The notes under the pieces: model-generated | The model's database searches: none | What the model was told of the DNA's origin: nothing | Seen by the model: the letters and a program-made list of their open reading frames with translations, nothing else | Shown here: positions 1-64,000 of the stretch, one piece after another | Position numbering within the stretch: the first letter of the stretch is position 1 | How the letters are laid out: the number at the start of each line of letters is the position of its first letter | Position numbers and translations under genes: made by a program | From: Limnohabitans planktonicus II-D5 | GTDB lineage: Bacteria; Pseudomonadota; Gammaproteobacteria; Burkholderiales; Burkholderiaceae_C | NCBI RefSeq assembly: GCF_001270065.2 | Contig: NZ_LFYT02000001.1 | Location: 186,001-250,000, forward strand | Length of the DNA: 64,000 bases | Direction: 5' to 3'

Positions 1-850
1 GCGGGCCCACGCCTTCGATCTTGCCGGTGAACATGGGGCTGCGGTCAAAGCCGGAGCGGATGATGTCGTGAGTGCGCTCGTTGGTGTGGGTGATCCAGCA
101 AGGCATTTGCTGAGGGTGCATTTGCGCATTGCCCATGAAGCTGAACACGGGCACGCCATCATCAGGGTTCATGCCGCCAGGCATGCCGTCGCCGGGCTGC
201 TCGCTGCACTTGGAAAAGTCGATGGTGCGGCCATCCAGACGCGGCGGTGTGCCGGTCTTCAAGCGCCCTTGCGGTAACTGGAGTTCTTTCAAGCGTGCCG
301 ACAGGCTGACAGCCGGCGGGTCGCCCGCTCGGCCGGCAGCATAGTTCTGCAAGCCCACATGGATCTTGCCATCCAAAAAAGTGCCGGCCGTCAGCACCAC
401 CGTGCGCGAACGAAAACGGATGCCCACTTGCGTCACGGCGCCCACCACGCGGTCGCCTTCAACCATCAAATCATCGACTGCCTGCTGGAACAGCCACAGA
501 TTGGGCTGGTTCTCGAGCATGCGGCGGATGGCTGCTTTGTAGAGGATGCGGTCGGCCTGGGCTCGGGTGGCACGCACAGCCGGACCTTTGGAGCTGTTGA
601 GAATACGGAACTGGATACCGCCCTCATCCGTGGCCAGCGCCATGGCACCACCCAGGGCGTCGACTTCTTTGACCAAGTGGCCCTTACCGATGCCGCCAAT
701 GCTGGGGTTGCAGCTCATCTGCCCCAGCGTCTCGATGTTGTGGCTGAGCAAGAGCGTCTTGCTGCCCATGCGCGCTGCGGCCAATGCCGCTTCGGTGCCG
801 GCATGGCCGCCACCGACCACGATCACGTCGAATTCTTGAGGGTAAAGCAT
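1..850 (-). CDS. mnmG: tRNA uridine-5-carboxymethylaminomethyl modification enzyme MnmG (GidA), 3'-truncated by the window edge
   Basis: The first ~283 residues read on the minus strand begin [18 protein letters not shown], an N-terminal FAD-binding Rossmann fold with GxGxxG. They continue with the MnmG signatures [12 protein letters not shown] and [11 protein letters not shown]. With MnmE, the family installs cmnm5/nm5 groups on the wobble uridine (U34) of several tRNAs, using FAD and a folate-derived methylene group, in the cytoplasm. The start at 850 gives the canonical family N-terminus. The C-terminal half, including the MnmE-interacting helical domain, lies outside the window. The gene is divergent from gdhA, and a palindromic repeat lies in the 339-bp gap. 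Confidence 0.97.
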
Positions 851-952
851 GAAATATCTGCCTCGTTGAAAGGCCAAAAAATAGGCGCCGCCTGCGCCAT
901 GGGCCTGGCCTGCCACGGGCCGGGCTGATCTGCTTATTTTACAGGCAGGTAT

Positions 953-1075
953 TTAGTCGCAGATCGTTACTCGCAGAATCCAACATTTTTGGTTTCTGCA
1001 CAAGCCGATGTCGGGGTCTTTGACCGCCGACCTACAACATGCTTGAGCATTGAAAACTTCACAGGGCCGAGTCCA
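953..1075 (+). repeat. Palindromic GTAGGTCGG-family repeat, single degenerate copy
   Basis: This lies in the mnmG-gdhA divergent gap. It carries a degenerate left arm (GTCGCAGATCGTTACTCGCAG) followed by a good right arm (GATGTCGGGGTCTTTGACCG, then CCGACCTAC) and the family right end TTGAAAACTTCACAGGGCCG. The left terminal repeat is not recognisable. Nothing else is evident in the rest of the 851-1189 gap, which must hold the promoters of both genes. Confidence 0.8.
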
Positions 1076-1189
1076 CCGGTTTATGCACAAAGCGCATGAT
1101 CTAACAGCCAAGAAGCCTTGGACAGGGCACCATGGTCTCCATAACATCTCGCATCACTGACGATCGGTCAGATTCACGAAAGACCAACC

Positions 1190-2500
1190 ATGTCCAACCC
1201 TGTCGCAGGCCATACCGCCACAAGCCAACACGCCCTGCCCTCTTACCTCAATGCCGATCATGTCGGTCCCTGGGGCATTTACCTTCAACAAGTTGACCGC
1301 GTCACGCCCTATTTGGGCAAGCTTTCACGCTGGGTCGAAACCCTCAAACGACCCAAACGCGCATTGATCGTGGATGTGCCCATCGAACTGGACAACGGCA
1401 CCATGGCCCACTTTGAGGGTTACCGTGTGCAGCACAACACCAGCCGAGGCCCCGGCAAAGGGGGCGTGCGCTTTCACCAGGATGTGACCTTGTCCGAAGT
1501 CATGGCCCTTTCGGCCTGGATGTCGGTCAAAAACGCTGCGGTCAACCTGCCTTTTGGGGGCGCCAAAGGCGGCATCCGCGTCGACCCCAAAACGCTTTCA
1601 CGCGGTGAACTCGAACGCCTGACGCGCCGCTACACCAGCGAGATTGGCATCATCATCGGTCCCACCAAAGACATTCCTGCGCCTGACGTCAACACCAACG
1701 AGCAAACCATGGCCTGGATGATGGACACCTACTCGATGAATGAAGGCTCCACGGCCACAGGCGTCGTCACAGGTAAGCCCATTGCCTTGGGTGGCTCACT
1801 GGGCAGGCGTGAAGCCACCGGCCGGGGTGTGTTCACCGTGGCGCAAGAAGCGGCACAACACATCGGCATGGACATCCAGACCGCCCGTGTCGCCGTCCAA
1901 GGGTTTGGCAATGTCGGGGGCATCGCCGCCAAATTGTTTGCCCAAACAGGCGCTCTGGTGGTGGCTGTGCAAGACCATGGCGGCACGATTTATAAGGAAG
2001 CGGGTCTGGACGTGCCTGCCCTGCTGGCGCATGTGGCGCAAGCGGGCAGTGTCAAAGGGTTTGAGCTTGCAGAAGTGATCCCTGATGAACAGTTCTGGAG
2101 CGTGCGCTGCGACATCCTGATTCCGGCCGCCTTGGAGCAACAAATCACAACCGCCAACGCCTATCAAATCCAGGCACGCATGGTGATTGAAGGGGCCAAC
2201 GGGCCCACAACGCCAGAAGCTGACGACATCCTGCATGAACGGGGCATCCTGGTCGTGCCCGACGTGATTGCCAACGCAGGGGGCGTCACGGTCAGTTATT
2301 TTGAATGGGTGCAGGATTTTTCGAGCTTCTTCTGGAGCGAAGACGACATCAACGGCCGACTGGTGCGCATTCTGCGCGAAGCCTTTGCCGCCATCTGGCA
2401 CGTCGCCGATGAACACCAGGTCAGTCTGCGCACCGCCACATTCATCGTGGCGTGCTCGCGCATTTTGCAAGCGCGAGAGTTGCGGGGCTTGTACCCTTGA
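1190..2500 (+). CDS. gdhA: Glu/Leu/Phe/Val dehydrogenase family protein, probably NAD(P)-dependent glutamate dehydrogenase
   Basis: This 436-residue protein matches the hexameric glutamate dehydrogenase family, which interconverts glutamate with 2-oxoglutarate and ammonium. The substrate-binding and catalytic region reads [10 protein letters not shown] and [14 protein letters not shown], with the catalytic lysine in GGAKGG (around residue 126). [15 protein letters not shown] follows, and a C-terminal Rossmann domain carries [11 protein letters not shown]. Cofactor preference cannot be read with certainty. It converges on an Lrp/AsnC gene whose stop codon is only 3 bp away, and no terminator is visible between them. 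Its role in nitrogen assimilation or glutamate catabolism fits the glnK-amtB and putA genes elsewhere in the window. Confidence 0.95.
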
Positions 2501-2503
2501 CCT

Positions 2504-2977
2504 TCATTTGAGAGCATACAAAGGCAAGGCCCCTGCGGCCTTGACCTCGCCCAGGGAAAAGCTGGTGTGCAGGTCTTTGACATTGGGCAAGTTCAGCAAC
2601 ACGTCACGAGCGAACACGCTGAAGGCATTCAAATCACGGCACACCACTTGAAGTTCAAAAGTGCCGGTGCCGCTGATGTAGTGACAGGAAATCACCTCCG
2701 GTATTTTGAGGATCGCTTCTTCGAGTTGACGCGTCACGTCACCCCGGTTTCGCTCAGCATCCAGCCGCACAAAGGCAAACACATCCAGGCCCACCTTTTG
2801 CCGGTCAATTTCAGCGCGATAGCCCTTGATCACTCCGGCCACTTCCAATGCACGCACACGCCGCCAACAAGGCGCAGCCGACAAGCCCACACGCTGCGCC
2901 AATTCGGCATTTGTCAATCTGCCATCTTTTTGCAGTTCATTCAAGATGGCCCAGTCAAATTTATCCAATGTTTCCAT
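2504..2977 (-). CDS. Lrp/AsnC family transcriptional regulator
   Basis: This 157-residue protein has an N-terminal winged helix-turn-helix (residues 1-60, including LTNAELAQRVGLSAAPCWRR) and a C-terminal RAM/ligand-binding domain (about 65-150, with the typical IPEVISCHYISG segment). The start METLDKFDWAIL matches the family. It is transcribed divergently from the indolepyruvate oxidoreductase across 120 bp. Since Lrp-family genes often regulate a divergent amino-acid gene, it is the obvious candidate regulator of that gene, but this is inference. It lies tail to tail with gdhA. Confidence 0.94.
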   Translation of the reverse strand: METLDKFDWAILNELQKDGRLTNAELAQRVGLSAAPCWRRVRALEVAGVIKGYRAEIDRQKVGLDVFAFVRLDAERNRGDVTRQLEEAILKIPEVISCHYISGTGTFELQVVCRDLNAFSVFARDVLLNLPNVKDLHTSFSLGEVKAAGALPLYALK

Positions 2978-3097
2978 AATTCAACTTTTTTAGCAAGATT
3001 CTTTCAAATCATAGGGCAAATCCTGTCACATAAAGCAAGCCTATGTCTGGGGCATCGGCCTACACTGTTCCACAAGTTTCATCTGCAGGACATCCCC

Positions 3098-6000
3098 ATG
3101 AACGCCCCATTGCCCGATTCGATCCGCCAGGCTTTAGAAACCGTGACGCTGGACGACAAATACAGCCTCGACGTAGGCAGCGCCTTCATGAGCGGCGTGC
3201 AGGCCCTGGTCAAACTGCCGATGCTGCAACGCCAGCGCGACGCTTTGCAAGGCAAGAACACTGCCGGCTTCATCAGCGGCTACCGGGGCTCACCGCTGGG
3301 CAGTTATGACCAGTCCCTGTGGAAAGCCAAAGACCACCTGAAAGCGCAAAACATCGTCTTCCAGCCCGGTGTGAACGAAGAACTGGCCGCCACCGCACTG
3401 TGGGGCACACAGCAACTGGGCTTTGCACCCGCAGGCTCTAACCGGTTCGATGGCGTGTTCGGCATTTGGTACGGCAAAGGCCCAGGTGTGGACCGCTGTT
3501 CGGATGTGTTCAAACACGCCAATATGGCAGGCACCACACCCTGGGGTGGTGTGCTGGCCGTCGCTGGCGATGACCATGTGGCCAAAAGCTCAACAGCAGC
3601 GCACCAGAGCGACCACATCTTCAAGGCCTGCGGACTGCCTGTCTTTTTCCCGGCCAGCGTGCAAGACATCCTCGACCAAGGCTTGCATGCCATTGCCATG
3701 AGCCGCTATGCAGGCGTCTGGTCAGGCATGAAAACCATTCAGGAAATCGTCGAATCCAGTGCCACCGCACACATCGACCCTGAACGCGTGCAGATCGTGT
3801 TGCCCGAATTTTCCATGCCGCCGGGTGGCGTGCACATCCGCTGGCCCGATACCGCGCTGGAACAAGAAGCGCGCCTGTTCGACTACAAATGGTATGCAGC
3901 GCTGGCCTACATCCGCGCCAACAAACTCAACCACAACGTGATTGAAGGCCCGAATGATCGCTTTGGCCTGATCGCCAGTGGCAAAGCCTACAACGACACA
4001 AGGCAAGCCCTGCTCGACCTGGGTCTGGATGACGAGCGTTGCCGCCAATTGGGCATACGCCTGCACAAGGTGAATGTGGTCTGGCCGCTTGAAGCCCAAA
4101 CCACACGCGAATTTGCCACCGGGCTGCGCGAAATACTGGTGGTCGAAGAAAAACGCCAGATCATCGAATACCAGCTCAAGGAAGAACTCTACAACTGGCG
4201 CGACGATGTGCGCCCCAACATCCTGGGAAAGTTTGATGAAGGCGAAGGCGACGTGTCAGGCGGTGAATGGTCCATCCCCAACCCGACCGAGCGCACTTTG
4301 CTGCGAGCCAATGCCGACTTGACGCCCGCCATCATTGCCCGGGCGATTGCCAAGCGACTCCAGAAAATGGGTCTGGACAGCGACACCACGGCACACATCC
4401 ATGCCCATCTGGCGGTGCTGGACAACAAAGAACAAGCCATGCAAACGCTCACCTTGGGCGCTGCAGCCGAACGTCAGCCCTGGTTTTGCTCGGGCTGCCC
4501 GCACAACACCTCCACCAAAGTGCCCGAAGGCTCGCGCGCCATGGCCGGCATTGGCTGCCACTTCATGAGCATCTGGATGGACCGCAGCACCGTGGGCTTT
4601 ACCCAGATGGGCGGCGAAGGCGTGCCGTGGACAGGACAACAACCATTCAGCAACGAACAACACATGTTTGCCAACCTGGGTGACGGCACCTACTTCCACA
4701 GCGGCTTGCTCGCTATTCGCCAAAGCGTGGCGTCGGGTGTGAACATCACCTACAAAATCCTCTACAACGACGCCGTGGCCATGACCGGCGGCCAGCAAAT
4801 TGGTGAACGCCCCGAAGGCCACAGCGTGCTGCAGATTGCACAAAGCATGAAAGCAGAAGGTACTCAGCGCACCGTGGTCGTGACCAACGAACCGGAAAAA
4901 TACCAAGGCGTGACGCTGGCTGAAGGCGTGCAGGTATTTCACCGCGACGAACTCGACCGCATCCAGCGTGAGATGCGCGAAATCAAAGGCACCACCGTCA
5001 TCATTTACGACCAGACCTGCGCCACTGAAAAGCGCCGCCGCCGCAAACGCGGCACCCTGCTTGACCCGGCTGTTCGGGTCATGATCAACGAAGAAGTCTG
5101 CGAAGGCTGTGGCGACTGCAGCGTGCAATCCAATTGTCTGTCGGTAGAACCGCTGGACACCGAGCTGGGCCGTAAACGCACCATCAACCAAAGCACCTGC
5201 AACAAGGACATGAGTTGCCTCAAAGGCTTTTGTCCCAGCTTTGTCACCGTGGAAGGCGGTCAGTTCAAAAAGAAATCGACCCTCGTCACACACTCCCTCG
5301 CACCCGCTTTTCTGGGCACCTTGCCTGAACCCACACTGCCAGACACCACGCACCCCTGGGGCATGGTGGTGGCAGGCGTGGGGGGCACAGGGGTTATCAC
5401 CATCGGCCAACTGCTGGGCATGGCGGCACACATGGAAGGCAAAGGCATCGTCACGCAAGACGCGGCAGGCTTGGCACAAAAAGGCGGTGCCACCTGGAGC
5501 CATGTGCTGGTGGCCAACAGACAAAGCGACATCCGCACCACCCGGGTGGGTATGGCTGCAGCCGATCTCATTTTGGGATGCGACCCGATCGTCACCGCGT
5601 CCAAAGAAACGCTGTTGCGCATGCGCCCAGGCCGCACCCATGTGGCCCTCAACAGCAGCAGCACGCCCACAGCAGCGTTCGTGAAAAACGGCAACTGGGA
5701 AAACCCGGCGGAGCAATGCCTGGTTGAAATCAGCCAACAGGTGGGTGAGCAAGGCGTCGGCACCTTCAATGCCGACTTGCTGGCCAAACAACTTATGGGT
5801 GACACCATCTACGTCAACCCCATGATCCTGGGCTATGCCTGGCAAAAAGGCTGGATTCCCCTGCACCATGAATCCCTGGTGCGTGCCATCGAGCTCAATG
5901 AAGTCGCAGTTCAAAACAACCTGACGGCCTTTGAATGGGGACGCCACGCGGCGCACCATCTGGACAAGCTCATGCAGCAAGTGCAGCCCGCACAGGCCAT

Positions 6001-6634
6001 CACCTTCAAAAAGCGTGAAACCCTCGATAAGATCGTGGCCCAGCGCGTTGCGCGTTTGACCGACTACCAAAATGCGGCTTATGCCGAACGCTACCGTGTG
6101 TTCGTGGAACGCGTCAAAATGGCAGAAACCCCTTTGGGCAAAACAACGCTGAGCGAAACCGTGGCGCGCCAACTCTACAAACTGATGGCCTACAAGGACG
6201 AATACGAAGTCGCCCGCCTACACACGCAAACAGCTTTTCTGGACCGCATTGCACAAAGCTTTGAAGGCGACTTCAAGGTGCATTACCACCTGGCGCCCCC
6301 CCTGCTGGCCAAGCGCAACAACAAGGGTGAATTGGTCAAACAAAAATTCGGCCCCTTCATGCAAACCGCTTTCAAAGGGCTGGCGCCTCTCAAAGTTTTG
6401 CGCGGCACCGCTTTCGATGTGTTCGGTTACACCGAAGAGCGCCGCACAGAACGCGCCTTGATCAGAGAATACATGCAGCACATTGAAAAAGTCATGTCCA
6501 ACATAGGCCACGACAGCCACGCACACGCCCTGGCCGTGGCGCAAGTGCCCGAAAACATCAAAGGTTTCGGCCACGTCAAGGAACGAAACCTCAAAGCCGC
6601 ACGGGCGATGTGGGCCTCTCTGTCAGCCATTTGA
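3098..6634 (+). CDS. Indolepyruvate ferredoxin oxidoreductase family protein (fused subunits)
   Basis: At 1178 residues this is a single-chain member of the 2-oxoacid:ferredoxin oxidoreductase family. The N-terminal part has pyrimidine-domain motifs (SGYRGSPLGSYD). The middle has a thiamine-diphosphate domain (FCSGCPHNTSTKVPEG, GIGCHFM, MGGEGVPW, LGDGTYFHSG). Around residues 660-720 two cysteine clusters (CEGCGDCSVQSNC and later CLKGFC) should bind Fe-S centres. A gamma-type domain (VVAGVGGTGVITIGQLLG) and an aromatic-rich C-terminal domain follow. The family oxidatively decarboxylates aryl or branched 2-oxoacids to acyl-CoA. The open frame extends upstream to 2567, but ATG 3098 (MNAPLPDSIRQALE) is the family-like start. 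It is divergent from the Lrp gene and followed by a repeat array. Confidence 0.93.
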   Translation: MNAPLPDSIRQALETVTLDDKYSLDVGSAFMSGVQALVKLPMLQRQRDALQGKNTAGFISGYRGSPLGSYDQSLWKAKDHLKAQNIVFQPGVNEELAATALWGTQQLGFAPAGSNRFDGVFGIWYGKGPGVDRCSDVFKHANMAGTTPWGGVLAVAGDDHVAKSSTAAHQSDHIFKACGLPVFFPASVQDILDQGLHAIAMSRYAGVWSGMKTIQEIVESSATAHIDPERVQIVLPEFSMPPGGVHIRWPDTALEQEARLFDYKWYAALAYIRANKLNHNVIEGPNDRFGLIASGKAYNDTRQALLDLGLDDERCRQLGIRLHKVNVVWPLEAQTTREFATGLREILVVEEKRQIIEYQLKEELYNWRDDVRPNILGKFDEGEGDVSGGEWSIPNPTERTLLRANADLTPAIIARAIAKRLQKMGLDSDTTAHIHAHLAVLDNKEQAMQTLTLGAAAERQPWFCSGCPHNTSTKVPEGSRAMAGIGCHFMSIWMDRSTVGFTQMGGEGVPWTGQQPFSNEQHMFANLGDGTYFHSGLLAIRQSVASGVNITYKILYNDAVAMTGGQQIGERPEGHSVLQIAQSMKAEGTQRTVVVTNEPEKYQGVTLAEGVQVFHRDELDRIQREMREIKGTTVIIYDQTCATEKRRRRKRGTLLDPAVRVMINEEVCEGCGDCSVQSNCLSVEPLDTELGRKRTINQSTCNKDMSCLKGFCPSFVTVEGGQFKKKSTLVTHSLAPAFLGTLPEPTLPDTTHPWGMVVAGVGGTGVITIGQLLGMAAHMEGKGIVTQDAAGLAQKGGATWSHVLVANRQSDIRTTRVGMAAADLILGCDPIVTASKETLLRMRPGRTHVALNSSSTPTAAFVKNGNWENPAEQCLVEISQQVGEQGVGTFNADLLAKQLMGDTIYVNPMILGYAWQKGWIPLHHESLVRAIELNEVAVQNNLTAFEWGRHAAHHLDKLMQQVQPAQAITFKKRETLDKIVAQRVARLTDYQNAAYAERYRVFVERVKMAETPLGKTTLSETVARQLYKLMAYKDEYEVARLHTQTAFLDRIAQSFEGDFKVHYHLAPPLLAKRNNKGELVKQKFGPFMQTAFKGLAPLKVLRGTAFDVFGYTEERRTERALIREYMQHIEKVMSNIGHDSHAHALAVAQVPENIKGFGHVKERNLKAARAMWASLSAI

Positions 6635-6659
6635 AGCTGATGCCTGGCGGACACTTTTA

Positions 6660-7425
6660 GATCCGGCACAGTGAAGTTTGAGATGTGTGAGAAGTGATAT
6701 CTCGCAAGTCGCCACTCGCAGACTCCGACATGGTTGGCTTCGGATCAGGCCCCATGTCGGGGTCTGCGACCGCCCACCTACAGCATCATTGATGCATTGA
6801 TCTCGTAGGTCGGTACTCGAAGAGTCCGACATGGTGGGTTTCAGCACACGCCCCAAGTCGGGGTCTGCGACCGCCGACCTACAGCATCATTGATGAATTG
6901 ATCTCGTAGGTCGGTACTCGAAGAGTCCGACATGGTGGGTTTCAGCACAGGCCCATGTCGGGGTCTGCGACCGCCGACCTACAGCATCATTGAGCATTGA
7001 TCTCGTAGGTCGGTACTCGAAAAGTCCAACATGGTGGCTTTCAGCACACGCCCCATGTCGGGGTCTGCGACCGCCGACCTACAGCATCATTGATGCATTG
7101 ATCTCGTAGGTCGCTACTCGAAGAGTCCGACATGGTTGGCTTCAGCACACGCCCCATGTCGGGGTCTAAGACCGCCGACCTACAGCATCATTGAGCATTG
7201 ATCTCGTAGGTCGGTACTCGAAGAGTCCGACATTGTTGACTTCAGCACACGCCCCATGTCGGGGTCTGCGACCGCCGACCTACAGCATCATTGATGCATT
7301 GATCTCGTAGGTCGCTACTCGAAGAGTCCGACATGGTGGGTTTAAACAAAGGCCCCGTGTCGGTGTCTTTGACCGCCGACCTGCAAAATCTTTGGATATT
7401 GAACACTTCACAGAGCCGAATCAAT
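6660..7425 (+). repeat. Seven-unit tandem array of ~100-bp palindromic repeats inside one MITE-like frame
   Basis: Seven near-identical units begin at about 6700, 6801, 6902, 7001, 7102, 7202 and 7303 (period 99-101 bp). Each unit is an imperfect palindrome: GTAGGTCGGTACTCG then AGTCCGACATGG on the left, a short spacer with CAGCACA, then CCATGTCGGGGTCT and CCGCCGACCTAC on the right. Units are joined by CAGCATCATTGATGCATTG-type linkers. The whole array is framed by complementary ends, GATCCGGCACAGTGAAGTTT at 6660 and ACTTCACAGAGCCGAATCAAT at the right edge. It fills the gap between two converging genes, and no protein is encoded. Confidence 0.95.
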
Positions 7426-7440
7426 CATGTCCAACCCACA

Positions 7441-7468
7441 AAAAAGCCATGCTCTCGCATGGCTTTTT
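7441..7468. terminator. Rho-independent terminator downstream of minE (bidirectional)
   Basis: A perfect inverted repeat, AAAAAGCCATGC with loop TCTC and GCATGGCTTTTT, gives a T-tract on both strands. It closes the minCDE operon on the minus strand, 21 bp past the minE stop codon, and can also stop read-through from the repeat array side. Confidence 0.9.
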
Positions 7469-7489
7469 ATCAGGACTTGACGATCGTTG

Positions 7490-7750
7490 TCAGCGAGAGT
7501 CAGGCAACTCAATCTTGACTTCCAAAACCTCAAGATTGTCCTGACGCTCCAGATTGACTTTGATGTCCTCCAAATTGATCTTGATGTACTTGCTGATCAC
7601 GGCCACCAACTCCCGTTGCAAGTCAGGCAAGTAGTCAGGCTCAGCGGCATTGCGGCCGCTGCGTTCGTGCGCCAGGATGATCTGCAGGCGTTCTTTGGCC
7701 ACACTGGCCGTTTGCTTTTTTTCGCCTGCAAGAAATGAAAGGAGGGACAT
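7490..7750 (-). CDS. minE: Cell division topological specificity factor MinE
   Basis: This 86-residue protein has the MinE layout: an N-terminal amphipathic membrane-binding and anti-MinCD segment ([32 protein letters not shown]) and a C-terminal dimerisation domain ([29 protein letters not shown]). MinE stimulates MinD ATPase and drives the pole-to-pole Min oscillation that keeps the Z ring at mid-cell. It is the last gene of minCDE, 3 bp after minD, followed by a strong terminator. Confidence 0.97.
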
Positions 7751-7753
7751 GAC

Positions 7754-8566
7754 TTAGCCTCCAAAAAGACGCTTGAAAAAACCTGCCTTCTCAGCGTCAA
7801 TGAAACGCATGGGTTTGTCTTCACCCAAGAAACGATCGATCACATCTTTGTAGGCTTCAGACACATCCGTGTTGGCCATGTGGATCGCTGGTGTGCCCTG
7901 GTTGGAAGCTTGCAAGACCTTGTCACTCTCTGGAATGACGCCCAGCAGTTTGATGCGCAAAATATCCTGGATATCTTGCAAAGACAACATCTGACCATCT
8001 TCCACACGATGGGGGTTGTAGCGGGTGATCAAAAGATGTTCCTTGATCGGCTCAGAACCATCGATAGCACGCTTGGTTTTGCTGCCCAGCATGCCCAAAA
8101 TGCGGTCTGAGTCACGCACTGAAGACACTTCAGGGTTAGTCACCACCAAAGCTTCATCGGCAAAGTGCATGGCCATCAAGGCACCGGTTTCAATGCCGGC
8201 TGGCGAGTCGCAGATGATGTATTCAAAGCCCATGGTGCTCAGATCGTTGAGCACTTTTTCAACGCCTTCCTGAGTCAGAGCGTCCTTGTCGCGTGTTTGA
8301 GAAGCGGCCAGGACATACAGGTTTTCACATTGTTTGTCCTTGATCAAGGCCTGGTTCAAATTGGCCTCACCCTGTATCACGTTGATGAAGTCATAGACCA
8401 CACGGCGCTCACAGCCCATGATGAGGTCCAGATTGCGTAAGCCCACATCAAAGTCGATGACCGCAGTTTTGAAGCCTTTGAGGGCCAAGCCTGTAGCGAA
8501 ACTGGCACTGGTCGTGGTTTTGCCCACACCACCTTTGCCGGAAGTCACAACGACGATTTTTGCCAT
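7754..8566 (-). CDS. minD: Septum site-determining protein MinD
   Basis: This 270-residue ParA/MinD ATPase starts MAKIVVVTSGKGGVGKTTTS, the deviant Walker A motif with its signature lysine. CDSPAGIETGAL provides the switch/Walker B region, and the C-terminal amphipathic membrane-targeting helix ends FIDAEKAGFFKRLFGG. MinD recruits MinC to the membrane and is displaced by MinE. It is the middle gene of the operon, 33 bp after minC. Confidence 0.98.
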   Translation of the reverse strand: MAKIVVVTSGKGGVGKTTTSASFATGLALKGFKTAVIDFDVGLRNLDLIMGCERRVVYDFINVIQGEANLNQALIKDKQCENLYVLAASQTRDKDALTQEGVEKVLNDLSTMGFEYIICDSPAGIETGALMAMHFADEALVVTNPEVSSVRDSDRILGMLGSKTKRAIDGSEPIKEHLLITRYNPHRVEDGQMLSLQDIQDILRIKLLGVIPESDKVLQASNQGTPAIHMANTDVSEAYKDVIDRFLGEDKPMRFIDAEKAGFFKRLFGG

Positions 8567-8599
8567 GGGGAATCTTTCTTGGACAAAAGGAAAAAAATT

Positions 8600-9364
8600 T
8601 CAAGGTTGCAAAGGGGTGATCAACAACTTGTCACCCTCAGCACCAGATTGCAGGCAAACCTGTGCAGGCAGGCCCAAAACATTTTTTGACAGTGCATTTT
8701 CGCTGGTGCGATAAACACCAGCAATCGATACCAGTTCTGGCTCCATCGATTGCGCAAAGATTCTGGCATTCACATTGCCGCGCGCACCTGCAATGGCTTT
8801 GCCACGCAAAGCCCCATAAATATGGACACTGCCATCAGCAATCACTTCGGCACCTGGATTGACAACCGCCAACACCACCAGATCACGACCTTTGGCATAA
8901 ACCTGCTGGCCTGAACGCAAAGGCTTGTCAATCACCAAAGCACCCAAAGGCGCAGCAGGTGCAGCAGGCGGTGGGGGCGTGGTCACCGCTTCAAGGGCTT
9001 CAGCAGCAGGCACAGAACGCCGTATACGGGCATCTGATGCATTGACAAGCCCCAGGGCCTGGGCAGAGGCCAGCAGCGCCTCCTGAGCACCTTTGATGGC
9101 CAATGGCACCAATGCATGTTCACGAAGGAGATTCAAAAGTGATGGCAAATCCAAAACTGGCGCTTGCGGGTCTGTTGGCAAAGCGCTGACATCAATGATG
9201 ACGGGTTCTTGGTCAAAAAAACCAGGACTGTCAGCCAATTGCTGCGTCAAAGCTCGACCAAGGCTTTGAATGTCCGTGGTTTTGAGCAACAAAGCCAGCA
9301 CTGGCAAGTCAGCGCTTTTGATGTCGTAACAGTGAGAAATTGGGGCTTCTGAAACGATGGCCAT
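8600..9364 (-). CDS. minC: Septum site-determining protein MinC
   Basis: This 254-residue protein has the N-terminal FtsZ-antagonist domain (to about residue 105), a proline/alanine-rich linker (TTPPPPAAPAAP) and the C-terminal beta-helical domain (RSGQQVYAKGRDLVVLAVVNPGAEVIADGSVHIYGALRGKA, given here only as its location near residues 155-195) that binds MinD and dimerises. It inhibits FtsZ polymerisation away from mid-cell. It is first in minCDE, and its upstream region carries several DnaA-box-like sites. Confidence 0.96.
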   Translation of the reverse strand: MAIVSEAPISHCYDIKSADLPVLALLLKTTDIQSLGRALTQQLADSPGFFDQEPVIIDVSALPTDPQAPVLDLPSLLNLLREHALVPLAIKGAQEALLASAQALGLVNASDARIRRSVPAAEALEAVTTPPPPAAPAAPLGALVIDKPLRSGQQVYAKGRDLVVLAVVNPGAEVIADGSVHIYGALRGKAIAGARGNVNARIFAQSMEPELVSIAGVYRTSENALSKNVLGLPAQVCLQSGAEGDKLLITPLQP

Positions 9365-9476
9365 GGTGCCGTAAACGGTAGGAAAGGAGCAAATCTTAAC
9401 AGCGCAGTTGTTCTTTGTTGTTTCTCTATAGTTTTAAATATCAAAATAGCAGTAGTAGATAAGGGAAGCGCTTGGG

Positions 9477-9645
9477 TGTGGACAAGGCATTTTTCTTTAA
9501 ATCTGACAATCACTTAGTGCATCCGCAAGCATGTGGGTGCCCGTGCTTTTGAGATGTCTTCAAAATATGAACAACTTGGAAAGTTGCCAACAGCCTGTGG
9601 ATAAGTTGAGACTTACCCTTTTTTTATCCACAGGGTTGTGGATAC
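9477..9645. promoter_or_regulatory. Cluster of four DnaA-box-like 9-mers upstream of minC
   Basis: Two sites match the consensus TTATCCACA exactly and in opposite orientation: TGTGGATAA at 9596-9604 and TTATCCACA at 9624-9632. Two more differ by one base: TGTGGACAA at 9477-9485 and TGTGGATAC at 9637-9645. They occupy the 288-bp gap between minC and the DUF2788 gene. Any DnaA binding here is inference; no AT-rich unwinding element or dnaA/dnaN neighbours suggest an origin. Confidence 0.5.
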
Positions 9646-9652
9646 ACGGGGA

Positions 9653-9865
9653 TCAGCTCGAGATCACCCATTGAATGATGCCTTTGGCCACAAAGCCGAG
9701 CATGCCGAAAGCCAGACCCAGGAAAATGACAAAGGTTCCAAATTTTCCAGCTTTGGATTCCCAAGCCAATTGGCCAATGATGAACAACATGTAGAGCATG
9801 AAAGCCGCCACACCCACTGTCATGCCAAACAGGGAAAATTCTTCTTCTGTGAAGCCGAACATCAC
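9653..9865 (-). CDS. DUF2788 family small membrane protein
   Basis: This 70-residue protein has two predicted membrane segments (MTVGVAAFMLYMLFIIGQLAW and FVIFLGLAFGMLGFVAKGI) and a conserved ESKAGKFGTF loop. That is the arrangement I recall for DUF2788, whose function is unknown. Its start overlaps the stop of the DUF2189 gene by 4 bp (ATGA), so the two are translationally coupled and probably work together at the inner membrane. Confidence 0.8.
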   Translation of the reverse strand: MMFGFTEEEFSLFGMTVGVAAFMLYMLFIIGQLAWESKAGKFGTFVIFLGLAFGMLGFVAKGIIQWVISS

Positions 9866-10716
9866 CGTTCACCCTGCGCATTCAATCGTTCTTGAAGTTC
9901 ACTCACATCCACCAGCGCACGGTAGGCGTGCCAGCTGCCGTGTCCAAGCATGGGCACGATGAGAATCAAACCCAAAAACAGCGAAAAGATGCCCAGCAGA
10001 CAAAAACCCATCAGCAAAAAAGCCCACAGTGCCATGGGAATTGGGTGAGTCAGCAAGGCATTCCAGCTCGTCAGGACCGCTTGCAATACCGTCACACGGC
10101 GGTCCAGCAGCATAGGCATGGACACCACACTGGAGGCAAACACCGGAGCGGCCATCATTGCGCCCAGTCCGAGCCAGATTTCAAACAAGGGGTTGTCTTT
10201 GCTGAGCACGACCAGGCGGATGAAGTCGATGGGGGTGTGAATGGGGGCGGGTGCCAGCCAGGTGATCAGGGCCGCAGACGTGATGACCCAGCCGGTGCCC
10301 GCCAAGCTCAAAAGAATGCCAAAGCGGATCAGGCTCCAATAGCTGTCCGGTTCATGGCGCAGCTTCAATTGCCAATGCGTCCAGGTGTCGATCAATAAAC
10401 CCAAATCGACCTTTTCCCCCTTTTCCATGGCGCGGCTCATGGCATACAGGCTGGTGGCCAATACCGGTGCGATGACCAAAAAACCAGACAGGGCCCCAGC
10501 GAGCAACCAAAATCTGTCGTGCGCCAACAAGGTGATCAAAGCACCCCAAATGGCCAAAATCAGACCATGCATCATGCTCAATAGGGGCGAGCGCGTCATG
10601 TCCTTGAAACCCAATGCCAACCAATGCAGAGGTTGGTCCATCGTGATGGGCAAGATGAGGGGTAAATGGCGTTCAGAACGTGTCTGATCCGTCTGTGGCG
10701 GGTGGTGTTGCGTCAT
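9862..10716 (-). CDS. DUF2189 family integral membrane protein
   Basis: This 284-residue protein has about six hydrophobic segments. It matches the DUF2189 pattern I know from proteobacteria: an N-terminal PLHWLALGFKDMTRSPLLSMMHG segment, then GFLVIAPVLATSLYAMSRAMEKGEK, then a conserved C-terminal GHGSWHAYRALVD. The function is unknown; members are inner-membrane proteins often near respiratory genes. It is the first gene of a two-gene operon with the DUF2788 protein. The 143-bp upstream gap to the Spy-like gene holds nothing I recognise. Confidence 0.75.
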   Translation of the reverse strand: MTQHHPPQTDQTRSERHLPLILPITMDQPLHWLALGFKDMTRSPLLSMMHGLILAIWGALITLLAHDRFWLLAGALSGFLVIAPVLATSLYAMSRAMEKGEKVDLGLLIDTWTHWQLKLRHEPDSYWSLIRFGILLSLAGTGWVITSAALITWLAPAPIHTPIDFIRLVVLSKDNPLFEIWLGLGAMMAAPVFASSVVSMPMLLDRRVTVLQAVLTSWNALLTHPIPMALWAFLLMGFCLLGIFSLFLGLILIVPMLGHGSWHAYRALVDVSELQERLNAQGER

Positions 10717-10859
10717 TGGGCAAGCCTAGCCAAGCACTGATGTTCAGGTATTGATGTGTGTCAATTCATGAAAGTGACATCCAATACGCTAACCGTTCAG
10801 AACGGGTAGCTGTGTTTTGAAGTCATGTCAAACACAAGGCGCTTGATTGACCATGCGCT

Positions 10860-11357
10860 TCAATAACGCCAATAACGCCCTCCACCAAAATAGATGTTGC
10901 CGCGTCTGTCATGCATGTGCTTGAAGGTTTCCGCATCAAAAATCTTCTTTTGTTCGGGATTCAGATCGGCATAAAAATTTTTGGTGATGTCCACGTGTTT
11001 TTGAATCACAGCGTCTCGCTGCGCTTTGTGCGCAAGCATTTGGTCAAGGCGTTCGGGTGTGCTGAGTTTGGCCATGGCGACAGGATCAGGCCGTGGAAAA
11101 ACCGGAGCTGTTGATTGCAAGTGTTGTGAAAAAGCTTGCCAGGCAGCGGATTGCCCAGGAGCCAATTTCAGTTTGTCATGGAGATCAGCCAAGTCTTTGC
11201 TGTTGAACTGTTCCATGTTCTGGCGCATGTGTTGCATGCGATCTGGGCGTGCTGAAGGCGCTGTGGGTGAATTGGAAGGTGCGTTTTGCGCCAAGGAAAA
11301 CCCCGACAGGCTGAGCATCAGACTGGCGGTGATCATGGGGGAGCGAAGAAATTTCAT
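10860..11357 (-). CDS. Periplasmic Spy/CpxP-like protein (LTXXQ-type motif)
   Basis: This 165-residue protein has an N-terminal signal peptide (MKFLRSPMITASLMLSLSG, cleavage after SLAQ) and a charged helical body. DLHDKLKLAPGQSAAWQAF and a second motif near ADLNPEQKKIFD resemble the paired LTxxQ repeats of Spy/CpxP periplasmic chaperones and sensors. It ends in an aromatic/glycine tail (GGGRYWRY). ATG 11357 was chosen over the longer open frame because of AAAGGATG just upstream and a proper signal peptide. Its position near copper genes fits an envelope or metal stress role, but that is inference. Confidence 0.75.
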   Translation of the reverse strand: MKFLRSPMITASLMLSLSGFSLAQNAPSNSPTAPSARPDRMQHMRQNMEQFNSKDLADLHDKLKLAPGQSAAWQAFSQHLQSTAPVFPRPDPVAMAKLSTPERLDQMLAHKAQRDAVIQKHVDITKNFYADLNPEQKKIFDAETFKHMHDRRGNIYFGGGRYWRY

Positions 11358-11526
11358 GGCAAACATCCTTTCAGTGATAGACGCAGTCAGTGTGCTGCAC
11401 TCATGAGCTGGGCATGAGTTGTGCAGACACTCGTGTGTCATGTTCGGCGACCTGCAGAAGATGACAGCTCAAACAACTATGGATTCGGCCTTGTTAAGTT
11501 TTGAATGTTTGAAGATGTTGTGGGTC

Positions 11527-11643
11527 AGCGGTTGAAAACACCGACATGGGCCTGTGACAACCCCCATCATGTCGGACTCTGCGGGTGCCGACCTGCACAT
11601 TGACATGTTTCACACATTCCAAACTTCAGGGTGCCTGATCAAT
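11527..11643 (-). repeat. GTAGGTCGG-family palindromic repeat, one unit, reversed
   Basis: It reads on the plus strand ACCGACATGGGCC, then CATGTCGGACTCTGCG, GTGCCGACCTGC and the flank TTCACACATTCCAAACTTCAG. On the minus strand it therefore has the same left-to-right order as other copies. Its terminus (ATTGATCAGG on the minus strand) contains the TGA stop codon of the DUF2892 gene. Confidence 0.8.
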
Positions 11644-11833
11644 GTTGTTTGGTTTTGCAGGTGTTGATGCCCAGCAAGCTGTAGGGCGGGCACCAGCCGA
11701 TCAGGCCAGTGGCTATTGGCACCAGTCCCAACCAGCCCCAGACGCCGATGTGGCCGGTCAAGGTCAAGCCCACCAGAATCAGGCCTGCCAGCACGCGAAC
11801 GATGCGTTCAATACCACCAATGTTTTGGGTCAT
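11639..11833 (-). CDS. DUF2892 (YgaP-like inner membrane) protein
   Basis: This 64-residue protein reads MTQNIGGIERIVRVLAGLIL and continues with the GLVPIATGLIGWCPPYSLLG motif typical of DUF2892. It has two short membrane segments and a conserved cysteine in GWCP. Members often accompany sulfur- or metal-related proteins. Its TGA stop codon lies inside the terminal repeat of the adjacent palindromic element, so the last residues may not be ancestral. It is probably co-transcribed with the copper chaperone upstream (24-bp gap). Confidence 0.85.
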   Translation of the reverse strand: MTQNIGGIERIVRVLAGLILVGLTLTGHIGVWGWLGLVPIATGLIGWCPPYSLLGINTCKTKQH

Positions 11834-11857
11834 GACGACTCCTTCAGAGTGAAAAAA

Positions 11858-12055
11858 TCAAACAGTGACGCGATAACCTTCCTCAGCAATGGCCTGTGCC
11901 AAAGCGTCACGGGGCTTTTCAGATTCAACTTGCACGGTGTTGTGTAGCCGGTCAATCGTGATTTTGGCCTGGCTGTCCACAGCCAACAGAGCCTGGGTCA
12001 CGGCCTTTTCGCAATGGCCGCACGTCATGCCCTCAACAGTGAAAATCTGGTTCAT
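11858..12055 (-). CDS. copZ: Heavy-metal-associated domain protein, copper chaperone CopZ-like
   Basis: This 65-residue single HMA domain has the metal-binding motif GMTCGHCEKAV near the N-terminus (Cys-x-x-Cys). It fits a cytosolic Cu(I) chaperone that hands copper to the P-type ATPase encoded divergently 66 bp away. ATG 12055 (MNQIFTVEGMTCGHC) was preferred to the longer open frame, which would add a non-family extension. The gap holds the short palindrome ACCCTCACGGGT (12075-12086), a possible but unproven operator; no CueR- or CsoR-type regulator gene is adjacent. Confidence 0.88.
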   Translation of the reverse strand: MNQIFTVEGMTCGHCEKAVTQALLAVDSQAKITIDRLHNTVQVESEKPRDALAQAIAEEGYRVTV

Positions 12056-12121
12056 GATGTGTGATTCAAATAAACCCTCACGGGTATCTATCAAGCATAG
12101 ATAAAAAAAGGTGCTTTGAAC

Positions 12122-14332
12122 ATGACAAAGATCAACAACGAACCCCAAACCATCGACATCGGCATTGGGGGCATGACCTGTGCCTCATGCGTGTCGCGGG
12201 TTGAAAAGGCGTTGAACAAAGTGCCTGGTGTGACCTTGGCCACCATCAACCTGGCCACTGAATCGGCCCGCATTACCGTGAAATCAAAAGAAGTCAGTGA
12301 GGCCCGTTTGCGGCGAGCTGTTCGCGATGCAGGTTACGAGCCCCTCACCCCACAGGCGGTGCAGGCGGCGCAAAACGTGTCCACTTGGTCGGGCTTCATG
12401 CCGGTGGCGTTTGGCCTCCTGCTCTCAGCGCCTTTGGTCTTGCCTATGCTCGGGAATCTGTGGGGACAGCACTGGATGGTGCCACCTTGGCTGCAGTTTG
12501 CCTTGGCTACGCCCGTGCAATTCATTTTGGGCGCACGCTTTTACATGGCTGGGTGGCACGCCCTTAAAGCCTTCACGGGCAATATGGATTTGCTGGTGGC
12601 CTTGGGCACCACGGCCGGGTGGCTGCTGTCGGTCTGGTTGTGGCTCACGGCCCATCCGGGTCACGCGCCGCATCTGTACTTTGAAGGCTCAGCCGTGGTC
12701 ATCACCCTGGTCCTGCTGGGCAAGTGGCTGGAGGCGCGAGCCAAACGTCAAACCACTCAAGCCATTCGAGCCCTGCATGCGCTGCGCCCTGACAAAGCCC
12801 ACTGGATCAGCAAAGACGGCGAAGTCGATGTGCCTGTGGATGAAATTCTGGTGGGTGATCTGATTGTGGTGCGCCCGGGCGAGCGCTTTCCCCTCGATGG
12901 CCAACTGGTTGAAGGCCAAACCCAGGTGGATGAAGCCATGCTCACGGGCGAGCCCTTGCCGGTCTCCAAAGCCATGGGGTCACAACTCACGGGGGGCTCC
13001 ATCAATGGCGATGGCCGGGTTTTGATGCGCATCAGTGCCGTCGGTCATGAAACCGTGCTCTCGCACATCATCCGGCTGGTGGAAGACGCGCAAGCGGCCA
13101 AAGCCCCCATTCAGCGCCTGGTGGACAAAGTGGCTGAAATTTTTGTGCCCGTGGTCTTGGTGGTGGCATTGATCACCCTGGCGGTCTGGATGTTCATGGG
13201 GGCCTCATTTGAGACCGCCTTGATCCATGCGGTGGCTGTGCTGGTGATCGCTTGTCCTTGCGCATTGGGCTTGGCCACACCGGTGGCCATCATGGCGGGC
13301 ACGGGCGTGGCGGCCCAACACGGCATCCTGATCAAGGACGCTCAAGCGCTGGAGATTGCACACCAGGTGCAAACCGTGGCTTTTGACAAGACCGGCACCC
13401 TCACGGTGGGCCAGCCACGCCTGACGCACCAAGTTCCAGCACCTGGGCAAGATGGCCAAACCATGCTGGCCTGGGCTGCAGCGGTGCAAAGCGGCAGCGA
13501 ACACCCCTTAGCCCGTGCAGTGCTGAGCGCTGCACTGGAACAAGGCCAAAGCTTGATGAGCGCGCAAGAGGTGAGCGCTGTGCCAGGCAAAGGCGTGAAA
13601 GCCACGGTCGATGGCCACCACCTGATGCTGGGCAGCCTCCGATGGCTGCAGCAAGAAGGCCTGGACAGCGCCTTGTGGGCAGATGAAATCAAGTCATTGC
13701 AGCCGGTTGGCGCCACGCTGTCAGCACTGGCTGAGCGCAGTCACACAGGCGTGCAGGGTCTGCTCTTGATGGCATTTGGCGATGAACCCAAGCCCGGCGC
13801 TGCGCAGGCCCTGGCCGCATTGCGCGAGAGGGGTTTGAAACTCGTCATGATCTCTGGCGACAACCAGGCTGCAGCAGAGGCCATGGCGCGCCGTTTGGGG
13901 CTGCGTCCTGAAGACGGCGAAGTTCTGGCCGATGTGCTGCCCGGTGACAAATCCGCGCAGGTGCAAAAACTGCGAGAAGGCGGCCGCATTGTGGCCATGG
14001 TGGGCGATGGGGTCAACGACGCACCAGCCCTTGCCGCCGCGGATGTGGGCTTGGCCATGGGCAACGGCACCGATGTGGCCATGCATGCGGCAGGCATCAC
14101 CCTGATGCGTGGTGATGTCGCCCTGGTGGGCGCGGCGCTCGACATTTCGGCGCGCACCGTGGCCAAGATCCGGCAAAACCTGTTTTGGGCATTCGCCTAC
14201 AACGTGGCGGGCATTCCCCTGGCGGCCATGGGCTTCCTGAATCCGGTGATTGCAGGGGGGGCCATGGCCCTGAGTTCAGTCAGCGTGATGGGCAACGCCC
14301 TGCTGCTCAAACGCTGGAAGCCCAAAGGCTGA
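12122..14332 (+). CDS. copA: Copper-translocating P1B-type ATPase
   Basis: This 736-residue protein has one N-terminal HMA domain ([15 protein letters not shown], residues ~16-30), eight expected membrane segments and the CPC ion-binding motif ([13 protein letters not shown]). The actuator motif is [11 protein letters not shown], the phosphorylation motif [10 protein letters not shown], the HP motif [10 protein letters not shown] and the hinge [16 protein letters not shown]. It exports Cu(I) from the cytoplasm by ATP hydrolysis. TTG 12116 lies two codons upstream, but ATG 12122 is the more likely start. It is divergent from copZ. A hairpin (ACAACAGGC / GCCTGTTG, 14340-14364) without a T-tract follows the gene, then a four-unit repeat array. 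Confidence 0.96.
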
Positions 14333-14365
14333 GCTGCCCACAACAGGCCTTTTCCAGCCTGTTGG

Positions 14366-14825
14366 GATCCGGTACGCTCAAGTATGAAATGTGTGAGAAA
14401 TGTCATCTCGCAGGGCACCACTCGCAGAGTCTGACATGGTGGGTTTGGGCACAGGCCCATGTCCGGGGTCTTCGACCGCCGACCTGCAGCATCTTTGATC
14501 ATGGATCTTGTAGGTCGGCACTCGAAGAGTCCGACATGGTGGGTTTGGGCACATGCCCATGTCGGGGTCTTCGGCCGCCGACCTGCAACATCTTTGAGCA
14601 TGGATCTTGTAGGTCGGCACTCGAAGAGTCCGACATGGTGGGTTTCGGCACAGGCCCATGTCGGGGCTTTCGACAGCCGACCAACAGCATCATTGAGAAT
14701 GGATCTTGTAGGTAGGCACTCGCAGAGTCCGACGTGGTGGGTTTGGGCGCATGCCCATGTCGGGGTCTTCGACCGCCGACCTGCAGCATCTTTGAGCATT
14801 GAAAACAGCACAGGACGGTATCAAT
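14366..14825 (+). repeat. Four-unit tandem array of the GTAGGTCGG palindromic repeat
   Basis: Units start near 14406, 14506, 14605 and 14704 (period 99-100 bp). Each has arms AGGTCGGCACTCGAAGAG, TCCGACATGG and CCCATGTCGG, GGTCTTCG, CCGCCGACCT; the two arms pair over about 28 bases with a few mismatches. Left frame GATCCGGTACGCTCAAGTAT and right frame GAAAACAGCACAGGACGG with TATCAATA mark the element ends. It lies between converging copA and the VirK/YbjX gene. Confidence 0.93.
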
Positions 14826-14853
14826 AGGGCCTTCTGTACCGAAGATGATGGTT

Positions 14854-15729
14854 TCAGTCCCGGCTGATCATGTTGGCAGAAAGTGCTTGTAAAAGATCAG
14901 ACGCCAAAGCGGCCTTGCGTTTGGCTTCGGCGCGCTTGTTGGAAGCCACGTCGCTGAAATCCTGGGGCAAGGACACGATCGGGCTCAAGGCAAAAAAACC
15001 ATCGGCCTGGGGCGTGGCACCCAAGTCGCGCCACAGGCCTTCCAAATCGGTCTTGATTTTCAGTCGGCGCACCGGATTGAGGGCCACCCGTTGGGGGTTG
15101 GAGACCAGCAACACGCGCTGGCAAGCACACAGGTGAGCAAATTGCCGTGCCGCCTGCACAAGCAGCATGGACGGGCGGTAACCATGAAAGCTCTTGGTCG
15201 CCGTGCGGAGCAGGTCTTTGGCCCCATCGACTTTGTTGCTTTGCAAACGCGTGACCACCATGTCGGGGGTGGACGGTTCCCCGATCAAGGAAAAAGTCAA
15301 AGAATACAAAAACCGATCACCCAGATACAGCTGCAAACTCATTTCGCCTTCTCGGTGACCGTCGCGCAAGGACTGCAAATACAACTTGGCAGTGTCTGTC
15401 GATTTGGTTTGCACACTTCCAATCAGCAGGGGTTTCACGGCGGATTGCTTCAGCAAAGTGAGCAAACCGTGTTGATCGAGCACTTCGTAGTGGCGAATCA
15501 TCATCTCAACACGCTGCTGGCAATTCAAAGTGCTAAAACCGTAAGGTCGGTAAATGCGAGTGAGTAATTTGGGGAAATCAGGTAGTTGCGACCACAACAC
15601 GGCGTGTGAGCGCACAAACGAAACCCACTGGTGCGTGCTGGAGGGGTAAAGCAGACGTCCCAGAATCATTTTGACCCGCTCACGCGGGTGGTGTTTCAGT
15701 GCAGTCCAGGAATCTTGCCAAGCGTTCAT
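14854..15729 (-). CDS. VirK/YbjX (DUF535) family protein
   Basis: This 291-residue protein resembles the VirK/YbjX family. Recognisable segments are YRPYGFSTLNCQQRVEMMIRHY, LYLGDRFLYSLTFSL, and a later KSFHGYRPSMLLVQAARQFA. The FFALSPIVSLP segment comes before a lysine/arginine-rich C-terminal helix (SNKRAEAKRKAALASDL). Biochemical function is unknown; enterobacterial members affect envelope and virulence traits. No signal peptide is visible. It is flanked on both sides by palindromic repeats, with an AT-rich stretch upstream (15735-15840) that probably holds its promoter. Confidence 0.82.
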   Translation of the reverse strand: MNAWQDSWTALKHHPRERVKMILGRLLYPSSTHQWVSFVRSHAVLWSQLPDFPKLLTRIYRPYGFSTLNCQQRVEMMIRHYEVLDQHGLLTLLKQSAVKPLLIGSVQTKSTDTAKLYLQSLRDGHREGEMSLQLYLGDRFLYSLTFSLIGEPSTPDMVVTRLQSNKVDGAKDLLRTATKSFHGYRPSMLLVQAARQFAHLCACQRVLLVSNPQRVALNPVRRLKIKTDLEGLWRDLGATPQADGFFALSPIVSLPQDFSDVASNKRAEAKRKAALASDLLQALSANMISRD

Positions 15730-15870
15730 CGGTACTCAGGGGAGAACTTAAAGAAAAAATAAGTATTTAATATAAACAATATTAATAAATGGATTATCAC
15801 AAAGGTTATTTAAATGTAACAAATTAGATTCTTGGTCCCGTCTATTTCTCTAGGCTTGGATGTTGAAGGT

Positions 15871-16034
15871 ATTGATCCGGCACGCTGCAGTGTGAAATGT
15901 GTGATGCATGTCATCTTGCAGGTCAGCACTCGCCGAGTCCGTCAGGATAGGTTTGGGCACAGGCCCATGTCGGTGTCTTCGACCACCGACCTGCAACATC
16001 TTTGAACATTGAAAACTTCACAGGGCCGAATCCA
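15871..16034 (+). repeat. GTAGGTCGG-family palindromic element, one unit with both terminal repeats
   Basis: A complete single-unit copy. The left end is ATTGATCCGGCACGCTGCAG, the left arm CAGGTCAGCACTCGCCGAGT, the right arm CCATGTCGGTGTCTTCGACC then ACCGACCTGC, and the right end AACTTCACAGGGCCGAATCC. It lies between the VirK/YbjX gene and the icd terminator and is immediately joined to part of a second repeat type. Confidence 0.9.
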
Positions 16035-16097
16035 TTGAAAACGCAGTTGACCGCATTGAACCCGCTGGAAGCCCCTGTGCATCGTGAACGCTGTGAT
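16029..16097 (+). repeat. Left-end fragment of the second (CTAGAAAACGCAG) MITE-like element
   Basis: GAAAACGCAGTTGACCGC followed by AACCCGCTGGAAGCCC matches the left ~65 bp of the 233-bp element at 46762-46994. The right half is absent here, and the sequence runs into the icd terminator. It overlaps the right end of the preceding palindromic element, forming a composite. Confidence 0.75.
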
Positions 16098-16098
16098 G

Positions 16099-16131
16099 AA
16101 AAAACCCCGCTGACCTGGGAGGTTGGCGGGG
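16099..16131 (-). terminator. Rho-independent terminator of icd
   Basis: On the minus strand, CCCCGCCAACCT pairs with AGGTCAGCGGGG around a CCC-containing loop, followed by TTTTTT. It lies about 50 bp after the icd stop codon. Confidence 0.85.
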
Positions 16132-16181
16132 GCTGGGGGCGGTATTGCCTGGCGTGCGGGCCGCCAGGGATCAGCCGGACA

Positions 16182-18422
16182 TCAGGCAGCGTTGGTGCTG
16201 GCCAGGGCTGCGTTGAAGGTGGCGCTGGGGCGCATGATGGCGGCCAGTTTGGCTTGGTCGGGCATGTAGTAGCCGCCAATGTCCACTGGGTGTCCCTGCA
16301 CGGCGTTGAGCTCGTCCACGATCTTTTGCTCGTTCTCGGTCAGTTGCTTGGCCAAAGGTGCGAACTGGGCGGCCAAGTCCTTGTCTTCGGTTTGCTCGGC
16401 CAATTCCTGCGCCCAGTACATGGCCAGGTAAAACTGGCTGCCACGGTTGTCGAGCTGTCCGGTCTTGGGCGAGGGATTCTTGTTGTTGTCCAGCAGTTTG
16501 CCCGTGGCGGCGTCCAGGGTTTTGGACAAGACCACGGCTTTTTTGTTGCCGGTTTTCATGCCCAGGTCTTCCAGCGACACGGCCAAGGCCAGGAATTCAC
16601 CCAGCGAGTCCCAGCGCAAATGGTTTTCTTCGACCAGTTGCTGCACATGCTTGGGGGCAGAGCCACCCGCGCCCGTTTCGTACATGCCGCCACCGGCCAT
16701 CAAAGGCACCACTGAGAGCATCTTGGCCGAGGTGCCCAATTCCATGATCGGGAACAGGTCGGTCAGGTAGTCGCGCAAGATGTTGCCGGTGGCGCTGATG
16801 GTGTCAAACCCACGAACCACGCGCTCCAGCGTGTAACGCATCGCACGCACCTGGCTCATGATTTGAATTTCAAGACCCGAGGTGTTGTGCTCATGCAGGT
16901 ACATCTTCACTTTGGTGATCAGCTGAGCTTCGTGGGGGCGGTACTGATCGAGCCAGAACACCACGGGCATGCCCGAGTTGCGGGCGCGGGTGACGGCAAG
17001 CTTGACCCAATCGCGGATCGCAGCATCCTTGACTTGGCACATGCGCCAAATGTCGCCAGCTTCCACGTTTTCAGACAAGAGCACCTCGCCGGTGTTGATG
17101 TCGGTGATGTTGGCCACGCCGTCTTCTTGGATTTCAAAGGTTTTGTCGTGCGAGCCGTATTCTTCGGCTTGCTGGGCCATCAGGCCGACGTTGGGCACAG
17201 TGCCCATGGTCTTGGGGTCGAAAGCGCCGTGCCATTTGCAGAAGTTGATCATCTCCTGGTAAATGCGGGCAAAAGTCGACTCGGGCATCACGGCCTTGAC
17301 GTCTTTCAGACGGCCGTTGGCGTCCCACATCTTGCCGCCGTTGCGGATCATGGCGGGCATGGAGGCGTCCACGATCACATCGTTGGGTGAGTGGAAGTTG
17401 GTGATGCCTCTGGCCGAGTCCACCATGGCCAGCTCGGGGCGGTGCTCGTGACAGGCGTGCAGGTCACGCTTGATTTCGTCTTGCTTGGACTGGGGCAGGC
17501 TGGTGATCTTGTTGTACAGATCGGCCATGCCGTTGTTCACGTTCACGCCCAGCTCCTTGAACAGGGCGCCATGCTTTTCAAAGGCTTCTTTGTAGAAGAT
17601 CTTGACGCAGTGACCGAACACGATGGGGTGCGAGACCTTCATCATGGTGGCCTTGACGTGCAGCGAGAACATCACACCGGTCTTGCGTGCGTCCTCGATT
17701 TCCTTTTCGTAGAACTCGCACAGGGCCTTTTTGCTCATGAACATGCTGTCGATGACTTCACGGTCGAGCAAGGAAACTTTGGGTTTGAGGATGATGGTTT
17801 TGCCGCTTGTGGTGATCAGCTCCATCCGAACGTCGCGGGGGCGGTCCAGGGTCATGGACTTTTCACCGTGGTAGAAATCGCCAGCGTGCATGTGCGAGAC
17901 GTGCGAGCGCGAAGCCTGGCTCCACTCGGCCATGCTGTGCGGGTTTTTGCGGGCGAACTCTTTGACGGCGCGGGGCGCGCGGCGGTCGGAGTTGCCTTCG
18001 CGCAGCACGGGGTTCACCGCCGAGCCGGTGCACTTGGCATAACGGGCCTTGATGGCTTTTTCTTCGTCGGTTTTGGGGTTTTCGGGGTAGTCGGGCAGGG
18101 CGTAGCCTTTGCCTTGCAACTCTTTGATGGCGGCGGTCAACTGACCCACCGAAGCGCTGATGTTGGGCAGCTTGATGATGTTGGCTTCGGGCCTGAGGGT
18201 CAGCTTGCCCAGTTCAGCCAGGTTGTTGGGGGCGCGCTGTTCGGGCGGCAACACATCCGAGAACTCACCCAAAATACGGGCGGCCACTGAGATGTCGCTC
18301 TCTGCCACTTCGATGCCGGCGGGGGCCGCAAAGGTGCGGATGATCGGCAAAAACGAGGCCGTGGCCAACAAGGGTGCCTCGTCGGTCAGGGTGTAAATGA
18401 TCTTGGATTTGTCAGCAGCCAT
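16182..18422 (-). CDS. icd: NADP-dependent isocitrate dehydrogenase, monomeric type
   Basis: This 746-residue protein is of the large monomeric isocitrate dehydrogenase type, unrelated in length to the ~420-residue dimeric enzyme. It begins [20 protein letters not shown]. It holds the family segments [56 protein letters not shown] and [19 protein letters not shown]. It catalyses oxidative decarboxylation of isocitrate to 2-oxoglutarate in the TCA cycle, giving NADPH. ATG 18422 is preferred to an in-frame GTG at 18434. The gene is monocistronic with its own terminator. The 2-oxoglutarate it makes feeds the glutamate and P-II nitrogen circuitry encoded elsewhere in the window. Confidence 0.97.
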
Positions 18423-18772
18423 GGGGTGTCTCACTTTTGGTCGAGGATGATGCGGAGGTCGAGAACGAGTAGGTTCTGACGCTCACTGGGGCTTCTGCGG
18501 TCTCAGTCGAGGCAGATGAAGCGCACTATTTTAAGAGAGCCAAAGAGTGGTTTTTCTTACGCAAGGCTGTTCATGGGCGTGCCACGCCACAGAACAGGAC
18601 AGTTTGAGAGTGAACTTTTTGCCGATAACCTTGAGAGGAATGGGCTTTGTCATGGCCCCAGAGGGAATGCGAGTCGCCCGAATGGCAGGGCTTGGTGGGT
18701 CAAAGCTTTCACACTGCGAGCGGGCGCTGAGCCTTTTTCCGTCGGCAAGGCACGCCAAGCGGGCCACACGGC
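18423..18772. other. Intergenic stretch upstream of icd, no recognisable gene
   Basis: About 350 bp between the icd start and a relic ORF. Short open frames exist on both strands but show no recognisable domain, no convincing ribosome-binding site and no coding-like composition. It should contain the icd promoter on the minus strand. It may include decayed coding sequence linked to the relic just downstream. Confidence 0.5.
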
Positions 18773-18880
18773 ATGAAGCACATGCACTTTGACTTTTCAC
18801 CCAAACTGCAGGCCCTGAGCAAGCGCACCCGGTAATTCATGGCCGAACCGGGGACTCCGCTGGAAAAAGCCCACAGTTCA
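18773..18880 (+). pseudogene. Possible 5' relic of an acyl-CoA dehydrogenase gene
   Basis: ATG 18773 opens a 20-codon frame whose translation contains MHFDFSPKLQALSKRTR, then TAA. The next codons in frame give FMAEPGTPLEKAH. The MHFD(F/Y)SPK start followed by a helix and FM resembles the N-terminus of one acyl-CoA dehydrogenase subfamily. The frame is closed by a nonsense codon and then runs into a palindromic repeat, with no further dehydrogenase sequence. The match is short, so chance is possible. Confidence 0.4.
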
Positions 18881-18885
18881 TACCC

Positions 18886-18995
18886 TGTAGGTCGGTGGCT
18901 TCAGCCCCGACAAGTGCCTGATTCACCGCCACTCACCGTCATCGCCTCGAATGGCAAATCCAGGGCTGTCGCAGCTGAAGCGGCCGACCTGACAA
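18886..18995 (+). repeat. Variant GTAGGTCGGTGGCTTCAGC palindromic repeat
   Basis: Left arm TGTAGGTCGGTGGCTTCAGC then CCCGAC; right arm GTCGCAGCTGAAGC then GGCCGACCT. They pair with few mismatches around a spacer of about 55 bp. The left arm and following ~18 bp closely match a segment inside putA (42924-42965), so this is a subfamily of the main repeat. It truncates the acyl-CoA dehydrogenase-like relic. Confidence 0.75.
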
Positions 18996-19034
18996 AGTGC
19001 ATGACTCGGCTTGCAAGCTCCAACCGCTGGGGTG

Positions 19035-20369
19035 TCAACTGCCGGTGAAGTCTTTGACCATCTTGGCGTACCACTGCAGGTCTTCTTGCCACAGGGCGGG
19101 GCGTCGGAAGTTGTCGTCGGTGACGGTTTGCAGCAAGTGGCCTTCGGTGCCCATTTTGTAATCAAACTTCACGCTGATGGCTTCGAGCGGTTCGGTGTTG
19201 ACCAGCATGAAGCACAGGTTGTCGATGATGAGCGGCTTCATGGCCTGGTTTTTGGATTGCTGCGCGATGTAGGTCGACACGCTGCGGCCCATGCGGTTGG
19301 CCACATGGCCGCTCTTGGGGTAGTGGCCAAACTGTGGCGACACTGCGCCCACGCTGTCGCCGATCACAAACACGCTCGGGTCGTCCTTCAGGTTGTAGAA
19401 CTCGGGGTGCACCGCCGCCCAGGTGCTGGGCTTGCCGTCCGGGGTTTTGCCAATGGCGCCCATTTTCCAGACCAGATCCGCCGCCTGGTGGTGGCCCATG
19501 AAGATGGCGTCGTCAAACTTGAAATCGCCCGCCTGGGTCTTGACGACTTTGTTGTACGGGTCCAGTTCTTTCACACCCGCGTTGGAGACATAGGTGATGG
19601 TGTCGTGGTACAGCTCGTCAAAGGCCATGCGGTAGCCGCCGCCAATGGGCATGATGCGGGGCTTGGGGTCGAGGATCAGGATCTTGGCGGGGATCTTGTT
19701 GCGCTGAAAATAATCGGCCATGAGGCAGGCACGCTCATAGGGCGAGGGTGGGCAGCGGTGCGGCGGTGGGGGCAGCGTCATGACAAAGGTGCCGCCTTTG
19801 AAACCCTTGATTTTTTGCTTGAGCGCCAGGTGCTCGGAGCTGGGCACATAGGCGCTGGAAAAATGCTTTTGGGTGTAGGCGGCGGCCGCGCGGTCGTTGC
19901 CAAACCAGGGCTCGTAAGTCACGCGAATACCAGCAGACACCACCAGCCAGTCGTAGTCGACAAAGCCTTGCGCCGTGTGCACGCGCTTTTTGTCGCGGTC
20001 GATGTCGGTGATTTCAGTCTGCACAAAGGTGTAGCCCATGCGCTCGGCCGCAGCTGTGTACGAATGCACCAAAAAAGAGGTGTCCACCACGTCCACCAGC
20101 CATTTGTTGCTCAGCGGGCAGGACCAGAAGATGGGGTTTTTCTCGAGCAGCACCACTTCCAGGTCGGGTGCGTCTTCACGCAAATGGCGGGCAGCGGCCA
20201 GGCCCCCCCAGCCGCCGCCCAGAATGAGCACTCGGCGCTTTTTGCCCTTGGGCATCAGCTCGGTGGTGGGTGAAAACAAAAATGGCTGAGCGATGACAGC
20301 AGGGGACGCAGCAGACAGCGCGCCCAGTGCTGCCGCGCCCTTGATGAGGGTGCGACGTGCGGGGGTCAT
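19035..20369 (-). CDS. FAD-dependent sulfide dehydrogenase-type flavoprotein (FccB-like)
   Basis: This 444-residue protein has a Tat-like N-terminal signal (MTPARRTLIKGAAALGAL, then AASPAVIA), so it is probably periplasmic. The FAD Rossmann motif is RVLILGGGWGGLAAARHL. CPLSNKW and later HRCPPSPYERACL supply two cysteines of the kind used as redox-active cysteines in flavocytochrome c sulfide dehydrogenase and sulfide:quinone reductase. FVIGDSVGAVSPQFGHYPKSGHVAN is the second FAD motif. ATG 20369 has GGAAG upstream and gives the Tat signal; the longer open frame is not coding-like. No gene for a cytochrome subunit is adjacent, so partner and electron acceptor are unknown. The substrate may be sulfide, but a related NADH- or quinone-linked role is possible. 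Confidence 0.8.
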   Translation of the reverse strand: MTPARRTLIKGAAALGALSAASPAVIAQPFLFSPTTELMPKGKKRRVLILGGGWGGLAAARHLREDAPDLEVVLLEKNPIFWSCPLSNKWLVDVVDTSFLVHSYTAAAERMGYTFVQTEITDIDRDKKRVHTAQGFVDYDWLVVSAGIRVTYEPWFGNDRAAAAYTQKHFSSAYVPSSEHLALKQKIKGFKGGTFVMTLPPPPHRCPPSPYERACLMADYFQRNKIPAKILILDPKPRIMPIGGGYRMAFDELYHDTITYVSNAGVKELDPYNKVVKTQAGDFKFDDAIFMGHHQAADLVWKMGAIGKTPDGKPSTWAAVHPEFYNLKDDPSVFVIGDSVGAVSPQFGHYPKSGHVANRMGRSVSTYIAQQSKNQAMKPLIIDNLCFMLVNTEPLEAISVKFDYKMGTEGHLLQTVTDDNFRRPALWQEDLQWYAKMVKDFTGS

Positions 20370-20643
20370 GAAGGACTTCCGTGAATGAGAGGAGAAACCT
20401 GTCGGCGCATACGAGGAGCGGGGCTCCAATGCCTCGAAGGCAGGTGTTTCACGCGCCGGGGTGCGTGAGTGGGGGATATTACGCGAACCATCGGGCGTTG
20501 CCGGACTGGCTTTGCCCGCATCCATGCGTTTGAAAATGACACCGAAATCCTGCGTCAGGGCGTTGTCAGCGCTTGAAACAAGCGCCAAAGTGCGCGGCGT
20601 ACGCTTGGCTCTGTGGCAAGCCCCGCCCCCAAGGCGATGGGTT

Positions 20644-22176
20644 TCACTGCTCCTTGAGCACCCGGCGGTATTGCACGGCTTCGGCCACATGGCTGGTTTC
20701 GATGGTGTCGCTGCCGGCCAGATCGGCGATCGTGCGGGCAACTTTCAGACTGCGGTGGATACTGCGGCCGCTCCAGCCGAGCTTGGCGGCGGCTTTTTGC
20801 AGCAATGCCGTTGCCGCATCGCTCAGCCTGGCTTGCGCATCGATGGCCTGGCCTTGCAGCGCGGCATTGGCGCAGCCCTGACGTGCCAATGCCTGCTGCC
20901 TTGCGGCCAGACTGCGGGCGCCGATGGCCCCGGTGCTTTCGCCCGGCGGTGCGTTCAGCAGGTCTTGTGCGGGCAGACTGGGCACTTCGATGTGCAGGTC
21001 GATGCGGTCCAGCAAAGGGCCGCTGAGCTTGCCCTGGTAGCGGCTGATCTGGTCGGGCGAGCAGCGGCAGGCCCGTGTTGCACTGCCCAAATAGCCGCAT
21101 GGGCAGGGGTTCATGGCCGCGACCAGCTGAAAGCGCGCAGGAAACTCGGCCCGCCGGGCCGCACGGGCGATGGTGATGCAGCCGGTCTCCAGCGGCTCGC
21201 GCAGGGCTTCCAAAGCGGCGCGGGGAAATTCGGGCAATTCGTCCAGAAACAAAACACCGTTGTGGGCCAGCGAAATTTCGCCAGGCCTCGGCGGCGAGCC
21301 GCCGCCCACCAGCGCCACCGCACTGGCCGAGTGGTGCGGTTGACCCGTGGGGCGCTGCGCCCACCGGTCCAGATTAAACCGCCCGGCCAAGCTGGCCACG
21401 GCCGCTGATTCGAGAGCTTCTTCGACCGACATGGGGGGCAGCAAACCTGCAAAGCGTTGCGCCAGCATGGACTTGCCTGAACCCGGGGGGCCGACCATGA
21501 GCAGTGAATGCCCTCCGGCAGCGGCAATTTCCAGCACACGCTTGACGCCCGCCTGACCTTTCACATCGGCCAGGTCGGCGTAAGGTGGCGGGACGCTGGG
21601 TGTGGTGGCGGCCATGCGGGCCCAGCCATCACCGGGCTCGGGTGGCGTTTCATTCGATGGCGGCAGGAATTGCTGCACCACATCCAGCAGATGTTTTGCC
21701 CGAAACACCTCAGCGTCGGGCACCAAAGCGGCTTCTTCGGCGCTGCCCGGTGGCAGCACCAAGCGGGTGCGCACATTTTGCTGGCGAAGCACCAGGCTCA
21801 TGGCCAAGGCACCACGCACCGGCCTCAGTTCGCCCGACAAAGACAATTCACCCGCAAACTCATGACCTGCCAGCCGGGCCGCGTCAATTTGGCCGCTGGC
21901 CGCCAGGATGCCCAGCGCAATGGGCAAATCCAGGCGCCCAGAGTCTTTGGGCAAATCGGCAGGCGCCAGGTTCACGGTGATGCGTTTGTTGTGAGGGAAG
22001 TCCAGACCGCTGTTTTGCAACGCTGAGCGCACCCGCTCGCGGGCTTCCTTGACCTCGACATCGGCCAGGCCCACCAGCGTGAAGCTGGGCAAACCATTGG
22101 CCAGATGCACCTCCACGGTGACTGCTGGGGCCTGCAGGCCCACCAGTGCACGGCTGTGCACCAAAGAGAGACTCAT
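20644..22176 (-). CDS. comM: YifB/ComM family Mg-chelatase-like AAA+ ATPase
   Basis: This 510-residue protein begins MSLSLVHSRALVGLQAPAVT after a strong GGGAGGAAAT ribosome-binding site. It has an N-terminal ChlI-like domain (to ~170) and a Walker A motif (MVGPPGSGKSMLAQR). The Walker B region is GVLFLDELPEF, sensor motifs follow, and the C-terminal Mg-chelatase subdomain contains CPCGYLG and SGPLLDRIDLHIEVP. ComM is a hexameric helicase that promotes branch migration during natural transformation in competent bacteria. It is divergent from the nitrogen-regulated porin operon. Confidence 0.95.
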   Translation of the reverse strand: MSLSLVHSRALVGLQAPAVTVEVHLANGLPSFTLVGLADVEVKEARERVRSALQNSGLDFPHNKRITVNLAPADLPKDSGRLDLPIALGILAASGQIDAARLAGHEFAGELSLSGELRPVRGALAMSLVLRQQNVRTRLVLPPGSAEEAALVPDAEVFRAKHLLDVVQQFLPPSNETPPEPGDGWARMAATTPSVPPPYADLADVKGQAGVKRVLEIAAAGGHSLLMVGPPGSGKSMLAQRFAGLLPPMSVEEALESAAVASLAGRFNLDRWAQRPTGQPHHSASAVALVGGGSPPRPGEISLAHNGVLFLDELPEFPRAALEALREPLETGCITIARAARRAEFPARFQLVAAMNPCPCGYLGSATRACRCSPDQISRYQGKLSGPLLDRIDLHIEVPSLPAQDLLNAPPGESTGAIGARSLAARQQALARQGCANAALQGQAIDAQARLSDAATALLQKAAAKLGWSGRSIHRSLKVARTIADLAGSDTIETSHVAEAVQYRRVLKEQ

Positions 22177-22315
22177 ATTTCCTCCCTGCCCCATGTTGGT
22201 GCATGGTGTGTGCATGGGCACGCAGTCTTGACGCACCCGCCTGTTTTTAATGCGATTCAAACATGCACAGCGCTCCACTGCACGGGTGAATGCCCGAAGT
22301 CATGGCCAAGAAGAG

Positions 22316-22332
22316 TTGGCACGGTCCCTGCT
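22316..22332 (+). promoter_or_regulatory. Sigma-54 (-24/-12) promoter for the porin-glnK-amtB operon
   Basis: TTGGCACGGTCCCTGCT matches the sigma-54 consensus YTGGCACGrNNNTTGCW with one mismatch. The invariant GG (22318-22319) and GC (22330-22331) are exactly 10 bp apart. It lies 40 bp upstream of the porin start codon, so transcription would begin near 22343. This predicts NtrC-dependent expression under nitrogen limitation. I could not identify a clean NtrC dyad upstream. Confidence 0.85.
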
Positions 22333-22371
22333 TAGGAGAGTTGTCCTCAACAACTTTTCCAGGAGTTCCGC

Positions 22372-23513
<1,142 letters not shown>

Positions 23514-23536
23514 TTGACAAGAAAGAGAGTCGACCC

Positions 23537-25078
23537 ATGAAAAAACTACTCGCTACCTTGGCCTTGGGCCTGAGTTTGAGCCTGGGCCTGTTGGGCACCA
23601 GTTCGGTGGCCACCGCCCAGACCGCACCGGCCGCCGTGACGGCACCAGCTGAAGCCAAAGCCCCCGCAGCGGCCCCAGCTGCGGCTCCTGCTGCTGCGGT
23701 AGTTGCTGCACCCGCTGCACCCGCAGAAGCCGCCCCGGTGCCTGTGCCCAACAAGGGCGACACCGGCTGGATGCTGCTGTCCACCTTGCTGGTGCTCATG
23801 ATGGCTGTGCCTGGTCTGGCCCTGTTTTACGGCGGCCTGGTGCGCAGCAAGAACATGTTGTCGGTGCTCATGCAAGTCATGGTCACCTTCTCAATGATCC
23901 TGGTGCTGTGGTTCGTGTATGGCTACAGCCTGGCGTTCACCGAAGGCAATGCCTACATCGGCGGGCTGGATCGACTGTTCATGAAAGGCATCTGGGACAA
24001 CGCCACAGGCACGTTCGCGAATGCCGCCACCTTCTCCAAGGGGGTCTACATTCCTGAAGTCGTGTTCGCCGCATTCCAGGCCACTTTTGCGGGCATCACT
24101 TGCGCGCTGATCGTGGGTGCCTTTGCTGAGCGTGTGAAGTTCTCTGCTGTGCTGGCTTTCATGGTGCTGTGGTTCACCTTCAGCTACCTGCCGATCGCCC
24201 ACATGGTCTGGTTCTGGATGGGTCCTGACGCTTACGCATCCAAAGAAGTCGTGGACGAGATGACTTCCAAGGCCGGTCTGCTCTGGCAGTGGGGTGCGCT
24301 GGACTTCGCGGGCGGTACCGTGGTGCACATCAACGCCGCTGTCGCCGGTCTGGTCGGTGCCTTCATGATTGGCAAGCGCGTCGGTTACGGCCGTGAATCC
24401 ATGGCGCCTCACAGCCTGACATTGACCATGGTCGGCGCTGCCTTGCTGTGGGTAGGCTGGTTTGGCTTCAATGCAGGTTCCGCGCTCGAAGCCAACGGTT
24501 TCGCGGCTTTGGCCTTCATCAACACCATGATGGCCACCGCTGCCGCTGTGCTGGCCTGGTGCATGGGTGAAGCCCTGATGCGTGGCAAAGCCTCCATGCT
24601 GGGTGCTGCCTCTGGTGCTGTGGCTGGCTTGGTCGCCATCACGCCAGCGGCTGGCAACGTCGGTATCGGCGGTGGTGTGATCATCGGTTTCATTGCGGGT
24701 TTCGCCTGCCTGTGGGGTGTCAACGGCCTGAAGAAACTGCTGGGCGCTGACGACTCGCTGGACGTGTTCGGTGTGCACGGTGTGGGTGGCATCGTGGGGG
24801 CCTTGCTGACGGGCGTGTTCAACTCGCCATCCTTGGGCGGCCCCAGCGCCGTGGGCGACTGGGTCACGGTGAGCATGGTGACCGCTGACGCCTACTCCAT
24901 CGCTGCACAAGTGTGGACACAGGCCAAGGCCGTGCTGCTGACCATCGTCTGGTCGGGTGTGGTGTCGGTCCTTGCCTACAAGATCGTTGACCTGACCATC
25001 GGACTGCGCGTTACGGAAGAAGAAGAGCGCGAAGGTCTGGACATCTCCTCGCACGGCGAGTCGGCCTACCACGGTTGA
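23537..25078 (+). CDS. amtB: Ammonium transporter AmtB
   Basis: This 513-residue protein has an N-terminal signal-like segment (MKKLLATLALGLSLSLGLLG), an alanine/proline-rich extension and then eleven membrane helices. Family motifs are GDTGWMLLSTLLVLMM, FYGGLVRSKNMLS, WGALDFAGGTVVHINAAVAG and DVFGVHGVGGIVGALLTGVF, which include the pore-lining histidines. It conducts ammonium across the inner membrane and is gated by GlnK. The Ala/Pro-rich stretch between signal and first helix is unusually long. The last ~108 codons plus the terminator are duplicated at 29462-29876. Confidence 0.96.
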   Translation: MKKLLATLALGLSLSLGLLGTSSVATAQTAPAAVTAPAEAKAPAAAPAAAPAAAVVAAPAAPAEAAPVPVPNKGDTGWMLLSTLLVLMMAVPGLALFYGGLVRSKNMLSVLMQVMVTFSMILVLWFVYGYSLAFTEGNAYIGGLDRLFMKGIWDNATGTFANAATFSKGVYIPEVVFAAFQATFAGITCALIVGAFAERVKFSAVLAFMVLWFTFSYLPIAHMVWFWMGPDAYASKEVVDEMTSKAGLLWQWGALDFAGGTVVHINAAVAGLVGAFMIGKRVGYGRESMAPHSLTLTMVGAALLWVGWFGFNAGSALEANGFAALAFINTMMATAAAVLAWCMGEALMRGKASMLGAASGAVAGLVAITPAAGNVGIGGGVIIGFIAGFACLWGVNGLKKLLGADDSLDVFGVHGVGGIVGALLTGVFNSPSLGGPSAVGDWVTVSMVTADAYSIAAQVWTQAKAVLLTIVWSGVVSVLAYKIVDLTIGLRVTEEEEREGLDISSHGESAYHG

Positions 25079-25090
25079 TGCCTTGAATGT

Positions 25091-25154
25091 CGGGTGACGC
25101 TTGTCACCCGTCTTCTCAAAAAGCCCGCAGCGCTTGCGCTCTGCGGGCTTTTTT
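25091..25154 (+). terminator. Double hairpin terminator of the glnK-amtB operon
   Basis: First hairpin CGGGTGAC-GCTT-GTCACCCG (25091-25110). The second, AAAAAGCCCGCAG paired with CTGCGGGCTTTTTT (25118-25154), is a strong intrinsic terminator. The same pair is repeated 4709 bp downstream. Confidence 0.92.
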
Positions 25155-25204
25155 CATGGCTGATCAGCACGCATGGGGTGTGTCACCAGTCTGACCACCC
25201 GCTC

Positions 25205-25236
25205 ACTGAAGCCAGCCCTGCTGGCGATTCAAGCGC
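25205..25236 (+). repeat. REP-like GCCAGCCCTGCTGGCGAT palindrome
   Basis: GAAGCCAGCCCTGCTGGCGA resembles the TAGGAGCCAGCCTTGCTGGC sequence at 29910 and a copy inside putA. The core GCCAGC/GCTGGC forms a short hairpin, as in REP sequences of pseudomonads. It sits between the amtB terminator and the adhesin stop codon. Confidence 0.6.
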
Positions 25237-25318
25237 TGTTGGTGCGCAGACATTGCTGCAGGGCAAGCTCTGTCAATGATCAGTTGTGTTGCGGCACAGG
25301 TCAGACGGAGCGCTGTTA

Positions 25319-28300
25319 TTAAATAATCACCTGAATGGCAACGGAATTCAACCAAATATCCGAAGCGGAAGAGGGCTGTAACAGTGGATCATTTGCATAG
25401 ATAACTGAATGCCACTCAGCTTGAGTATTTGTGGCTGACCAGTAAGGATCTACATGACTCCATTTGTCGTCAGTCGGATTGAGTGCAGCCAACAAATCAT
25501 GCAATTCTGTCTCGGTGGGAAGTACCAGCGTAAATCCATTGATAATCACCGACCGTTCATCATCGATTCCTAATGCGGCACCATTGATTTGGGTGTCAAA
25601 AGTGTCGGCACCTGCATTGAACAAATTATCGAGTTGATCATGGGTGATTTGATCGTCTAGATTGTCATTTGCATCGCCATTGCCAGTCAAGTCCAAATAA
25701 TAATACCATTTACCATTATCTAATTTGGTGCCGCCAATCAGGTGCAGATTAATGTCATTGTTGTTTCCAAAATCCAGGGTGCTGGGTAAGGCCACCGTAA
25801 AGTTAAAGCTGGTGTCATCAGTAATGGCAGCAGAGGAATTGCCCGCCAAATCGGTGATGACCCCAGCATCTGCATGAATGGCATAGTGGTGCCCGGGGGT
25901 CAAATCATTTGCCGGGTCAATGATCAAGCGCCTGTCCAGCACATGAAGCTGTCCAGCCGGATTGGCCAGATCAATGTCGAAGCTTGTGCCATCGGTCAAA
26001 TCCTTAAAGACAATATGTCCATTGTCACCCAAAACCACAGTTTCATTGAAAACGAAAGTGAAATTGCCATCACTCACATAATCTTGTTGATTATCAAGAG
26101 GGGCGCTGGTGTCTAGCACTGGCGCTGTGGTGTCGACGGTCAATGCCAGCGATTCATCCATCAGTTGATCAGTTGCATCGAATCGTAAGGTGTGTACAAC
26201 ATGATCGCCAACTTCAGGCAAGGCTTGATGGACGGTTGCAACATAGCCCCCATCATTTAAAGCCGTCAAACTTACGGTGGACATATTGTCAAAGTTTGGT
26301 GTTATATCCTTGACACTGCCTTTCAAATTGCCATCAATATCGAAACGTTGAGTAAAAATGTGACTGCTCCCCCCCCCGCCCCAGCTCACTAAATAATCCC
26401 CTCCTGTGAGTGAGACAATTTGAGGGTATGAATCTTCTAGGCCATCCCCACATTGCAAGCGTGCCACGGGCATATCAGCAGCATTGGTGCTCCCATCAAA
26501 ATGCTGTACGAAAACATCCGAAATTTGATTGTCTAAAGTACCCTCCGACCAAGTCACTACATAATCTCCATTATTCAAAACAGCTATTTTGGGGGAGGTT
26601 GTAGAAAGCCGATTTAGACTCACAGGGGGTTGAAGCAAATTGCCAGTTGCATCGCTACGCAGCAGGTAGATATCTTCATTATTTCCTGCGACATAAGCCA
26701 TCAAAAAGCCGCCATCACTCAAGGCTTGAACGGCAGTCCATTGGCCAATCGATTCGGTCAGATTGATCTGACCAACTAAATTATGGTCATTGTCAAAAAC
26801 CCTGGCCATACTGGAGACATTGGGCGGATTTGAGTATGAACCACTCACTACATACCCACCGTGGTGCAATGCCACAACATCCAATTTACTGGCGTTTCCC
26901 AAAACACCCAAGGCTTGCGAGCTACCCATCAATTGATGATGACTGTCAATGCCTTGAACATAATAATCCGAGCTTTCATCAGACCAAACAACTGCACACC
27001 CAGAATAAGCGCCACCATTTTCCAGGGCAACGATCCGGGGGGACTTGATTTGGCCCTGCAGAGGATTGGAACTGGCCGAGAATGACAATAGACTGGCTAC
27101 TGCCAAATTGTCAGCGTCATAGCGCTGCACATACAAGTCTGTTCCTGTTGACGACTCTCTGTTCCATACCACCAAGTACCCTGCATCTACGGTAGCGGCT
27201 ATATCTAAATTCATATTCTGGAGAAGACCATCGTTTGGCAACTCCACAGGATTGCCAATCGCCCGGTTGCTACTGTCATAACGTTGCGCGAAGCCCCCCC
27301 AAACAAGTCCTTGCTGTGAAAACAACTCACTTTGCCAAGCCACCACATAGCCCCCATCGCTCAAAGCTACGACTTTCGGCCATACATTGGCACCATCTGA
27401 CAAGTTGTACAAAACAGGCTGTACACGCGTGCTTGTGCTGTTCAATGCAACGTGATCACTGGTGTTGTTTGCGGCGTCAGTTTGCCTGACCAACACACTG
27501 CCCTGAACATAAGCCCCCTGCGTTGCTACAAAACGGTCGGTGGTGGTGGTCACCGCTGTACCACCGTTGCCAGGATTCCAAGAATTCCCCCCGTCGAGCG
27601 AATATTCCCAGGTGGCGCCAATTTCCAAGCCGGAAACATCAATGGTCCCATTGGCCGTTAACAGATCGCTGCCACTGAGTCCCATATCCTGATGCAAAGC
27701 CAGCACAGGGGCTGAAACCGATGTATCAATCGTGAGTTCTTCTGCTCTCAGATCGCTGCTGCTGCCCAAGACGTTGATCACTGTGGCATCTACGCTGTAG
27801 CTGTGACCATCGGTAAACGTCAGTAATTGCCCCGAGCTCACAACCGCTGTTGCGGTATCAATGCTCCAATGACCTGTGTTGCTCACGAATACATCGTTAT
27901 AGACGGCGCCATTGATCACGACCTTCAAGTGATCTTCTGCTTGCAGCGTGGCTGTTCCTGTGATGATGGGCGTCAGATTGTTTGTGATTTGGATGTCAAC
28001 AGTAGGTGCCGCAGGACTATTGCCCAAAAATACATCTGTCTGGACCGCGCCACCCGTGGCCGGGTTGCCCGCGGCATCGGTGTAGGTGGTGGTCACGGTG
28101 GCGGCGCCTTGGCCAGCGGCGCTCACATCGGCAGCAGGCAGCAACACACTCACAGTGCCTGAAGGGTTGAGCGAAGCGCTCACGTCACTGGCGGTGACGG
28201 TGTAGGAGACGGGTGTGCTGCCGTCGATGCTGACGGTGATGACATCACCGACAGCGGCGCCCTGAGGCAGCGTGACGACCACGCTCAGGCCGTCAGCCGC

Positions 28301-28825
28301 TTCAGCGGCATTGACGCCGTTATTGGCTTCGGGGATCGCCACTGTGGGGGCGTTAGCAGTTGCAGATGCTTCATTTTTTGCGGCTTGAGATGCAACAGCA
28401 ATTGCTGTGGGGACTGCAACTGCCGTCGTTGTAAACAATGAGCTTGCAGCAACTTGAGCAATCGCGGCGCCACTGTTTTCGGCGTAGATCACCCCTTCGC
28501 TCAATTGCCGTAATTGGCTGGCATCTGCTATGACCCATTGATCACCCATCAGAATTGCATCTGGCTCTGTATAAAAGTTCTTCAACTCCACATATTCTTG
28601 AGCATCATCTTCACTTTTGATGATCAAGTCACGATCCATTTTGATCAGCTTGATCTTTTGGTTTGCAACCGTTTGACTTCCAGTCAAGGTAATGCCGTCA
28701 ATGATGACGGTGATCTTTTCACCGAGGCTGACCGTGTGCTTGACGGGTGTTTGTCCTGCCTGCCGTTCAGCGATTGTGACTTTGGTTGTATTGGAAGTGT
28801 CCTTGATTTCGAGTTGAATTTTCAT
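25319..28825 (-). CDS. Large Bap-like surface adhesin with prefix domain, Ig-like and propeller-like repeats
   Basis: This 1168-residue protein lacks a Sec signal. Residues 1-125 resemble the BapA/LapF prefix domain (KIQLEIKDTSNTTKV, VGVIYAENSG-like end). An Ala-rich linker is followed by Ig-like domains (~160-460; DAAGNPATGG, WEYSLDGGNSW). Eight or so ~50-residue repeats of the type VVALSDGGYVVAW then QRYD come next (~470-900). A SwmB-type domain (~925-1030; APVLDTSAPLDNQ, ITDLAGNSSAA) and a unique C-terminal domain with Asp-rich stretches (LDLTGNGDANDNLDD) end the protein. This layout suggests type I secretion and a role in attachment or biofilm, but no ABC/MFP/TolC genes are nearby. The gene is visibly AT-richer than its neighbours and lies between duplicated amtB ends, suggesting acquisition. 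Confidence 0.85.
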   Translation of the reverse strand: MKIQLEIKDTSNTTKVTIAERQAGQTPVKHTVSLGEKITVIIDGITLTGSQTVANQKIKLIKMDRDLIIKSEDDAQEYVELKNFYTEPDAILMGDQWVIADASQLRQLSEGVIYAENSGAAIAQVAASSLFTTTAVAVPTAIAVASQAAKNEASATANAPTVAIPEANNGVNAAEAADGLSVVVTLPQGAAVGDVITVSIDGSTPVSYTVTASDVSASLNPSGTVSVLLPAADVSAAGQGAATVTTTYTDAAGNPATGGAVQTDVFLGNSPAAPTVDIQITNNLTPIITGTATLQAEDHLKVVINGAVYNDVFVSNTGHWSIDTATAVVSSGQLLTFTDGHSYSVDATVINVLGSSSDLRAEELTIDTSVSAPVLALHQDMGLSGSDLLTANGTIDVSGLEIGATWEYSLDGGNSWNPGNGGTAVTTTTDRFVATQGAYVQGSVLVRQTDAANNTSDHVALNSTSTRVQPVLYNLSDGANVWPKVVALSDGGYVVAWQSELFSQQGLVWGGFAQRYDSSNRAIGNPVELPNDGLLQNMNLDIAATVDAGYLVVWNRESSTGTDLYVQRYDADNLAVASLLSFSASSNPLQGQIKSPRIVALENGGAYSGCAVVWSDESSDYYVQGIDSHHQLMGSSQALGVLGNASKLDVVALHHGGYVVSGSYSNPPNVSSMARVFDNDHNLVGQINLTESIGQWTAVQALSDGGFLMAYVAGNNEDIYLLRSDATGNLLQPPVSLNRLSTTSPKIAVLNNGDYVVTWSEGTLDNQISDVFVQHFDGSTNAADMPVARLQCGDGLEDSYPQIVSLTGGDYLVSWGGGGSSHIFTQRFDIDGNLKGSVKDITPNFDNMSTVSLTALNDGGYVATVHQALPEVGDHVVHTLRFDATDQLMDESLALTVDTTAPVLDTSAPLDNQQDYVSDGNFTFVFNETVVLGDNGHIVFKDLTDGTSFDIDLANPAGQLHVLDRRLIIDPANDLTPGHHYAIHADAGVITDLAGNSSAAITDDTSFNFTVALPSTLDFGNNNDINLHLIGGTKLDNGKWYYYLDLTGNGDANDNLDDQITHDQLDNLFNAGADTFDTQINGAALGIDDERSVIINGFTLVLPTETELHDLLAALNPTDDKWSHVDPYWSATNTQAEWHSVIYANDPLLQPSSASDIWLNSVAIQVII

Positions 28826-29461
28826 GGCCAGATCGGTGAATGAAGTGAATGGGATGGGTTGTGTCTGATTACGAAGTGAAGCAATTCAACGGTTGACTGA
28901 CTGACAGTGTTTGTGTGGTGTGGGCATCAGTCTGTACTCAGCACACAAGCCAAATGTTTGTCCAAACCGATGTTGGAAAAATTTGTGGCAATGTGAAGAG
29001 TCGCGGACTTGATCGAAGTTATTTCTTGACGAACATGTGCATTGCTCAGCTTGTCTATGCAGGCATGGATAAACGCTGTATGTCGTCACGAATACCCAGC
29101 CAAATCGCTGGTTTGTATCAATATTTAATAATAAATAGGTATTTTTATTATTTGTCATTTGATTGTAAGGATTCAGATGGGGTTGTCAGATGCGGTCTTG
29201 GAAAATTGATGAATGTTGCTGAAAAGTGATAATTTTACCATTGTAATTAAATCATATATTATTGATCTTTGTGTCGATTTCAGGAAGTCCAAGAAGTCGC
29301 GAGGCTAATCTGAATCTTTCAATTTGTTGCTGCCAGCCCGATGGGCTTGACAAGGCCCACTGAACCTGCGGCCGGCGGACAATTAATGAGGTAATCCCTG
29401 TGTCCCCCGGATCGCTTTTCACGCTTTTCTGGGGGCATGCGGCTGGGGGGGCGACATGCTA
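28826..29461. other. AT-rich gene-free region upstream of the adhesin
   Basis: This stretch of about 635 bp is lower in GC than the surroundings, especially 29110-29280. No ORF on either strand is credible as a gene. It should contain the adhesin promoter on the minus strand. The last ~140 bp (29320-29461) become GC-rich and lead into the truncated amtB copy; the junction is at about 29461. Confidence 0.6.
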
Positions 29462-29787
29462 ACTCGCTGGACGTGTTCGGCGTGCACGGTGTGGGCGGCA
29501 TCGTGGGGGCCTTGCTGACGGGTGTGTTCAACTCCCCATCCTTGGGCGGCCCCAGCGCCGTGGGCGACTGGGTGACGGTGAGCATGGTGACCGCTGACGC
29601 CTACTCCATCGCTGCACAAGTGTGGACCCAGGCCAAAGCCGTGCTGCTGACCATCGTCTGGTCGGGTGTGGTGTCGGTCGCCGCCTACAAGATCGTTGAC
29701 CTGACCATCGGCCTGCGCGTCACGGAAGAAGAAGAGCGCGAAGGTCTGGACATTTCTTCGCACGGCGAGTCGGCCTACCACGGTTGA
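29462..29787 (+). pseudogene. Truncated second copy of the amtB 3' end
   Basis: Bases 29462-29787 match amtB 24753-25078 codon for codon. The translation from NSLDVFGVHGVGGIVGALLTG to the end is identical except for one Leu-to-Ala change, while about a dozen other base differences are silent. An ATG at 29437 opens a short hybrid frame (MRLGGRHA before the homology), but the N-terminal ten helices are missing, so it cannot be a transporter. Homology continues through the terminator to about 29876. Confidence 0.93.
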
Positions 29788-29799
29788 TACCTTGAATGT

Positions 29800-29863
29800 C
29801 GGGTGACGCTTGTCACCCGTCTTCTCAAAAAGCCCGCAGCGCTTGCGCTCTGCGGGCTTTTTT
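29800..29863 (+). terminator. Duplicated double hairpin terminator of the amtB fragment
   Basis: Exact counterpart of 25091-25154 at an offset of 4709 bp: CGGGTGAC-GCTT-GTCACCCG, then AAAAAGCCCGCAG pairing with CTGCGGGCTTTTTT. Confidence 0.9.
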
Positions 29864-29907
29864 CATGGATGATCGGCGCCTCTGTCATGTGCCTGGCCGC
29901 ACGCGCC

Positions 29908-29937
29908 CCGTAGGAGCCAGCCTTGCTGGCGATGGGG
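29908..29937 (+). repeat. REP-like GTAGGAGCCAGCCTTGCTGGCGAT element
   Basis: CGTAGGAGCCAGCCTTGCTG followed by GCGATGGGGCG is close to the pseudomonad REP consensus that begins GTAGGAGC. It contains the hairpin GCCAGC/GCTGGC. A reversed copy lies inside putA at about 42800-42835. Confidence 0.65.
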
Positions 29938-30054
29938 CGTTTGGGCTTTTGCGACCCATACAAGGATGCGGGCGGTGGTCAGTAATTGGCGGCCAGCGCA
30001 CATGTTGATGCCATTGAGTAGGGCCAGATTAAAGGTCAATGGATCGGTAAGAGT

Positions 30055-30215
30055 CTAGCCATTTAAGCGTGACGCCAAAGCTTCTTTGAACTGAATAAAC
30101 TCGGAAAGGCTTTGGAAGCCAATAGACAAAACGCGGCCCCGCCCTGAAGAGGAATAGGTGGTGATGATTTGTTGGTGGTGGATAGTTTGTAGTGAAACTT
30201 GATGAATTTTTGAAT
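30055..30215 (-). pseudogene. C-terminal gene remnant cut by a palindromic repeat
   Basis: On the minus strand an open frame comes out of the repeat terminus at 30215. It reads YSKIHQVSLQTIHH, then ITTYSSSGRGRVLSIGFQSL and SEFIQFKEALASRLNG before TAG at 30055-30057. The amphipathic C-terminal helix looks like real protein, but there is no start codon and the frame upstream is repeat sequence. The parent family is not identified. The adjacent 29877-30054 stretch shows nothing else. Confidence 0.35.
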
Positions 30216-30404
30216 ATTGATCCGGCCCTGTGAAGTTTTATTGATTCGGCCCTGTGAAGTTTGACATGTGTGCAACATGTCATCTCGCAGGTCGGTACTC
30301 GCCGAGTCGGACATGATGGGTTTCGGCACAGGCCCATGTCGGGGTCTTCGATGGCCGACCTGAATCATCTTTGTGCATTGAATACCTCACAGAGCCGAAG
30401 CAAC
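30216..30404 (+). repeat. GTAGGTCGG-family element with a duplicated left terminus
   Basis: The left terminal repeat occurs twice in tandem: ATTGATCCGGCCCTGTGAAG at 30216 and ATTGATTCGGCCCTGTGAAG at 30240. One hairpin unit follows (CAGGTCGGTACTCGCCGAGT, then CCATGTCGGGGTCTTCGATG and GCCGACCTG), then the right end TACCTCACAGAGCCGAAGC. It separates the C-terminal gene remnant from the SMP-30 gene. Confidence 0.9.
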
Positions 30405-30560
30405 AGGCGCAAACATTTGCGAAATCAGCGTGTCTGATCCATAAGAAAGCCCGGTCAGGTCGTGAAGTTCTTTTGGGTTACAGCCCGGCGCATGGTGCCC
30501 AAAGGCAAGGCAGGCAGGGGCACAATGAGCAGCCCCTGCAAGACCAGCCCTGAGCACACC

Positions 30561-31508
30561 ATGACCCTGTCCATTTCTTCTCCCTGGCAAGCCTTGACCC
30601 GCGAGCCCGACGGCCTGAGCGAATCCCCTTTTTGGCACCCGCATGAGCAGCGCCTGTATTGGGTGGACATCCCCGGGTGCCGCTTGGCACGGGTCTTGGT
30701 TGAAGGTGCTCAGGCCAAAGGTCCGGTGGAATACTGGCCCCTGGCTCAGGAGCCCGGCTGCATCGCGCCGGTGCAAGGCGGCGGTCTGGTGATGGCCCTG
30801 CGCGATGGCATTTACCTGGCCCGCGAATGGGGCGGCCCTTTGCAAGCACTGGCAGCTGCGCCCTACGACACGGGCCGTTTGCGCTTCAACGACGGCAAAT
30901 GTGACCCGCAAGGCCGATTTTGGGCGGGCAGCATGTACGAGCCGCGTGACCAGGCCCTCGGTGTTTTGTATGCCCTGCAAGGGCACGATGTGCAGGTCAT
31001 GGCGCACGGTGCCACCACCGCCAACGGCCTGGCCTGGTCACCGGACGCCCGCACCCTGTACTGGGCAGACACCGCCGCGCACCGCGTGCGGGCCTGGGAC
31101 TTTGACGCGAGCAGCGGCGCTGTGACGAACGAGCGGGTGTTCCACCAATTTGCCAGCAAGCCTGCAGCCTGGGTTTGGGGTCAGCGCGACCCGTCGGTTT
31201 ACGGGGGCCGCCCGGATGGTGCCGCTGTGGATGCCGAAGGTGCCTATTGGTCAGCCCAATACGAAGGCCAGCGCTTGGTGCGACTGTCGCCTCAGGGCGA
31301 AGTCCTGGACGAAATCGACACCCCCGTGCCCTGCCCGACCATGCCCTGCTTTGGCGGCCCGGATTTGCGAACCCTGTTCATCACCTCCTCGCGGCAAGGG
31401 CGCAGCGACGCAGAATTGGCCCGCTACCCCTTGGCGGGTTGCATTTTTTCGACCCGTTTGGATGTGCCAGGACTGCCTGTCAATTTCTATCGTCCGCCCG
31501 CCTATTGA
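30561..31508 (+). CDS. SMP-30/gluconolactonase/LRE family protein
   Basis: This 315-residue six-bladed beta-propeller protein is of the SMP-30 family. The metal-site glutamate is expected in LSESPFWHPHEQRLYWVDI; other family segments are LRFNDGKCDPQGRFWAGSM and TTANGLAWSPDARTLYWADT, then PDGAAVDAEGAYWSAQYEG. Members hydrolyse sugar lactones such as gluconolactone or arabinonolactone in sugar oxidation pathways; the precise substrate is unknown. ATG 30561 (MTLSISSPWQALTREPDG) fits the family; an upstream ATG at 30525 is possible. The stop codon TGA lies within the ATTGATCCGG terminus of the repeat that follows, so the end of the protein may have been set by that insertion. Confidence 0.9.
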   Translation: MTLSISSPWQALTREPDGLSESPFWHPHEQRLYWVDIPGCRLARVLVEGAQAKGPVEYWPLAQEPGCIAPVQGGGLVMALRDGIYLAREWGGPLQALAAAPYDTGRLRFNDGKCDPQGRFWAGSMYEPRDQALGVLYALQGHDVQVMAHGATTANGLAWSPDARTLYWADTAAHRVRAWDFDASSGAVTNERVFHQFASKPAAWVWGQRDPSVYGGRPDGAAVDAEGAYWSAQYEGQRLVRLSPQGEVLDEIDTPVPCPTMPCFGGPDLRTLFITSSRQGRSDAELARYPLAGCIFSTRLDVPGLPVNFYRPPAY

Positions 31509-31760
31509 TCCGGCACGCTGAAGTTTGAAATGTGTGAGCGATGTCATCTCGTAGGTCGGTACTCGCATAGTCCGACATGGCTGGTTTCTGCACAGGCCAC
31601 ATGTCGGAGTCTTCGACCACCGACCTACGAATACACAGCCCTCGTAGGTCGGCACTCGCAGAGTCCGACACTGCCCGCTTCGGCGCCGATCCATGTCTGG
31701 GTCTTCGACCACCGACAACAGCTTTGCGCATTGAAAACTTCACAGGGCCGAATCAATAAG
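31505..31760 (+). repeat. Two-unit GTAGGTCGG-family element between converging genes
   Basis: Left end ATTGATCCGGCACGCTGAAG (containing the SMP-30 stop codon). Unit 1 has arms GTAGGTCGGTACTCGCATAG and CACATGTCGGAGTCTTCGAC. Unit 2 has GTAGGTCGGCACTCGCAGAG and CCATGTCTGGGTCTTCGACC. The right end is AACTTCACAGGGCCGAATCA. It fills the gap between SMP-30 and GST. Confidence 0.92.
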
Positions 31761-31830
31761 CCTACGCGGGCCTACTCGGTCGGCGCAAACCTGTAGGGGC
31801 GTAAGCCGCCGAGGGAATACAGCGTGCCTC

Positions 31831-31866
31831 GTGGTAGGTCGGCACTCGCAGAGTCCGACGTGGCTG
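31831..31866 (+). repeat. Half-unit of the GTAGGTCGG repeat abutting the GST stop codon
   Basis: TGGTAGGTCGGCACTCGCAG followed by AGTCCGACGTGG is a left arm only. It ends two bases before the GST stop codon at 31869-31871. Confidence 0.75.
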
Positions 31867-31868
31867 CC

Positions 31869-32528
31869 TCAGGCGGCAGGGCTCATGTTCAGCTGCAGGC
31901 GTTCACGCGCCATGACGCGGGACACAGCGGGCACGGCCGCCACCTTCTGCACAAAGGCCCACAGCTCGGGGTGCACCTCGGGCGCAATGCCTGCAAGAGT
32001 GCCCCAGCGCGTGAGCGTCAGGCTGTAGGCGTCCAAGGGGCTGAAGTGTTCACCGGTCAGCCAGGTTCGGCCTTGGGCCGCAGCAGCTAGGACCAGCGAC
32101 TGCAGCTCGCCCAGCATGCCGTGAAACACTTGCGTGTTGTAGGTTTTCAGCGCTGCCTGCACATCGGGCTGGTCCGAGAATTTTTGCGGCATGAAGATGT
32201 GGGTGAAGGTGGGATGCACCGTGTTGTTCATCCAGGCCAGGGTCGAGAGGGCCTGCGCACGGGCGATGGGCTCGGTGGGCAGGAAATGCGCATCCGGAAA
32301 AATCTGGTCCAGGTGCAGCACGATGGCCACAATCTGCGTCACCACCTGACCCTTGTTCACCAGCACAGGCACCTGACCGCGTGGGTTGATGGCTTTGTAG
32401 TCGTCGTTGTTTTGCTCGCCTTTGTGCAGCTTGACCATGTTGGGTTCAAAGGCGGTGCCGCTCATTTCCAGCAGCACATGCGGTACAAACGAACAGGCGC
32501 CAGGGGCGAAATACAGTTTCAGGCTCAT
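31869..32528 (-). CDS. Glutathione S-transferase family protein
   Basis: This 219-residue protein has an N-terminal thioredoxin-like GST domain (MSLKLYFAPGACSFVPHVLL, with the Ala-Cys-Ser motif seen in beta-class bacterial GSTs, and later NPRGQVPVLV for glutathione binding) and an all-helical C-terminal domain from about residue 90. It is cytoplasmic and conjugates or transfers glutathione; the substrate is unknown. A GGAGACCTCTGC ribosome-binding site precedes ATG 32528. It is downstream of the birA operon on the same strand (21-bp gap to the previous stop), so it may be co-transcribed. Confidence 0.9.
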   Translation of the reverse strand: MSLKLYFAPGACSFVPHVLLEMSGTAFEPNMVKLHKGEQNNDDYKAINPRGQVPVLVNKGQVVTQIVAIVLHLDQIFPDAHFLPTEPIARAQALSTLAWMNNTVHPTFTHIFMPQKFSDQPDVQAALKTYNTQVFHGMLGELQSLVLAAAAQGRTWLTGEHFSPLDAYSLTLTRWGTLAGIAPEVHPELWAFVQKVAAVPAVSRVMARERLQLNMSPAA

Positions 32529-32549
32529 GCAGAGGTCTCCAAAAGGGGG

Positions 32550-32936
32550 TTATCGGACAGCTTTGGCATCAGAGCGCACAGCGGCCGGGGTGGATGGCGT
32601 AGATGAAGGGGCGGCAGTCGGTGTGGCTGCCGATGTGGTGAGTGCTTGCGATGCGGCTGGAGACGCTGGCACTGAGCCCGCATCTTGGGACGCCTCGGCG
32701 GGCGAAGGAGTGGATGCATCGAGACCAGGGGCCGGTGAAGGTGCAGCGGCGGACTCGCTGGCGGCCGGGCGTGGCGGCAATGTGAGGGTCACGGCCTCAG
32801 GGCGAATCTGTTGTTGCAAGCGCTCGGGTTCACGTTTCACATTGGGGCCCCAGCCCCAGCGGTCGAAGACGTCCCGCTGCCAGGCCAGCGCCACGGCGTT
32901 GCACAGCAGCAAAAATCCAAACAACCAACGCATCAT
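32550..32936 (-). CDS. Hypothetical membrane-anchored Pro/Ala/Ser-rich protein
   Basis: This 128-residue protein has one N-terminal hydrophobic segment (MMRWLFGFLLLCNAVALAW). A short conserved-looking stretch (RDVFDRWGWGPNVKREPERL) follows, then a low-complexity tail of Pro, Ala, Ser and Thr. The tail probably lies in the periplasm. The start overlaps the birA stop by 4 bp (ATGA), so it is coupled to birA. The family is not recognised. Confidence 0.65.
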   Translation of the reverse strand: MMRWLFGFLLLCNAVALAWQRDVFDRWGWGPNVKREPERLQQQIRPEAVTLTLPPRPAASESAAAPSPAPGLDASTPSPAEASQDAGSVPASPAASQALTTSAATPTAAPSSTPSTPAAVRSDAKAVR

Positions 32937-33718
32937 GAAGAGGTGTCCTTGGGCAAGGGTCGCACGCTGACTTCGGCGCTGTGGATCTCCTGCACGCCCA
33001 AATCGGTTTGCAATCGTAGCGCACCCCCAGGGGTGAGGCCCAGGCACAGCCCTTGCTGGCCATCGCTGGTGTGAACGCGCTGGCCTTTGAGCACATCACG
33101 CACTTCAAAGCGTGACAGCAAGGGGGCAAAACCTGTGTGTTCAAAGTCCAGCATCGCCCGGATCAAGGGCGGCACCACCTGCGACAGGCAGGCTGGTGCG
33201 GTGAGTTGGGGCAACAATTCCGTCAAGGCGGCAGGCGCAGTGCTCAGGCCTTCAGCGGGCCTGGGGCGGATGTTCAGCCCCACGCCGATGACCACTTGGC
33301 TGCGCCCACCCATGCTGGCTGCTTCCACCAGAATGCCCCCCAATTTGCGGGATTGGAACCACAGGTCATTGGGCCATTTGAGGCCCACCTCGGCGTGCAG
33401 GCTTTCGGCCAGGCTCAGTCCCACCGCCAGACTCAGCCCCGACCAGTCTTGGGGGGACATGGGCAGGCTCAGCGAAAACGTGAGCGAATCACCCGCCTGG
33501 CTTTGCCAGACGCGGCCCATGCGGCCCCGGCCTGCGCTCTGCCGTTCGGCCACGAGCAGGGTGGGTTCGTGCTGACCGGCTCGGGCGCGGCGCATGAGTT
33601 CGCTGTTGGTGGAATCGATTTCCGGCAGGATTTCGACCGTGAAATCGGGCAGAAGCGGGAAAACCTGCTCCCAAATGGCTTCGGCAGGCCAGGGGGTGTG
33701 GAGATCAGGTGGCGTCAT
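32933..33718 (-). CDS. birA: Biotin--[acetyl-CoA-carboxylase] ligase
   Basis: This protein of about 261 residues is of the BirA/LplA fold. It has the biotinoyl-AMP motif GRGRMGRVWQSQ, then LKWPNDLWFQSRKLGGILVE and IGVGLNIRPRP, and a C-terminal SH3-like domain (GLCLGLTPGGALRL). It lacks the N-terminal DNA-binding domain of E. coli BirA, so it should be a ligase only. It attaches biotin to the acetyl-CoA carboxylase carrier protein. ATG 33718 (MTPPDLHTPWPAEAIWEQ) fits best; ATGs at 33730 and 33742 are alternatives, none with a strong ribosome-binding site. Confidence 0.93.
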   Translation of the reverse strand: MTPPDLHTPWPAEAIWEQVFPLLPDFTVEILPEIDSTNSELMRRARAGQHEPTLLVAERQSAGRGRMGRVWQSQAGDSLTFSLSLPMSPQDWSGLSLAVGLSLAESLHAEVGLKWPNDLWFQSRKLGGILVEAASMGGRSQVVIGVGLNIRPRPAEGLSTAPAALTELLPQLTAPACLSQVVPPLIRAMLDFEHTGFAPLLSRFEVRDVLKGQRVHTSDGQQGLCLGLTPGGALRLQTDLGVQEIHSAEVSVRPLPKDTSS

Positions 33719-34115
33719 CGCAGGATTCATAGGTTGAGGCATTGTTCGCCAAGCGGGACCCTCCAGAAATGGGTGATCAAACAAGACTTTAACGCCAGAA
33801 TGGCGCGAGGCAGTTCTTTGCCCTGTCGGCGTCCTGATCCCGCAATGATCGGCAGGGCTTCGAAACCTTGGGGTTTGTGGCCAGTACATCCACTGAAGGG
33901 TGTGATTGTCGGATATGACTGCTGCATGGCGATGATCTTTTTCGAATGGGGGCTGTCGTGATGTTCAACATGGCCTCTCAGATGAGTGGTGAAGCAGAAT
34001 TTCCCCCTTGATACGAGTAACAAAGAAGACAAAGACAACGGGTTTACCCTTGCCAATAAAGCATTCATTCCACATACATTTCAAAATCCATTGAAAGTAA
34101 TGAAGGAAAACAGAG
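33719..34115. other. Divergent intergenic region between birA and a serine hydrolase gene
   Basis: About 400 bp between divergent genes. Overlapping short ORFs on both strands have no recognisable domain and no good start signals. The part from about 33985 is AT-richer (CCAATAAAGCATTC) and probably holds the promoter of the serine hydrolase gene. Confidence 0.5.
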
Positions 34116-35432
34116 ATGAAAATTGGCGTTTTGTTCGTGGCTTTGACCATGGTGTCTGCTCATGCTGTGGCTCAGTCAGGCAATGCACCCCCCGCATTTC
34201 TGGATGCGCAGGCCAGTGATCCCGTGACCATGGGATGGATGGTGGGGTCACCGCCACCGCCCAATCGGGTGATTCGTTTCGCCGATGGGAGCTATTTCAG
34301 GTTCCCGCAAACGCGTTGGACTTTTTCCAATTACCGCCAACTGGTGCCCACGCGCCCAGTCGAGCGGGGCGCGATGCCAGCGATCCCCCTGAAGTCGGCT
34401 TTGCGCCCTGAACTGGAGGCCGTGCGGTTCAAAAAGCTCGACAGCGATGAGACCTTCAGCTTTGGCGATATGTATGCCAAAACCTATGCGGACGGCATTG
34501 TGGTGATGCACCGTGGTCAAGTGGTCTATGAAAAATACACAGGTGCTTTGAAGCCCAACGGCCATCACGCTGTGGCCTCGCTGACCAAGTCTTTTGTGGG
34601 CATTTTGGGCGCCAGCATGGTGGCTGACGGCACGCTGGACGAAAAAGCACCCGTGAGCAAATATTTGCCCGAACTCAAAGACGGTGGCTTTGGAGATGCC
34701 ACGATTCGTCAATTGCTGGACATGACCACGGGTCTTCAATATTCAGAAAATTATGCCGACCCTAACGCGCAGGTTTGGAGCCATGTGCGTGCGGGTGGCG
34801 TGTTGCCCAAGCCTGCCAATTACACAGGCCCTCAGACTTTTTATGAGTTTTTACTCACCGTGCAAAAAGAGGGTGAACACGGCAAGGCCTTTGCCTACAA
34901 AACTGTCAATTCGGACGTGATGGCTTGGGTGATTGCGCGTGTCACAGGCAAGTCCATGAGTGACATGTTCTCGGAGCGCATCTGGAGCAAATTGGGCGTG
35001 GAGCACGATGCCTATTTCACAGTCGACTCCATCGGCACCGAATTTGCCGGGGGTGGTTTGAACACCAATTTGCGTGACATGGCCCGTTTTGGCGAAATGA
35101 TGCGCAACAAAGGCCGCGTGGGTTCTCAACAGGTGGTGCCGCAGTCGGTGGTGGCCGATATCGTCAAGGGTGCCAGCCCCGAGCAGTTCGCTCAAGCGGG
35201 CTACCCGTGGTTGAAGGGTTGGTCGTACCGCAACATGTGGTGGATTTCGCACAACAGCCACGGCGCTTACATGGCGCGTGGTATCCACGGGCAGTCGCTC
35301 TATATTGATCCCAAAGCTGAAATGGTGATTGCACGTTTTGGCTCGCATCCCATCGCTTCAGGCAATGCCAACGATCCATTCACCTTGCCCGCTTTTGCGG
35401 CCATGGCCGATGCGCTCATGAAGCGCCCATAA
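34116..35432 (+). CDS. Serine hydrolase, beta-lactamase class C / 6-aminohexanoate-dimer hydrolase-like
   Basis: This 438-residue protein has a signal peptide (MKIGVLFVALTMVSAHAVAQ) and is probably periplasmic. The catalytic SxxK motif is in VASLTKSFVG (Ser at about residue 154). A penicillin-binding-protein-like fold follows (DEKAPVSKYLPELKDGG, TIRQLLDMTTGLQYSE, KTVNSDVMAWVIARVTGKSM). The layout is closest to the NylB-like esterase/amidase group rather than true beta-lactamases; the substrate is unknown. AAGGAAAACAGAG precedes the start. An intrinsic terminator with a UUCG tetraloop lies 35 bp after the stop. Confidence 0.9.
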   Translation: MKIGVLFVALTMVSAHAVAQSGNAPPAFLDAQASDPVTMGWMVGSPPPPNRVIRFADGSYFRFPQTRWTFSNYRQLVPTRPVERGAMPAIPLKSALRPELEAVRFKKLDSDETFSFGDMYAKTYADGIVVMHRGQVVYEKYTGALKPNGHHAVASLTKSFVGILGASMVADGTLDEKAPVSKYLPELKDGGFGDATIRQLLDMTTGLQYSENYADPNAQVWSHVRAGGVLPKPANYTGPQTFYEFLLTVQKEGEHGKAFAYKTVNSDVMAWVIARVTGKSMSDMFSERIWSKLGVEHDAYFTVDSIGTEFAGGGLNTNLRDMARFGEMMRNKGRVGSQQVVPQSVVADIVKGASPEQFAQAGYPWLKGWSYRNMWWISHNSHGAYMARGIHGQSLYIDPKAEMVIARFGSHPIASGNANDPFTLPAFAAMADALMKRP

Positions 35433-35466
35433 GGGGCATGCCACCCGCACAGGGGCATTCAGACAT

Positions 35467-35490
35467 CAGGGGCTTCGGCCCCTGTTTTTT
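35467..35490 (+). terminator. Intrinsic terminator with UUCG tetraloop
   Basis: CAGGGGC-TTCG-GCCCCTG followed by TTTTTTA, directly downstream of the serine hydrolase gene. It has a perfect 7-bp stem and an extra-stable tetraloop. Confidence 0.93.
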
Positions 35491-35580
35491 ATCCAATACT
35501 GCGTGATCGGTGGGGAAGAGGGCGGGACGCGGCAAACCAGCAGCGACGCTTTTAATAGGCTTTTCACCAACTCGACCACA

Positions 35581-35872
35581 GCAACTGGATTGCCACGCTT
35601 CGCTCGCCATGACGGTGCTGAGGGTTTCCTGTCGTTGCGAGGAGCTTGCGACGCGGAAAATGAGCAGCGACGCCCACAAAAGGCGGTATCACCCACTCGA
35701 CCAAAGCAACTGGATTGCCACGCTTCGCTCGCAATGACGTTGGTGAGGGTGTCACGTCATTGCGAGGAGCCTGCGACGCGGCAATCCAGAAAAAGCGCAC
35801 GCTCAGGCTTTGGCTCCAGAATGAGCTCAGCAACTGGATTGCCGCGCTTCGCTCGCAATGACGGTAGTGAGG
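35581..35872 (+). repeat. Three copies of a CTGGATTGCC / GGCAATCCAG palindromic repeat
   Basis: Forward modules GCAACTGGATTGCCACGCTT, continuing CGCTCGCAATGACG, start at 35581, 35706 and 35830. Reversed modules (GTCATTGCGAGGAGC with GCGACGCGGCAATCCAG, or a decayed form) face them after the first and second copies. Together they form long inverted pairs with ~20-bp loops. The repeat lies in the convergent gap between the serine hydrolase and SET genes and is unrelated in sequence to the GTAGGTCGG family. Confidence 0.85.
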
Positions 35873-35943
35873 ACTCGCAATGACGGCGAAAGGGGTCAAT
35901 GACGAGAAGACGACATGCGGGATTGCAGTAACGGGTTGACCGC

Positions 35944-36621
35944 TCAGCGCTTTTTGGGGACTTTGTCTGCCAGCTTCTTCTGGGCTTTGGCCTCGGTCTT
36001 CGGTTTGGCATTCACCTGGGTCTTCGGTTTTTCATCCCTTTTGGACTTGGATGTTGCGTCGACCTTGGACTTGGCTTTGCCATCCGCTTTGGGCTTGGCC
36101 TTCTTCTTTTTCTGGCTGGGAATCTCGGGCGTGTCTTCACGCTCTTTGGGTGAGAGCAGCGTCCCCCGGCAGTTTTTGGCACCGCACCAGCAGGGGTACT
36201 CAGCCAGCAGTTCGGGGGTGTAAGGCTCGTCGATGATCAGGCCGTAGTCGTAGTTCAGCTCTTCACCGGCTGCAATGTTGCGCAGGGCCTTGATGAAGAT
36301 GCGGTCGTTTTCTTCATCGGCTTCGCAGTTGGCGTCGCAGCTGTGGTTGATCCAGCGCGAGGAATTGCCGCCGTGCAGCGCATCAATCACCCGGTCTTCG
36401 TTCACATGGAAGTAGAAGGTGTGGTTCGGGTCATTGGGGTCGTGCGGGTGGCGGTCTTGCGCCTCGTCCCAGCTGATGACCTCGCCCACATATTCAATGA
36501 TGGTCTCGCCTTCGGCCAGGTCCTGCAAGGCAAACACGCCCTTGCCGTGCACGCCGGAGCGGCGAACCTGGATGCGTTTGCCAGATGGCGAGGCGGAGCG
36601 AGGAGCAGGTGTTTTGGCCAC
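35944..36621 (-). CDS. SET domain protein-lysine methyltransferase with lysine-rich tail
   Basis: This 225-residue protein has a complete SET domain from about residue 17 to 135. Motifs are RRSGVHGKGVFALQDLAEGE, EYVGEV, the SAM/active-site NHSCDANCE (RWINHSCD) and GEELNYDYG, then a post-SET cysteine cluster CWCGAKNCRG. From about 160 on, the chain is a low-complexity Lys/Ala/Pro/Thr tail like histone H1 (QKKKKAKPKADGKAKSK). The family uses S-adenosylmethionine to methylate lysines; bacterial substrates are mostly unknown. It is divergent from topB across 110 bp of GC-rich alternating sequence. That topoisomerase also carries a histone-like tail, which makes it a candidate partner by inference only. 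Confidence 0.9.
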   Translation of the reverse strand: MAKTPAPRSASPSGKRIQVRRSGVHGKGVFALQDLAEGETIIEYVGEVISWDEAQDRHPHDPNDPNHTFYFHVNEDRVIDALHGGNSSRWINHSCDANCEADEENDRIFIKALRNIAAGEELNYDYGLIIDEPYTPELLAEYPCWCGAKNCRGTLLSPKEREDTPEIPSQKKKKAKPKADGKAKSKVDATSKSKRDEKPKTQVNAKPKTEAKAQKKLADKVPKKR

Positions 36622-36651
36622 GGCGTTGAAAAATTTGTTATGGTGAATTCA

Positions 36652-36714
36652 TGTGGGCGTGCGCGTGAGCGCGCCCAGGCGTGCATGTGTGCGAGCGCGC
36701 GTGCACACGCGAGA
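36652..36714. promoter_or_regulatory. Alternating purine-pyrimidine (Z-DNA-prone) tract in the SET/topB divergent promoter
   Basis: GTGCATGTGTGCGAGCGCGC continuing GTGCACACGCG (36681-36711) alternates purine and pyrimidine with a single exception. Similar GTGCGCGTGAGCGCGC (36659-36674) precedes it. It occupies most of the 110-bp gap between the two divergent start codons. Such tracts adopt Z-DNA under negative supercoiling; a regulatory role is inference. Confidence 0.6.
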
Positions 36715-36731
36715 CAACGGATTGTATAGAC

Positions 36732-39656
36732 ATGAAAACTTTGATCATTGCGGAAAAGCCTTCGGTGGCCCAAGACATTGTTCGGGCCCTCACACCGGTG
36801 GCGGGCAAGTTCGAAAAGCACGAGGACCACTTCGAGAGCGACACCTATGTGGTGACCAGCGCGGTGGGCCATCTGGTGGAAATCCAGGCGCCTGAGCAAT
36901 ACGACGTCAAACGCGGCAAATGGAGCTTTGCCAACCTGCCCGTGATTCCGCCGCACTTTGATTTGAAGCCTGTGGACAAGACCAAAAGTCGCCTGTCTGC
37001 GGTGGTCAGGCAGGCCAAGCGCAAGGACGTGAGCGCCCTCATCAACGCCTGCGACGCGGGTCGCGAAGGGGAATTGATCTTCCGCCTGATCGAGCAGTAC
37101 GCAGGTGGTGCCAAACCGCTCAACAAGCCGGTCAAGCGCCTGTGGTTGCAGTCCATGACGCCGCAAGCGATTCGCGACGGCTTCAACAGCCTGCGCAGCG
37201 AACAGCAAATGAAGGGCCTGGCCGATGCTGCCCGCAGCCGCTCAGAAGCCGACTGGCTGGTGGGCATCAACGGCACCCGCGCCATGACCGCGTTCAATTC
37301 GCGCGATGGCGGCTTCTTCTTGACCACCGTGGGCCGGGTGCAAACGCCCACCCTGGCCGTGGTGGTGGAGCGCGAAGAGCAAATCCGCAAGTTCATCAGC
37401 CGCGACTATTGGGAAATTCACGCTGAGTTCGCTGCCTCTGCGGGCACGTATCCGGGCAAGTGGTTTGACCCCAAGTGGCGTAAAGAAGAAGACGCCGAAA
37501 AGAAAGCCGACCGCAAGTGGACGGCTGCCGAGGCACACGCCATCGTTAACGCAGTGCGCGGACAAAAAGCCACGGTCACCGAAGAGGCCACACCCACCAC
37601 GCAAGCGAGTCCCGGCCTGTTTGACCTGACCAGCCTGCAGCGCGAGGCCAATGGCAAGTTCGGCTTCTCGGCCAAGACCACGCTGGCGCTGGCCCAAAGC
37701 CTGTACGAACGCCACAAGGCCCTGACCTACCCCCGTACCGACTCGCGCCACCTGCCCGAAGACTACGTGCCCGTGGCCAAGCAAACCTTCGAGATGCTGG
37801 CCGACAGCGGCATGCGCCACCTGGCCCCGCACGCGCTCACGGCCCTGAACAACAACTACGTGCGCAAGATCCCGCGTGTGTTCGACAACAAAAAAGTCTC
37901 GGACCACTTCGCCATCATCCCCACGCTGCAAGCGCCCAGCGGCCTGTCCGATGCCGAGCAAAAGCTGTACGACTTGGTGGTGCGCCGCTTCATGGCGGTG
38001 TTCTTCCCCAGCGCCGAATACCAGGTCACCACCCGCATCAGCGTGGCCGCTGGCCACAGCTTCAAGACCGTGGGCAAGGTGCTGGTCAAACCGGGCTGGC
38101 TCGCCATCTATGGCAAAGAAGCCGCAGCCGAAGTCGAAGACGCCAAAGACGGTGACAAGGGCCAGAACCTGGTGCCCGTGCAGCCGGGCGAGCAAGTCGG
38201 CGTCGAATCGGTCGAGGCCAAGGGCCTGAAAACCCGCCCGCCCGCCCGCTATTCAGAAGCCACACTGCTGGGTGCCATGGAAGGCGCAGGCAAGATGGTC
38301 GACGACGACGAGCTGCGCGAGGCCATGCAGGAAAAAGGCCTGGGCACGCCAGCCACCCGCGCCGCCATCATCGAAGGCCTGATCAACGAAAAGTACATGC
38401 TGCGCGAAGGCCGCGAGATGATCCCGACGGCCAAGGCCTTCCAGCTGATGACGCTGTTGCGCGGCTTGCAGGTCGAAGAACTCTCCAAGCCTGAATTGAC
38501 AGGCGAATGGGAATACAAGCTGGCGCAAATGGAGCAAGGCAAGCTCAGCCGCGCCACCTTCATGGCCGAGATCGCGGCCATGACCGAGCACATCGTCAAG
38601 AAAGCCAAAGAATACGACCGCGACAGCGTGCCCGGCGACTACGCCACCGTGAGCACGCCCTGCCCCAACTGCGGTGGCGTGGTCAAGGAAAACTACCGCA
38701 GGTACACCTGCACCGGGGCCGACGGCGCGAGCGACGGCTGCGGCTTCTCGTTTGGCAAGTCGCCTGCGGGCCGCACCTTCGAGCCGGCTGAAGTCGAGCA
38801 GTTCATGCGCGACAAAAAGATTGGCCCGCTGGACGGCTTCCGCTCCAAAGCCGGTTGGCCCTTTGTGGCCGAAATGGCGCTCAAGTACAACGAAGAAGAG
38901 AAAAACTGGAAGCTTGAGTTTGACTTTGGTGACGACAAGAAAAATGAAGAGAGCGGCGAGATCGTCGAGTTCAGCGACGAGGCCTTGGGCGGATGCCCCA
39001 AGTGCGGCAGCCCGGTGCACGAGCACGGCAGCAACTACCTGTGCAGCAAAGCCGTGCCGACGAATGAGCAACCCACGCCCAGCTGCGACTTCAAGACCGG
39101 CAAGATCATCTTGCAGCAACCGGTGGAGCGCGAGCAGGTGGTCAAGCTGCTGGCCACGGGGAAGACGGATGTGCTCGACAAGTTCGTCAGCAACCGCACC
39201 CGCCGCAGCTTCAAGGCCATGCTGGCCTGGAATCCCGAAGAGGGCAAAGTGACCTTTGAATTTGAGCCCCGCGAAGGCGGCAAGAAATACCCGCCACGCA
39301 AGACAGCCGCCAAGAAAACGCCTTTTGGCAAAGCAGCGGCCACCAAGACGGCCGCCAAAACCGCCAAAGCCCCCGCTGCCAAAAAAGCCGCCAAGCCCTC
39401 TGCAGCAAAAGCGCCGCGCAAGGCCGCAGTCGGCACCTTGAAGCCCAGCCCCGCCCTGATGGCTGTGATTGGCGACGGCAGTTATGCGCGCACCGAAGTC
39501 GTCAAGAAAATCTGGGACTACATCAAGGCCAACAACCTGCAGGACCCGGCAGACAAGCGCTCGATCAAAGCCGACGGCAAGCTGCAAGCCGTGTTTGGCA
39601 AAGACCAGGCCACGATGTTTGAATTGGCGGGGATCATTGGCAGGCACTTGAGTTGA
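36732..39656 (+). CDS. topB: DNA topoisomerase III with histone-like linker and C-terminal SWIB domain
   Basis: This 974-residue type IA topoisomerase starts MKTLIIAEKPSVAQDIVRAL with the TOPRIM domain (DREG-type motif in CDAGREGELIF). The catalytic tyrosine is in LTYPRTDSRHLP (Tyr333). After the gate domains come two zinc-finger-like repeats (CPNCGGVV to about residue 690; CPKCGSPV near 757), then a Lys/Ala/Pro-rich linker (residues ~850-898, including KTAAKTAKAP and KAPRK). A SWIB/MDM2-like domain ends the protein (about 900-973; VVKKIWDYIKANNLQDP, FGKDQATMFELAGIIGRHL). It relaxes or decatenates DNA through a single-strand break. SWIB fusions are known for some bacterial topoisomerases but not for E. 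coli TopB. ATG 36732 is preferred to upstream in-frame starts. Confidence 0.96.
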   Translation: MKTLIIAEKPSVAQDIVRALTPVAGKFEKHEDHFESDTYVVTSAVGHLVEIQAPEQYDVKRGKWSFANLPVIPPHFDLKPVDKTKSRLSAVVRQAKRKDVSALINACDAGREGELIFRLIEQYAGGAKPLNKPVKRLWLQSMTPQAIRDGFNSLRSEQQMKGLADAARSRSEADWLVGINGTRAMTAFNSRDGGFFLTTVGRVQTPTLAVVVEREEQIRKFISRDYWEIHAEFAASAGTYPGKWFDPKWRKEEDAEKKADRKWTAAEAHAIVNAVRGQKATVTEEATPTTQASPGLFDLTSLQREANGKFGFSAKTTLALAQSLYERHKALTYPRTDSRHLPEDYVPVAKQTFEMLADSGMRHLAPHALTALNNNYVRKIPRVFDNKKVSDHFAIIPTLQAPSGLSDAEQKLYDLVVRRFMAVFFPSAEYQVTTRISVAAGHSFKTVGKVLVKPGWLAIYGKEAAAEVEDAKDGDKGQNLVPVQPGEQVGVESVEAKGLKTRPPARYSEATLLGAMEGAGKMVDDDELREAMQEKGLGTPATRAAIIEGLINEKYMLREGREMIPTAKAFQLMTLLRGLQVEELSKPELTGEWEYKLAQMEQGKLSRATFMAEIAAMTEHIVKKAKEYDRDSVPGDYATVSTPCPNCGGVVKENYRRYTCTGADGASDGCGFSFGKSPAGRTFEPAEVEQFMRDKKIGPLDGFRSKAGWPFVAEMALKYNEEEKNWKLEFDFGDDKKNEESGEIVEFSDEALGGCPKCGSPVHEHGSNYLCSKAVPTNEQPTPSCDFKTGKIILQQPVEREQVVKLLATGKTDVLDKFVSNRTRRSFKAMLAWNPEEGKVTFEFEPREGGKKYPPRKTAAKKTPFGKAAATKTAAKTAKAPAAKKAAKPSAAKAPRKAAVGTLKPSPALMAVIGDGSYARTEVVKKIWDYIKANNLQDPADKRSIKADGKLQAVFGKDQATMFELAGIIGRHLS

Positions 39657-39863
39657 AGGCGGATGCCTGTTGATCAGGCCCCAAAATGTTTGCACAACCC
39701 CCCTGTAGGCCCTGCGTCGCCCGGGCGATAGGGGGTGGTCTGCAAGTGCGCATCGCGGCGGAGGGGCTGCTTTCACCGCTAAAGCGCCGCTCAATGGGGC
39801 CGCACTGCCTTACTTGGCCACATTTTCCCGTCACCTAAAATTTCAGGATTCTGGATTCTTGAT

Positions 39864-41498
39864 ATGTCTATTCCTACGCCAATCGGGTCATTTGTTAAGC
39901 GCGAGACGTCTGTCGGCGCCGGTCATCCATGGCTCGGCAGTTGGCCATTTCTGATTGTCCTGGCCACCGTGACTTGGACGGTGATGCAACACATCGCCTA
40001 CCCTGCGCTGGACCGTCACCACGACATGCTGGAAAACTATGCGTGGTCGCAAATTGCGGTATGGGGCACGCACAAGCACCCACCATTTTTTGCATGGGTG
40101 GTGGGGGCCTGGTTCCAGGTGATGCCTCACCAGTCCTTTTTTTACAAGCTCTTGGCCTATGTGAACGTGGCCGTTTCTTTGTGGGGTGTGGTGCGCCTGG
40201 CACAAGCCTTGAAACTTCCCCAGCTGGCCAAGCCTGCGGTGATTTTGTTGTTGTGGAGCTTGCCCTATACGACCTTGGCGTCCAAGTTCAATGCCAACAG
40301 CCAGTTGTTGTCTCTGTGGCCATGGACCGCTGTTTTCATGCTGCGAGCCTGGCAGGCATGGGGTTGGCACAAGGTCCTTTTTGCCGCTTTGCTCGGCTTG
40401 GCGGCGGCGGCTTGTTTTCTCAGCAAATATTACAGTGGCGTTTTTTTGCTGGGCCTGTTCATCGCCAGTGTGTTTCATCCTGAGGGTCGTGCCTGGCTGA
40501 AAACACCTTGGCCTTATCTGAGCTTGCTGGTCTTCGTGCTGGCCATGTGGCCCCATGCTCAATGGGTCATGGCGCATGACATGGTCACTCTGAAATACAT
40601 GGATGAGCAAGGCGGCGCTCAGATTTACAAGCAGGGCCTCGCGGGTTTTGCCCTGTCGCCCATCTTGTATTGGCTGCCAGCCTGGTTGGTGACCGTTTTT
40701 GTAGGCGGTCGGGCACTTTGCAAGGCGCAAGCGGGCGCTTCATGGCTGGGCTCGGTGTCGCGCTGGGCATGGCAATGCTGGATGCCCCGCGCCTGGAATG
40801 ACACCTTGTTTTGGTTGGCAGTCTTTCCGTGGGCCATGTCCCTGGGCTTTGGCATCACGGGTTACGTGAACCTGTCGACGGCATGGGCCATTCCCATTGG
40901 CTATGCCTTTCCTTTGTTGTGGTTGCGCAACTTTGAGCTTCGGATGCCTGTGTCTGAACATGAAGACAGCACGCCAGCGCCATCACCTTGGTCCCAATTG
41001 GACCGGTGGTTTGTTCCCAGCTTGTTGGGACTGGTGTTTTTTTCATGCGTGTTGGCATGGAGTCATGCCTCCCGTTCTGAAGTCAACTACTACCGCCCAA
41101 GCGAAGCGACGGCCACGGTCATCCTGAACGATTGGTCACAACGACACCCCGACACTCGCCTGAGCTGGGTCGGTGGCGACTGGGCAGAAAGCGCGCTGTT
41201 GTCTTTGTATGGAGACGCCTCATTGACCGTCATCCCCGACTTGCCGGGTTCAAAGGCTGCCAGCTTTTATGACACGCCTGATTGGAGCCGACAGCCCGGA
41301 TTGATTTTTTGCAGCCTGGGCCTGTCGGCACAGCGCCGCGCCGATTCGCCACCAGGCGCATGTGAGCTGAACGCCCGCCAGTGGCTGGAAAAACACCAGA
41401 TGCCGGTGCAGCCGATTTACTTTCAGGTCAGCCGCAGTGGCTGGCGTTTTCCCAAACCTGTGGGTTTTGAATATGTGGTGTTCCATGCCCTGCCCTGA
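39864..41498 (+). CDS. GT39-like (ArnT/PMT family) membrane glycosyltransferase
   Basis: This 544-residue protein has about eleven hydrophobic segments and the N-terminal family signature: DRHHDMLENYAWSQ with the acidic catalytic region, then WGTHKHPPFFAWVVGAWF. Members transfer sugars from polyprenyl-phosphate donors to lipid A, proteins or glycans at the periplasmic face of the inner membrane. The C-terminal ~130 residues form a soluble periplasmic domain. The acceptor is unknown. It stands alone and converges on putA with a palindromic repeat between. The 207-bp gap after topB holds no recognised feature beyond a GC-rich hairpin near 39710. Confidence 0.85.
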   Translation: MSIPTPIGSFVKRETSVGAGHPWLGSWPFLIVLATVTWTVMQHIAYPALDRHHDMLENYAWSQIAVWGTHKHPPFFAWVVGAWFQVMPHQSFFYKLLAYVNVAVSLWGVVRLAQALKLPQLAKPAVILLLWSLPYTTLASKFNANSQLLSLWPWTAVFMLRAWQAWGWHKVLFAALLGLAAAACFLSKYYSGVFLLGLFIASVFHPEGRAWLKTPWPYLSLLVFVLAMWPHAQWVMAHDMVTLKYMDEQGGAQIYKQGLAGFALSPILYWLPAWLVTVFVGGRALCKAQAGASWLGSVSRWAWQCWMPRAWNDTLFWLAVFPWAMSLGFGITGYVNLSTAWAIPIGYAFPLLWLRNFELRMPVSEHEDSTPAPSPWSQLDRWFVPSLLGLVFFSCVLAWSHASRSEVNYYRPSEATATVILNDWSQRHPDTRLSWVGGDWAESALLSLYGDASLTVIPDLPGSKAASFYDTPDWSRQPGLIFCSLGLSAQRRADSPPGACELNARQWLEKHQMPVQPIYFQVSRSGWRFPKPVGFEYVVFHALP

Positions 41499-41549
41499 CT
41501 GGGTCTGAATCATCGCTCTGCCAAGGGCTGCTTTGCAGTGCTTCAAGCT

Positions 41550-41715
41550 ATTGATTCGGCCCTGTGCAGTATTCAATGGACAAAGAAGTTGTAGGTCGGC
41601 GGTCGAAGACCCCGACATGGGCCTGTGCTGAAACCACTCATGTCGGACTCTGCGAGTGCCGACCTACGAGATGACATGTTTCACGCATTTCTAACTTAAG
41701 CATGTCGGCTCCATA
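41550..41715 (-). repeat. GTAGGTCGG-family element, one unit, between converging genes
   Basis: The end ATTGATTCGGCCCTGTGCAG at 41550, then arms GTAGGTCGGCGGTCGAAGAC, CCCGACATGGG and CATGTCGGACTCTGCGAG, GTGCCGACCTAC. Flanking ATGACATGTTTCACGC marks the other side. The right end decays into TAGAAAACGCAG, which also begins the second element type. Confidence 0.9.
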
Positions 41716-41738
41716 GAAAACGCAGACATATTCAACGC

Positions 41739-44700
41739 TCAAGCACCCAGTGTCATCAAACTGGCGTTGCCTCCCGCAGCGGCTGTGTTGGTGCTGATGC
41801 TGCGCTCGCTCACCAGGCGCGCCAGCGGCACGGCGGCGTCGCCCGGGCGCAGGGCCGTGAGCGTGACGATGGCCCCCGGGCGCTGTGCCAGCTGCGCTTG
41901 CCAGTGCAGTGTGGTGGCTGCGTCGGCGTGCAGCAAGGCGGCGTCCACCGGGTGGCCGTTGGCGATCTCTTCCAGCGTCACCTGGCTTTGCACCGCCACG
42001 GGCAGCTGTGCGTGCAGCGCCTGGGCGGACAGGGGCCACACGGCGCAGCTGCCCACGGCCAGCACGGCGGCCACTTGCGTCAGGCGGTCGGCATCGGCCC
42101 CGGGCTGTTCGCCCGTCAGGCACAGCACTCGCCCACGGGCTTGCACACGGTAGACGTTGCGCTCGCCGGTGGGCCCGCTCAGGCTGGCTTGCAGACCCGC
42201 CGGGCTGTTCGCGGCAAATTGCGCGCACACATGTGCGAGCGGCAAACGGCCTTGGGCCACCGCCCAGTCGTGCAGGGCTTGCAGCGCAGGGGTGGCCTGG
42301 GGCAGCGATGCCGCGCCGCTGGCCTGCACGCTGCGCAAGGCGGCGTCCTGCGGGCAACGCGCCAACAATCGCAAAAGGTAAAGCGGCCCACCCGCCTTGG
42401 GGCCGGTGCCCGACAGGCCTTCGCCGCCAAAGGGCTGCACGCCCACCACCGCGCCCACCATGTTGCGGTTCACATAGACATTGCCCGCGTGGCTGTGGTC
42501 AATGACTTGAGCGATGGTTTCTTCGATGCGCGAGTGCACGCCCAGCGTGAGTGCGTAGCCGGTGTCGTGGATGGCTTGCAGCAGCTCGGGCAGTTCACTG
42601 CGGGCATAACGCACGATGTGCAGCACCGGGCCAAACACTTCGCGCTCCAGCTGGGCGATGCGGTCGATTTCGATCAGCGTGGGCTGGACGTAGGTGCCTG
42701 AGGGCAAGGCGTTGGAATTTTTTGTCCTTTCGGGTGTTGCGCTTTGCATGGATTTTGTGGGTGCTTGCCCTGCAAGCAATGGCCTGTGGTCCACATGCGT
42801 CGAATCGCCAGCAGGGCTGGTTCCTACAAAGCTGTGTGTCTGCAGATCGGTGGCTTGAGCCTCGACATGGGCCTGCGCCAAAGCCTGCAACGTCGGACCT
42901 GAAGGTGCCGACCTACGGGATGTCTGTAGGTCGGTGGCTTCAGCCCCGACAGGCGTCTGATCGCCCACGGGGTGGGCTTTTGCGATGGGCCACGCGTTCG
43001 TCTCATCCGGTGCGTTGCGGGAGATACGGTAAACGCGGCAGCCGCTTTGCTGCATGGCGCTCACATGCGCTTCGATGCCCATGCGGGCCCGCTCGTCGAT
43101 CACCGGCCCCATGTCCACCGCCAGATGCGCGGGCGCACCCATGCGGATTTCGGCCATGGCGCCTTGCAGCATCTCGACCAGGCGGTCGGCCACATCGCCC
43201 TGCACGCACAGCACGCGCAGGGCAGAGCAGCGCTGGCCGGCCGCCTCAAAGGCTGAAGCCACGGCGTCGGTCACGACTTGTTCGAGCAGGGCTGACGAGT
43301 CGACCACCATGCAGTTTTGACCACCGGTCTCGGCGATCAAGGGCACAGGTTGGCCATGCGCGTTCAGGCGCTCGGCCAGCGCCGCTTGCAGCACGCGGGC
43401 GGTCTCGGTGGAGCCGGTGAACAGCACGCCTTGTACGCGGGCGTCGCGCACCAGTTGCATGCCCACCTCGCGGCCTGGGCCCGGCAGCAGTTGCACAGCG
43501 GCCCGGGGCACGCCGGCTTGCCACAGCTTCTGCACGGCCAGTGCGGCGATGGCGGGGGTGGCTTCGGCCGGTTTGGCCAGCACCGGGTTGCCTGCGGCCA
43601 GCGCCGCAGCCACCTGCCCCACAAAAATCGCCAGCGGAAAATTCCACGGGCTGATGCACAGCACCGGGCCCAGCGGCGTGTGAGTGCTGTTGTCAAAGTC
43701 GCGGCGCACCTGTGCGGCGTAGTAGCGCAAAAAGTCTACCGCTTCGCGCTGCTCGGCCACGGCGTGTGCCCAGGTTTTGCCTGCTTCGCGCACCAGCAAA
43801 GCCATCACACGGGGTGCATCGGCCTGCAGCAGATCGGCCGCGTGCTCCAGCAAGGCGGCGCGTTGAGCGGGTGGTGTGGCGGCCCAGTCGGGGGCAATGC
43901 GGGTGGCGGCTTGCAGCGCAGCCTCCACATCGGCCGGGCTGGCGTATTGCACTGTGCCCAGCACGTCGCTGTGGTCGGCGGGGTTGCGCAGGGTGTGGAT
44001 GGCACCGCCCAAGGCAGGTGATGCGGTCAGAGGCGTCACCGTGACAGGCTTCACCTGCGTTTGCATGTCTGCGGCCAATTGGCGCAGCGTGGGCTCGTGC
44101 GCCAGGTCAGGCCCGCTGGAGTTGCGTCGGGCCGCGCCATAGAGCTGCGCGGGCAGCGCGATTTGCGGGTGGGGCTGGCCGGGGCTGCTGTCTTCGCGCT
44201 GGGCGTCTTCTTCGGTGCGAGCCACCGGGTCTTGCACAAGATCACTGATGGAAACGCTCAGGTCGGCCATGCGGTTCACGAATGAACTGTTGGCCCCGTT
44301 TTCGAGCAGGCGGCGCACCAGATAGGCCAGCAGGGTTTCATGTGTGCCCACCGGGGCGTAGATGCGGCAAGGGCGCTGAAACTGTCTACCCCCACGCAGG
44401 CTCACTTCGTGTAGCCCGCTGCCCCCCGAGGGGGTGCTCGCGCCTTGGGACGGCCCGGCGGCGCTCGCTCGCCCGACCACCTGCCGGTACAGCGGTTCGC
44501 CCATGCCGTGCAGGCACTGAAACTCGTATTGGCCCGGCGCGTAGTCGCCGTGCATGCCCTGGGCCATGCTCACAATGGCCGCCAGCGTGTGCGCGTTGTG
44601 CGTGGCAAATTGGGGATACACCGCATCCGGCGCGGCCAGCAGCTTTTGGGCGCAGGCCAGGTAAGACACATCGGTGTGGTGCTTGCGGGTGTAGACCGGG

Positions 44701-45869
44701 TAGTCGCTTTGCCCGTCCAGCTGGGCACGTTTGATCTCGCTGTCCCAATACGCGCCTTTGACCAGACGCACCATCAGCCGGTGGCCTGTGCGGCGTGCCA
44801 AGTCCACCACAAAGTCGATCACAAAAGGGCAGCGCTTTTGGTAAGCCTGGATCACAAAACCGATGCCGTGCCAGCCTTGCAGGCTAGGGGCCAAGCACAG
44901 GGCTTCGAGCAGGTCGAGCGAGATGTCCAGGCGGTCCACCTCTTCGGCGTCGATGTTCAGGCCGATGTCGTAGTGGCGGGCCAGCTCGGTGAGCTGCAAC
45001 ACGCGGGGCAACAGTTCATCCATCACGCGCTGGTGCTGGGCGCGGCTGTAGCGCGGGTGCAGGGCCGACAACTTGATCGAAATGCCCGGGCCGTTCACCA
45101 CGCCTTGGCCCTTGGATGCCTGGCCAATCGCGTGGATGGCGTTTTCATAGGCCTGCATGTAACGCTGCGCGTCGGCTTCGGTCAGCGCCGCTTCGCCCAG
45201 CATGTCGTAGGAGTAGCGAAAGCCTTGCGCCTCCATGGCGCGGGCGCGGTGCAGGGCTTCGTCAATCGTCTCGCCCGTCACAAACTGCTCGCCCAGCATC
45301 TGCATGGCCAGCTGCACGCCCTGGCGGATCAGCGGCTCGCCGCTTTTGCCGATCAGCCGGGTGAGCGAGGCCAGCATCGCGCCCTCGCTGTGGGTGGCCA
45401 CCAGCTTGCCCGTGAGCAGCAGGCCCCAGGACGCGGCGTTCACAAACAGCGACGGGCTGCGGCCCACATGCTGGTGCCAGTCACCCTGGCCAATCTTGTC
45501 GCGGATCAGCGCGTCGCGCGTGGCTGCGTCCGGAATGCGCAGCAGCCCCTCGGCCAGGCACATCAGGGCCACGCCTTCTTCGCTGGACAGCGCGTAGGTC
45601 TGCATCAGGCTTTGCACGCGGCCTGCACGTCCGCCTTGTTGTGGGCCTTCGCGCATGCCCCTCACCAGTTGGCGGGCCAGCGCGTCGGTGCGTTCGGCTT
45701 GGGGGCCGCTCATGCGTGCGGCGGCCAGCAAGGGGGCCAGGGCCTGCGCTTCAGGCAAGCGGGTGGCGCGGGCGATGGCTTCGCGCAGGGCGCTGCGCTC
45801 GTGCAAGGCGCCGCCGGGGGTGAAGAGGGCTGCGTCAGGTAAAGGGATCGGGATGATGGCGGCATTCAT
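41739..45869 (-). CDS. putA: Bifunctional proline dehydrogenase / L-glutamate gamma-semialdehyde dehydrogenase PutA, with two repeat-derived insertions
   Basis: This 1376-residue protein oxidises proline to glutamate. Residues ~60-540 form the proline dehydrogenase barrel (LSALHPRYSRAQHQRV, AYQKRCPFVIDFV, LVKGAYWDSEIKRAQ, RIYAPVGTHETLLAYLVRRL). Residues ~630-1130 are the aldehyde dehydrogenase domain (SPWNFPLAIFVGQVAAALAA, Glu847 in AETGGQN, catalytic Cys881 in GQRCSAL), followed by a C-terminal domain. No N-terminal DNA-binding domain is seen, so autoregulation is unlikely. Two stretches that look foreign keep the frame: residues ~467-498 and ~951-1053. The first encodes an intergenic-type repeat and the second the REP and GTAGGTCGG repeats. 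Without them the length would be about 1240. ATG 45869 (MNAAIIPIPLPD) is the likely start. Confidence 0.93.
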   Translation of the reverse strand: MNAAIIPIPLPDAALFTPGGALHERSALREAIARATRLPEAQALAPLLAAARMSGPQAERTDALARQLVRGMREGPQQGGRAGRVQSLMQTYALSSEEGVALMCLAEGLLRIPDAATRDALIRDKIGQGDWHQHVGRSPSLFVNAASWGLLLTGKLVATHSEGAMLASLTRLIGKSGEPLIRQGVQLAMQMLGEQFVTGETIDEALHRARAMEAQGFRYSYDMLGEAALTEADAQRYMQAYENAIHAIGQASKGQGVVNGPGISIKLSALHPRYSRAQHQRVMDELLPRVLQLTELARHYDIGLNIDAEEVDRLDISLDLLEALCLAPSLQGWHGIGFVIQAYQKRCPFVIDFVVDLARRTGHRLMVRLVKGAYWDSEIKRAQLDGQSDYPVYTRKHHTDVSYLACAQKLLAAPDAVYPQFATHNAHTLAAIVSMAQGMHGDYAPGQYEFQCLHGMGEPLYRQVVGRASAAGPSQGASTPSGGSGLHEVSLRGGRQFQRPCRIYAPVGTHETLLAYLVRRLLENGANSSFVNRMADLSVSISDLVQDPVARTEEDAQREDSSPGQPHPQIALPAQLYGAARRNSSGPDLAHEPTLRQLAADMQTQVKPVTVTPLTASPALGGAIHTLRNPADHSDVLGTVQYASPADVEAALQAATRIAPDWAATPPAQRAALLEHAADLLQADAPRVMALLVREAGKTWAHAVAEQREAVDFLRYYAAQVRRDFDNSTHTPLGPVLCISPWNFPLAIFVGQVAAALAAGNPVLAKPAEATPAIAALAVQKLWQAGVPRAAVQLLPGPGREVGMQLVRDARVQGVLFTGSTETARVLQAALAERLNAHGQPVPLIAETGGQNCMVVDSSALLEQVVTDAVASAFEAAGQRCSALRVLCVQGDVADRLVEMLQGAMAEIRMGAPAHLAVDMGPVIDERARMGIEAHVSAMQQSGCRVYRISRNAPDETNAWPIAKAHPVGDQTPVGAEATDLQTSRRSAPSGPTLQALAQAHVEAQATDLQTHSFVGTSPAGDSTHVDHRPLLAGQAPTKSMQSATPERTKNSNALPSGTYVQPTLIEIDRIAQLEREVFGPVLHIVRYARSELPELLQAIHDTGYALTLGVHSRIEETIAQVIDHSHAGNVYVNRNMVGAVVGVQPFGGEGLSGTGPKAGGPLYLLRLLARCPQDAALRSVQASGAASLPQATPALQALHDWAVAQGRLPLAHVCAQFAANSPAGLQASLSGPTGERNVYRVQARGRVLCLTGEQPGADADRLTQVAAVLAVGSCAVWPLSAQALHAQLPVAVQSQVTLEEIANGHPVDAALLHADAATTLHWQAQLAQRPGAIVTLTALRPGDAAVPLARLVSERSISTNTAAAGGNASLMTLGA
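42711..43020 (-). repeat. Repeat-derived insert in the putA aldehyde dehydrogenase domain
   Basis: About 310 bp inside putA. A reversed REP-like sequence (GAATCGCCAGCAGGGCTGG, TTCCTACAAAG) is followed by a GTAGGTCGG-family hairpin (GATCGGTGGCTTGAGCCTCG, CATGGGCCTG, GTCGGACCTGAAGGTGCCGA). A second left arm TGTAGGTCGGTGGCTTCAGC at 42924 then matches the variant at 18886. It is open in frame and adds about 103 residues between VYRIS and ALPSGTYVQP. Confidence 0.88.
44377..44470 (-). repeat. Repeat-derived insert in the putA proline dehydrogenase region
   Basis: About 93 bp with AAACTGTCTACCCCCACGCA, TCACTTCGTGTAGCCCGCTG and CCCCCCGAGGGGGTGCTCGC. This resembles an intergenic repeat I recall from Comamonadaceae genomes. 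It adds about 31 residues (GPSQGASTPSGGSGLHEVSL) between YRQVVGR and RPCRIYAPVG, where other PutA proteins have a short loop. Confidence 0.75.
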
Positions 45870-46063
45870 GGCGGCGTCCTTGGCTAACAAGAATCGCCAT
45901 CATCCGGATCTGTCGCAGAATATTTCACCAAAAATCAATCAAATTTCTGAACAAAATCTAACTGAACAGGCATTAACCGGCACGGATTGAAACCGTGCCA
46001 TCAGGCCAGGTCATGCCCCTGAGTGGCCCTTGTCGACACCTTGTACAAGGGCGAAAGTCGCGT

Positions 46064-46639
46064 TTACTTGCTGGGCTGAAAAGGCAAGGACGAGTGGTGC
46101 AGCACGATGCGCAGCTGGCCTTTGTTGTCCTTCTTGAAGGCCCAGGTTTTGTCCACGGTGGTGACTTGGCCATCCTTGTTGGTCAGGATGACATGGCCTT
46201 GGGTCAGGGCGATGTCGCCGTTGATGAACACACCAGCATTGCGGTATTCGTATTTTTTCCAGCCTTTGAGGGCAAAGCCGCTGTCGCTGGCAAAGGCCTT
46301 GTCATCGCCCACAAAGTAGGCCAAGGCCCCGGCTTTGGTGGTGCGGAAGGTTTGCTGGCCATGGGTGAGCGTGGGCTTGAACAGCACCACACCCATGTTG
46401 TAGCCGTAAGCGGCATCGAGCACTGCGTTGGCGGTGGCCTTGGCCTTGGGCAGACCGCCGCTGGCATAGTCATCGCTGATCTGGATCAGGGCCTTGCCCC
46501 AGGCGTCCTGAGCGGCTTTCACATCGGCTTCGGTGATGTTGGTGTTGACCACGGTGGGGGTGAAGGCCATGGCCGAAGCGGACAGGGCGCTCAAAGCCAG
46601 AGCCAGCCAGGTGCGGCGGGGGGTGAAAGTTGCGTTCAT
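46064..46639 (-). CDS. Secreted NTF2-like (SnoaL/DUF4440-type) protein
   Basis: This 191-residue protein has a signal peptide (RRTWLALALSALSASAMAF) and a compact alpha+beta domain. It starts with a helix (EADVKAAQDAWGKALIQIS) and continues with strands including KYEYRNAGVFINGDIALTQG and TTVDKTWAFKKDNKGQLRIV, ending in HHSSLPF. This matches the calcium/calmodulin-kinase association-type NTF2 fold; similar proteins are often mis-named phosphoribosyl-AMP cyclohydrolase. The function is unknown and the location probably periplasmic. AGGAGAAACCTC precedes ATG 46639. It lies 194 bp upstream of putA on the same strand. Confidence 0.75.
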   Translation of the reverse strand: MNATFTPRRTWLALALSALSASAMAFTPTVVNTNITEADVKAAQDAWGKALIQISDDYASGGLPKAKATANAVLDAAYGYNMGVVLFKPTLTHGQQTFRTTKAGALAYFVGDDKAFASDSGFALKGWKKYEYRNAGVFINGDIALTQGHVILTNKDGQVTTVDKTWAFKKDNKGQLRIVLHHSSLPFQPSK

Positions 46640-46761
46640 GAGGTTTCTCCTGTTGTTGACGTTCAAACACTTTGTGTGGGCCTTTGACAGACCACATCGG
46701 CAGTGTGCAAGCGCCACATGAACACGAAAGTGCACGTCACATGAACGGCAGATGAATCATC

Positions 46762-46994
46762 CTAGAAAACGCAGTTGACCGCTTTAAACCCGCTGGAAAC
46801 CCTGATGTATTCTGAATTCTGTGAGCACGAAGACGCTCACCTTGTGGGTAATCCCGCTACGCACCCGATGGCACAGCCCTGGGGGGCACTGGCGGCGTTG
46901 CTCGTCGTTGCAGGGGTGCAGCCTGCGGCCTCCTCGCGCCTGGCCATTGCCCCCATGGCAGCACCCTCGGGCGCGTTCAACTGCGTTTTTCTAG
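46762..46994. mobile_element. 233-bp MITE-like element with CTAG-starting inverted ends, upstream of flgG
   Basis: The left end CTAGAAAACGCAGTTGACCG and the right end, read from the other strand, CTAGAAAAACGCAGTTGAAC, are nearly identical. The interior has no credible ORF and is GC-rich. It ends 32 bp before the flgG start codon. A fragment of its left end recurs at 16029-16097. No transposase is present in the window, so mobility would have to be in trans. Confidence 0.75.
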
Positions 46995-47026
46995 GTTGAT
47001 TTTTTGAAACACAACAGGATGACGTC

Positions 47027-47812
47027 ATGATCAATGCACTATGGATTGCCAAAACCGGCATGCAGGCGCAGCAAAACCAGCTGGACATTATTTCCAACAA
47101 CTTGGCCAATGTTTCCACCAATGGGTACAAGCGCGCCAACGCCATTTTTGAAGACTTGATGTACCAGAACATGCGGCAAGTGGGTGCCAGCAGCAGTCAA
47201 CAAAGCCAGTTGCCCACGGGGCTGCAAGTGGGCTTAGGGGTGCGCACTGTGGCAACTCAGCGCTCATTCACACAAGGCAGCTTGCAGCAGACCGGCAACA
47301 ACATGGACTTGGCCATCAATGGACAAGGATTTTTCCAAATTACCCTACCCGATGGCACCAACGCCTACACCCGAGATGGTGCTTTTCAAGTGGACCCATC
47401 GGGACGCTTGGTCACTTCGTCAGGCTTTGCCTTGAGTGACAACATCACCATCCCTGCCAACGCCAAGGGAGTGACGATTTCCGCCGATGGCGTCGTCTCG
47501 GTCACCCAGCCCAACTCGGCGGCTGTGGTCAACGTGGGCACGATCAATTTGGTGGGCTTCATGAACCCTGCAGGCCTGGAGCCAAGGGGGCAGAACCTTT
47601 ACAGCGAATCTGCCTCTTCAGGCGCTCCTGTTGCCGGTGCTGCGGGCACCAATGGATTGGGCAGTGTGATGCAAGGGTATGTGGAAGGCTCCAATGTGAA
47701 TGTGGTGCAAGAACTCGTGGCCATGATTCAAACCCAGCGCTCGTATGAAATGAATTCCAAAGCCATTCAAACCGCAGATCAAATGCTGCAAAAACTGGGG
47801 CAACTTGGATGA
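47027..47812 (+). CDS. flgG: Flagellar distal rod protein FlgG
   Basis: This 261-residue protein, the same length as E. coli FlgG, begins [20 protein letters not shown]. It has the rod/hook N-terminal motif [20 protein letters not shown], a central [14 protein letters not shown] segment and the C-terminal coil ([20 protein letters not shown]). It forms the distal rod crossing the peptidoglycan and outer membrane. AGGATGACGTC precedes the start. It is the first gene of flgGHIJKL here; flgB-flgF are not upstream, and a MITE-like element occupies the promoter position. Confidence 0.98.
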
Positions 47813-48504
47813 TTCAAAGAAGCACATGGATGGGGATTTTTTTATCCATGGTGTGCCTGACAGGTTGCGAAACATTGCGCCAATCGCCCAAGGTCGCTTT
47901 GGTAGATCCCAGTCAGTACGCCCACGCCAAAGACAAGACCTTGCAAGTGCTTGCGCCAAGCACGCCGAATGGCAGTTTGTTTGTGACGTCCAGTTACCGC
48001 CCTGCTTTTGAGAGCTACCGCGCACGCCTGGTGGGCGACATCATGACCATTGAAATCATGGAAAACGTCAATGCCAAACAATCTTCATCTTCCAACATTG
48101 ACCGCAGTACGGCCTTGAATGCCAGTGTGACGGCATTGCCTTTGTTGGGCACCTCTTTGAATACTCGACTCGGCGCAGGCGTCAAGTCAGGACAAAATTT
48201 TGCTGGCAAGGGGGGCACTGAAAGCGAGAACAATTTCAGCGGCACCATCACCGCCACCGTGGTCGATATATTGCCCAACGGACATTTGGTTTTATACGGT
48301 GAAAAACAAATGGGCCTGAATGAAAATGTCGAGGTCCTCAAATTCTCTGGCACGGTAGACCCTCGTAGCATTCGCACAGGCAATGTCATCAGTTCTGCAC
48401 AAGTGGCCAATGCGCGTATTGCTTCTGGAAGTTTAGGCGCTCAAGGTGAGGCGCAAGCCATGGGCTGGCTGTCGCGCATCTTCATGAAGTTCCTCCCGTT
48501 TTGA
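47809..48504 (+). CDS. flgH: Flagellar L-ring lipoprotein FlgH
   Basis: This 231-residue protein has a lipoprotein signal ([13 protein letters not shown], lipidation at the cysteine). It carries the L-ring domain, including [42 protein letters not shown] and [20 protein letters not shown]. It forms the outer-membrane bushing around the rod. The start overlaps the flgG stop by 4 bp (ATGA). Confidence 0.97.
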
Positions 48505-48535
48505 TGCGCATCTCGCACCATCAGATGGCCACCTC

Positions 48536-49660
48536 ATGTTGAAAAATTCAACCATTCCACTCATCAGTTTGCTGTTGGCCAGCGCAGTGACCCCCTTGCT
48601 CTGTCAGGCGCAGCCCACACGCATCAAAGAAATCGCCTCGGTACAAGGCGTTCGAAGCAATCACCTCACCGGGTACGGCATCGTCATCGGTTTGGACGGC
48701 ACAGGCGATCAAACCGCTCAAATGCCCTATACCTCTCAAAGCATTTCCAACTATTTAAAGCAACAAGGCATTGGCCTTCCAAGCGGTGGCGGCCCTGCGC
48801 CACAACTGCGCAACATCGCCTCGGTCATTGTGACCGGTAAATTACCTGCCTTTGCCGAGCCCGGCCAACTGGTGGATGTGGTGGTTTCCTCCATTGGCAA
48901 TGCCAAATCGCTCAAGGGCGGGACCTTGATTACCACGCCCCTCAAAGGTGCTGATGGCGAAATTTATGCCCTGGCCCAAGGCAATGTGATTGTGGGTGGT
49001 GCCGGTGCATCACAGGCGGGCAGCCGCGTTCAAGTGAATCAATTGAGTGTGGGGCGTGTTGTCGATGGGGCGCAGATTGAGCGCAGTGTGACCACATCGT
49101 TGTTGCAAGGCCCATTTATTCAGTTGGCACTCAACTCCTCAGATTTTCAAACGGCACGCAAGGTCACCGATGCCATCAACACGCATTTTGGTACCGGCAC
49201 AGCACGCGCCTTGAGCGGCCGCAGTGTTCAGGTGGATGCCCCCACAGATGCCAACGAGCGTGTCAGTTTTTTGGCTGATTTGGAAGAAATCAAGTTTGAG
49301 GCCAGTCTGCCAGCGGCCATGGTGGTGATCAACGCCCGCACGGGTTCTATTGTCTTCAACCAATCGGTCACTTTGGGGCCATGTGCCATTGCGCATGGCA
49401 ATCTCACCATCACCGTCAGCGCAACCCCGGTGATCAGCCAACCCGGGGCCCTGTCTTCGGGGTCAACGGTGGTCAAGGAAAAAGCCAATATTCAAATGCG
49501 AGAGGGTGAGGGCCGTCTGATGTACATCGCAGCAGCCCCCAAGCTGGAAGATGTGGTGCGTGCCATCAATTTGATGGGGGCGACCACGCAAGACTTACTG
49601 CACATCTTAGAGGCCATGAAGGCTGCAGGTGCCTTGCTGGCCGAGTTGGTGGTGCAATAA
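48536..49660 (+). CDS. flgI: Flagellar P-ring protein FlgI
   Basis: This 374-residue protein has a Sec signal (PLISLLLASAVTPLLCQAQP). Hallmarks are TRIKEIASVQGVRSNHLTGY, GIVIGLDGTGDQT, MVVINARTGSIVFNQSVTLG and the C-terminal DVVRAINLMGATTQDLLHIL. It assembles the periplasmic P ring in the peptidoglycan layer. It lies 31 bp after flgH and one base before flgJ. Confidence 0.97.
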   Translation: MLKNSTIPLISLLLASAVTPLLCQAQPTRIKEIASVQGVRSNHLTGYGIVIGLDGTGDQTAQMPYTSQSISNYLKQQGIGLPSGGGPAPQLRNIASVIVTGKLPAFAEPGQLVDVVVSSIGNAKSLKGGTLITTPLKGADGEIYALAQGNVIVGGAGASQAGSRVQVNQLSVGRVVDGAQIERSVTTSLLQGPFIQLALNSSDFQTARKVTDAINTHFGTGTARALSGRSVQVDAPTDANERVSFLADLEEIKFEASLPAAMVVINARTGSIVFNQSVTLGPCAIAHGNLTITVSATPVISQPGALSSGSTVVKEKANIQMREGEGRLMYIAAAPKLEDVVRAINLMGATTQDLLHILEAMKAAGALLAELVVQ

Positions 49661-49661
49661 C

Positions 49662-50516
49662 ATGACGCCCTCATCCATGAAGCGCAGTCCTTCTCTGGCT
49701 TTCGATGTCAAAGCGCTGGGCACTTTGAAGTTGGAGGCCAAGCGCAAAGACCCGGCCGCCATTGCGCAGGCGGCCAAAGAGTTTGAATCCTTGTTCATGC
49801 GTGAACTCATCAAAAGCATGCGGCAAGCCACCATGCGATCAGGTTTGCTTGACAGCCAAGCCGGTGACGTGAGCGCAGACTTGCTCGACCAACAATTGGC
49901 GCAAGCCATGTCGGGCCGGCCCGGTGGGCTTTCAGAGATCATTGCCCGGCAATTGAGCAAGCAAGTCACAAGCGCTGAAAAACCATTGGCTGCGTACACC
50001 CCCACTCAATCGCTCGGTGTCAAGACAGTGGCGCCCAAAGCGGCTGAATTTGTCAGTCAACACCAGCAGGCCGCTGACAAGGTATCGCAGGACAGCGGGA
50101 TTCCGGCACCCTTTATGTTGGGTCAAGCGGGATTGGAAAGTGGATGGGGTCAACATGAAATTCGCCACAAAGATGGCACCAGCGCATTCAATTTATTTGG
50201 CATCAAAGCCGATAAAGGCTGGAAGGGAAAAGTCGCAGAAGTCATGACCACCGAATACATTCAAAACCAAGCTGTCAAGATCGTGGCCCGTTTTCGGGCC
50301 TATGACTCTTATGCCGATTCATTCAAAGACTACGCCAAATTGATCACCGGATCGGCCCGCTATGCCCAAGCTGCAGGCAACATGCACAACGCACAAACGT
50401 ACGCCACCCATTTACAGCAAGCTGGCTATGCCACCGATCCCCAGTACGCCCACAAACTCAGCCGTGCCATTGCCATGTCCATGCGCACACAAAACATCAA
50501 AGGCAAGGCCACATGA
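49662..50516 (+). CDS. flgJ: Flagellar rod-assembly protein/muramidase FlgJ
   Basis: This 284-residue two-domain protein has an N-terminal rod-capping domain (AAKEFESLFMRELIKSMRQA) and, from about residue 140, a glucosaminidase-type domain. The catalytic acidic residue is expected in GQAGLESGWGQHEI, with SAFNLFGIKADKGWKGK and RAYDSYADSFKDYAKLI following. It opens peptidoglycan for the rod. ATG 49662 starts one base after the flgI stop, with a coupled start likely. Confidence 0.96.
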   Translation: MTPSSMKRSPSLAFDVKALGTLKLEAKRKDPAAIAQAAKEFESLFMRELIKSMRQATMRSGLLDSQAGDVSADLLDQQLAQAMSGRPGGLSEIIARQLSKQVTSAEKPLAAYTPTQSLGVKTVAPKAAEFVSQHQQAADKVSQDSGIPAPFMLGQAGLESGWGQHEIRHKDGTSAFNLFGIKADKGWKGKVAEVMTTEYIQNQAVKIVARFRAYDSYADSFKDYAKLITGSARYAQAAGNMHNAQTYATHLQQAGYATDPQYAHKLSRAIAMSMRTQNIKGKAT

Positions 50517-52171
50517 GCGGATTACTCAGCATTGGAATGCGCGCATTGAACGCCAATTCTGCAGCCTTGCAGACCATTGGTCACAACATTGCCAACGTCA
50601 ACACCCCCGGTTATTCGCGCCAGACGGTGCGCCTTGAAAGTGATCCTGGTCATTTGGGAATAGGCGGCTCTATCGGGCGCGGTGTGAATGTTGCAGGTGT
50701 TGAGCGGGTGTACAGTGATTTTTTAAGTGCTCAGCTCAACACCACACGCGCACAGCAGGCTGCTGACGCAAGTCGTGCTGAAAAATTGGGCATTTTGGAA
50801 ATGAATTTTCCCAACGGCTCTGCAGGCTTGGGAATGGCCATTGGCGACATGTTCAATGCATTTTCACAGGTGGTCGCAGCGCCCAATGACATGACCGCAC
50901 GCACCGTTGTGCTGACCGGCGTGCAAAGCGTTGCTGATCGCCTGCGAGCAAGCCATTCAGAGATCACAGAATTGGCCATCAGCACCCGATCTGAACTGCA
51001 AGGTAAAGCCCAGCAGGCCAATACGCTGCTTGAAAAAATTGCTGCCTTGAATCAGCAAATCACAAGCACCCAAGGCAGCGGACAGCCAAGCCATGATTGG
51101 CTAGACAGTCGAGAGCAATGTGTTCTGGAACTCAACGAATACATTCAAACGACTCAGTTGATGCAGGACGATGGCTCGTTGAGCGTGTTTGTGGCCAACC
51201 AAGCCGTCGTTCAAGGATCGAAAGCCGGTGCGATCTCCGTAGTCTGCGATGCTCAGGATGCATCGCTCAGTCGCTTGCAGTTGCAAAATGGCAGCACTTT
51301 GCGCACCCTGGACGACTCAACCATAGCCGGCGGTCAGCTCAAAGGCTTGCTTGAATTTGAGCAAAACGATTTGTCTCTGGCCAAAAACCTGAGTGGACGT
51401 TTGGCCATGGCGTTGGGCTTGGCGGTGAACCAACAGCACAGGGCTGGATGGGACTTTGAAGGCAAGCCTGGCCAGGCGATGTTTTCAATCCCGAAGCAAG
51501 TTGAGGGACTCAATGTGGATGGTGCGCAGGGGCATGTCCTGTTCACAGATCCTAGCAAGTTCAGTGCCTCCAATTATGTCGTTCAAATGGACAGTGCCGG
51601 TACAGGGGGGCATGTCATCCGCCAAATGGATGGAAAAAAAACGGATTTCTTGAGCGACACTGAGCTTGCATCGAAAACGATTGATGGCTTGACATTCAAG
51701 CTCACGTCTCCAGCCCTGGGTGCCAGTCAGCGCATGCTGTTCAAGCCTTTCGCAGATGCCGCAGGCAGCATCCAATCGCTTCTGACTTCACCGCTCACCG
51801 TGGCTGCTGCCTCTGTAAATCCCGCATCAGGCCATGGCACGCCAACTCAAATGCCTGCCAACTCAGGCAATGCCAGAGCACTCCTGGATTTGCGCGATGC
51901 CAAACTGCTCGATGCAGGGCGTTTGACAGATGCATATGCCAATGCAGTGTCTCAAATAGGTCTCAGGGTGCAAAGTGTTCAGTTCGCTTCGGATGCATCG
52001 CAAAGCATGGCTGCCAACATGCTTGCACAAAAAGCCAGAGTGTCAGGCGTGAATTTAGACGAAGAAGCCGCTCGCTTGATGCAATTCCAGCAGGCCTATC
52101 AAGCCAGCGCCAAGATCTTGCAAGTGGCGCAGCGTGTCATGGACACCTTGCTGCAAGACTTAGGGCGCTGA
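50513..52171 (+). CDS. flgK: Flagellar hook-associated protein 1 FlgK
   Basis: This 552-residue protein starts MSGLLSIGMRALNANSAALQ and continues with TIGHNIANVNTPGYSRQTV. The C-terminal coil NLDEEAARLMQFQQAYQASA then KILQVAQRVMDTLL is diagnostic of FlgK. It forms the first hook-filament junction ring. The start overlaps the flgJ stop by 4 bp. The central region is less conserved, as is usual. Confidence 0.97.
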   Translation: MSGLLSIGMRALNANSAALQTIGHNIANVNTPGYSRQTVRLESDPGHLGIGGSIGRGVNVAGVERVYSDFLSAQLNTTRAQQAADASRAEKLGILEMNFPNGSAGLGMAIGDMFNAFSQVVAAPNDMTARTVVLTGVQSVADRLRASHSEITELAISTRSELQGKAQQANTLLEKIAALNQQITSTQGSGQPSHDWLDSREQCVLELNEYIQTTQLMQDDGSLSVFVANQAVVQGSKAGAISVVCDAQDASLSRLQLQNGSTLRTLDDSTIAGGQLKGLLEFEQNDLSLAKNLSGRLAMALGLAVNQQHRAGWDFEGKPGQAMFSIPKQVEGLNVDGAQGHVLFTDPSKFSASNYVVQMDSAGTGGHVIRQMDGKKTDFLSDTELASKTIDGLTFKLTSPALGASQRMLFKPFADAAGSIQSLLTSPLTVAAASVNPASGHGTPTQMPANSGNARALLDLRDAKLLDAGRLTDAYANAVSQIGLRVQSVQFASDASQSMAANMLAQKARVSGVNLDEEAARLMQFQQAYQASAKILQVAQRVMDTLLQDLGR

Positions 52172-52207
52172 TTTTTGGACTCCACCACTTTTTAAGGCTT
52201 CAACACC

Positions 52208-53149
52208 ATGAACCCGATCAGCAGCCGCAATGGCACAAACAACAGCAACGAAACGGTGCTGGCGCAACTGACCGTTCGCAAAGCCAGCTTGGATCAGTCG
52301 CAGCTGGCGATATCAACGGGCAAGCGCATCAACAAAGTCAGCGATGACCCGGTAGGTGCGGCGCAAGCCGAACGTGCCATGACACGCATTGAAAGAATCA
52401 AAGTTGATCTTCGCGCCATAGACCTCCAGCGCAGCAGCATGACATTGGCTGAAAGCACTTTAGGCGAAAGCATCGATGATTTGCAGCGAGTCCGTGAGTT
52501 GTTGGTGAGCGCAAGCAATGCCACGCTAGACACACCGCAGCGCGCCGGCATCGTCCATGAAATTCAAAGTCTTCGCCACAGATTGTTGCAACTGGCCAAT
52601 CGGCAAGACAGCAATGGCATGGCACTTTTTGGTGGGCTAGGCAGTGTGGCAACACCCTTTGTGGAGGATGGCACAGGTGTCGTCAGCTTTGTGGGCGTGG
52701 CCGGTCTGCCTGCCACCAGCGATGTCAGTGTGCCCATGGCACTCGACGGCCATAGCGCATTCATGTTCACCCCGGACCATGGTCCAAACGCAAGCATCTT
52801 CAAAGCCATGGATACCGCCATTGCAGCTTTAAAAGGACCTGCCAACAACCCGACCACACTGGCTGCGTTGAGTGGGGCCATCAGCCAAGGGATCAAGGAC
52901 ATCGACACAGGCTTGACGCAGTTGCAGACGGCAAGGGGGCAGGCAGGTGTTTTTTTGAATCAATCCGATCGCATGGAGAGCTTGCTCAATGCCCGACATG
53001 ATCAGTCTGAAACAGATCGCAGCCGAGTACAAGACCTGGACATGGCTCAAGCCATCAGCCAGATGCAGTCCCATCAAATCGCCTACGAAATTGCCTTAAA
53101 GACGTATGCACAATCGCGACAATTGTCCTTGTTCAATGTCCTGAACTGA
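52208..53149 (+). CDS. flgL: Flagellar hook-associated protein 3 FlgL
   Basis: This 313-residue flagellin-like protein has the N-terminal helix (LDQSQLAISTGKRINKVSDD, DPVGAAQAERAMTRI) and C-terminal helix (LDMAQAISQMQSHQIAYEIA, QSRQLSLFNVL). It forms the second hook-filament junction zone. It is the last gene of the flg operon, 36 bp after flgK, and converges on fliA with a 48-bp gap that lacks an obvious terminator. Confidence 0.96.
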   Translation: MNPISSRNGTNNSNETVLAQLTVRKASLDQSQLAISTGKRINKVSDDPVGAAQAERAMTRIERIKVDLRAIDLQRSSMTLAESTLGESIDDLQRVRELLVSASNATLDTPQRAGIVHEIQSLRHRLLQLANRQDSNGMALFGGLGSVATPFVEDGTGVVSFVGVAGLPATSDVSVPMALDGHSAFMFTPDHGPNASIFKAMDTAIAALKGPANNPTTLAALSGAISQGIKDIDTGLTQLQTARGQAGVFLNQSDRMESLLNARHDQSETDRSRVQDLDMAQAISQMQSHQIAYEIALKTYAQSRQLSLFNVLN

Positions 53150-53197
53150 TTCAAAAGGGCTCAGAGGGTCTATCGCGCCATGCTGACCGGCTAATTG

Positions 53198-53935
53198 TCA
53201 GTAAGCATCGAATTCAGCTCGGCTGCTTTTCAACCTCTGCCTCAGCCGAGCAATCGCCTGGCTGTGCAGTTGGCTGACTCGGGAGTCGGTAATGCCCAGA
53301 ACCGCGGCCATCTCCTTGAGGTTCATCTCTTGCTCGTAGTACATGCTCATGATGCGCTGCTCTCGCTCAGGCAAAAGACCAATGGCATCGACCAATGACT
53401 GTCTCATTTTTTGGTTTTCAAGCAAATGCAAAGGATCGGATTCAGCGTCGCTGATGAACCGGTCCAAAAAACCATCGTCGCCATCGACCTGACCCGTCAA
53501 TTCTTCCAAATAAAGCAACTGCGTTCCACGAGACTTTGACAGCATCTCCTGGTACGCGCTCAGGGTGATTCCCATTTCATGGGCAATCTCCTGCTCGCCA
53601 GGGTCTCTGCCTAGTTTTTGTGCTGATTTTTGGATTGCTTTTTCAATGCTTTTTTGTTCTCTGCGTGAAGTGCGTGACATCCAGTCCGTGCTGCGCAATT
53701 CATCCAGGATGGCGCCTCGGATGCGTTGATTGGCATAAGTTTCAAACTGTGCCCCATGCTGACTGTCATACTTGGAAACAGCGTCGGCCAAGCCCAACAT
53801 GCCCACCTGGATCAGATCGTCCACCTCCACACTGGCAGGCAGCTTGGCGTGCATGTGGTGTGCAATGCGCTTGACCATCAAGCTGTGTTGCTTGAGCAAG
53901 CTGTTGAGATTGGGATGGCCCTTGAAGTTGTACAT
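53198..53935 (-). CDS. fliA: Flagellar sigma factor FliA (sigma-28)
   Basis: This 245-residue sigma-70-family protein has region 2 (ASVEVDDLIQVGMLGLADAV, FETYANQRIRGAILDELRS with the WMSRTSRREQ motif), region 3 and region 4 (LPEREQRIMSMYYEQEMNLK, LGITDSRVSQLHSQAIARLR). It directs late flagellar genes; a matching promoter precedes fliC in this window. It is the last gene of the flhD-to-fliA run, 9 bp after flhF. No flgM anti-sigma gene is present in the window. Confidence 0.97.
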   Translation of the reverse strand: MYNFKGHPNLNSLLKQHSLMVKRIAHHMHAKLPASVEVDDLIQVGMLGLADAVSKYDSQHGAQFETYANQRIRGAILDELRSTDWMSRTSRREQKSIEKAIQKSAQKLGRDPGEQEIAHEMGITLSAYQEMLSKSRGTQLLYLEELTGQVDGDDGFLDRFISDAESDPLHLLENQKMRQSLVDAIGLLPEREQRIMSMYYEQEMNLKEMAAVLGITDSRVSQLHSQAIARLRQRLKSSRAEFDAY

Positions 53936-53944
53936 CGCGCGGGC

Positions 53945-55354
53945 TCAATGCCGGGGGGTATTCGCAGCGCTCTGTCGGCTTGTGCGAGGTTTGGCAAACA
54001 AAGTTTGAAGCTCTGACTCCTGCAATTCGACATGGCTTTTTTGTGTGATGAGCAGGGTTTTCGAAACCCACTGCAGTGGGTTTGGCCTGGACCAGTTTTG
54101 CGCCAATGGCAGGTCTTGGGTACACCCACGCAGCACCACTTTGTTCAAAATCAACATGTCCAAAAGTGGGCCCAGTTTGATGGCTTCGTCCATGTGACTC
54201 AACAGTGCACCTGCCAAACTACAGTGGTCAAAGGCTTTCAAACTGGCTTGATTCACCTCCACTTGGGCCGTGGCATTCAAGACCAACAGGCGGTGCAAAT
54301 TGGGCAGCAAAGGTTTGGCTTGTTTGGAGGACGATTTGGCGTGGTGCAGTGAAATGCCGGGGGTGTCCACCAACACCAGGTGTTTGTTGTGCCACAGGTT
54401 CAACAGGTCTTGGGCTGCGTCCACATCGTGTGCCAGGTGTGCGACAACCCCTGTGTCCCGGGTGAGTTGCCGCAAGGACTCATTGCCCAGCATGGCCCGG
54501 GTGTCCAGGGTGACCAAGCCGACACTGGCCGGGCCGTGCATTTCCACGCAATGCGCCACCAAGGTGGCCACAGCCGTTGTTTTGCCAACGCCTTTGCTGC
54601 CCACCACCAACATTTGACCGCCTTGCTCAATCAAGCTTGGGCCTGCCAAATCGGTTTGAACGCAGCGCGACAAATGCTGTGCCACGGCTTGCATGTCGGC
54701 GCGAGGGTTGACCAATGCAGCCTGTGGCAGTTGTTCCAGCATCTCTTTGATGAGTTTGGAAGAGTAACCGGCATGCAACAGACGTTGCGTTAAATCCGCA
54801 TGGGCTGGTTTTTGCTTGGTTTGTGACAACCAGGCCATGGTGCTGAATCGCTCCTCCACCATGGCCCTGAGGTCTTTCAACTCCGACATCAGGTTGGGGG
54901 TGGACGTGTTCGCTGTTGTTTCCAGGTTTTGCCACTCATCGCGCAAATCCAGCGCGGGAGAGAGCGCATTCAAGTTCGCATCGCTGCGGCCTGTTGGGCT
55001 TGATTTTTGTGGGCTCTGCGATGTTGCCGTGTGACTGGCTTCCTGCTGTCTTTGATGTTTCTCTTGGTGTTGTTTGCGCAAAAGCCTTTCTCGAACATAG
55101 TCTTGAAACGACAATGTACTCATGGCCATTTCTTCGGTGTCGCTGGCAACACTGGTTCTTTCGTAATTTGCAGGTGCTGAGCTTGGCTTTGGCAATGGCA
55201 AATTCAGTGGCGCAGATTCTTGCGCAGTGGCTGTGATTTCCACGCCACCAGGCACATCGCGGTTGGACAAGATCATGGTGGTTTCGCCAAATGCCAGCCG
55301 TGCCATGTTCATGGCGGCACGTGCGTTGGGTGCCAAAAATTTTTGGATATTCAT
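53945..55354 (-). CDS. flhF: Flagellar biosynthesis GTPase FlhF
   Basis: This 469-residue SRP-type GTPase has an N-terminal B domain (MNIQKFLAPNARAAMNMARL), a variable middle rich in Gln/Ser, and a C-terminal NG domain. The P-loop is VVGSKGVGKTTAVATLVAH, with further G motifs LVTLDTRAMLGNESL and VLVDTPGISL. FlhF sets flagellar position and number, usually with the MinD-like FlhG. Its start overlaps the flhA stop by 4 bp. No flhG lies between it and fliA, which is where many genomes have it. Confidence 0.94.
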   Translation of the reverse strand: MNIQKFLAPNARAAMNMARLAFGETTMILSNRDVPGGVEITATAQESAPLNLPLPKPSSAPANYERTSVASDTEEMAMSTLSFQDYVRERLLRKQHQEKHQRQQEASHTATSQSPQKSSPTGRSDANLNALSPALDLRDEWQNLETTANTSTPNLMSELKDLRAMVEERFSTMAWLSQTKQKPAHADLTQRLLHAGYSSKLIKEMLEQLPQAALVNPRADMQAVAQHLSRCVQTDLAGPSLIEQGGQMLVVGSKGVGKTTAVATLVAHCVEMHGPASVGLVTLDTRAMLGNESLRQLTRDTGVVAHLAHDVDAAQDLLNLWHNKHLVLVDTPGISLHHAKSSSKQAKPLLPNLHRLLVLNATAQVEVNQASLKAFDHCSLAGALLSHMDEAIKLGPLLDMLILNKVVLRGCTQDLPLAQNWSRPNPLQWVSKTLLITQKSHVELQESELQTLFAKPRTSRQSAANTPRH

Positions 55355-57432
55355 CCTGTGTTACCTCTCAAAATAGGGCCAATTCGTATGCTGTGTGTGT
55401 CCGGAATTTCACTGTGAGCCAATACCTGCAGACGGGGCACAATGCGCCGCAGCAGTCGCGCCATTTGTGAGCGGATAGGGTCGGGTACCAAAAGACAAGC
55501 GGGCATGCCGTTGTCCTCTTGCTCGCGGCTCAATGCCATGGCAGATTGGCTCAACATATCGGCCACCCCCGGGTCCAGAGCTTGACCACCGTTGGGGTTG
55601 GCCAGGGCCTGCATCAGCATGCGCTCCAACGCGGGGTCCAAGGCCATGACTTCAAGTTCGTTCACGGTTCCATAAATGTGCTGAACAATCGCTGGTGCCA
55701 ACGCAATGCGAATTTTTCGGGCCAGCTCTTCGGGATCATTGATCTGACTGAATTCAGCCAAGGTTTCAATGATGGTGCGCATGTCTCGGATGTGAACAGA
55801 TTCGTTCAAAAGCAACTGCAACACTTTTTGAAACACGGGGATGGATATCAATTTAGGCACCACCTCTTCAATCAATTTGGGCGCCAATGCTGTGATGTGC
55901 TCGACCAATTGCTGGGTTTCCATTCGGCTGAGCAGGCGTGCCGCATGGGTTTGCATCAAGTGTGAAAGGTGCGTTGCCATGACGGTTTCGCAATCCACCA
56001 CCGTAAATCCGAGTGACAGTGAATTCTCTATTTGGTTTTCATCAATCCAAAAAGCAGGCAGGCCAAAAGCGGGGTCTGTGGTCGGGTTGCCAATCACCGG
56101 CACACTGACCCCGCCTGGGTTGATGGCCAAGTGCCGACCCGGAAAAGCCTCGCCTCTTGCAATGACGACACCGCGCAGTGTGATGTTGTAGGCACTGGGC
56201 TTGAGGTCCAAATTGTCTTTGACGTGCACAGAAGGCGGTAAGAACCCCATTTCTTGCGCAAACTTTTTGCGAACACCTTTGATTCGACTGAGTAAATCAC
56301 CCTGTCTGTCTTTGTCGACCAGTGTGATCAATCGGTAGCCCAACTCCAAGCCAAGCGGATCAACGGGTTGGAGATCATCCCAGCTCGCTTCGCTGTCAGC
56401 TGGGACTTGTGTTGTGCTGGCGTCTTCCAAGTTTTGAATGGGTGTTTGTGTCAGTCGCCAAGCTGCAAATGCCAACAATGCACCCATGGGCATAAAAACC
56501 AGCAAAGGCATGCCCGGAATCAAACCCAGCACCACCAGCATGCCTCCCGTCACCCCCAGCACGAGGGGAGACCCCAACATTTGCTCGGCCACTTGCCGGC
56601 CAACATCTTGCTCATTGCCAACGCGTGACACCACCATGGCTGCAGAGATGGAAATCAACAAGCCTGGAATTTGTGCGACCAATGCATCACCCACAGCCAA
56701 CAAGATATACGTGTTGGCAGCCTGGGTGGCACTCAAATCGTGTTGCAACATGCCAATGGTCAATCCACCGATGATGTTGATGAACAAAATCAAAATGCCA
56801 GCGATCGCATCACCACGCACAAATTTCGCGGCACCATCCATGGCACCGAAAAAATCTGCTTCATCGCCCACTTCACTGCGCCTTTTTTTCGCTTGATCGT
56901 TGTCGATCAGACCCGCATTCAAATCGGCGTCAATGGCCATTTGCTTGCCTGGCATGGCGTCCAGTGCAAATCGGGCCGAGACTTCGGCAATGCGTTCAGA
57001 GCCCTTGGTCACAACGATGAAGTTGATCACCACCAGAATGGCAAAAACAATCAAGCCGACTGCAAAATTACCGCCAATCAAAAAATGTCCAAAGGCCTCA
57101 ATCACCGCACCCGCAGCGCCAGGGCCGGTGTGGCCATCCAGTAAAACCACCCGAGTGGAGGCCACGTTCAACGACAAGCGCAGCAAGGTGCTGATCAGCA
57201 ATACCGTGGGGAAGACGGCAAAGTCCAAAGCTTTCTTGGTGTAGGAGGCCACCATCATCACCATCAGCGCTACGGCAATGTTGAGCGTGAAGAAAATGTC
57301 CAAAACCCAAGAGGGCAGCGGCAGCACCATCATGGCCAAGATGGCCACCACCACCAATGGCGCGCCAATGCCTTGCAGCACAGATTGTTTGTTGACCAAA
57401 AGTGCGCGCCACAGCGTTAAAGCAGCGTTCAT
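55351..57432 (-). CDS. flhA: Flagellar export gate protein FlhA
   Basis: This 693-residue protein has about eight N-terminal membrane segments (VLDIFFTLNIAVALMVMMVA, then FVVTKGSERIAEVSARFALD in the conserved FHIPEP loop region: DAMPGKQMAIDADLNAG). A large cytoplasmic C-terminal domain follows that docks chaperone-substrate complexes. ATG 57432 (MNAALTLWRALLVNKQS) was chosen over the longer frame because it overlaps the flhB stop by 4 bp. It forms the nonameric ring of the flagellar type III export gate. Confidence 0.97.
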   Translation of the reverse strand: MNAALTLWRALLVNKQSVLQGIGAPLVVVAILAMMVLPLPSWVLDIFFTLNIAVALMVMMVASYTKKALDFAVFPTVLLISTLLRLSLNVASTRVVLLDGHTGPGAAGAVIEAFGHFLIGGNFAVGLIVFAILVVINFIVVTKGSERIAEVSARFALDAMPGKQMAIDADLNAGLIDNDQAKKRRSEVGDEADFFGAMDGAAKFVRGDAIAGILILFINIIGGLTIGMLQHDLSATQAANTYILLAVGDALVAQIPGLLISISAAMVVSRVGNEQDVGRQVAEQMLGSPLVLGVTGGMLVVLGLIPGMPLLVFMPMGALLAFAAWRLTQTPIQNLEDASTTQVPADSEASWDDLQPVDPLGLELGYRLITLVDKDRQGDLLSRIKGVRKKFAQEMGFLPPSVHVKDNLDLKPSAYNITLRGVVIARGEAFPGRHLAINPGGVSVPVIGNPTTDPAFGLPAFWIDENQIENSLSLGFTVVDCETVMATHLSHLMQTHAARLLSRMETQQLVEHITALAPKLIEEVVPKLISIPVFQKVLQLLLNESVHIRDMRTIIETLAEFSQINDPEELARKIRIALAPAIVQHIYGTVNELEVMALDPALERMLMQALANPNGGQALDPGVADMLSQSAMALSREQEDNGMPACLLVPDPIRSQMARLLRRIVPRLQVLAHSEIPDTHSIRIGPILRGNTG

Positions 57433-58583
57433 GCAAGGCGTCCTTTGGTAAAGCCAGGGCTGTGCGGGTCCAGTTCTTCGGGCACATCGGGAACAGGGCA
57501 AGCGCCAGGTTGCGGGCCTTGACCTGACAGGGACGCCTTGAGTCGGTAGACATAAGACAGCACTTGAGCCACGGCCATGTACAAGGCAGTTGGAATTTCT
57601 TCGTCAATTTCGGTATGCGTAAACAAGGCGCGTGCCAAACGCGGTGATTCCAGCAGCGGGATGCTGTGCTGCTGCGCCGCTTGTCGGATTTTCAATGCAA
57701 TCAAATCAGCGCCTTTGGCAATCACACGGGGTGCACCCAACTGGGTGTCGTCATAGCAAATGGCCACCGCGTAATGTGTCGGGTTGGTCAAGACGAAATC
57801 TGCTTTCTCAACCTGACGAACACTGTTTTGTTGTGCAATTTCGCGCTGTTTGGCACGCCGTTTGTTTTTGATGTCGGGGTTACCTTCAGACGCCTTGAAT
57901 TCATCTTTCATGTCCTGCAAAGACATTTTCAAGCGCTGATGGTGCAGAAAAAATTGCAGGGGCGTATCAACCGCCGCCATCAAAAGAATCACCAGCAACA
58001 AGAGTGCCAAACCCTCCATGAGCCATCTTCCGGCCATCAAAAGCGAGGCTGAATCATGCTGCAATGACATCACGGCCAGCAGGTGTATGTGGTGATGAAT
58101 GTACAAACCCGTCACAAGGCACAAGCCCGTGACAATCAGCACCAGCAAGGCCACTTCTGACAGTTTGTCTTTGGAGAAAAGGCGACCCAAACCTGTCAAT
58201 GGGTTGATTTTTGAAAAATCAGGACCTAAAGGTTTTATGGTGATCAAGAAGCCACTGACGAGCACTGAGGACAAAACGGCCAGGGCACTGATCCACAAGG
58301 ACAAGGGCAAAGTGGCTTTCAAGGCCACGCTGGACAGGGTTTGCACCTGCTCGATCATGGCACTGGGCTGAGCCAATGTCATGGCATTGAACTTCAATTG
58401 CGTGCGCATCATGGACAGCAGTTGGTTCAAGATACCCGGCAGCAGCGCGAACAAAACCATGGCACCACCACCCAAAATGGCCAAGTGCTTCAAGTGCTGC
58501 GAGTGCGCCACTTGCCCATCATTTCGGGCTTTTTGAATGCGTTGCTGCGTCGCGGGTAAGTGTTTGTCCTGGCTTGAAGCCAT
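57429..58583 (-). CDS. flhB: Flagellar export switch protein FlhB
   Basis: This 384-residue protein has four membrane segments and a cytoplasmic domain. The autocleavage motif NPTH is in DFVLTNPTHYAVAICYDD (about residue 266). The N-terminus lacks the long charged start but has the usual TQQRIQKARNDGQVAHSQ. It switches export from rod/hook to filament substrates after self-cleavage. It is 117 bp downstream of cheY and coupled to flhA. Confidence 0.97.
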   Translation of the reverse strand: MASSQDKHLPATQQRIQKARNDGQVAHSQHLKHLAILGGGAMVLFALLPGILNQLLSMMRTQLKFNAMTLAQPSAMIEQVQTLSSVALKATLPLSLWISALAVLSSVLVSGFLITIKPLGPDFSKINPLTGLGRLFSKDKLSEVALLVLIVTGLCLVTGLYIHHHIHLLAVMSLQHDSASLLMAGRWLMEGLALLLLVILLMAAVDTPLQFFLHHQRLKMSLQDMKDEFKASEGNPDIKNKRRAKQREIAQQNSVRQVEKADFVLTNPTHYAVAICYDDTQLGAPRVIAKGADLIALKIRQAAQQHSIPLLESPRLARALFTHTEIDEEIPTALYMAVAQVLSYVYRLKASLSGQGPQPGACPVPDVPEELDPHSPGFTKGRLA

Positions 58584-58700
58584 GGCTGTATTCCCATAGA
58601 AAGGAATTCATTGTTCCAATTCTGGGAAGGTGTGTGAGTTCAAAAAAAGGCAGAAAAACAGATCAATTCTTCTGATCAAACACATCAAATCAGCAAGGGC

Positions 58701-59093
58701 TCAATGTGGTTTTCGATTGAAAACTTTGTGAATTTTTTCTTCCAAGATGGCTTTGGAAAATGGCTTGACGATATATGCGCAAGCGCCTAATTGTGCGGCC
58801 TGGATGACTTCTTCCTTGCCGGCTTCAGCGGTGATCATCAATACCGGCATAGATTTGAGTTTTTCATCTTCTCTGATGGCTTTGAGCAGTTCAAATCCAT
58901 TCATGTTGGGCATATTGATGTCGGTCAAGACGCAATCAAAATGCCCTGATTTGAGTTTTTGAAATGCGACTTGACCGTCTTCAGCCTCATCGGCATCGAC
59001 ATGGCCTGCCTCTGTGAGCAAGCCCCTGATGATTCGCCTCATGGTGGAGAGGTCGTCGACGATCAAAAAGTGTAGATTTCGTGGCTTGCTCAT
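58701..59093 (-). CDS. cheY: Chemotaxis response regulator CheY
   Basis: This 130-residue single receiver domain has acidic pocket residues Asp13/Asp14 in LIVDDLSTMRR, phospho-acceptor Asp58 in CVLTDINMPNMNG, Thr88 in VLMITAEAG and Lys110 in YIVKPFSKA. The close match to enteric CheY (TMRRI, NMPNMDG-type) supports binding to the FliM switch. It lies between motB (11-bp gap) and flhB. No cheA, cheW, cheZ or receptor genes are in the window, so the kinase must be encoded elsewhere. Confidence 0.95.
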   Translation of the reverse strand: MSKPRNLHFLIVDDLSTMRRIIRGLLTEAGHVDADEAEDGQVAFQKLKSGHFDCVLTDINMPNMNGFELLKAIREDEKLKSMPVLMITAEAGKEEVIQAAQLGACAYIVKPFSKAILEEKIHKVFNRKPH

Positions 59094-59104
59094 GGGGGCG
59101 TGAC

Positions 59105-59974
59105 TTATTTTGGGCGAGTGAATTGATGGTCATCGCCGAGCAATCGGGAGGCTGCTTCATAGTTCAAGACGACCACAGAAATTCTTCGGTTGATCGGATT
59201 GCTTGGGTTTTCAGAGTCAAGCAAGTCTGTATCTGCCATGCCTACGATGCGCTTGAGCTTGTTTTGTGGCATGCCGCCTGTGACCAGTTCTCTGCGAGAT
59301 GCATTGGCCCTGTCTGCTGACAGCTCCCAATTGCTGTAGCCACGCAAGCCGCTGCTGTATTGCGTGGCATCTGTATGCCCTGACAAGCTGATCAGGTTGT
59401 TGACTTCTTTCAAACCCGCACCAATTTCTTGCAAAATTTCACGCAAGTAGGGCTTGACCACTGCTTGGCCAATGTCAAACATGGGCCTTTTTGAATGGTC
59501 CATGATGTCGATTTGCAAGCCATCCTTGGTCATTTCAAGCTTGATCTGATTTTTGTACTCAGACAAGGCGGGACGTTTGTTGATCCGCTCAAGAATTTTA
59601 TTTTTCACCTCTTGGAGCTTGCGACTTTCTTCCAATTCAGAGTCGGGTCGACCCGTTGAACTGGCTTTACCTTTGACACCCGCATTGCCTTTGCTCGTCT
59701 CCAAACGAGGTCCACCCCCTGTGATGATGGAAGTGCTGTCCCCTGCGCCATCGCCACCCATCAAGGAAATTTTGACGGGGTTGCTGAAATACGAAGCAAT
59801 GCCTTGCAAATCACCTTTGGAGGTGGAGCCCAGGAGCCACATCAGAAGGAAAAACGCCATCATGGCCGTGACAAAATCCGCATAGGCAATCTTCCAGGCA
59901 CCGCCATGCGCCCCTGCGTTTTTGCCCCGTTTGATCCGCTTGATGATGATGGGTTGTAGTTTTTTTCTATCCAT
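59105..59974 (-). CDS. motB: Flagellar motor stator protein MotB
   Basis: This 289-residue protein has an N-terminal membrane helix carrying the proton-binding Asp33 (WKIAYADFVTAMMAFFLLMW), a plug/linker, and a C-terminal OmpA-like peptidoglycan-binding domain (LISLSGHTDATQYSSG, NWELSADRANASRREL). It forms the stator with MotA. It lies 26 bp after motA. Confidence 0.97.
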   Translation of the reverse strand: MDRKKLQPIIIKRIKRGKNAGAHGGAWKIAYADFVTAMMAFFLLMWLLGSTSKGDLQGIASYFSNPVKISLMGGDGAGDSTSIITGGGPRLETSKGNAGVKGKASSTGRPDSELEESRKLQEVKNKILERINKRPALSEYKNQIKLEMTKDGLQIDIMDHSKRPMFDIGQAVVKPYLREILQEIGAGLKEVNNLISLSGHTDATQYSSGLRGYSNWELSADRANASRRELVTGGMPQNKLKRIVGMADTDLLDSENPSNPINRRISVVVLNYEAASRLLGDDHQFTRPK

Positions 59975-60000
59975 ACGCAGGGTATTTTTTTAGAGATTGT

Positions 60001-60861
60001 TCATCGCTTGGCGCGAACATGCTCTTCCATCTCACTGAACGAAGGGCGTTCGGTTGAAAATAAAACTTTGCGGCCAAACTCGATGCAAGTGGTGGGGTTG
60101 TAGCCTTGCATGCTGGCAAGTAAGGTGGCTTTAACGCACAATAATTTCTTGCTTCTGTCTTCTGCTTGTTGCTCCATCAATCCGCCCAGTGGTTCCACCA
60201 CACCATAGGCAAGCAAAATACCCAAAAAAGTACCCACCAGGGCAGATCCAATCATGGCTCCCAACACGGCTGGTGCTTGACCGACGGAACTCATGGTGTT
60301 GACGACACCCAAGACGGCTGCCACGATGCCAAAGGCTGGCAGACCCGCAGCGACCCTGGCAACAGCCGCAATGGGTGCATGGCTTTCTTGGTGATGGGTT
60401 TCCAATTCACTGTCAATCAAGGCTTCAATTTCATGGGAGTTGAGATTGCCAGAGACCATCATGCGCAGATAGTCGGTCAAAAACTCTGTCAAGTGGTGAT
60501 CTTTGACAATGTTCGGATAGGACTGAAACAACTTGGATTCATTGGGCGAATCGACGTCTTGTTCAATCGACATCAAGCCTTCCTTGCGGGCTTTTTGCAA
60601 AATGTCAAACAAAAGGGCCATCAACTCAAGGTAGCTCTTTTTGGTGTGAACCGAACTTTTCAATGCTGCGGGCATACAACGCAGGGTGGCTTTGATCACT
60701 TTGGGTTGGTTGTTCACCACAAAAGCCCCCAGCGCACCTCCACCAATCACCAACATCTCGTTGGGCAATGCATCCAAGACAACTTTGATGTTGCCCCCGT
60801 GCATGATGTAGCCACCAAAAATGCAGCCCAAAGCAAGCAAGTACCCAATGATGACCAGCAT
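60001..60861 (-). CDS. motA: Flagellar motor stator protein MotA
   Basis: This 286-residue protein has four membrane segments (MLVIIGYLLALGCIFGGYIM, then GGALGAFVVNN, PAFGIVAAVLGVVNTMSSVG and MIGSALVGTFLGILLAYGVV). Its charged cytoplasmic loop contains the FliG-contacting region. With MotB it forms the proton-driven stator. It is 148 bp downstream of flhC in the same orientation; I saw no clear sigma-28 promoter in that gap. Confidence 0.97.
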   Translation of the reverse strand: MLVIIGYLLALGCIFGGYIMHGGNIKVVLDALPNEMLVIGGGALGAFVVNNQPKVIKATLRCMPAALKSSVHTKKSYLELMALLFDILQKARKEGLMSIEQDVDSPNESKLFQSYPNIVKDHHLTEFLTDYLRMMVSGNLNSHEIEALIDSELETHHQESHAPIAAVARVAAGLPAFGIVAAVLGVVNTMSSVGQAPAVLGAMIGSALVGTFLGILLAYGVVEPLGGLMEQQAEDRSKKLLCVKATLLASMQGYNPTTCIEFGRKVLFSTERPSFSEMEEHVRAKR

Positions 60862-61009
60862 GTTGTAAAGCGTTCAATTCAGGTGACCATAGAAAAAAGA
60901 GTCAAGGCTGGGGTGCGCATGACGCCAATGAACACTGATGGTATTTGGTGAGTCACCAGCCGATCGTTCGAATAGATGACCGTTTGCAAGGCTATTCAAG
61001 TGCTTGGAT

Positions 61010-61567
61010 TCACTGCAATTGCAGGGACCCGCTAGCTTGGCCTTTGCCCGCACGTGCTGGCGGTTTACACATGCCGCAGACGAAATATTTGGGATTTTCA
61101 TAGAGGTCTGTGATAAACCGCCCGCTGCATACCTTGCACGTATTCATGGCCAGCTGGTTGCTGTGCATGAATTTCATCAAGCGCCAGGCCCGTGTCACTG
61201 AGAGCAATGGATCAAGCTCCAAATGTGCCATTTGCTCGCTGTAGAGTTCATAGGTTTTGATCAGCAACTCACCATCGTCCAACAGACTTGTTTTTTGCAA
61301 GTAATTGAAGATATTCATGAACAAGGAAGCATGGATGTTGGGTTGCCATGTCAAAAACCAATCGGTGGAAAAAGGCAATTGACCTTTGGGGGGCGATTTC
61401 CCAGCCACCTCTTTGTACAGTTTGAGCAGACGCTCGTAGGACAGTTCGGTTTCGCCTTCGAGCACTTGCAAGCGTGCACCCAGGCCAATCAACTTCACAG
61501 CGCGATCGATTTGACGCGACTCGTTCAACATGCTGCGTTTAGTCACTTGAACCCACTCTTTGTTCAT
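61010..61567 (-). CDS. flhC: Flagellar master regulator subunit FlhC
   Basis: This 185-residue protein begins MNKEWVQVTKRSMLNESRQI. Its C-terminal zinc-binding cysteines (NTCKVCSGRFITDLYENPKY, FVCGMCKPP) are typical of FlhC. With FlhD it forms the FlhD4C2 activator of class 2 flagellar promoters. ATG 61567 overlaps the flhD stop by 4 bp; the longer open frame upstream is not coding. Confidence 0.97.
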   Translation of the reverse strand: MNKEWVQVTKRSMLNESRQIDRAVKLIGLGARLQVLEGETELSYERLLKLYKEVAGKSPPKGQLPFSTDWFLTWQPNIHASLFMNIFNYLQKTSLLDDGELLIKTYELYSEQMAHLELDPLLSVTRAWRLMKFMHSNQLAMNTCKVCSGRFITDLYENPKYFVCGMCKPPARAGKGQASGSLQLQ

Positions 61568-61878
61568 AAGGATTGGGCAACCTGACTGGACATGACGATG
61601 TTGGCATGCAATCGCTTGGTCACGCTGTTGTCTGTTTGATGGCTGAGCAAACTCCATACGGCTTCGTCGATGCCGCGCATGTGGCAAAGCAAGACACTGC
61701 CCGATGCAATTTTCAAGAGCTGACCAGAGGTGATGCTGGCAATCAATTCAGCGACTTCCTCTGAGATGCCCAGACGATACAAAGCTTGTGCCGGATCGTC
61801 GCGAATCATGCGTTGTGCGAGCATCAAATAAGTCAGGTTGGCTTCGCGAATTTCAGTCATCAGTTGTTCATGGTTCAT
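61564..61878 (-). CDS. flhD: Flagellar master regulator subunit FlhD
   Basis: This 104-residue protein has the FlhD pattern EIREANLTYLMLAQRMIRDD and ALYRLGISEEVAELIASITS. It partners FlhC. It heads a minus-strand run flhDC-motAB-cheY-flhBAF-fliA of 8.7 kb with small gaps. Its promoter should lie in the 430-bp region before 62310. Confidence 0.96.
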   Translation of the reverse strand: MNHEQLMTEIREANLTYLMLAQRMIRDDPAQALYRLGISEEVAELIASITSGQLLKIASGSVLLCHMRGIDEAVWSLLSHQTDNSVTKRLHANIVMSSQVAQSL

Positions 61879-62309
61879 GTGTCATTCCCTAGATGCGACG
61901 ATTTCGAGTTGCTTTGCTTAGGCTTGGTGCAAAAAGAATTTTGTCTGGATGTGGATTGTTGAACTCATATTTCGAAATCCGAATAGGAAACTGGCTGTTT
62001 CATTCATGGATTTTTCGGTCATGTTTGTCAGATCATTGACAGAGCCGATAGGCATTGGCTGACAAGGCGTGTAAGGCTTTTTCACCCGCTTTCTGCTTCA
62101 TTCTTTGACTGGCCTGAAATGCTTTTTGAATTTCATCGCAAGCGCTGCGTGCAGCCTGCGCTGACCTGCGCTGGACTGCGAGCGAGACCCATGGCATTGA
62201 CTTGGCACGCACAAATGGGAGCCCGGACCTGTGTGTCTACCGGGATTACCCGTTTCGCAAACAGCGCTTGTCTTCGAGCCCGTCCAGACCTTTGTCAGAT
62301 AGACACACG
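61879..62309. other. flhD upstream regulatory region, no gene seen
   Basis: About 430 bp without a recognisable ORF. It should contain the flhDC promoter on the minus strand. A 10-bp inverted pair (GTGTGTCTAC at 62230 and GATAGACACAC near 62298) flanks the stretch just before the flagellin relic. Short CTGCG-rich direct repeats lie near 62150-62180. Confidence 0.45.
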
Positions 62310-62480
62310 ATGCAGACGGGCCTGCTCACCCCCAAGGGCATGACCTCACAAGTACGCGGTGTGAACGTGGCCATTCATAACACCCATGAAGCTAGCCCCA
62401 CAGCGCAAAGGCCTGAAGAGTTGCTGGTAAAAAAACCGGCAGCCAAGAAAAAATTCTTGTTTATTGGCTTCAAGGCCTAA
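62310..62480 (+). pseudogene. Decayed flagellin N-terminal fragment
   Basis: The frame reads TGLLTPKGMTSQVRGVNVAI, then HNTHEASPTAQRPEELLVKK and PAAKKKFLFIGFKA before a stop. It aligns with intact FliC (AGLSIAERMTSQVRGMNVAM, RNANDGISMAQTAEGALGKT), with the strongest match in MTSQVRGxNVAxxN. The first ~47 flagellin residues and everything after about residue 80 are missing. The C-terminal KKPAAKKK tail is not flagellin. It lies just upstream of the fliC promoter. Confidence 0.75.
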
Positions 62481-62505
62481 ATTTTGATCTTCCGTTGACC
62501 GATAA
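62478..62505 (+). promoter_or_regulatory. Sigma-28 promoter of fliC
   Basis: TAAA (62478-62481) followed 16 bp later by ACCGATAA (62498-62505), close to the FliA consensus TAAA-N15-GCCGATAA. It lies about 100 bp before the fliC start codon. FliA is encoded in the window. The TAAA overlaps the stop codon of the flagellin relic. Confidence 0.75.
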
Positions 62506-62607
62506 ATAACTCAGAAGCAGATGATTTGTTCAATTGCAAAAAGGCGAGTGTGTCCTTTTCAATTGAGCGCTTCATTTGTTTCATTTTTTTATCACCAGGA
62601 GTTCCAA

Positions 62608-63468
62608 ATGGCTTCAACCATCAACACCAATATTTCATCCATGAACGCGCAGCGCAGTTTGGGGAATACCCAAAATTCCTTGGCTGTTTCCATGGCCAGA
62701 TTGTCTTCGGGCTTGCGTGTCAACAGCGCCAAAGACGACGCGGCAGGCCTGTCCATCGCAGAGCGCATGACCTCTCAAGTGCGCGGCATGAATGTGGCCA
62801 TGCGCAACGCCAATGACGGCATCTCCATGGCGCAAACGGCTGAAGGTGCTTTGGGGAAAACTGGCGAAATTTTGCAGCGCATGCGTGAATTGGCAGTTCA
62901 ATCGTCCAATGCCACCAACTCCACTTCAGACAAAAAATCACTTGACACTGAATTTGGTGAGCTGGCCAAAGAGGTGCAGCGCGTATTTGCATCCACCGCA
63001 TTCAATGGTCGAAAAATCATGGGTTCAGATGCCGGCGCACAAATTTTTCAAGTCGGTGCGAACACATCTGCGGAAAACCAAATCACGGTGACAACGACAA
63101 ACATGACAACCCAAACTGATTTGACAGCAGTTGCCGGAACCGATATCGCTGGTCTTGGCAGGGCTGTTATCACAGGGGCCTCAGCGGATGTGTTGGGGGT
63201 GATCGACAAGATCGATACCGCGATCAGCAAGGTTTCAGATGAACGTTCTGTCTTGGCGGCCTCGCAAATTCGCTTTGAGTCCGCAATTTCATACTTGCAA
63301 ATCAGCACAGAAAACCAGTCTGCAGCGCGCAGCCGAATCATGGATGCTGACTTCGCACAAGAAACCGCGAACTTGTCGCGCGCGCAAATTTTGTCGCAGG
63401 CTGGCAATGCCATGTTGGCCCAAGCCAACCAATTGCCGCAAAGCGTCATGGCTTTGCTTCGCGGCTGA
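62608..63468 (+). CDS. fliC: Flagellin FliC
   Basis: This 286-residue flagellin starts MASTINTNISSMNAQRSLGN after CCAGGAGTTCC. The conserved D0/D1 helices are complete: AVSMARLSSGLRVNSAKDDA and AAGLSIAERMTSQVRG at the N-terminus, ISYLQISTENQSAARSRIMD and NLSRAQILSQAGNAMLAQAN at the C-terminus. The variable D2/D3 region is very short (about residues 165-215), so the filament surface should be simple. It is followed by an intrinsic terminator. Confidence 0.98.
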   Translation: MASTINTNISSMNAQRSLGNTQNSLAVSMARLSSGLRVNSAKDDAAGLSIAERMTSQVRGMNVAMRNANDGISMAQTAEGALGKTGEILQRMRELAVQSSNATNSTSDKKSLDTEFGELAKEVQRVFASTAFNGRKIMGSDAGAQIFQVGANTSAENQITVTTTNMTTQTDLTAVAGTDIAGLGRAVITGASADVLGVIDKIDTAISKVSDERSVLAASQIRFESAISYLQISTENQSAARSRIMDADFAQETANLSRAQILSQAGNAMLAQANQLPQSVMALLRG

Positions 63469-63522
63469 TCTCAGTTGGTTGTCAACACTGCCCAGTGTGT
63501 CGGTGGGTAATTGATCTGATTG

Positions 63523-63558
63523 AAAAAACAGGCTGTGAAATGAAGCAGCCTGTTTTTT
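63523..63558 (+). terminator. Intrinsic terminator of fliC
   Basis: AAAAAACAGGCTG and CAGCCTGTTTTTT pair around a 10-base loop (63536-63545), 55 bp after the fliC stop. A T-tract follows on the plus strand. Confidence 0.93.
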
Positions 63559-63587
63559 CTTGAATCCTCCATTTGGGAGGCCACTTT

Positions 63588-63595
63588 GCCGATAA
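63588..63595 (+). promoter_or_regulatory. Possible sigma-28 -10 element upstream of fliD
   Basis: GCCGATAA matches the FliA -10 element exactly, 105 bp before the fliD start. No TAAA lies at the proper distance upstream, so this is only a candidate. Confidence 0.35.
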
Positions 63596-63700
63596 ACAGT
63601 GAAAAGCATATGGCTTTTTTGTTATGCGCATGGGGCTCAGTGGCGGTCAACTTGACGCTTCTGACCCATGATCTTCTCAGTCACACTTAAAGGATGATTC

Positions 63701-64000
63701 ATGCCCATTATTTCGAGCCCTGGCATTGGCAGTGGTATGGACATCGCTGGTATTGTCAATAAGTTGTCTGAATTGGAGCGCCAGCCCTTGGTGCAGTTGA
63801 AAAAGCAGGTCGTCACCTTAGAGTCTCGCTTGTCGGTTTATGGGCAAGTCAAATCGCAAATGGCCAGTTTGCAAGATGCGTCAGCCAAGTTGAACAACAA
63901 CGATGCATGGTCACAATTCAAAGTTACCAGTTCCAATAACGCTGCTGTCAGCGCGACGGCAGGCGGCAGTGCCATGCCCGTTAAACTTGATTTGGAAGTT
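63701..64000 (+). CDS. fliD: Flagellar filament cap protein FliD, 3' end beyond the window
   Basis: The first 100 residues read MPIISSPGIGSGMDIAGIVN, then KLSELERQPLVQLKKQVVTL and RLSVYGQVKSQMASLQDA. This is the conserved FliD N-terminal coil (GxGSGxDI...L...ER.PL). It caps the growing filament and guides flagellin insertion. AAAGGATGATTC precedes the start. It follows fliC by 232 bp. Confidence 0.96.
   Translation, partial: MPIISSPGIGSGMDIAGIVNKLSELERQPLVQLKKQVVTLESRLSVYGQVKSQMASLQDASAKLNNNDAWSQFKVTSSNNAAVSATAGGSAMPVKLDLEV

Follow-up and report, generated by a model that had tools for sequence, protein, structure and literature searches.

The putA gene of Limnohabitans planktonicus II-D5 lies on the minus strand at 41739..45869 of the window, the 64,000-nt stretch of contig NZ_LFYT02000001.1 analyzed here. 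From an ATG at 45869, it encodes a 1376-aa proline dehydrogenase / L-glutamate gamma-semialdehyde dehydrogenase, which matches NF008772 and has the full PutA set of Pfam domains (Pro_dh, Aldedh, and the DNA-binding and N-terminal domains). A sequence-only reading of this DNA had claimed that two repeat-derived insertions, at residues ~467–498 and ~951–1053, interrupt the protein while keeping the frame open. We place them at residues 467–494 and 956–1053, and the reading frame indeed runs uninterrupted from 45890 to 41739. Insert 1, RASAAGPSQGASTPSGGSGLHEVSLRGG (44388..44471, minus strand; 84 nt, 28 codons), is a single copy of a repeat. Insert 2 (42711..43004, minus strand; 294 nt, 98 codons) is a composite derived from REP sequences. 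The catalytic residues Glu847 and Cys881 (E715 and C749 of the modeled fragment; offset, 132) are retained, as the reading had it: both are invariant in an alignment of 48 PutA sequences. No domain pointing to an intein or a bypassed segment was found in a Pfam scan of the protein.

Both inserts had been said to fall where other PutA proteins have short surface loops. The structure of SmPutA (5KF6) agrees, with short loops, i.e. empty sites, at both positions. We also modeled PutA residues 133–1327 with AlphaFold2, using the 48-sequence alignment. The model has a mean pLDDT of 75. Foldseek places PutA structures at the top of its matches; where a species is named, it is S. meliloti. Six segments have pLDDT below 50. 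One of them (335–362 in model numbering) is exactly insert 1, and another (820–920) falls on insert 2 (824–921). The other four are 1–60, 386–406, 435–445 and 1005–1027, so low confidence is not peculiar to the inserts. Judging from the model, both inserts are low-confidence, probably floppy loops.

Occurrence of the inserts in related genomes

The genus set comprised 90 genomes, 21 of them with a PutA match. We aligned 20 genus PutAs and six from outside that set, leaving aside G129, which a contig end truncates, and G037, a fragment in which insert 2 was not seen. Insert 1 is present in nine of the 20 genus PutAs, at the same position and in frame in all nine, with nine codons gone in G011. 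Insert 2 is present in three: the II-D5 genome, G121 and G059 (Limnohabitans sp. DM1). An ancient conserved domain is rejected by this distribution, with insert 1 missing from 11/20 and insert 2 from 17/20 genus PutAs, and both from 6/6 outside. Comparison with close relatives thus showed many of them to lack the segments, which are nevertheless not restricted to one strain, as 9/20 and 3/20 genus PutAs have them.

The ends of insert 2 are similar in the three genomes and its content differs, yet every length is in frame. Insert 2 encodes 98 aa in II-D5, ~124 aa in DM1 and ~203 aa in G121; between flanking anchors there are 112, 138 and 217 residues, respectively, versus 14 in L. radicicola. 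These in-frame increases in length bear out the suggestion that the insert grew at one tolerant place. On the putA tree, G043 groups with the three insert-2 genomes; it has 96 matches to insert 2 (REP-A rich), yet both inserts are absent from its putA, a point against the explanation favored below. Searches of nine relatives with insert 2 gave matches in seven and none in G013 or G011. Rows with and without insert 1 are interspersed on the tree (a by-eye reading, with several weak forks). The table of tree groups compares the two insert groups solely against each other.

These genomes also bear on whether the inserts could be a sequencing or assembly artefact. The II-D5 assembly is a 4.87-Mb draft in 152 contigs, which leaves some room for error. 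Nonetheless, in G121 and DM1, which are separate genomes, arrays of other lengths occupy the insert-2 site, and insert 1 is found in nine genomes. An error that disrupts the frame here is very improbable, since separate genomes carry the inserts in frame, and we reject the artefact as next to impossible.

The PutAs of PBBC1 and L. parvus (L042, L047) have six extra residues in the N-terminal region, in MREGQRGRAGSPLSG, which the other rows of that alignment block lack.

Repeat content of insert 2

Insert 2 consists of two REP families, in line with the claim that the larger insert is a composite. In the direction of translation, it begins with a head, ETNAWPIAKAHPVG (42963..43004, minus strand), common to DM1 and partly to G121. 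This is followed by a single REP-A of the GTAGGTCGG family (42924..42961, plus strand), a bulged hairpin antisense to putA, and by an 84-nt REPIN-A unit, TSRRSAPSGPTLQALAQAHVEAQATDLQ (42840..42923, minus strand), present once in II-D5, four times in G121 and not at all in DM1. DM1 has instead a 162-nt tandem duplication with no extra REPIN-A unit. A REPIN-B of ~99 nt made of two inverted REPs comes next (42731..42829, minus strand), reading GTAGGAACC in II-D5 and GTAGGAGCC in DM1 and G121. The tail, MQSATPERTKNSN, starts at 42749, extends past the repeat (42711..42730, minus strand) and is present with small changes in all three genomes. The peptide encoded within insert 2 includes SAPSGPTLQALAQAHVEAQATDLQ. 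Directly 3′ of the putA stop lies an intergenic REPIN of family A (41548..41714).

Both families are abundant in the II-D5 genome. A 501-nt query across insert 2 gave at least 171 matches in this genome, itself included, and its two halves hit different sets of places; the best matches outside putA had E-values of 1.4e-35 on the REP-A side and 1.2e-25 on the REP-B side. Separate searches (E ≤ 0.01, putA included) gave at least 189 matches for REP-A and at least 52 for REP-B. These counts, like those for the insert-1 repeat in the family below, are lower bounds because part of the candidates was scored. REP-A is dispersed throughout the window, and the REP-B repeat unit is ~99 nt. Both families form GTAG-tagged hairpins, bulged in REP-A and a perfect stem in REP-B. 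Insert 2 thus has the features of GTAG REPs and REPINs, namely the GTAG tag and palindrome, high copy number, mostly intergenic location and inverted pairs.

To place these repeats relative to genes, we surveyed the window and 77 fetched stretches of the same genome (70 at listed REP matches, four at insert-1 copies and three at transposase genes). The survey gave 135 merged REP clusters, in the window and 74 of the 77 stretches. We then scanned with Pfam the ORFs that span a cluster, putA and nine others picked by eye, leaving out the smaller candidates. Only putA had domains on both sides of the cluster. Eight of the others had no Pfam match, and in L153 a match to NinE falls within the repeats themselves. 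These data support the view that mostly intergenic repeats have turned protein-coding in two PutA loops. The idea that the repeats are otherwise intergenic stands for this genome; it does not hold for the insert-1 repeat in the family at large, which recurs inside conserved genes (see below).

Outside the putA insert, the surveyed sequence contains 130 near-full REPIN-A copies. The length of 37 is compatible with the reading frame, 88 are free of stop codons in the frame used in putA, and 33 combine both properties. Spacings between neighboring REPIN-A copies are divisible by three in 24 of 113 cases and equal 84 nt in no case. These figures speak for a frame filter on the putA copies.

Candidate movers of the REPs

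The genome has four Y1_Tnp hits, on contigs C16, C25, C1 and C22. We scanned the fetched 3.2–3.3 kb around each for exact REP words. The C16 gene has many GTAGGTCGG words and the C25 gene has GTAGGAGC words, on both flanks in each case. Three GTAGGTCGG words lie near the C1 hit, and none of the REP words was found in the stretch around the C22 hit. The C16 and C25 genes score 179.7 and 145 bits, respectively, against NF047646 (REP-associated tyrosine transposase; cut-off, 80). For both families of insert 2, then, a tyrosine transposase gene is flanked by the same REPs. Since these RAYT-type genes lie between REPs of the same family, REP-A and REP-B would each have a resident candidate mover, which may have acted on putA.

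A family-wide repeat in insert 1

The repeat of insert 1 is ~80 nt long, and most matches to it span 44389–44466. There are four additional matches in the II-D5 genome, and the repeat was matched in at least 50 of 60 family genomes (one per genus, II-D5 included). For both inserts, matches in this genome or in the family are far above chance, in keeping with the claim that they are made of repeats. Across 39 copies with their flanks, no constant target duplication was seen by eye.

We also searched 200 family genomes with the insert-1 peptide, a search that detects the +0 frame exclusively. Matches occurred in at least 47 genomes, many of them within long open frames; we took the best matches listed plus 40 places hand-picked for long open frames, so the share of internal insertions is not an unbiased rate. 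Host proteins were assigned by Pfam and NCBIfam scans. The repeat is in frame within ~15 further conserved proteins of the family, making 16 protein families with putA. Acetoacetyl-CoA synthetase carries it in several genera, in tandem in some (two copies in G226 and G065, three in G171) and at a second site in G277. Two genomes each have it in the glycine cleavage T protein, GcvT (G109, G086), the biotin carboxylase part of an acyl-CoA carboxylase (G193, G060), RadA (G065, G107) and long UvrA paralogues (G101, G109). Single cases are RecQ, RecJ, IcmF, TrpE, a Beta_elim_lyase protein, Mpl, a DUF2126 protein, the receiver of a hybrid histidine kinase (three copies) and, the weakest case, a peptidase M16. 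On a plasmid of Rhodoferax antarcticus, a 50-nt match to the repeat lies in a gene for a Fic protein, after the Fic domain.

Alignments of host proteins to solved structures split in two exactly at the repeat copy. In RecQ, repeat residues 387–413 stand against one residue in the solved structure; there, the first cysteine of the zinc site precedes the repeat and the CxxCxxC part follows it. The corresponding figures are residues 177–206 against three for GcvT, 282–316 against one for the carboxylase, 313–347 against four for TrpE and 429–530 against nine for acetoacetyl-CoA synthetase. Several hosts are DNA repair proteins: RecQ, RecJ, RadA and the UvrA paralogues (L302, L304, L255, L326, L294, L296). 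Intragenic REPs in DNA repair genes are likewise described in PMC3733652.

Which frame of the repeat is read was assessed at 39 places, the first distinct ones by DNA similarity to the putA copy (putA excluded, array neighbors counted once). At ten of them the copy sits within a conserved protein (GcvT and RadA, two each; UvrA paralogue, M16, Mpl, carboxylase, IcmF and acetoacetyl-CoA synthetase, one each), and every one of these copies uses the sense +0 frame, as in putA; this sample comes from few genomes, its query is coded in +0 and may favor copies constrained in that frame, and hits in the same protein family may be non-independent. At another ten, the copy coincides with the N terminus of a Pfam protein or precedes it; the frame is +0 in six, +2 in one and antisense in three. 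At the remaining 19, a Pfam-supported spanning ORF was not found among the 48 of 64 candidate ORFs scanned, the other 16 being short or antisense. Among the 29 other copies, the three sense frames are open in 26, 8 and 24, and the three antisense frames in 26, 28 and 27. With five frames out of six usually open, the +0 bias is not a matter of stop codons alone. The combined share of A, G, P, S, E, K and Q is highest in the +0 frame in both copies tested. NTG AGC GCC, with a possible start codon, opens many of the 39 listed copies, and several copies lie just after or over gene starts.

A tentative interpretation, to which we give somewhat less than even weight, takes the insert-1 repeat for a mobile element of protein grade that is spread across the family. 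Of its six frames, one would encode a linker rich in Gly, Pro, Ser and Ala (SAAGPPQGAKAPSGGS...GERGG), kept in core enzymes as a harmless linker, and the element itself may have been selected for readability there. If this is true, coding DNA would be a safe habitat for a mobile repeat, and many proteins would gain new loops over time. Among the open-access papers listed for Comamonadaceae and Burkholderiales repeats and for Limnohabitans REPs, titles and abstract openings gave no description of this repeat, and its hairpin string gave an unrelated match only.

A probably permissive loop in acetoacetyl-CoA synthetase

The stretch of acetoacetyl-CoA synthetase that holds the repeat was matched in 66 of 120 family genomes searched. 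We compared the 30 loci that scored best (L343–L372); as the query holds the repeat, the shares that follow are not rates. Nineteen of these best loci, that of II-D5 among them, have a short loop ahead of the WWCNISGGTDF strand. In seven others the loop contains the insert-1 repeat, intact or worn, in two (G088, G101) a different palindromic sequence, and in two (L350, L352) other extra residues. In G101 the exact pattern of the second palindrome occurs once more, whereas G088 has no further copy, weak support for its being a dispersed repeat. That unrelated sequences fill one loop favors a permissive site over a shared function. This loop offers a direct test ground for which loops tolerate insertions and for when a passenger turns functional.

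Sequence evolution and origin of the inserts

Among the eight complete copies of insert 1, pS and pN are both 0.072, giving a dN/dS of 0.99 (28 pooled pairs, which are not independent). For the putA core of eight sequences, the values are 0.339 for pS, 0.056 for pN and 0.13 for dN/dS (28 pooled pairs). The 28-codon windows flanking insert 1 have a pS of 0.29 and 0.33, and none of 74 overlapping core windows is as low as 0.072. Taken together, we read these values as an absence of protein-level constraint on insert 1 and as a spread that probably came after the host putA alleles had diverged. Recombination between alleles is a plausible route, because distant alleles can have near-identical right flanks: those of T6-20 and L. 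radicicola differ at 3/84 sites, though the two belong to different tree groups.

The low pS of insert 1 could alternatively reflect constraint at the nucleotide level rather than recent spread. A function of the DNA or RNA might be under selection (a protein-binding site, mRNA stability or an active transposition substrate), with coding incidental; synonymous divergence equal to nonsynonymous, and far below that of neighboring windows, speaks for this. But insert 1 as single-stranded DNA folds no better than shuffled sequences (z = 0.10), and allele recombination, suggested by the T6-20 and L. radicicola flank, would also lower pS. We regard such a function as unlikely.

For insert 2, pN and pS are 0.132 and 0.299 between II-D5 and DM1, 0.113 and 0.257 between G121 and DM1, and 0.093 and 0.113 between II-D5 and G121. 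With pN somewhat below pS, weak protein-level constraint on insert 2 is possible, although the insert may be neutral.

Recruitment of the inserts for a function in the protein, such as that of linkers adjusting how PutA channels its substrate or forms oligomers, would fit with insert 1 being in frame in every genus carrier and with insert 2 keeping its frame through three array sizes. It is hard to reconcile with the dN/dS of insert 1, the loss of nine of its codons in G011, the interspersion of carriers and non-carriers on the tree, the absence of a fold at the inserts in the model, and the unrelated extra sequences in the acetoacetyl-CoA synthetase loop. Recruitment is thus improbable, slightly more so than a nucleotide-level function.

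Instead, we consider it very probable that the inserts are tolerated passengers filtered for frame, mobile repeats of two classes in a pair of PutA surface loops that permit insertion. Short repeats of both classes would have landed in these loops and been retained where the frame stayed open and the fold was undisturbed; the inserts would be translated, presumably within an active enzyme. Insert 2 would derive from REPINs, its likely movers being the RAYTs that lie between same-family REPs elsewhere in the genome. Growth, probably by tandem duplication, would have followed in steps divisible by three: 84 nt for each REPIN-A unit of G121, and 162 nt for DM1. As for insert 1, a single copy of a repeat present across the family, the putA alleles of Limnohabitans had probably diverged before it spread among them, perhaps by recombination.

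Relation to known intragenic repeats

Rickettsia palindromic elements (RPEs) are short repeats found between genes and in frame within conserved genes (Ogata et al. 2000, as described in PMC2229807 and PMC3733652); a guanylate kinase with an RPE is reported to be still active, with altered substrate affinity (PMC2229807). The putA repeats are similar: they too lie in frame within a conserved gene, and relatives have the sites empty. The insert-1 repeat in particular resembles RPEs. The lineage is a different one, and the likeness is one of phenomenon rather than of compared sequences. Unlike the RPE case, two unrelated repeat classes occupy one gene, insert 2 is an array of variable length, and the insert-1 repeat occurs in numerous genera within a single family.

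Intragenic GTAG/CGTC REPs have been described in ORFs, often as dimers or clusters and many in DNA repair genes such as uvrA, with clusters in two taxa coding for 43–82 aa (Di Nocera et al. 2013, PMC3733652). The GTAG REPs of putA likewise lie in an ORF, but code for larger segments (98, ~124 and ~203 aa in II-D5, DM1 and G121), and two REP families share one site, with copy number varying between related genomes. The terms Limnohabitans, Comamonad- and Burkholderiales are absent from the main text of that paper. REPIN/RAYT systems are characterized by inverted REP pairs, a GTAG motif and a tyrosine transposase flanked by REPs (PMC3116915, PMC8266576), and recognition of REPs by TnpA-REP is described in PMC8266576. 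Whereas REPs are extragenic by name, the REPIN units of putA form an array in an enzyme gene that would be translated. Intragenic bacterial MITEs (ERIC/RU-1, Correia) are small and non-autonomous, with ORFs fused in frame to host genes (PMC2229807). The in-frame fusion is shared by the insert-1 repeat, for which neither a terminal inverted repeat nor a target duplication was established.

With intragenic REPs, RPEs and MITEs already described, the putA case is a new, large example of a known phenomenon, and the recurrent, family-wide insert-1 repeat is the less expected part. These are bacterial protein segments newly made from mobile DNA, with empty sites, length variants and sister species at hand for comparison. 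Such repeats also cause odd protein lengths and false features in annotation.

Other repeats in the window and genome

L195 (G000:C34:17500-21300) contains a tandem array of REP-B that repeats every 150 nt and is open on both strands for more than 560 codons. A stretch similar to the beginning of the downstream frame recurs in each unit, and the array has no Pfam match. A separate repeat family lies at 35564–35908 of the window, in three copies ~125 nt apart. The window also contains a 300-nt direct duplication, at 24753–25052 and 29462–29761, with 95% identity between the copies.
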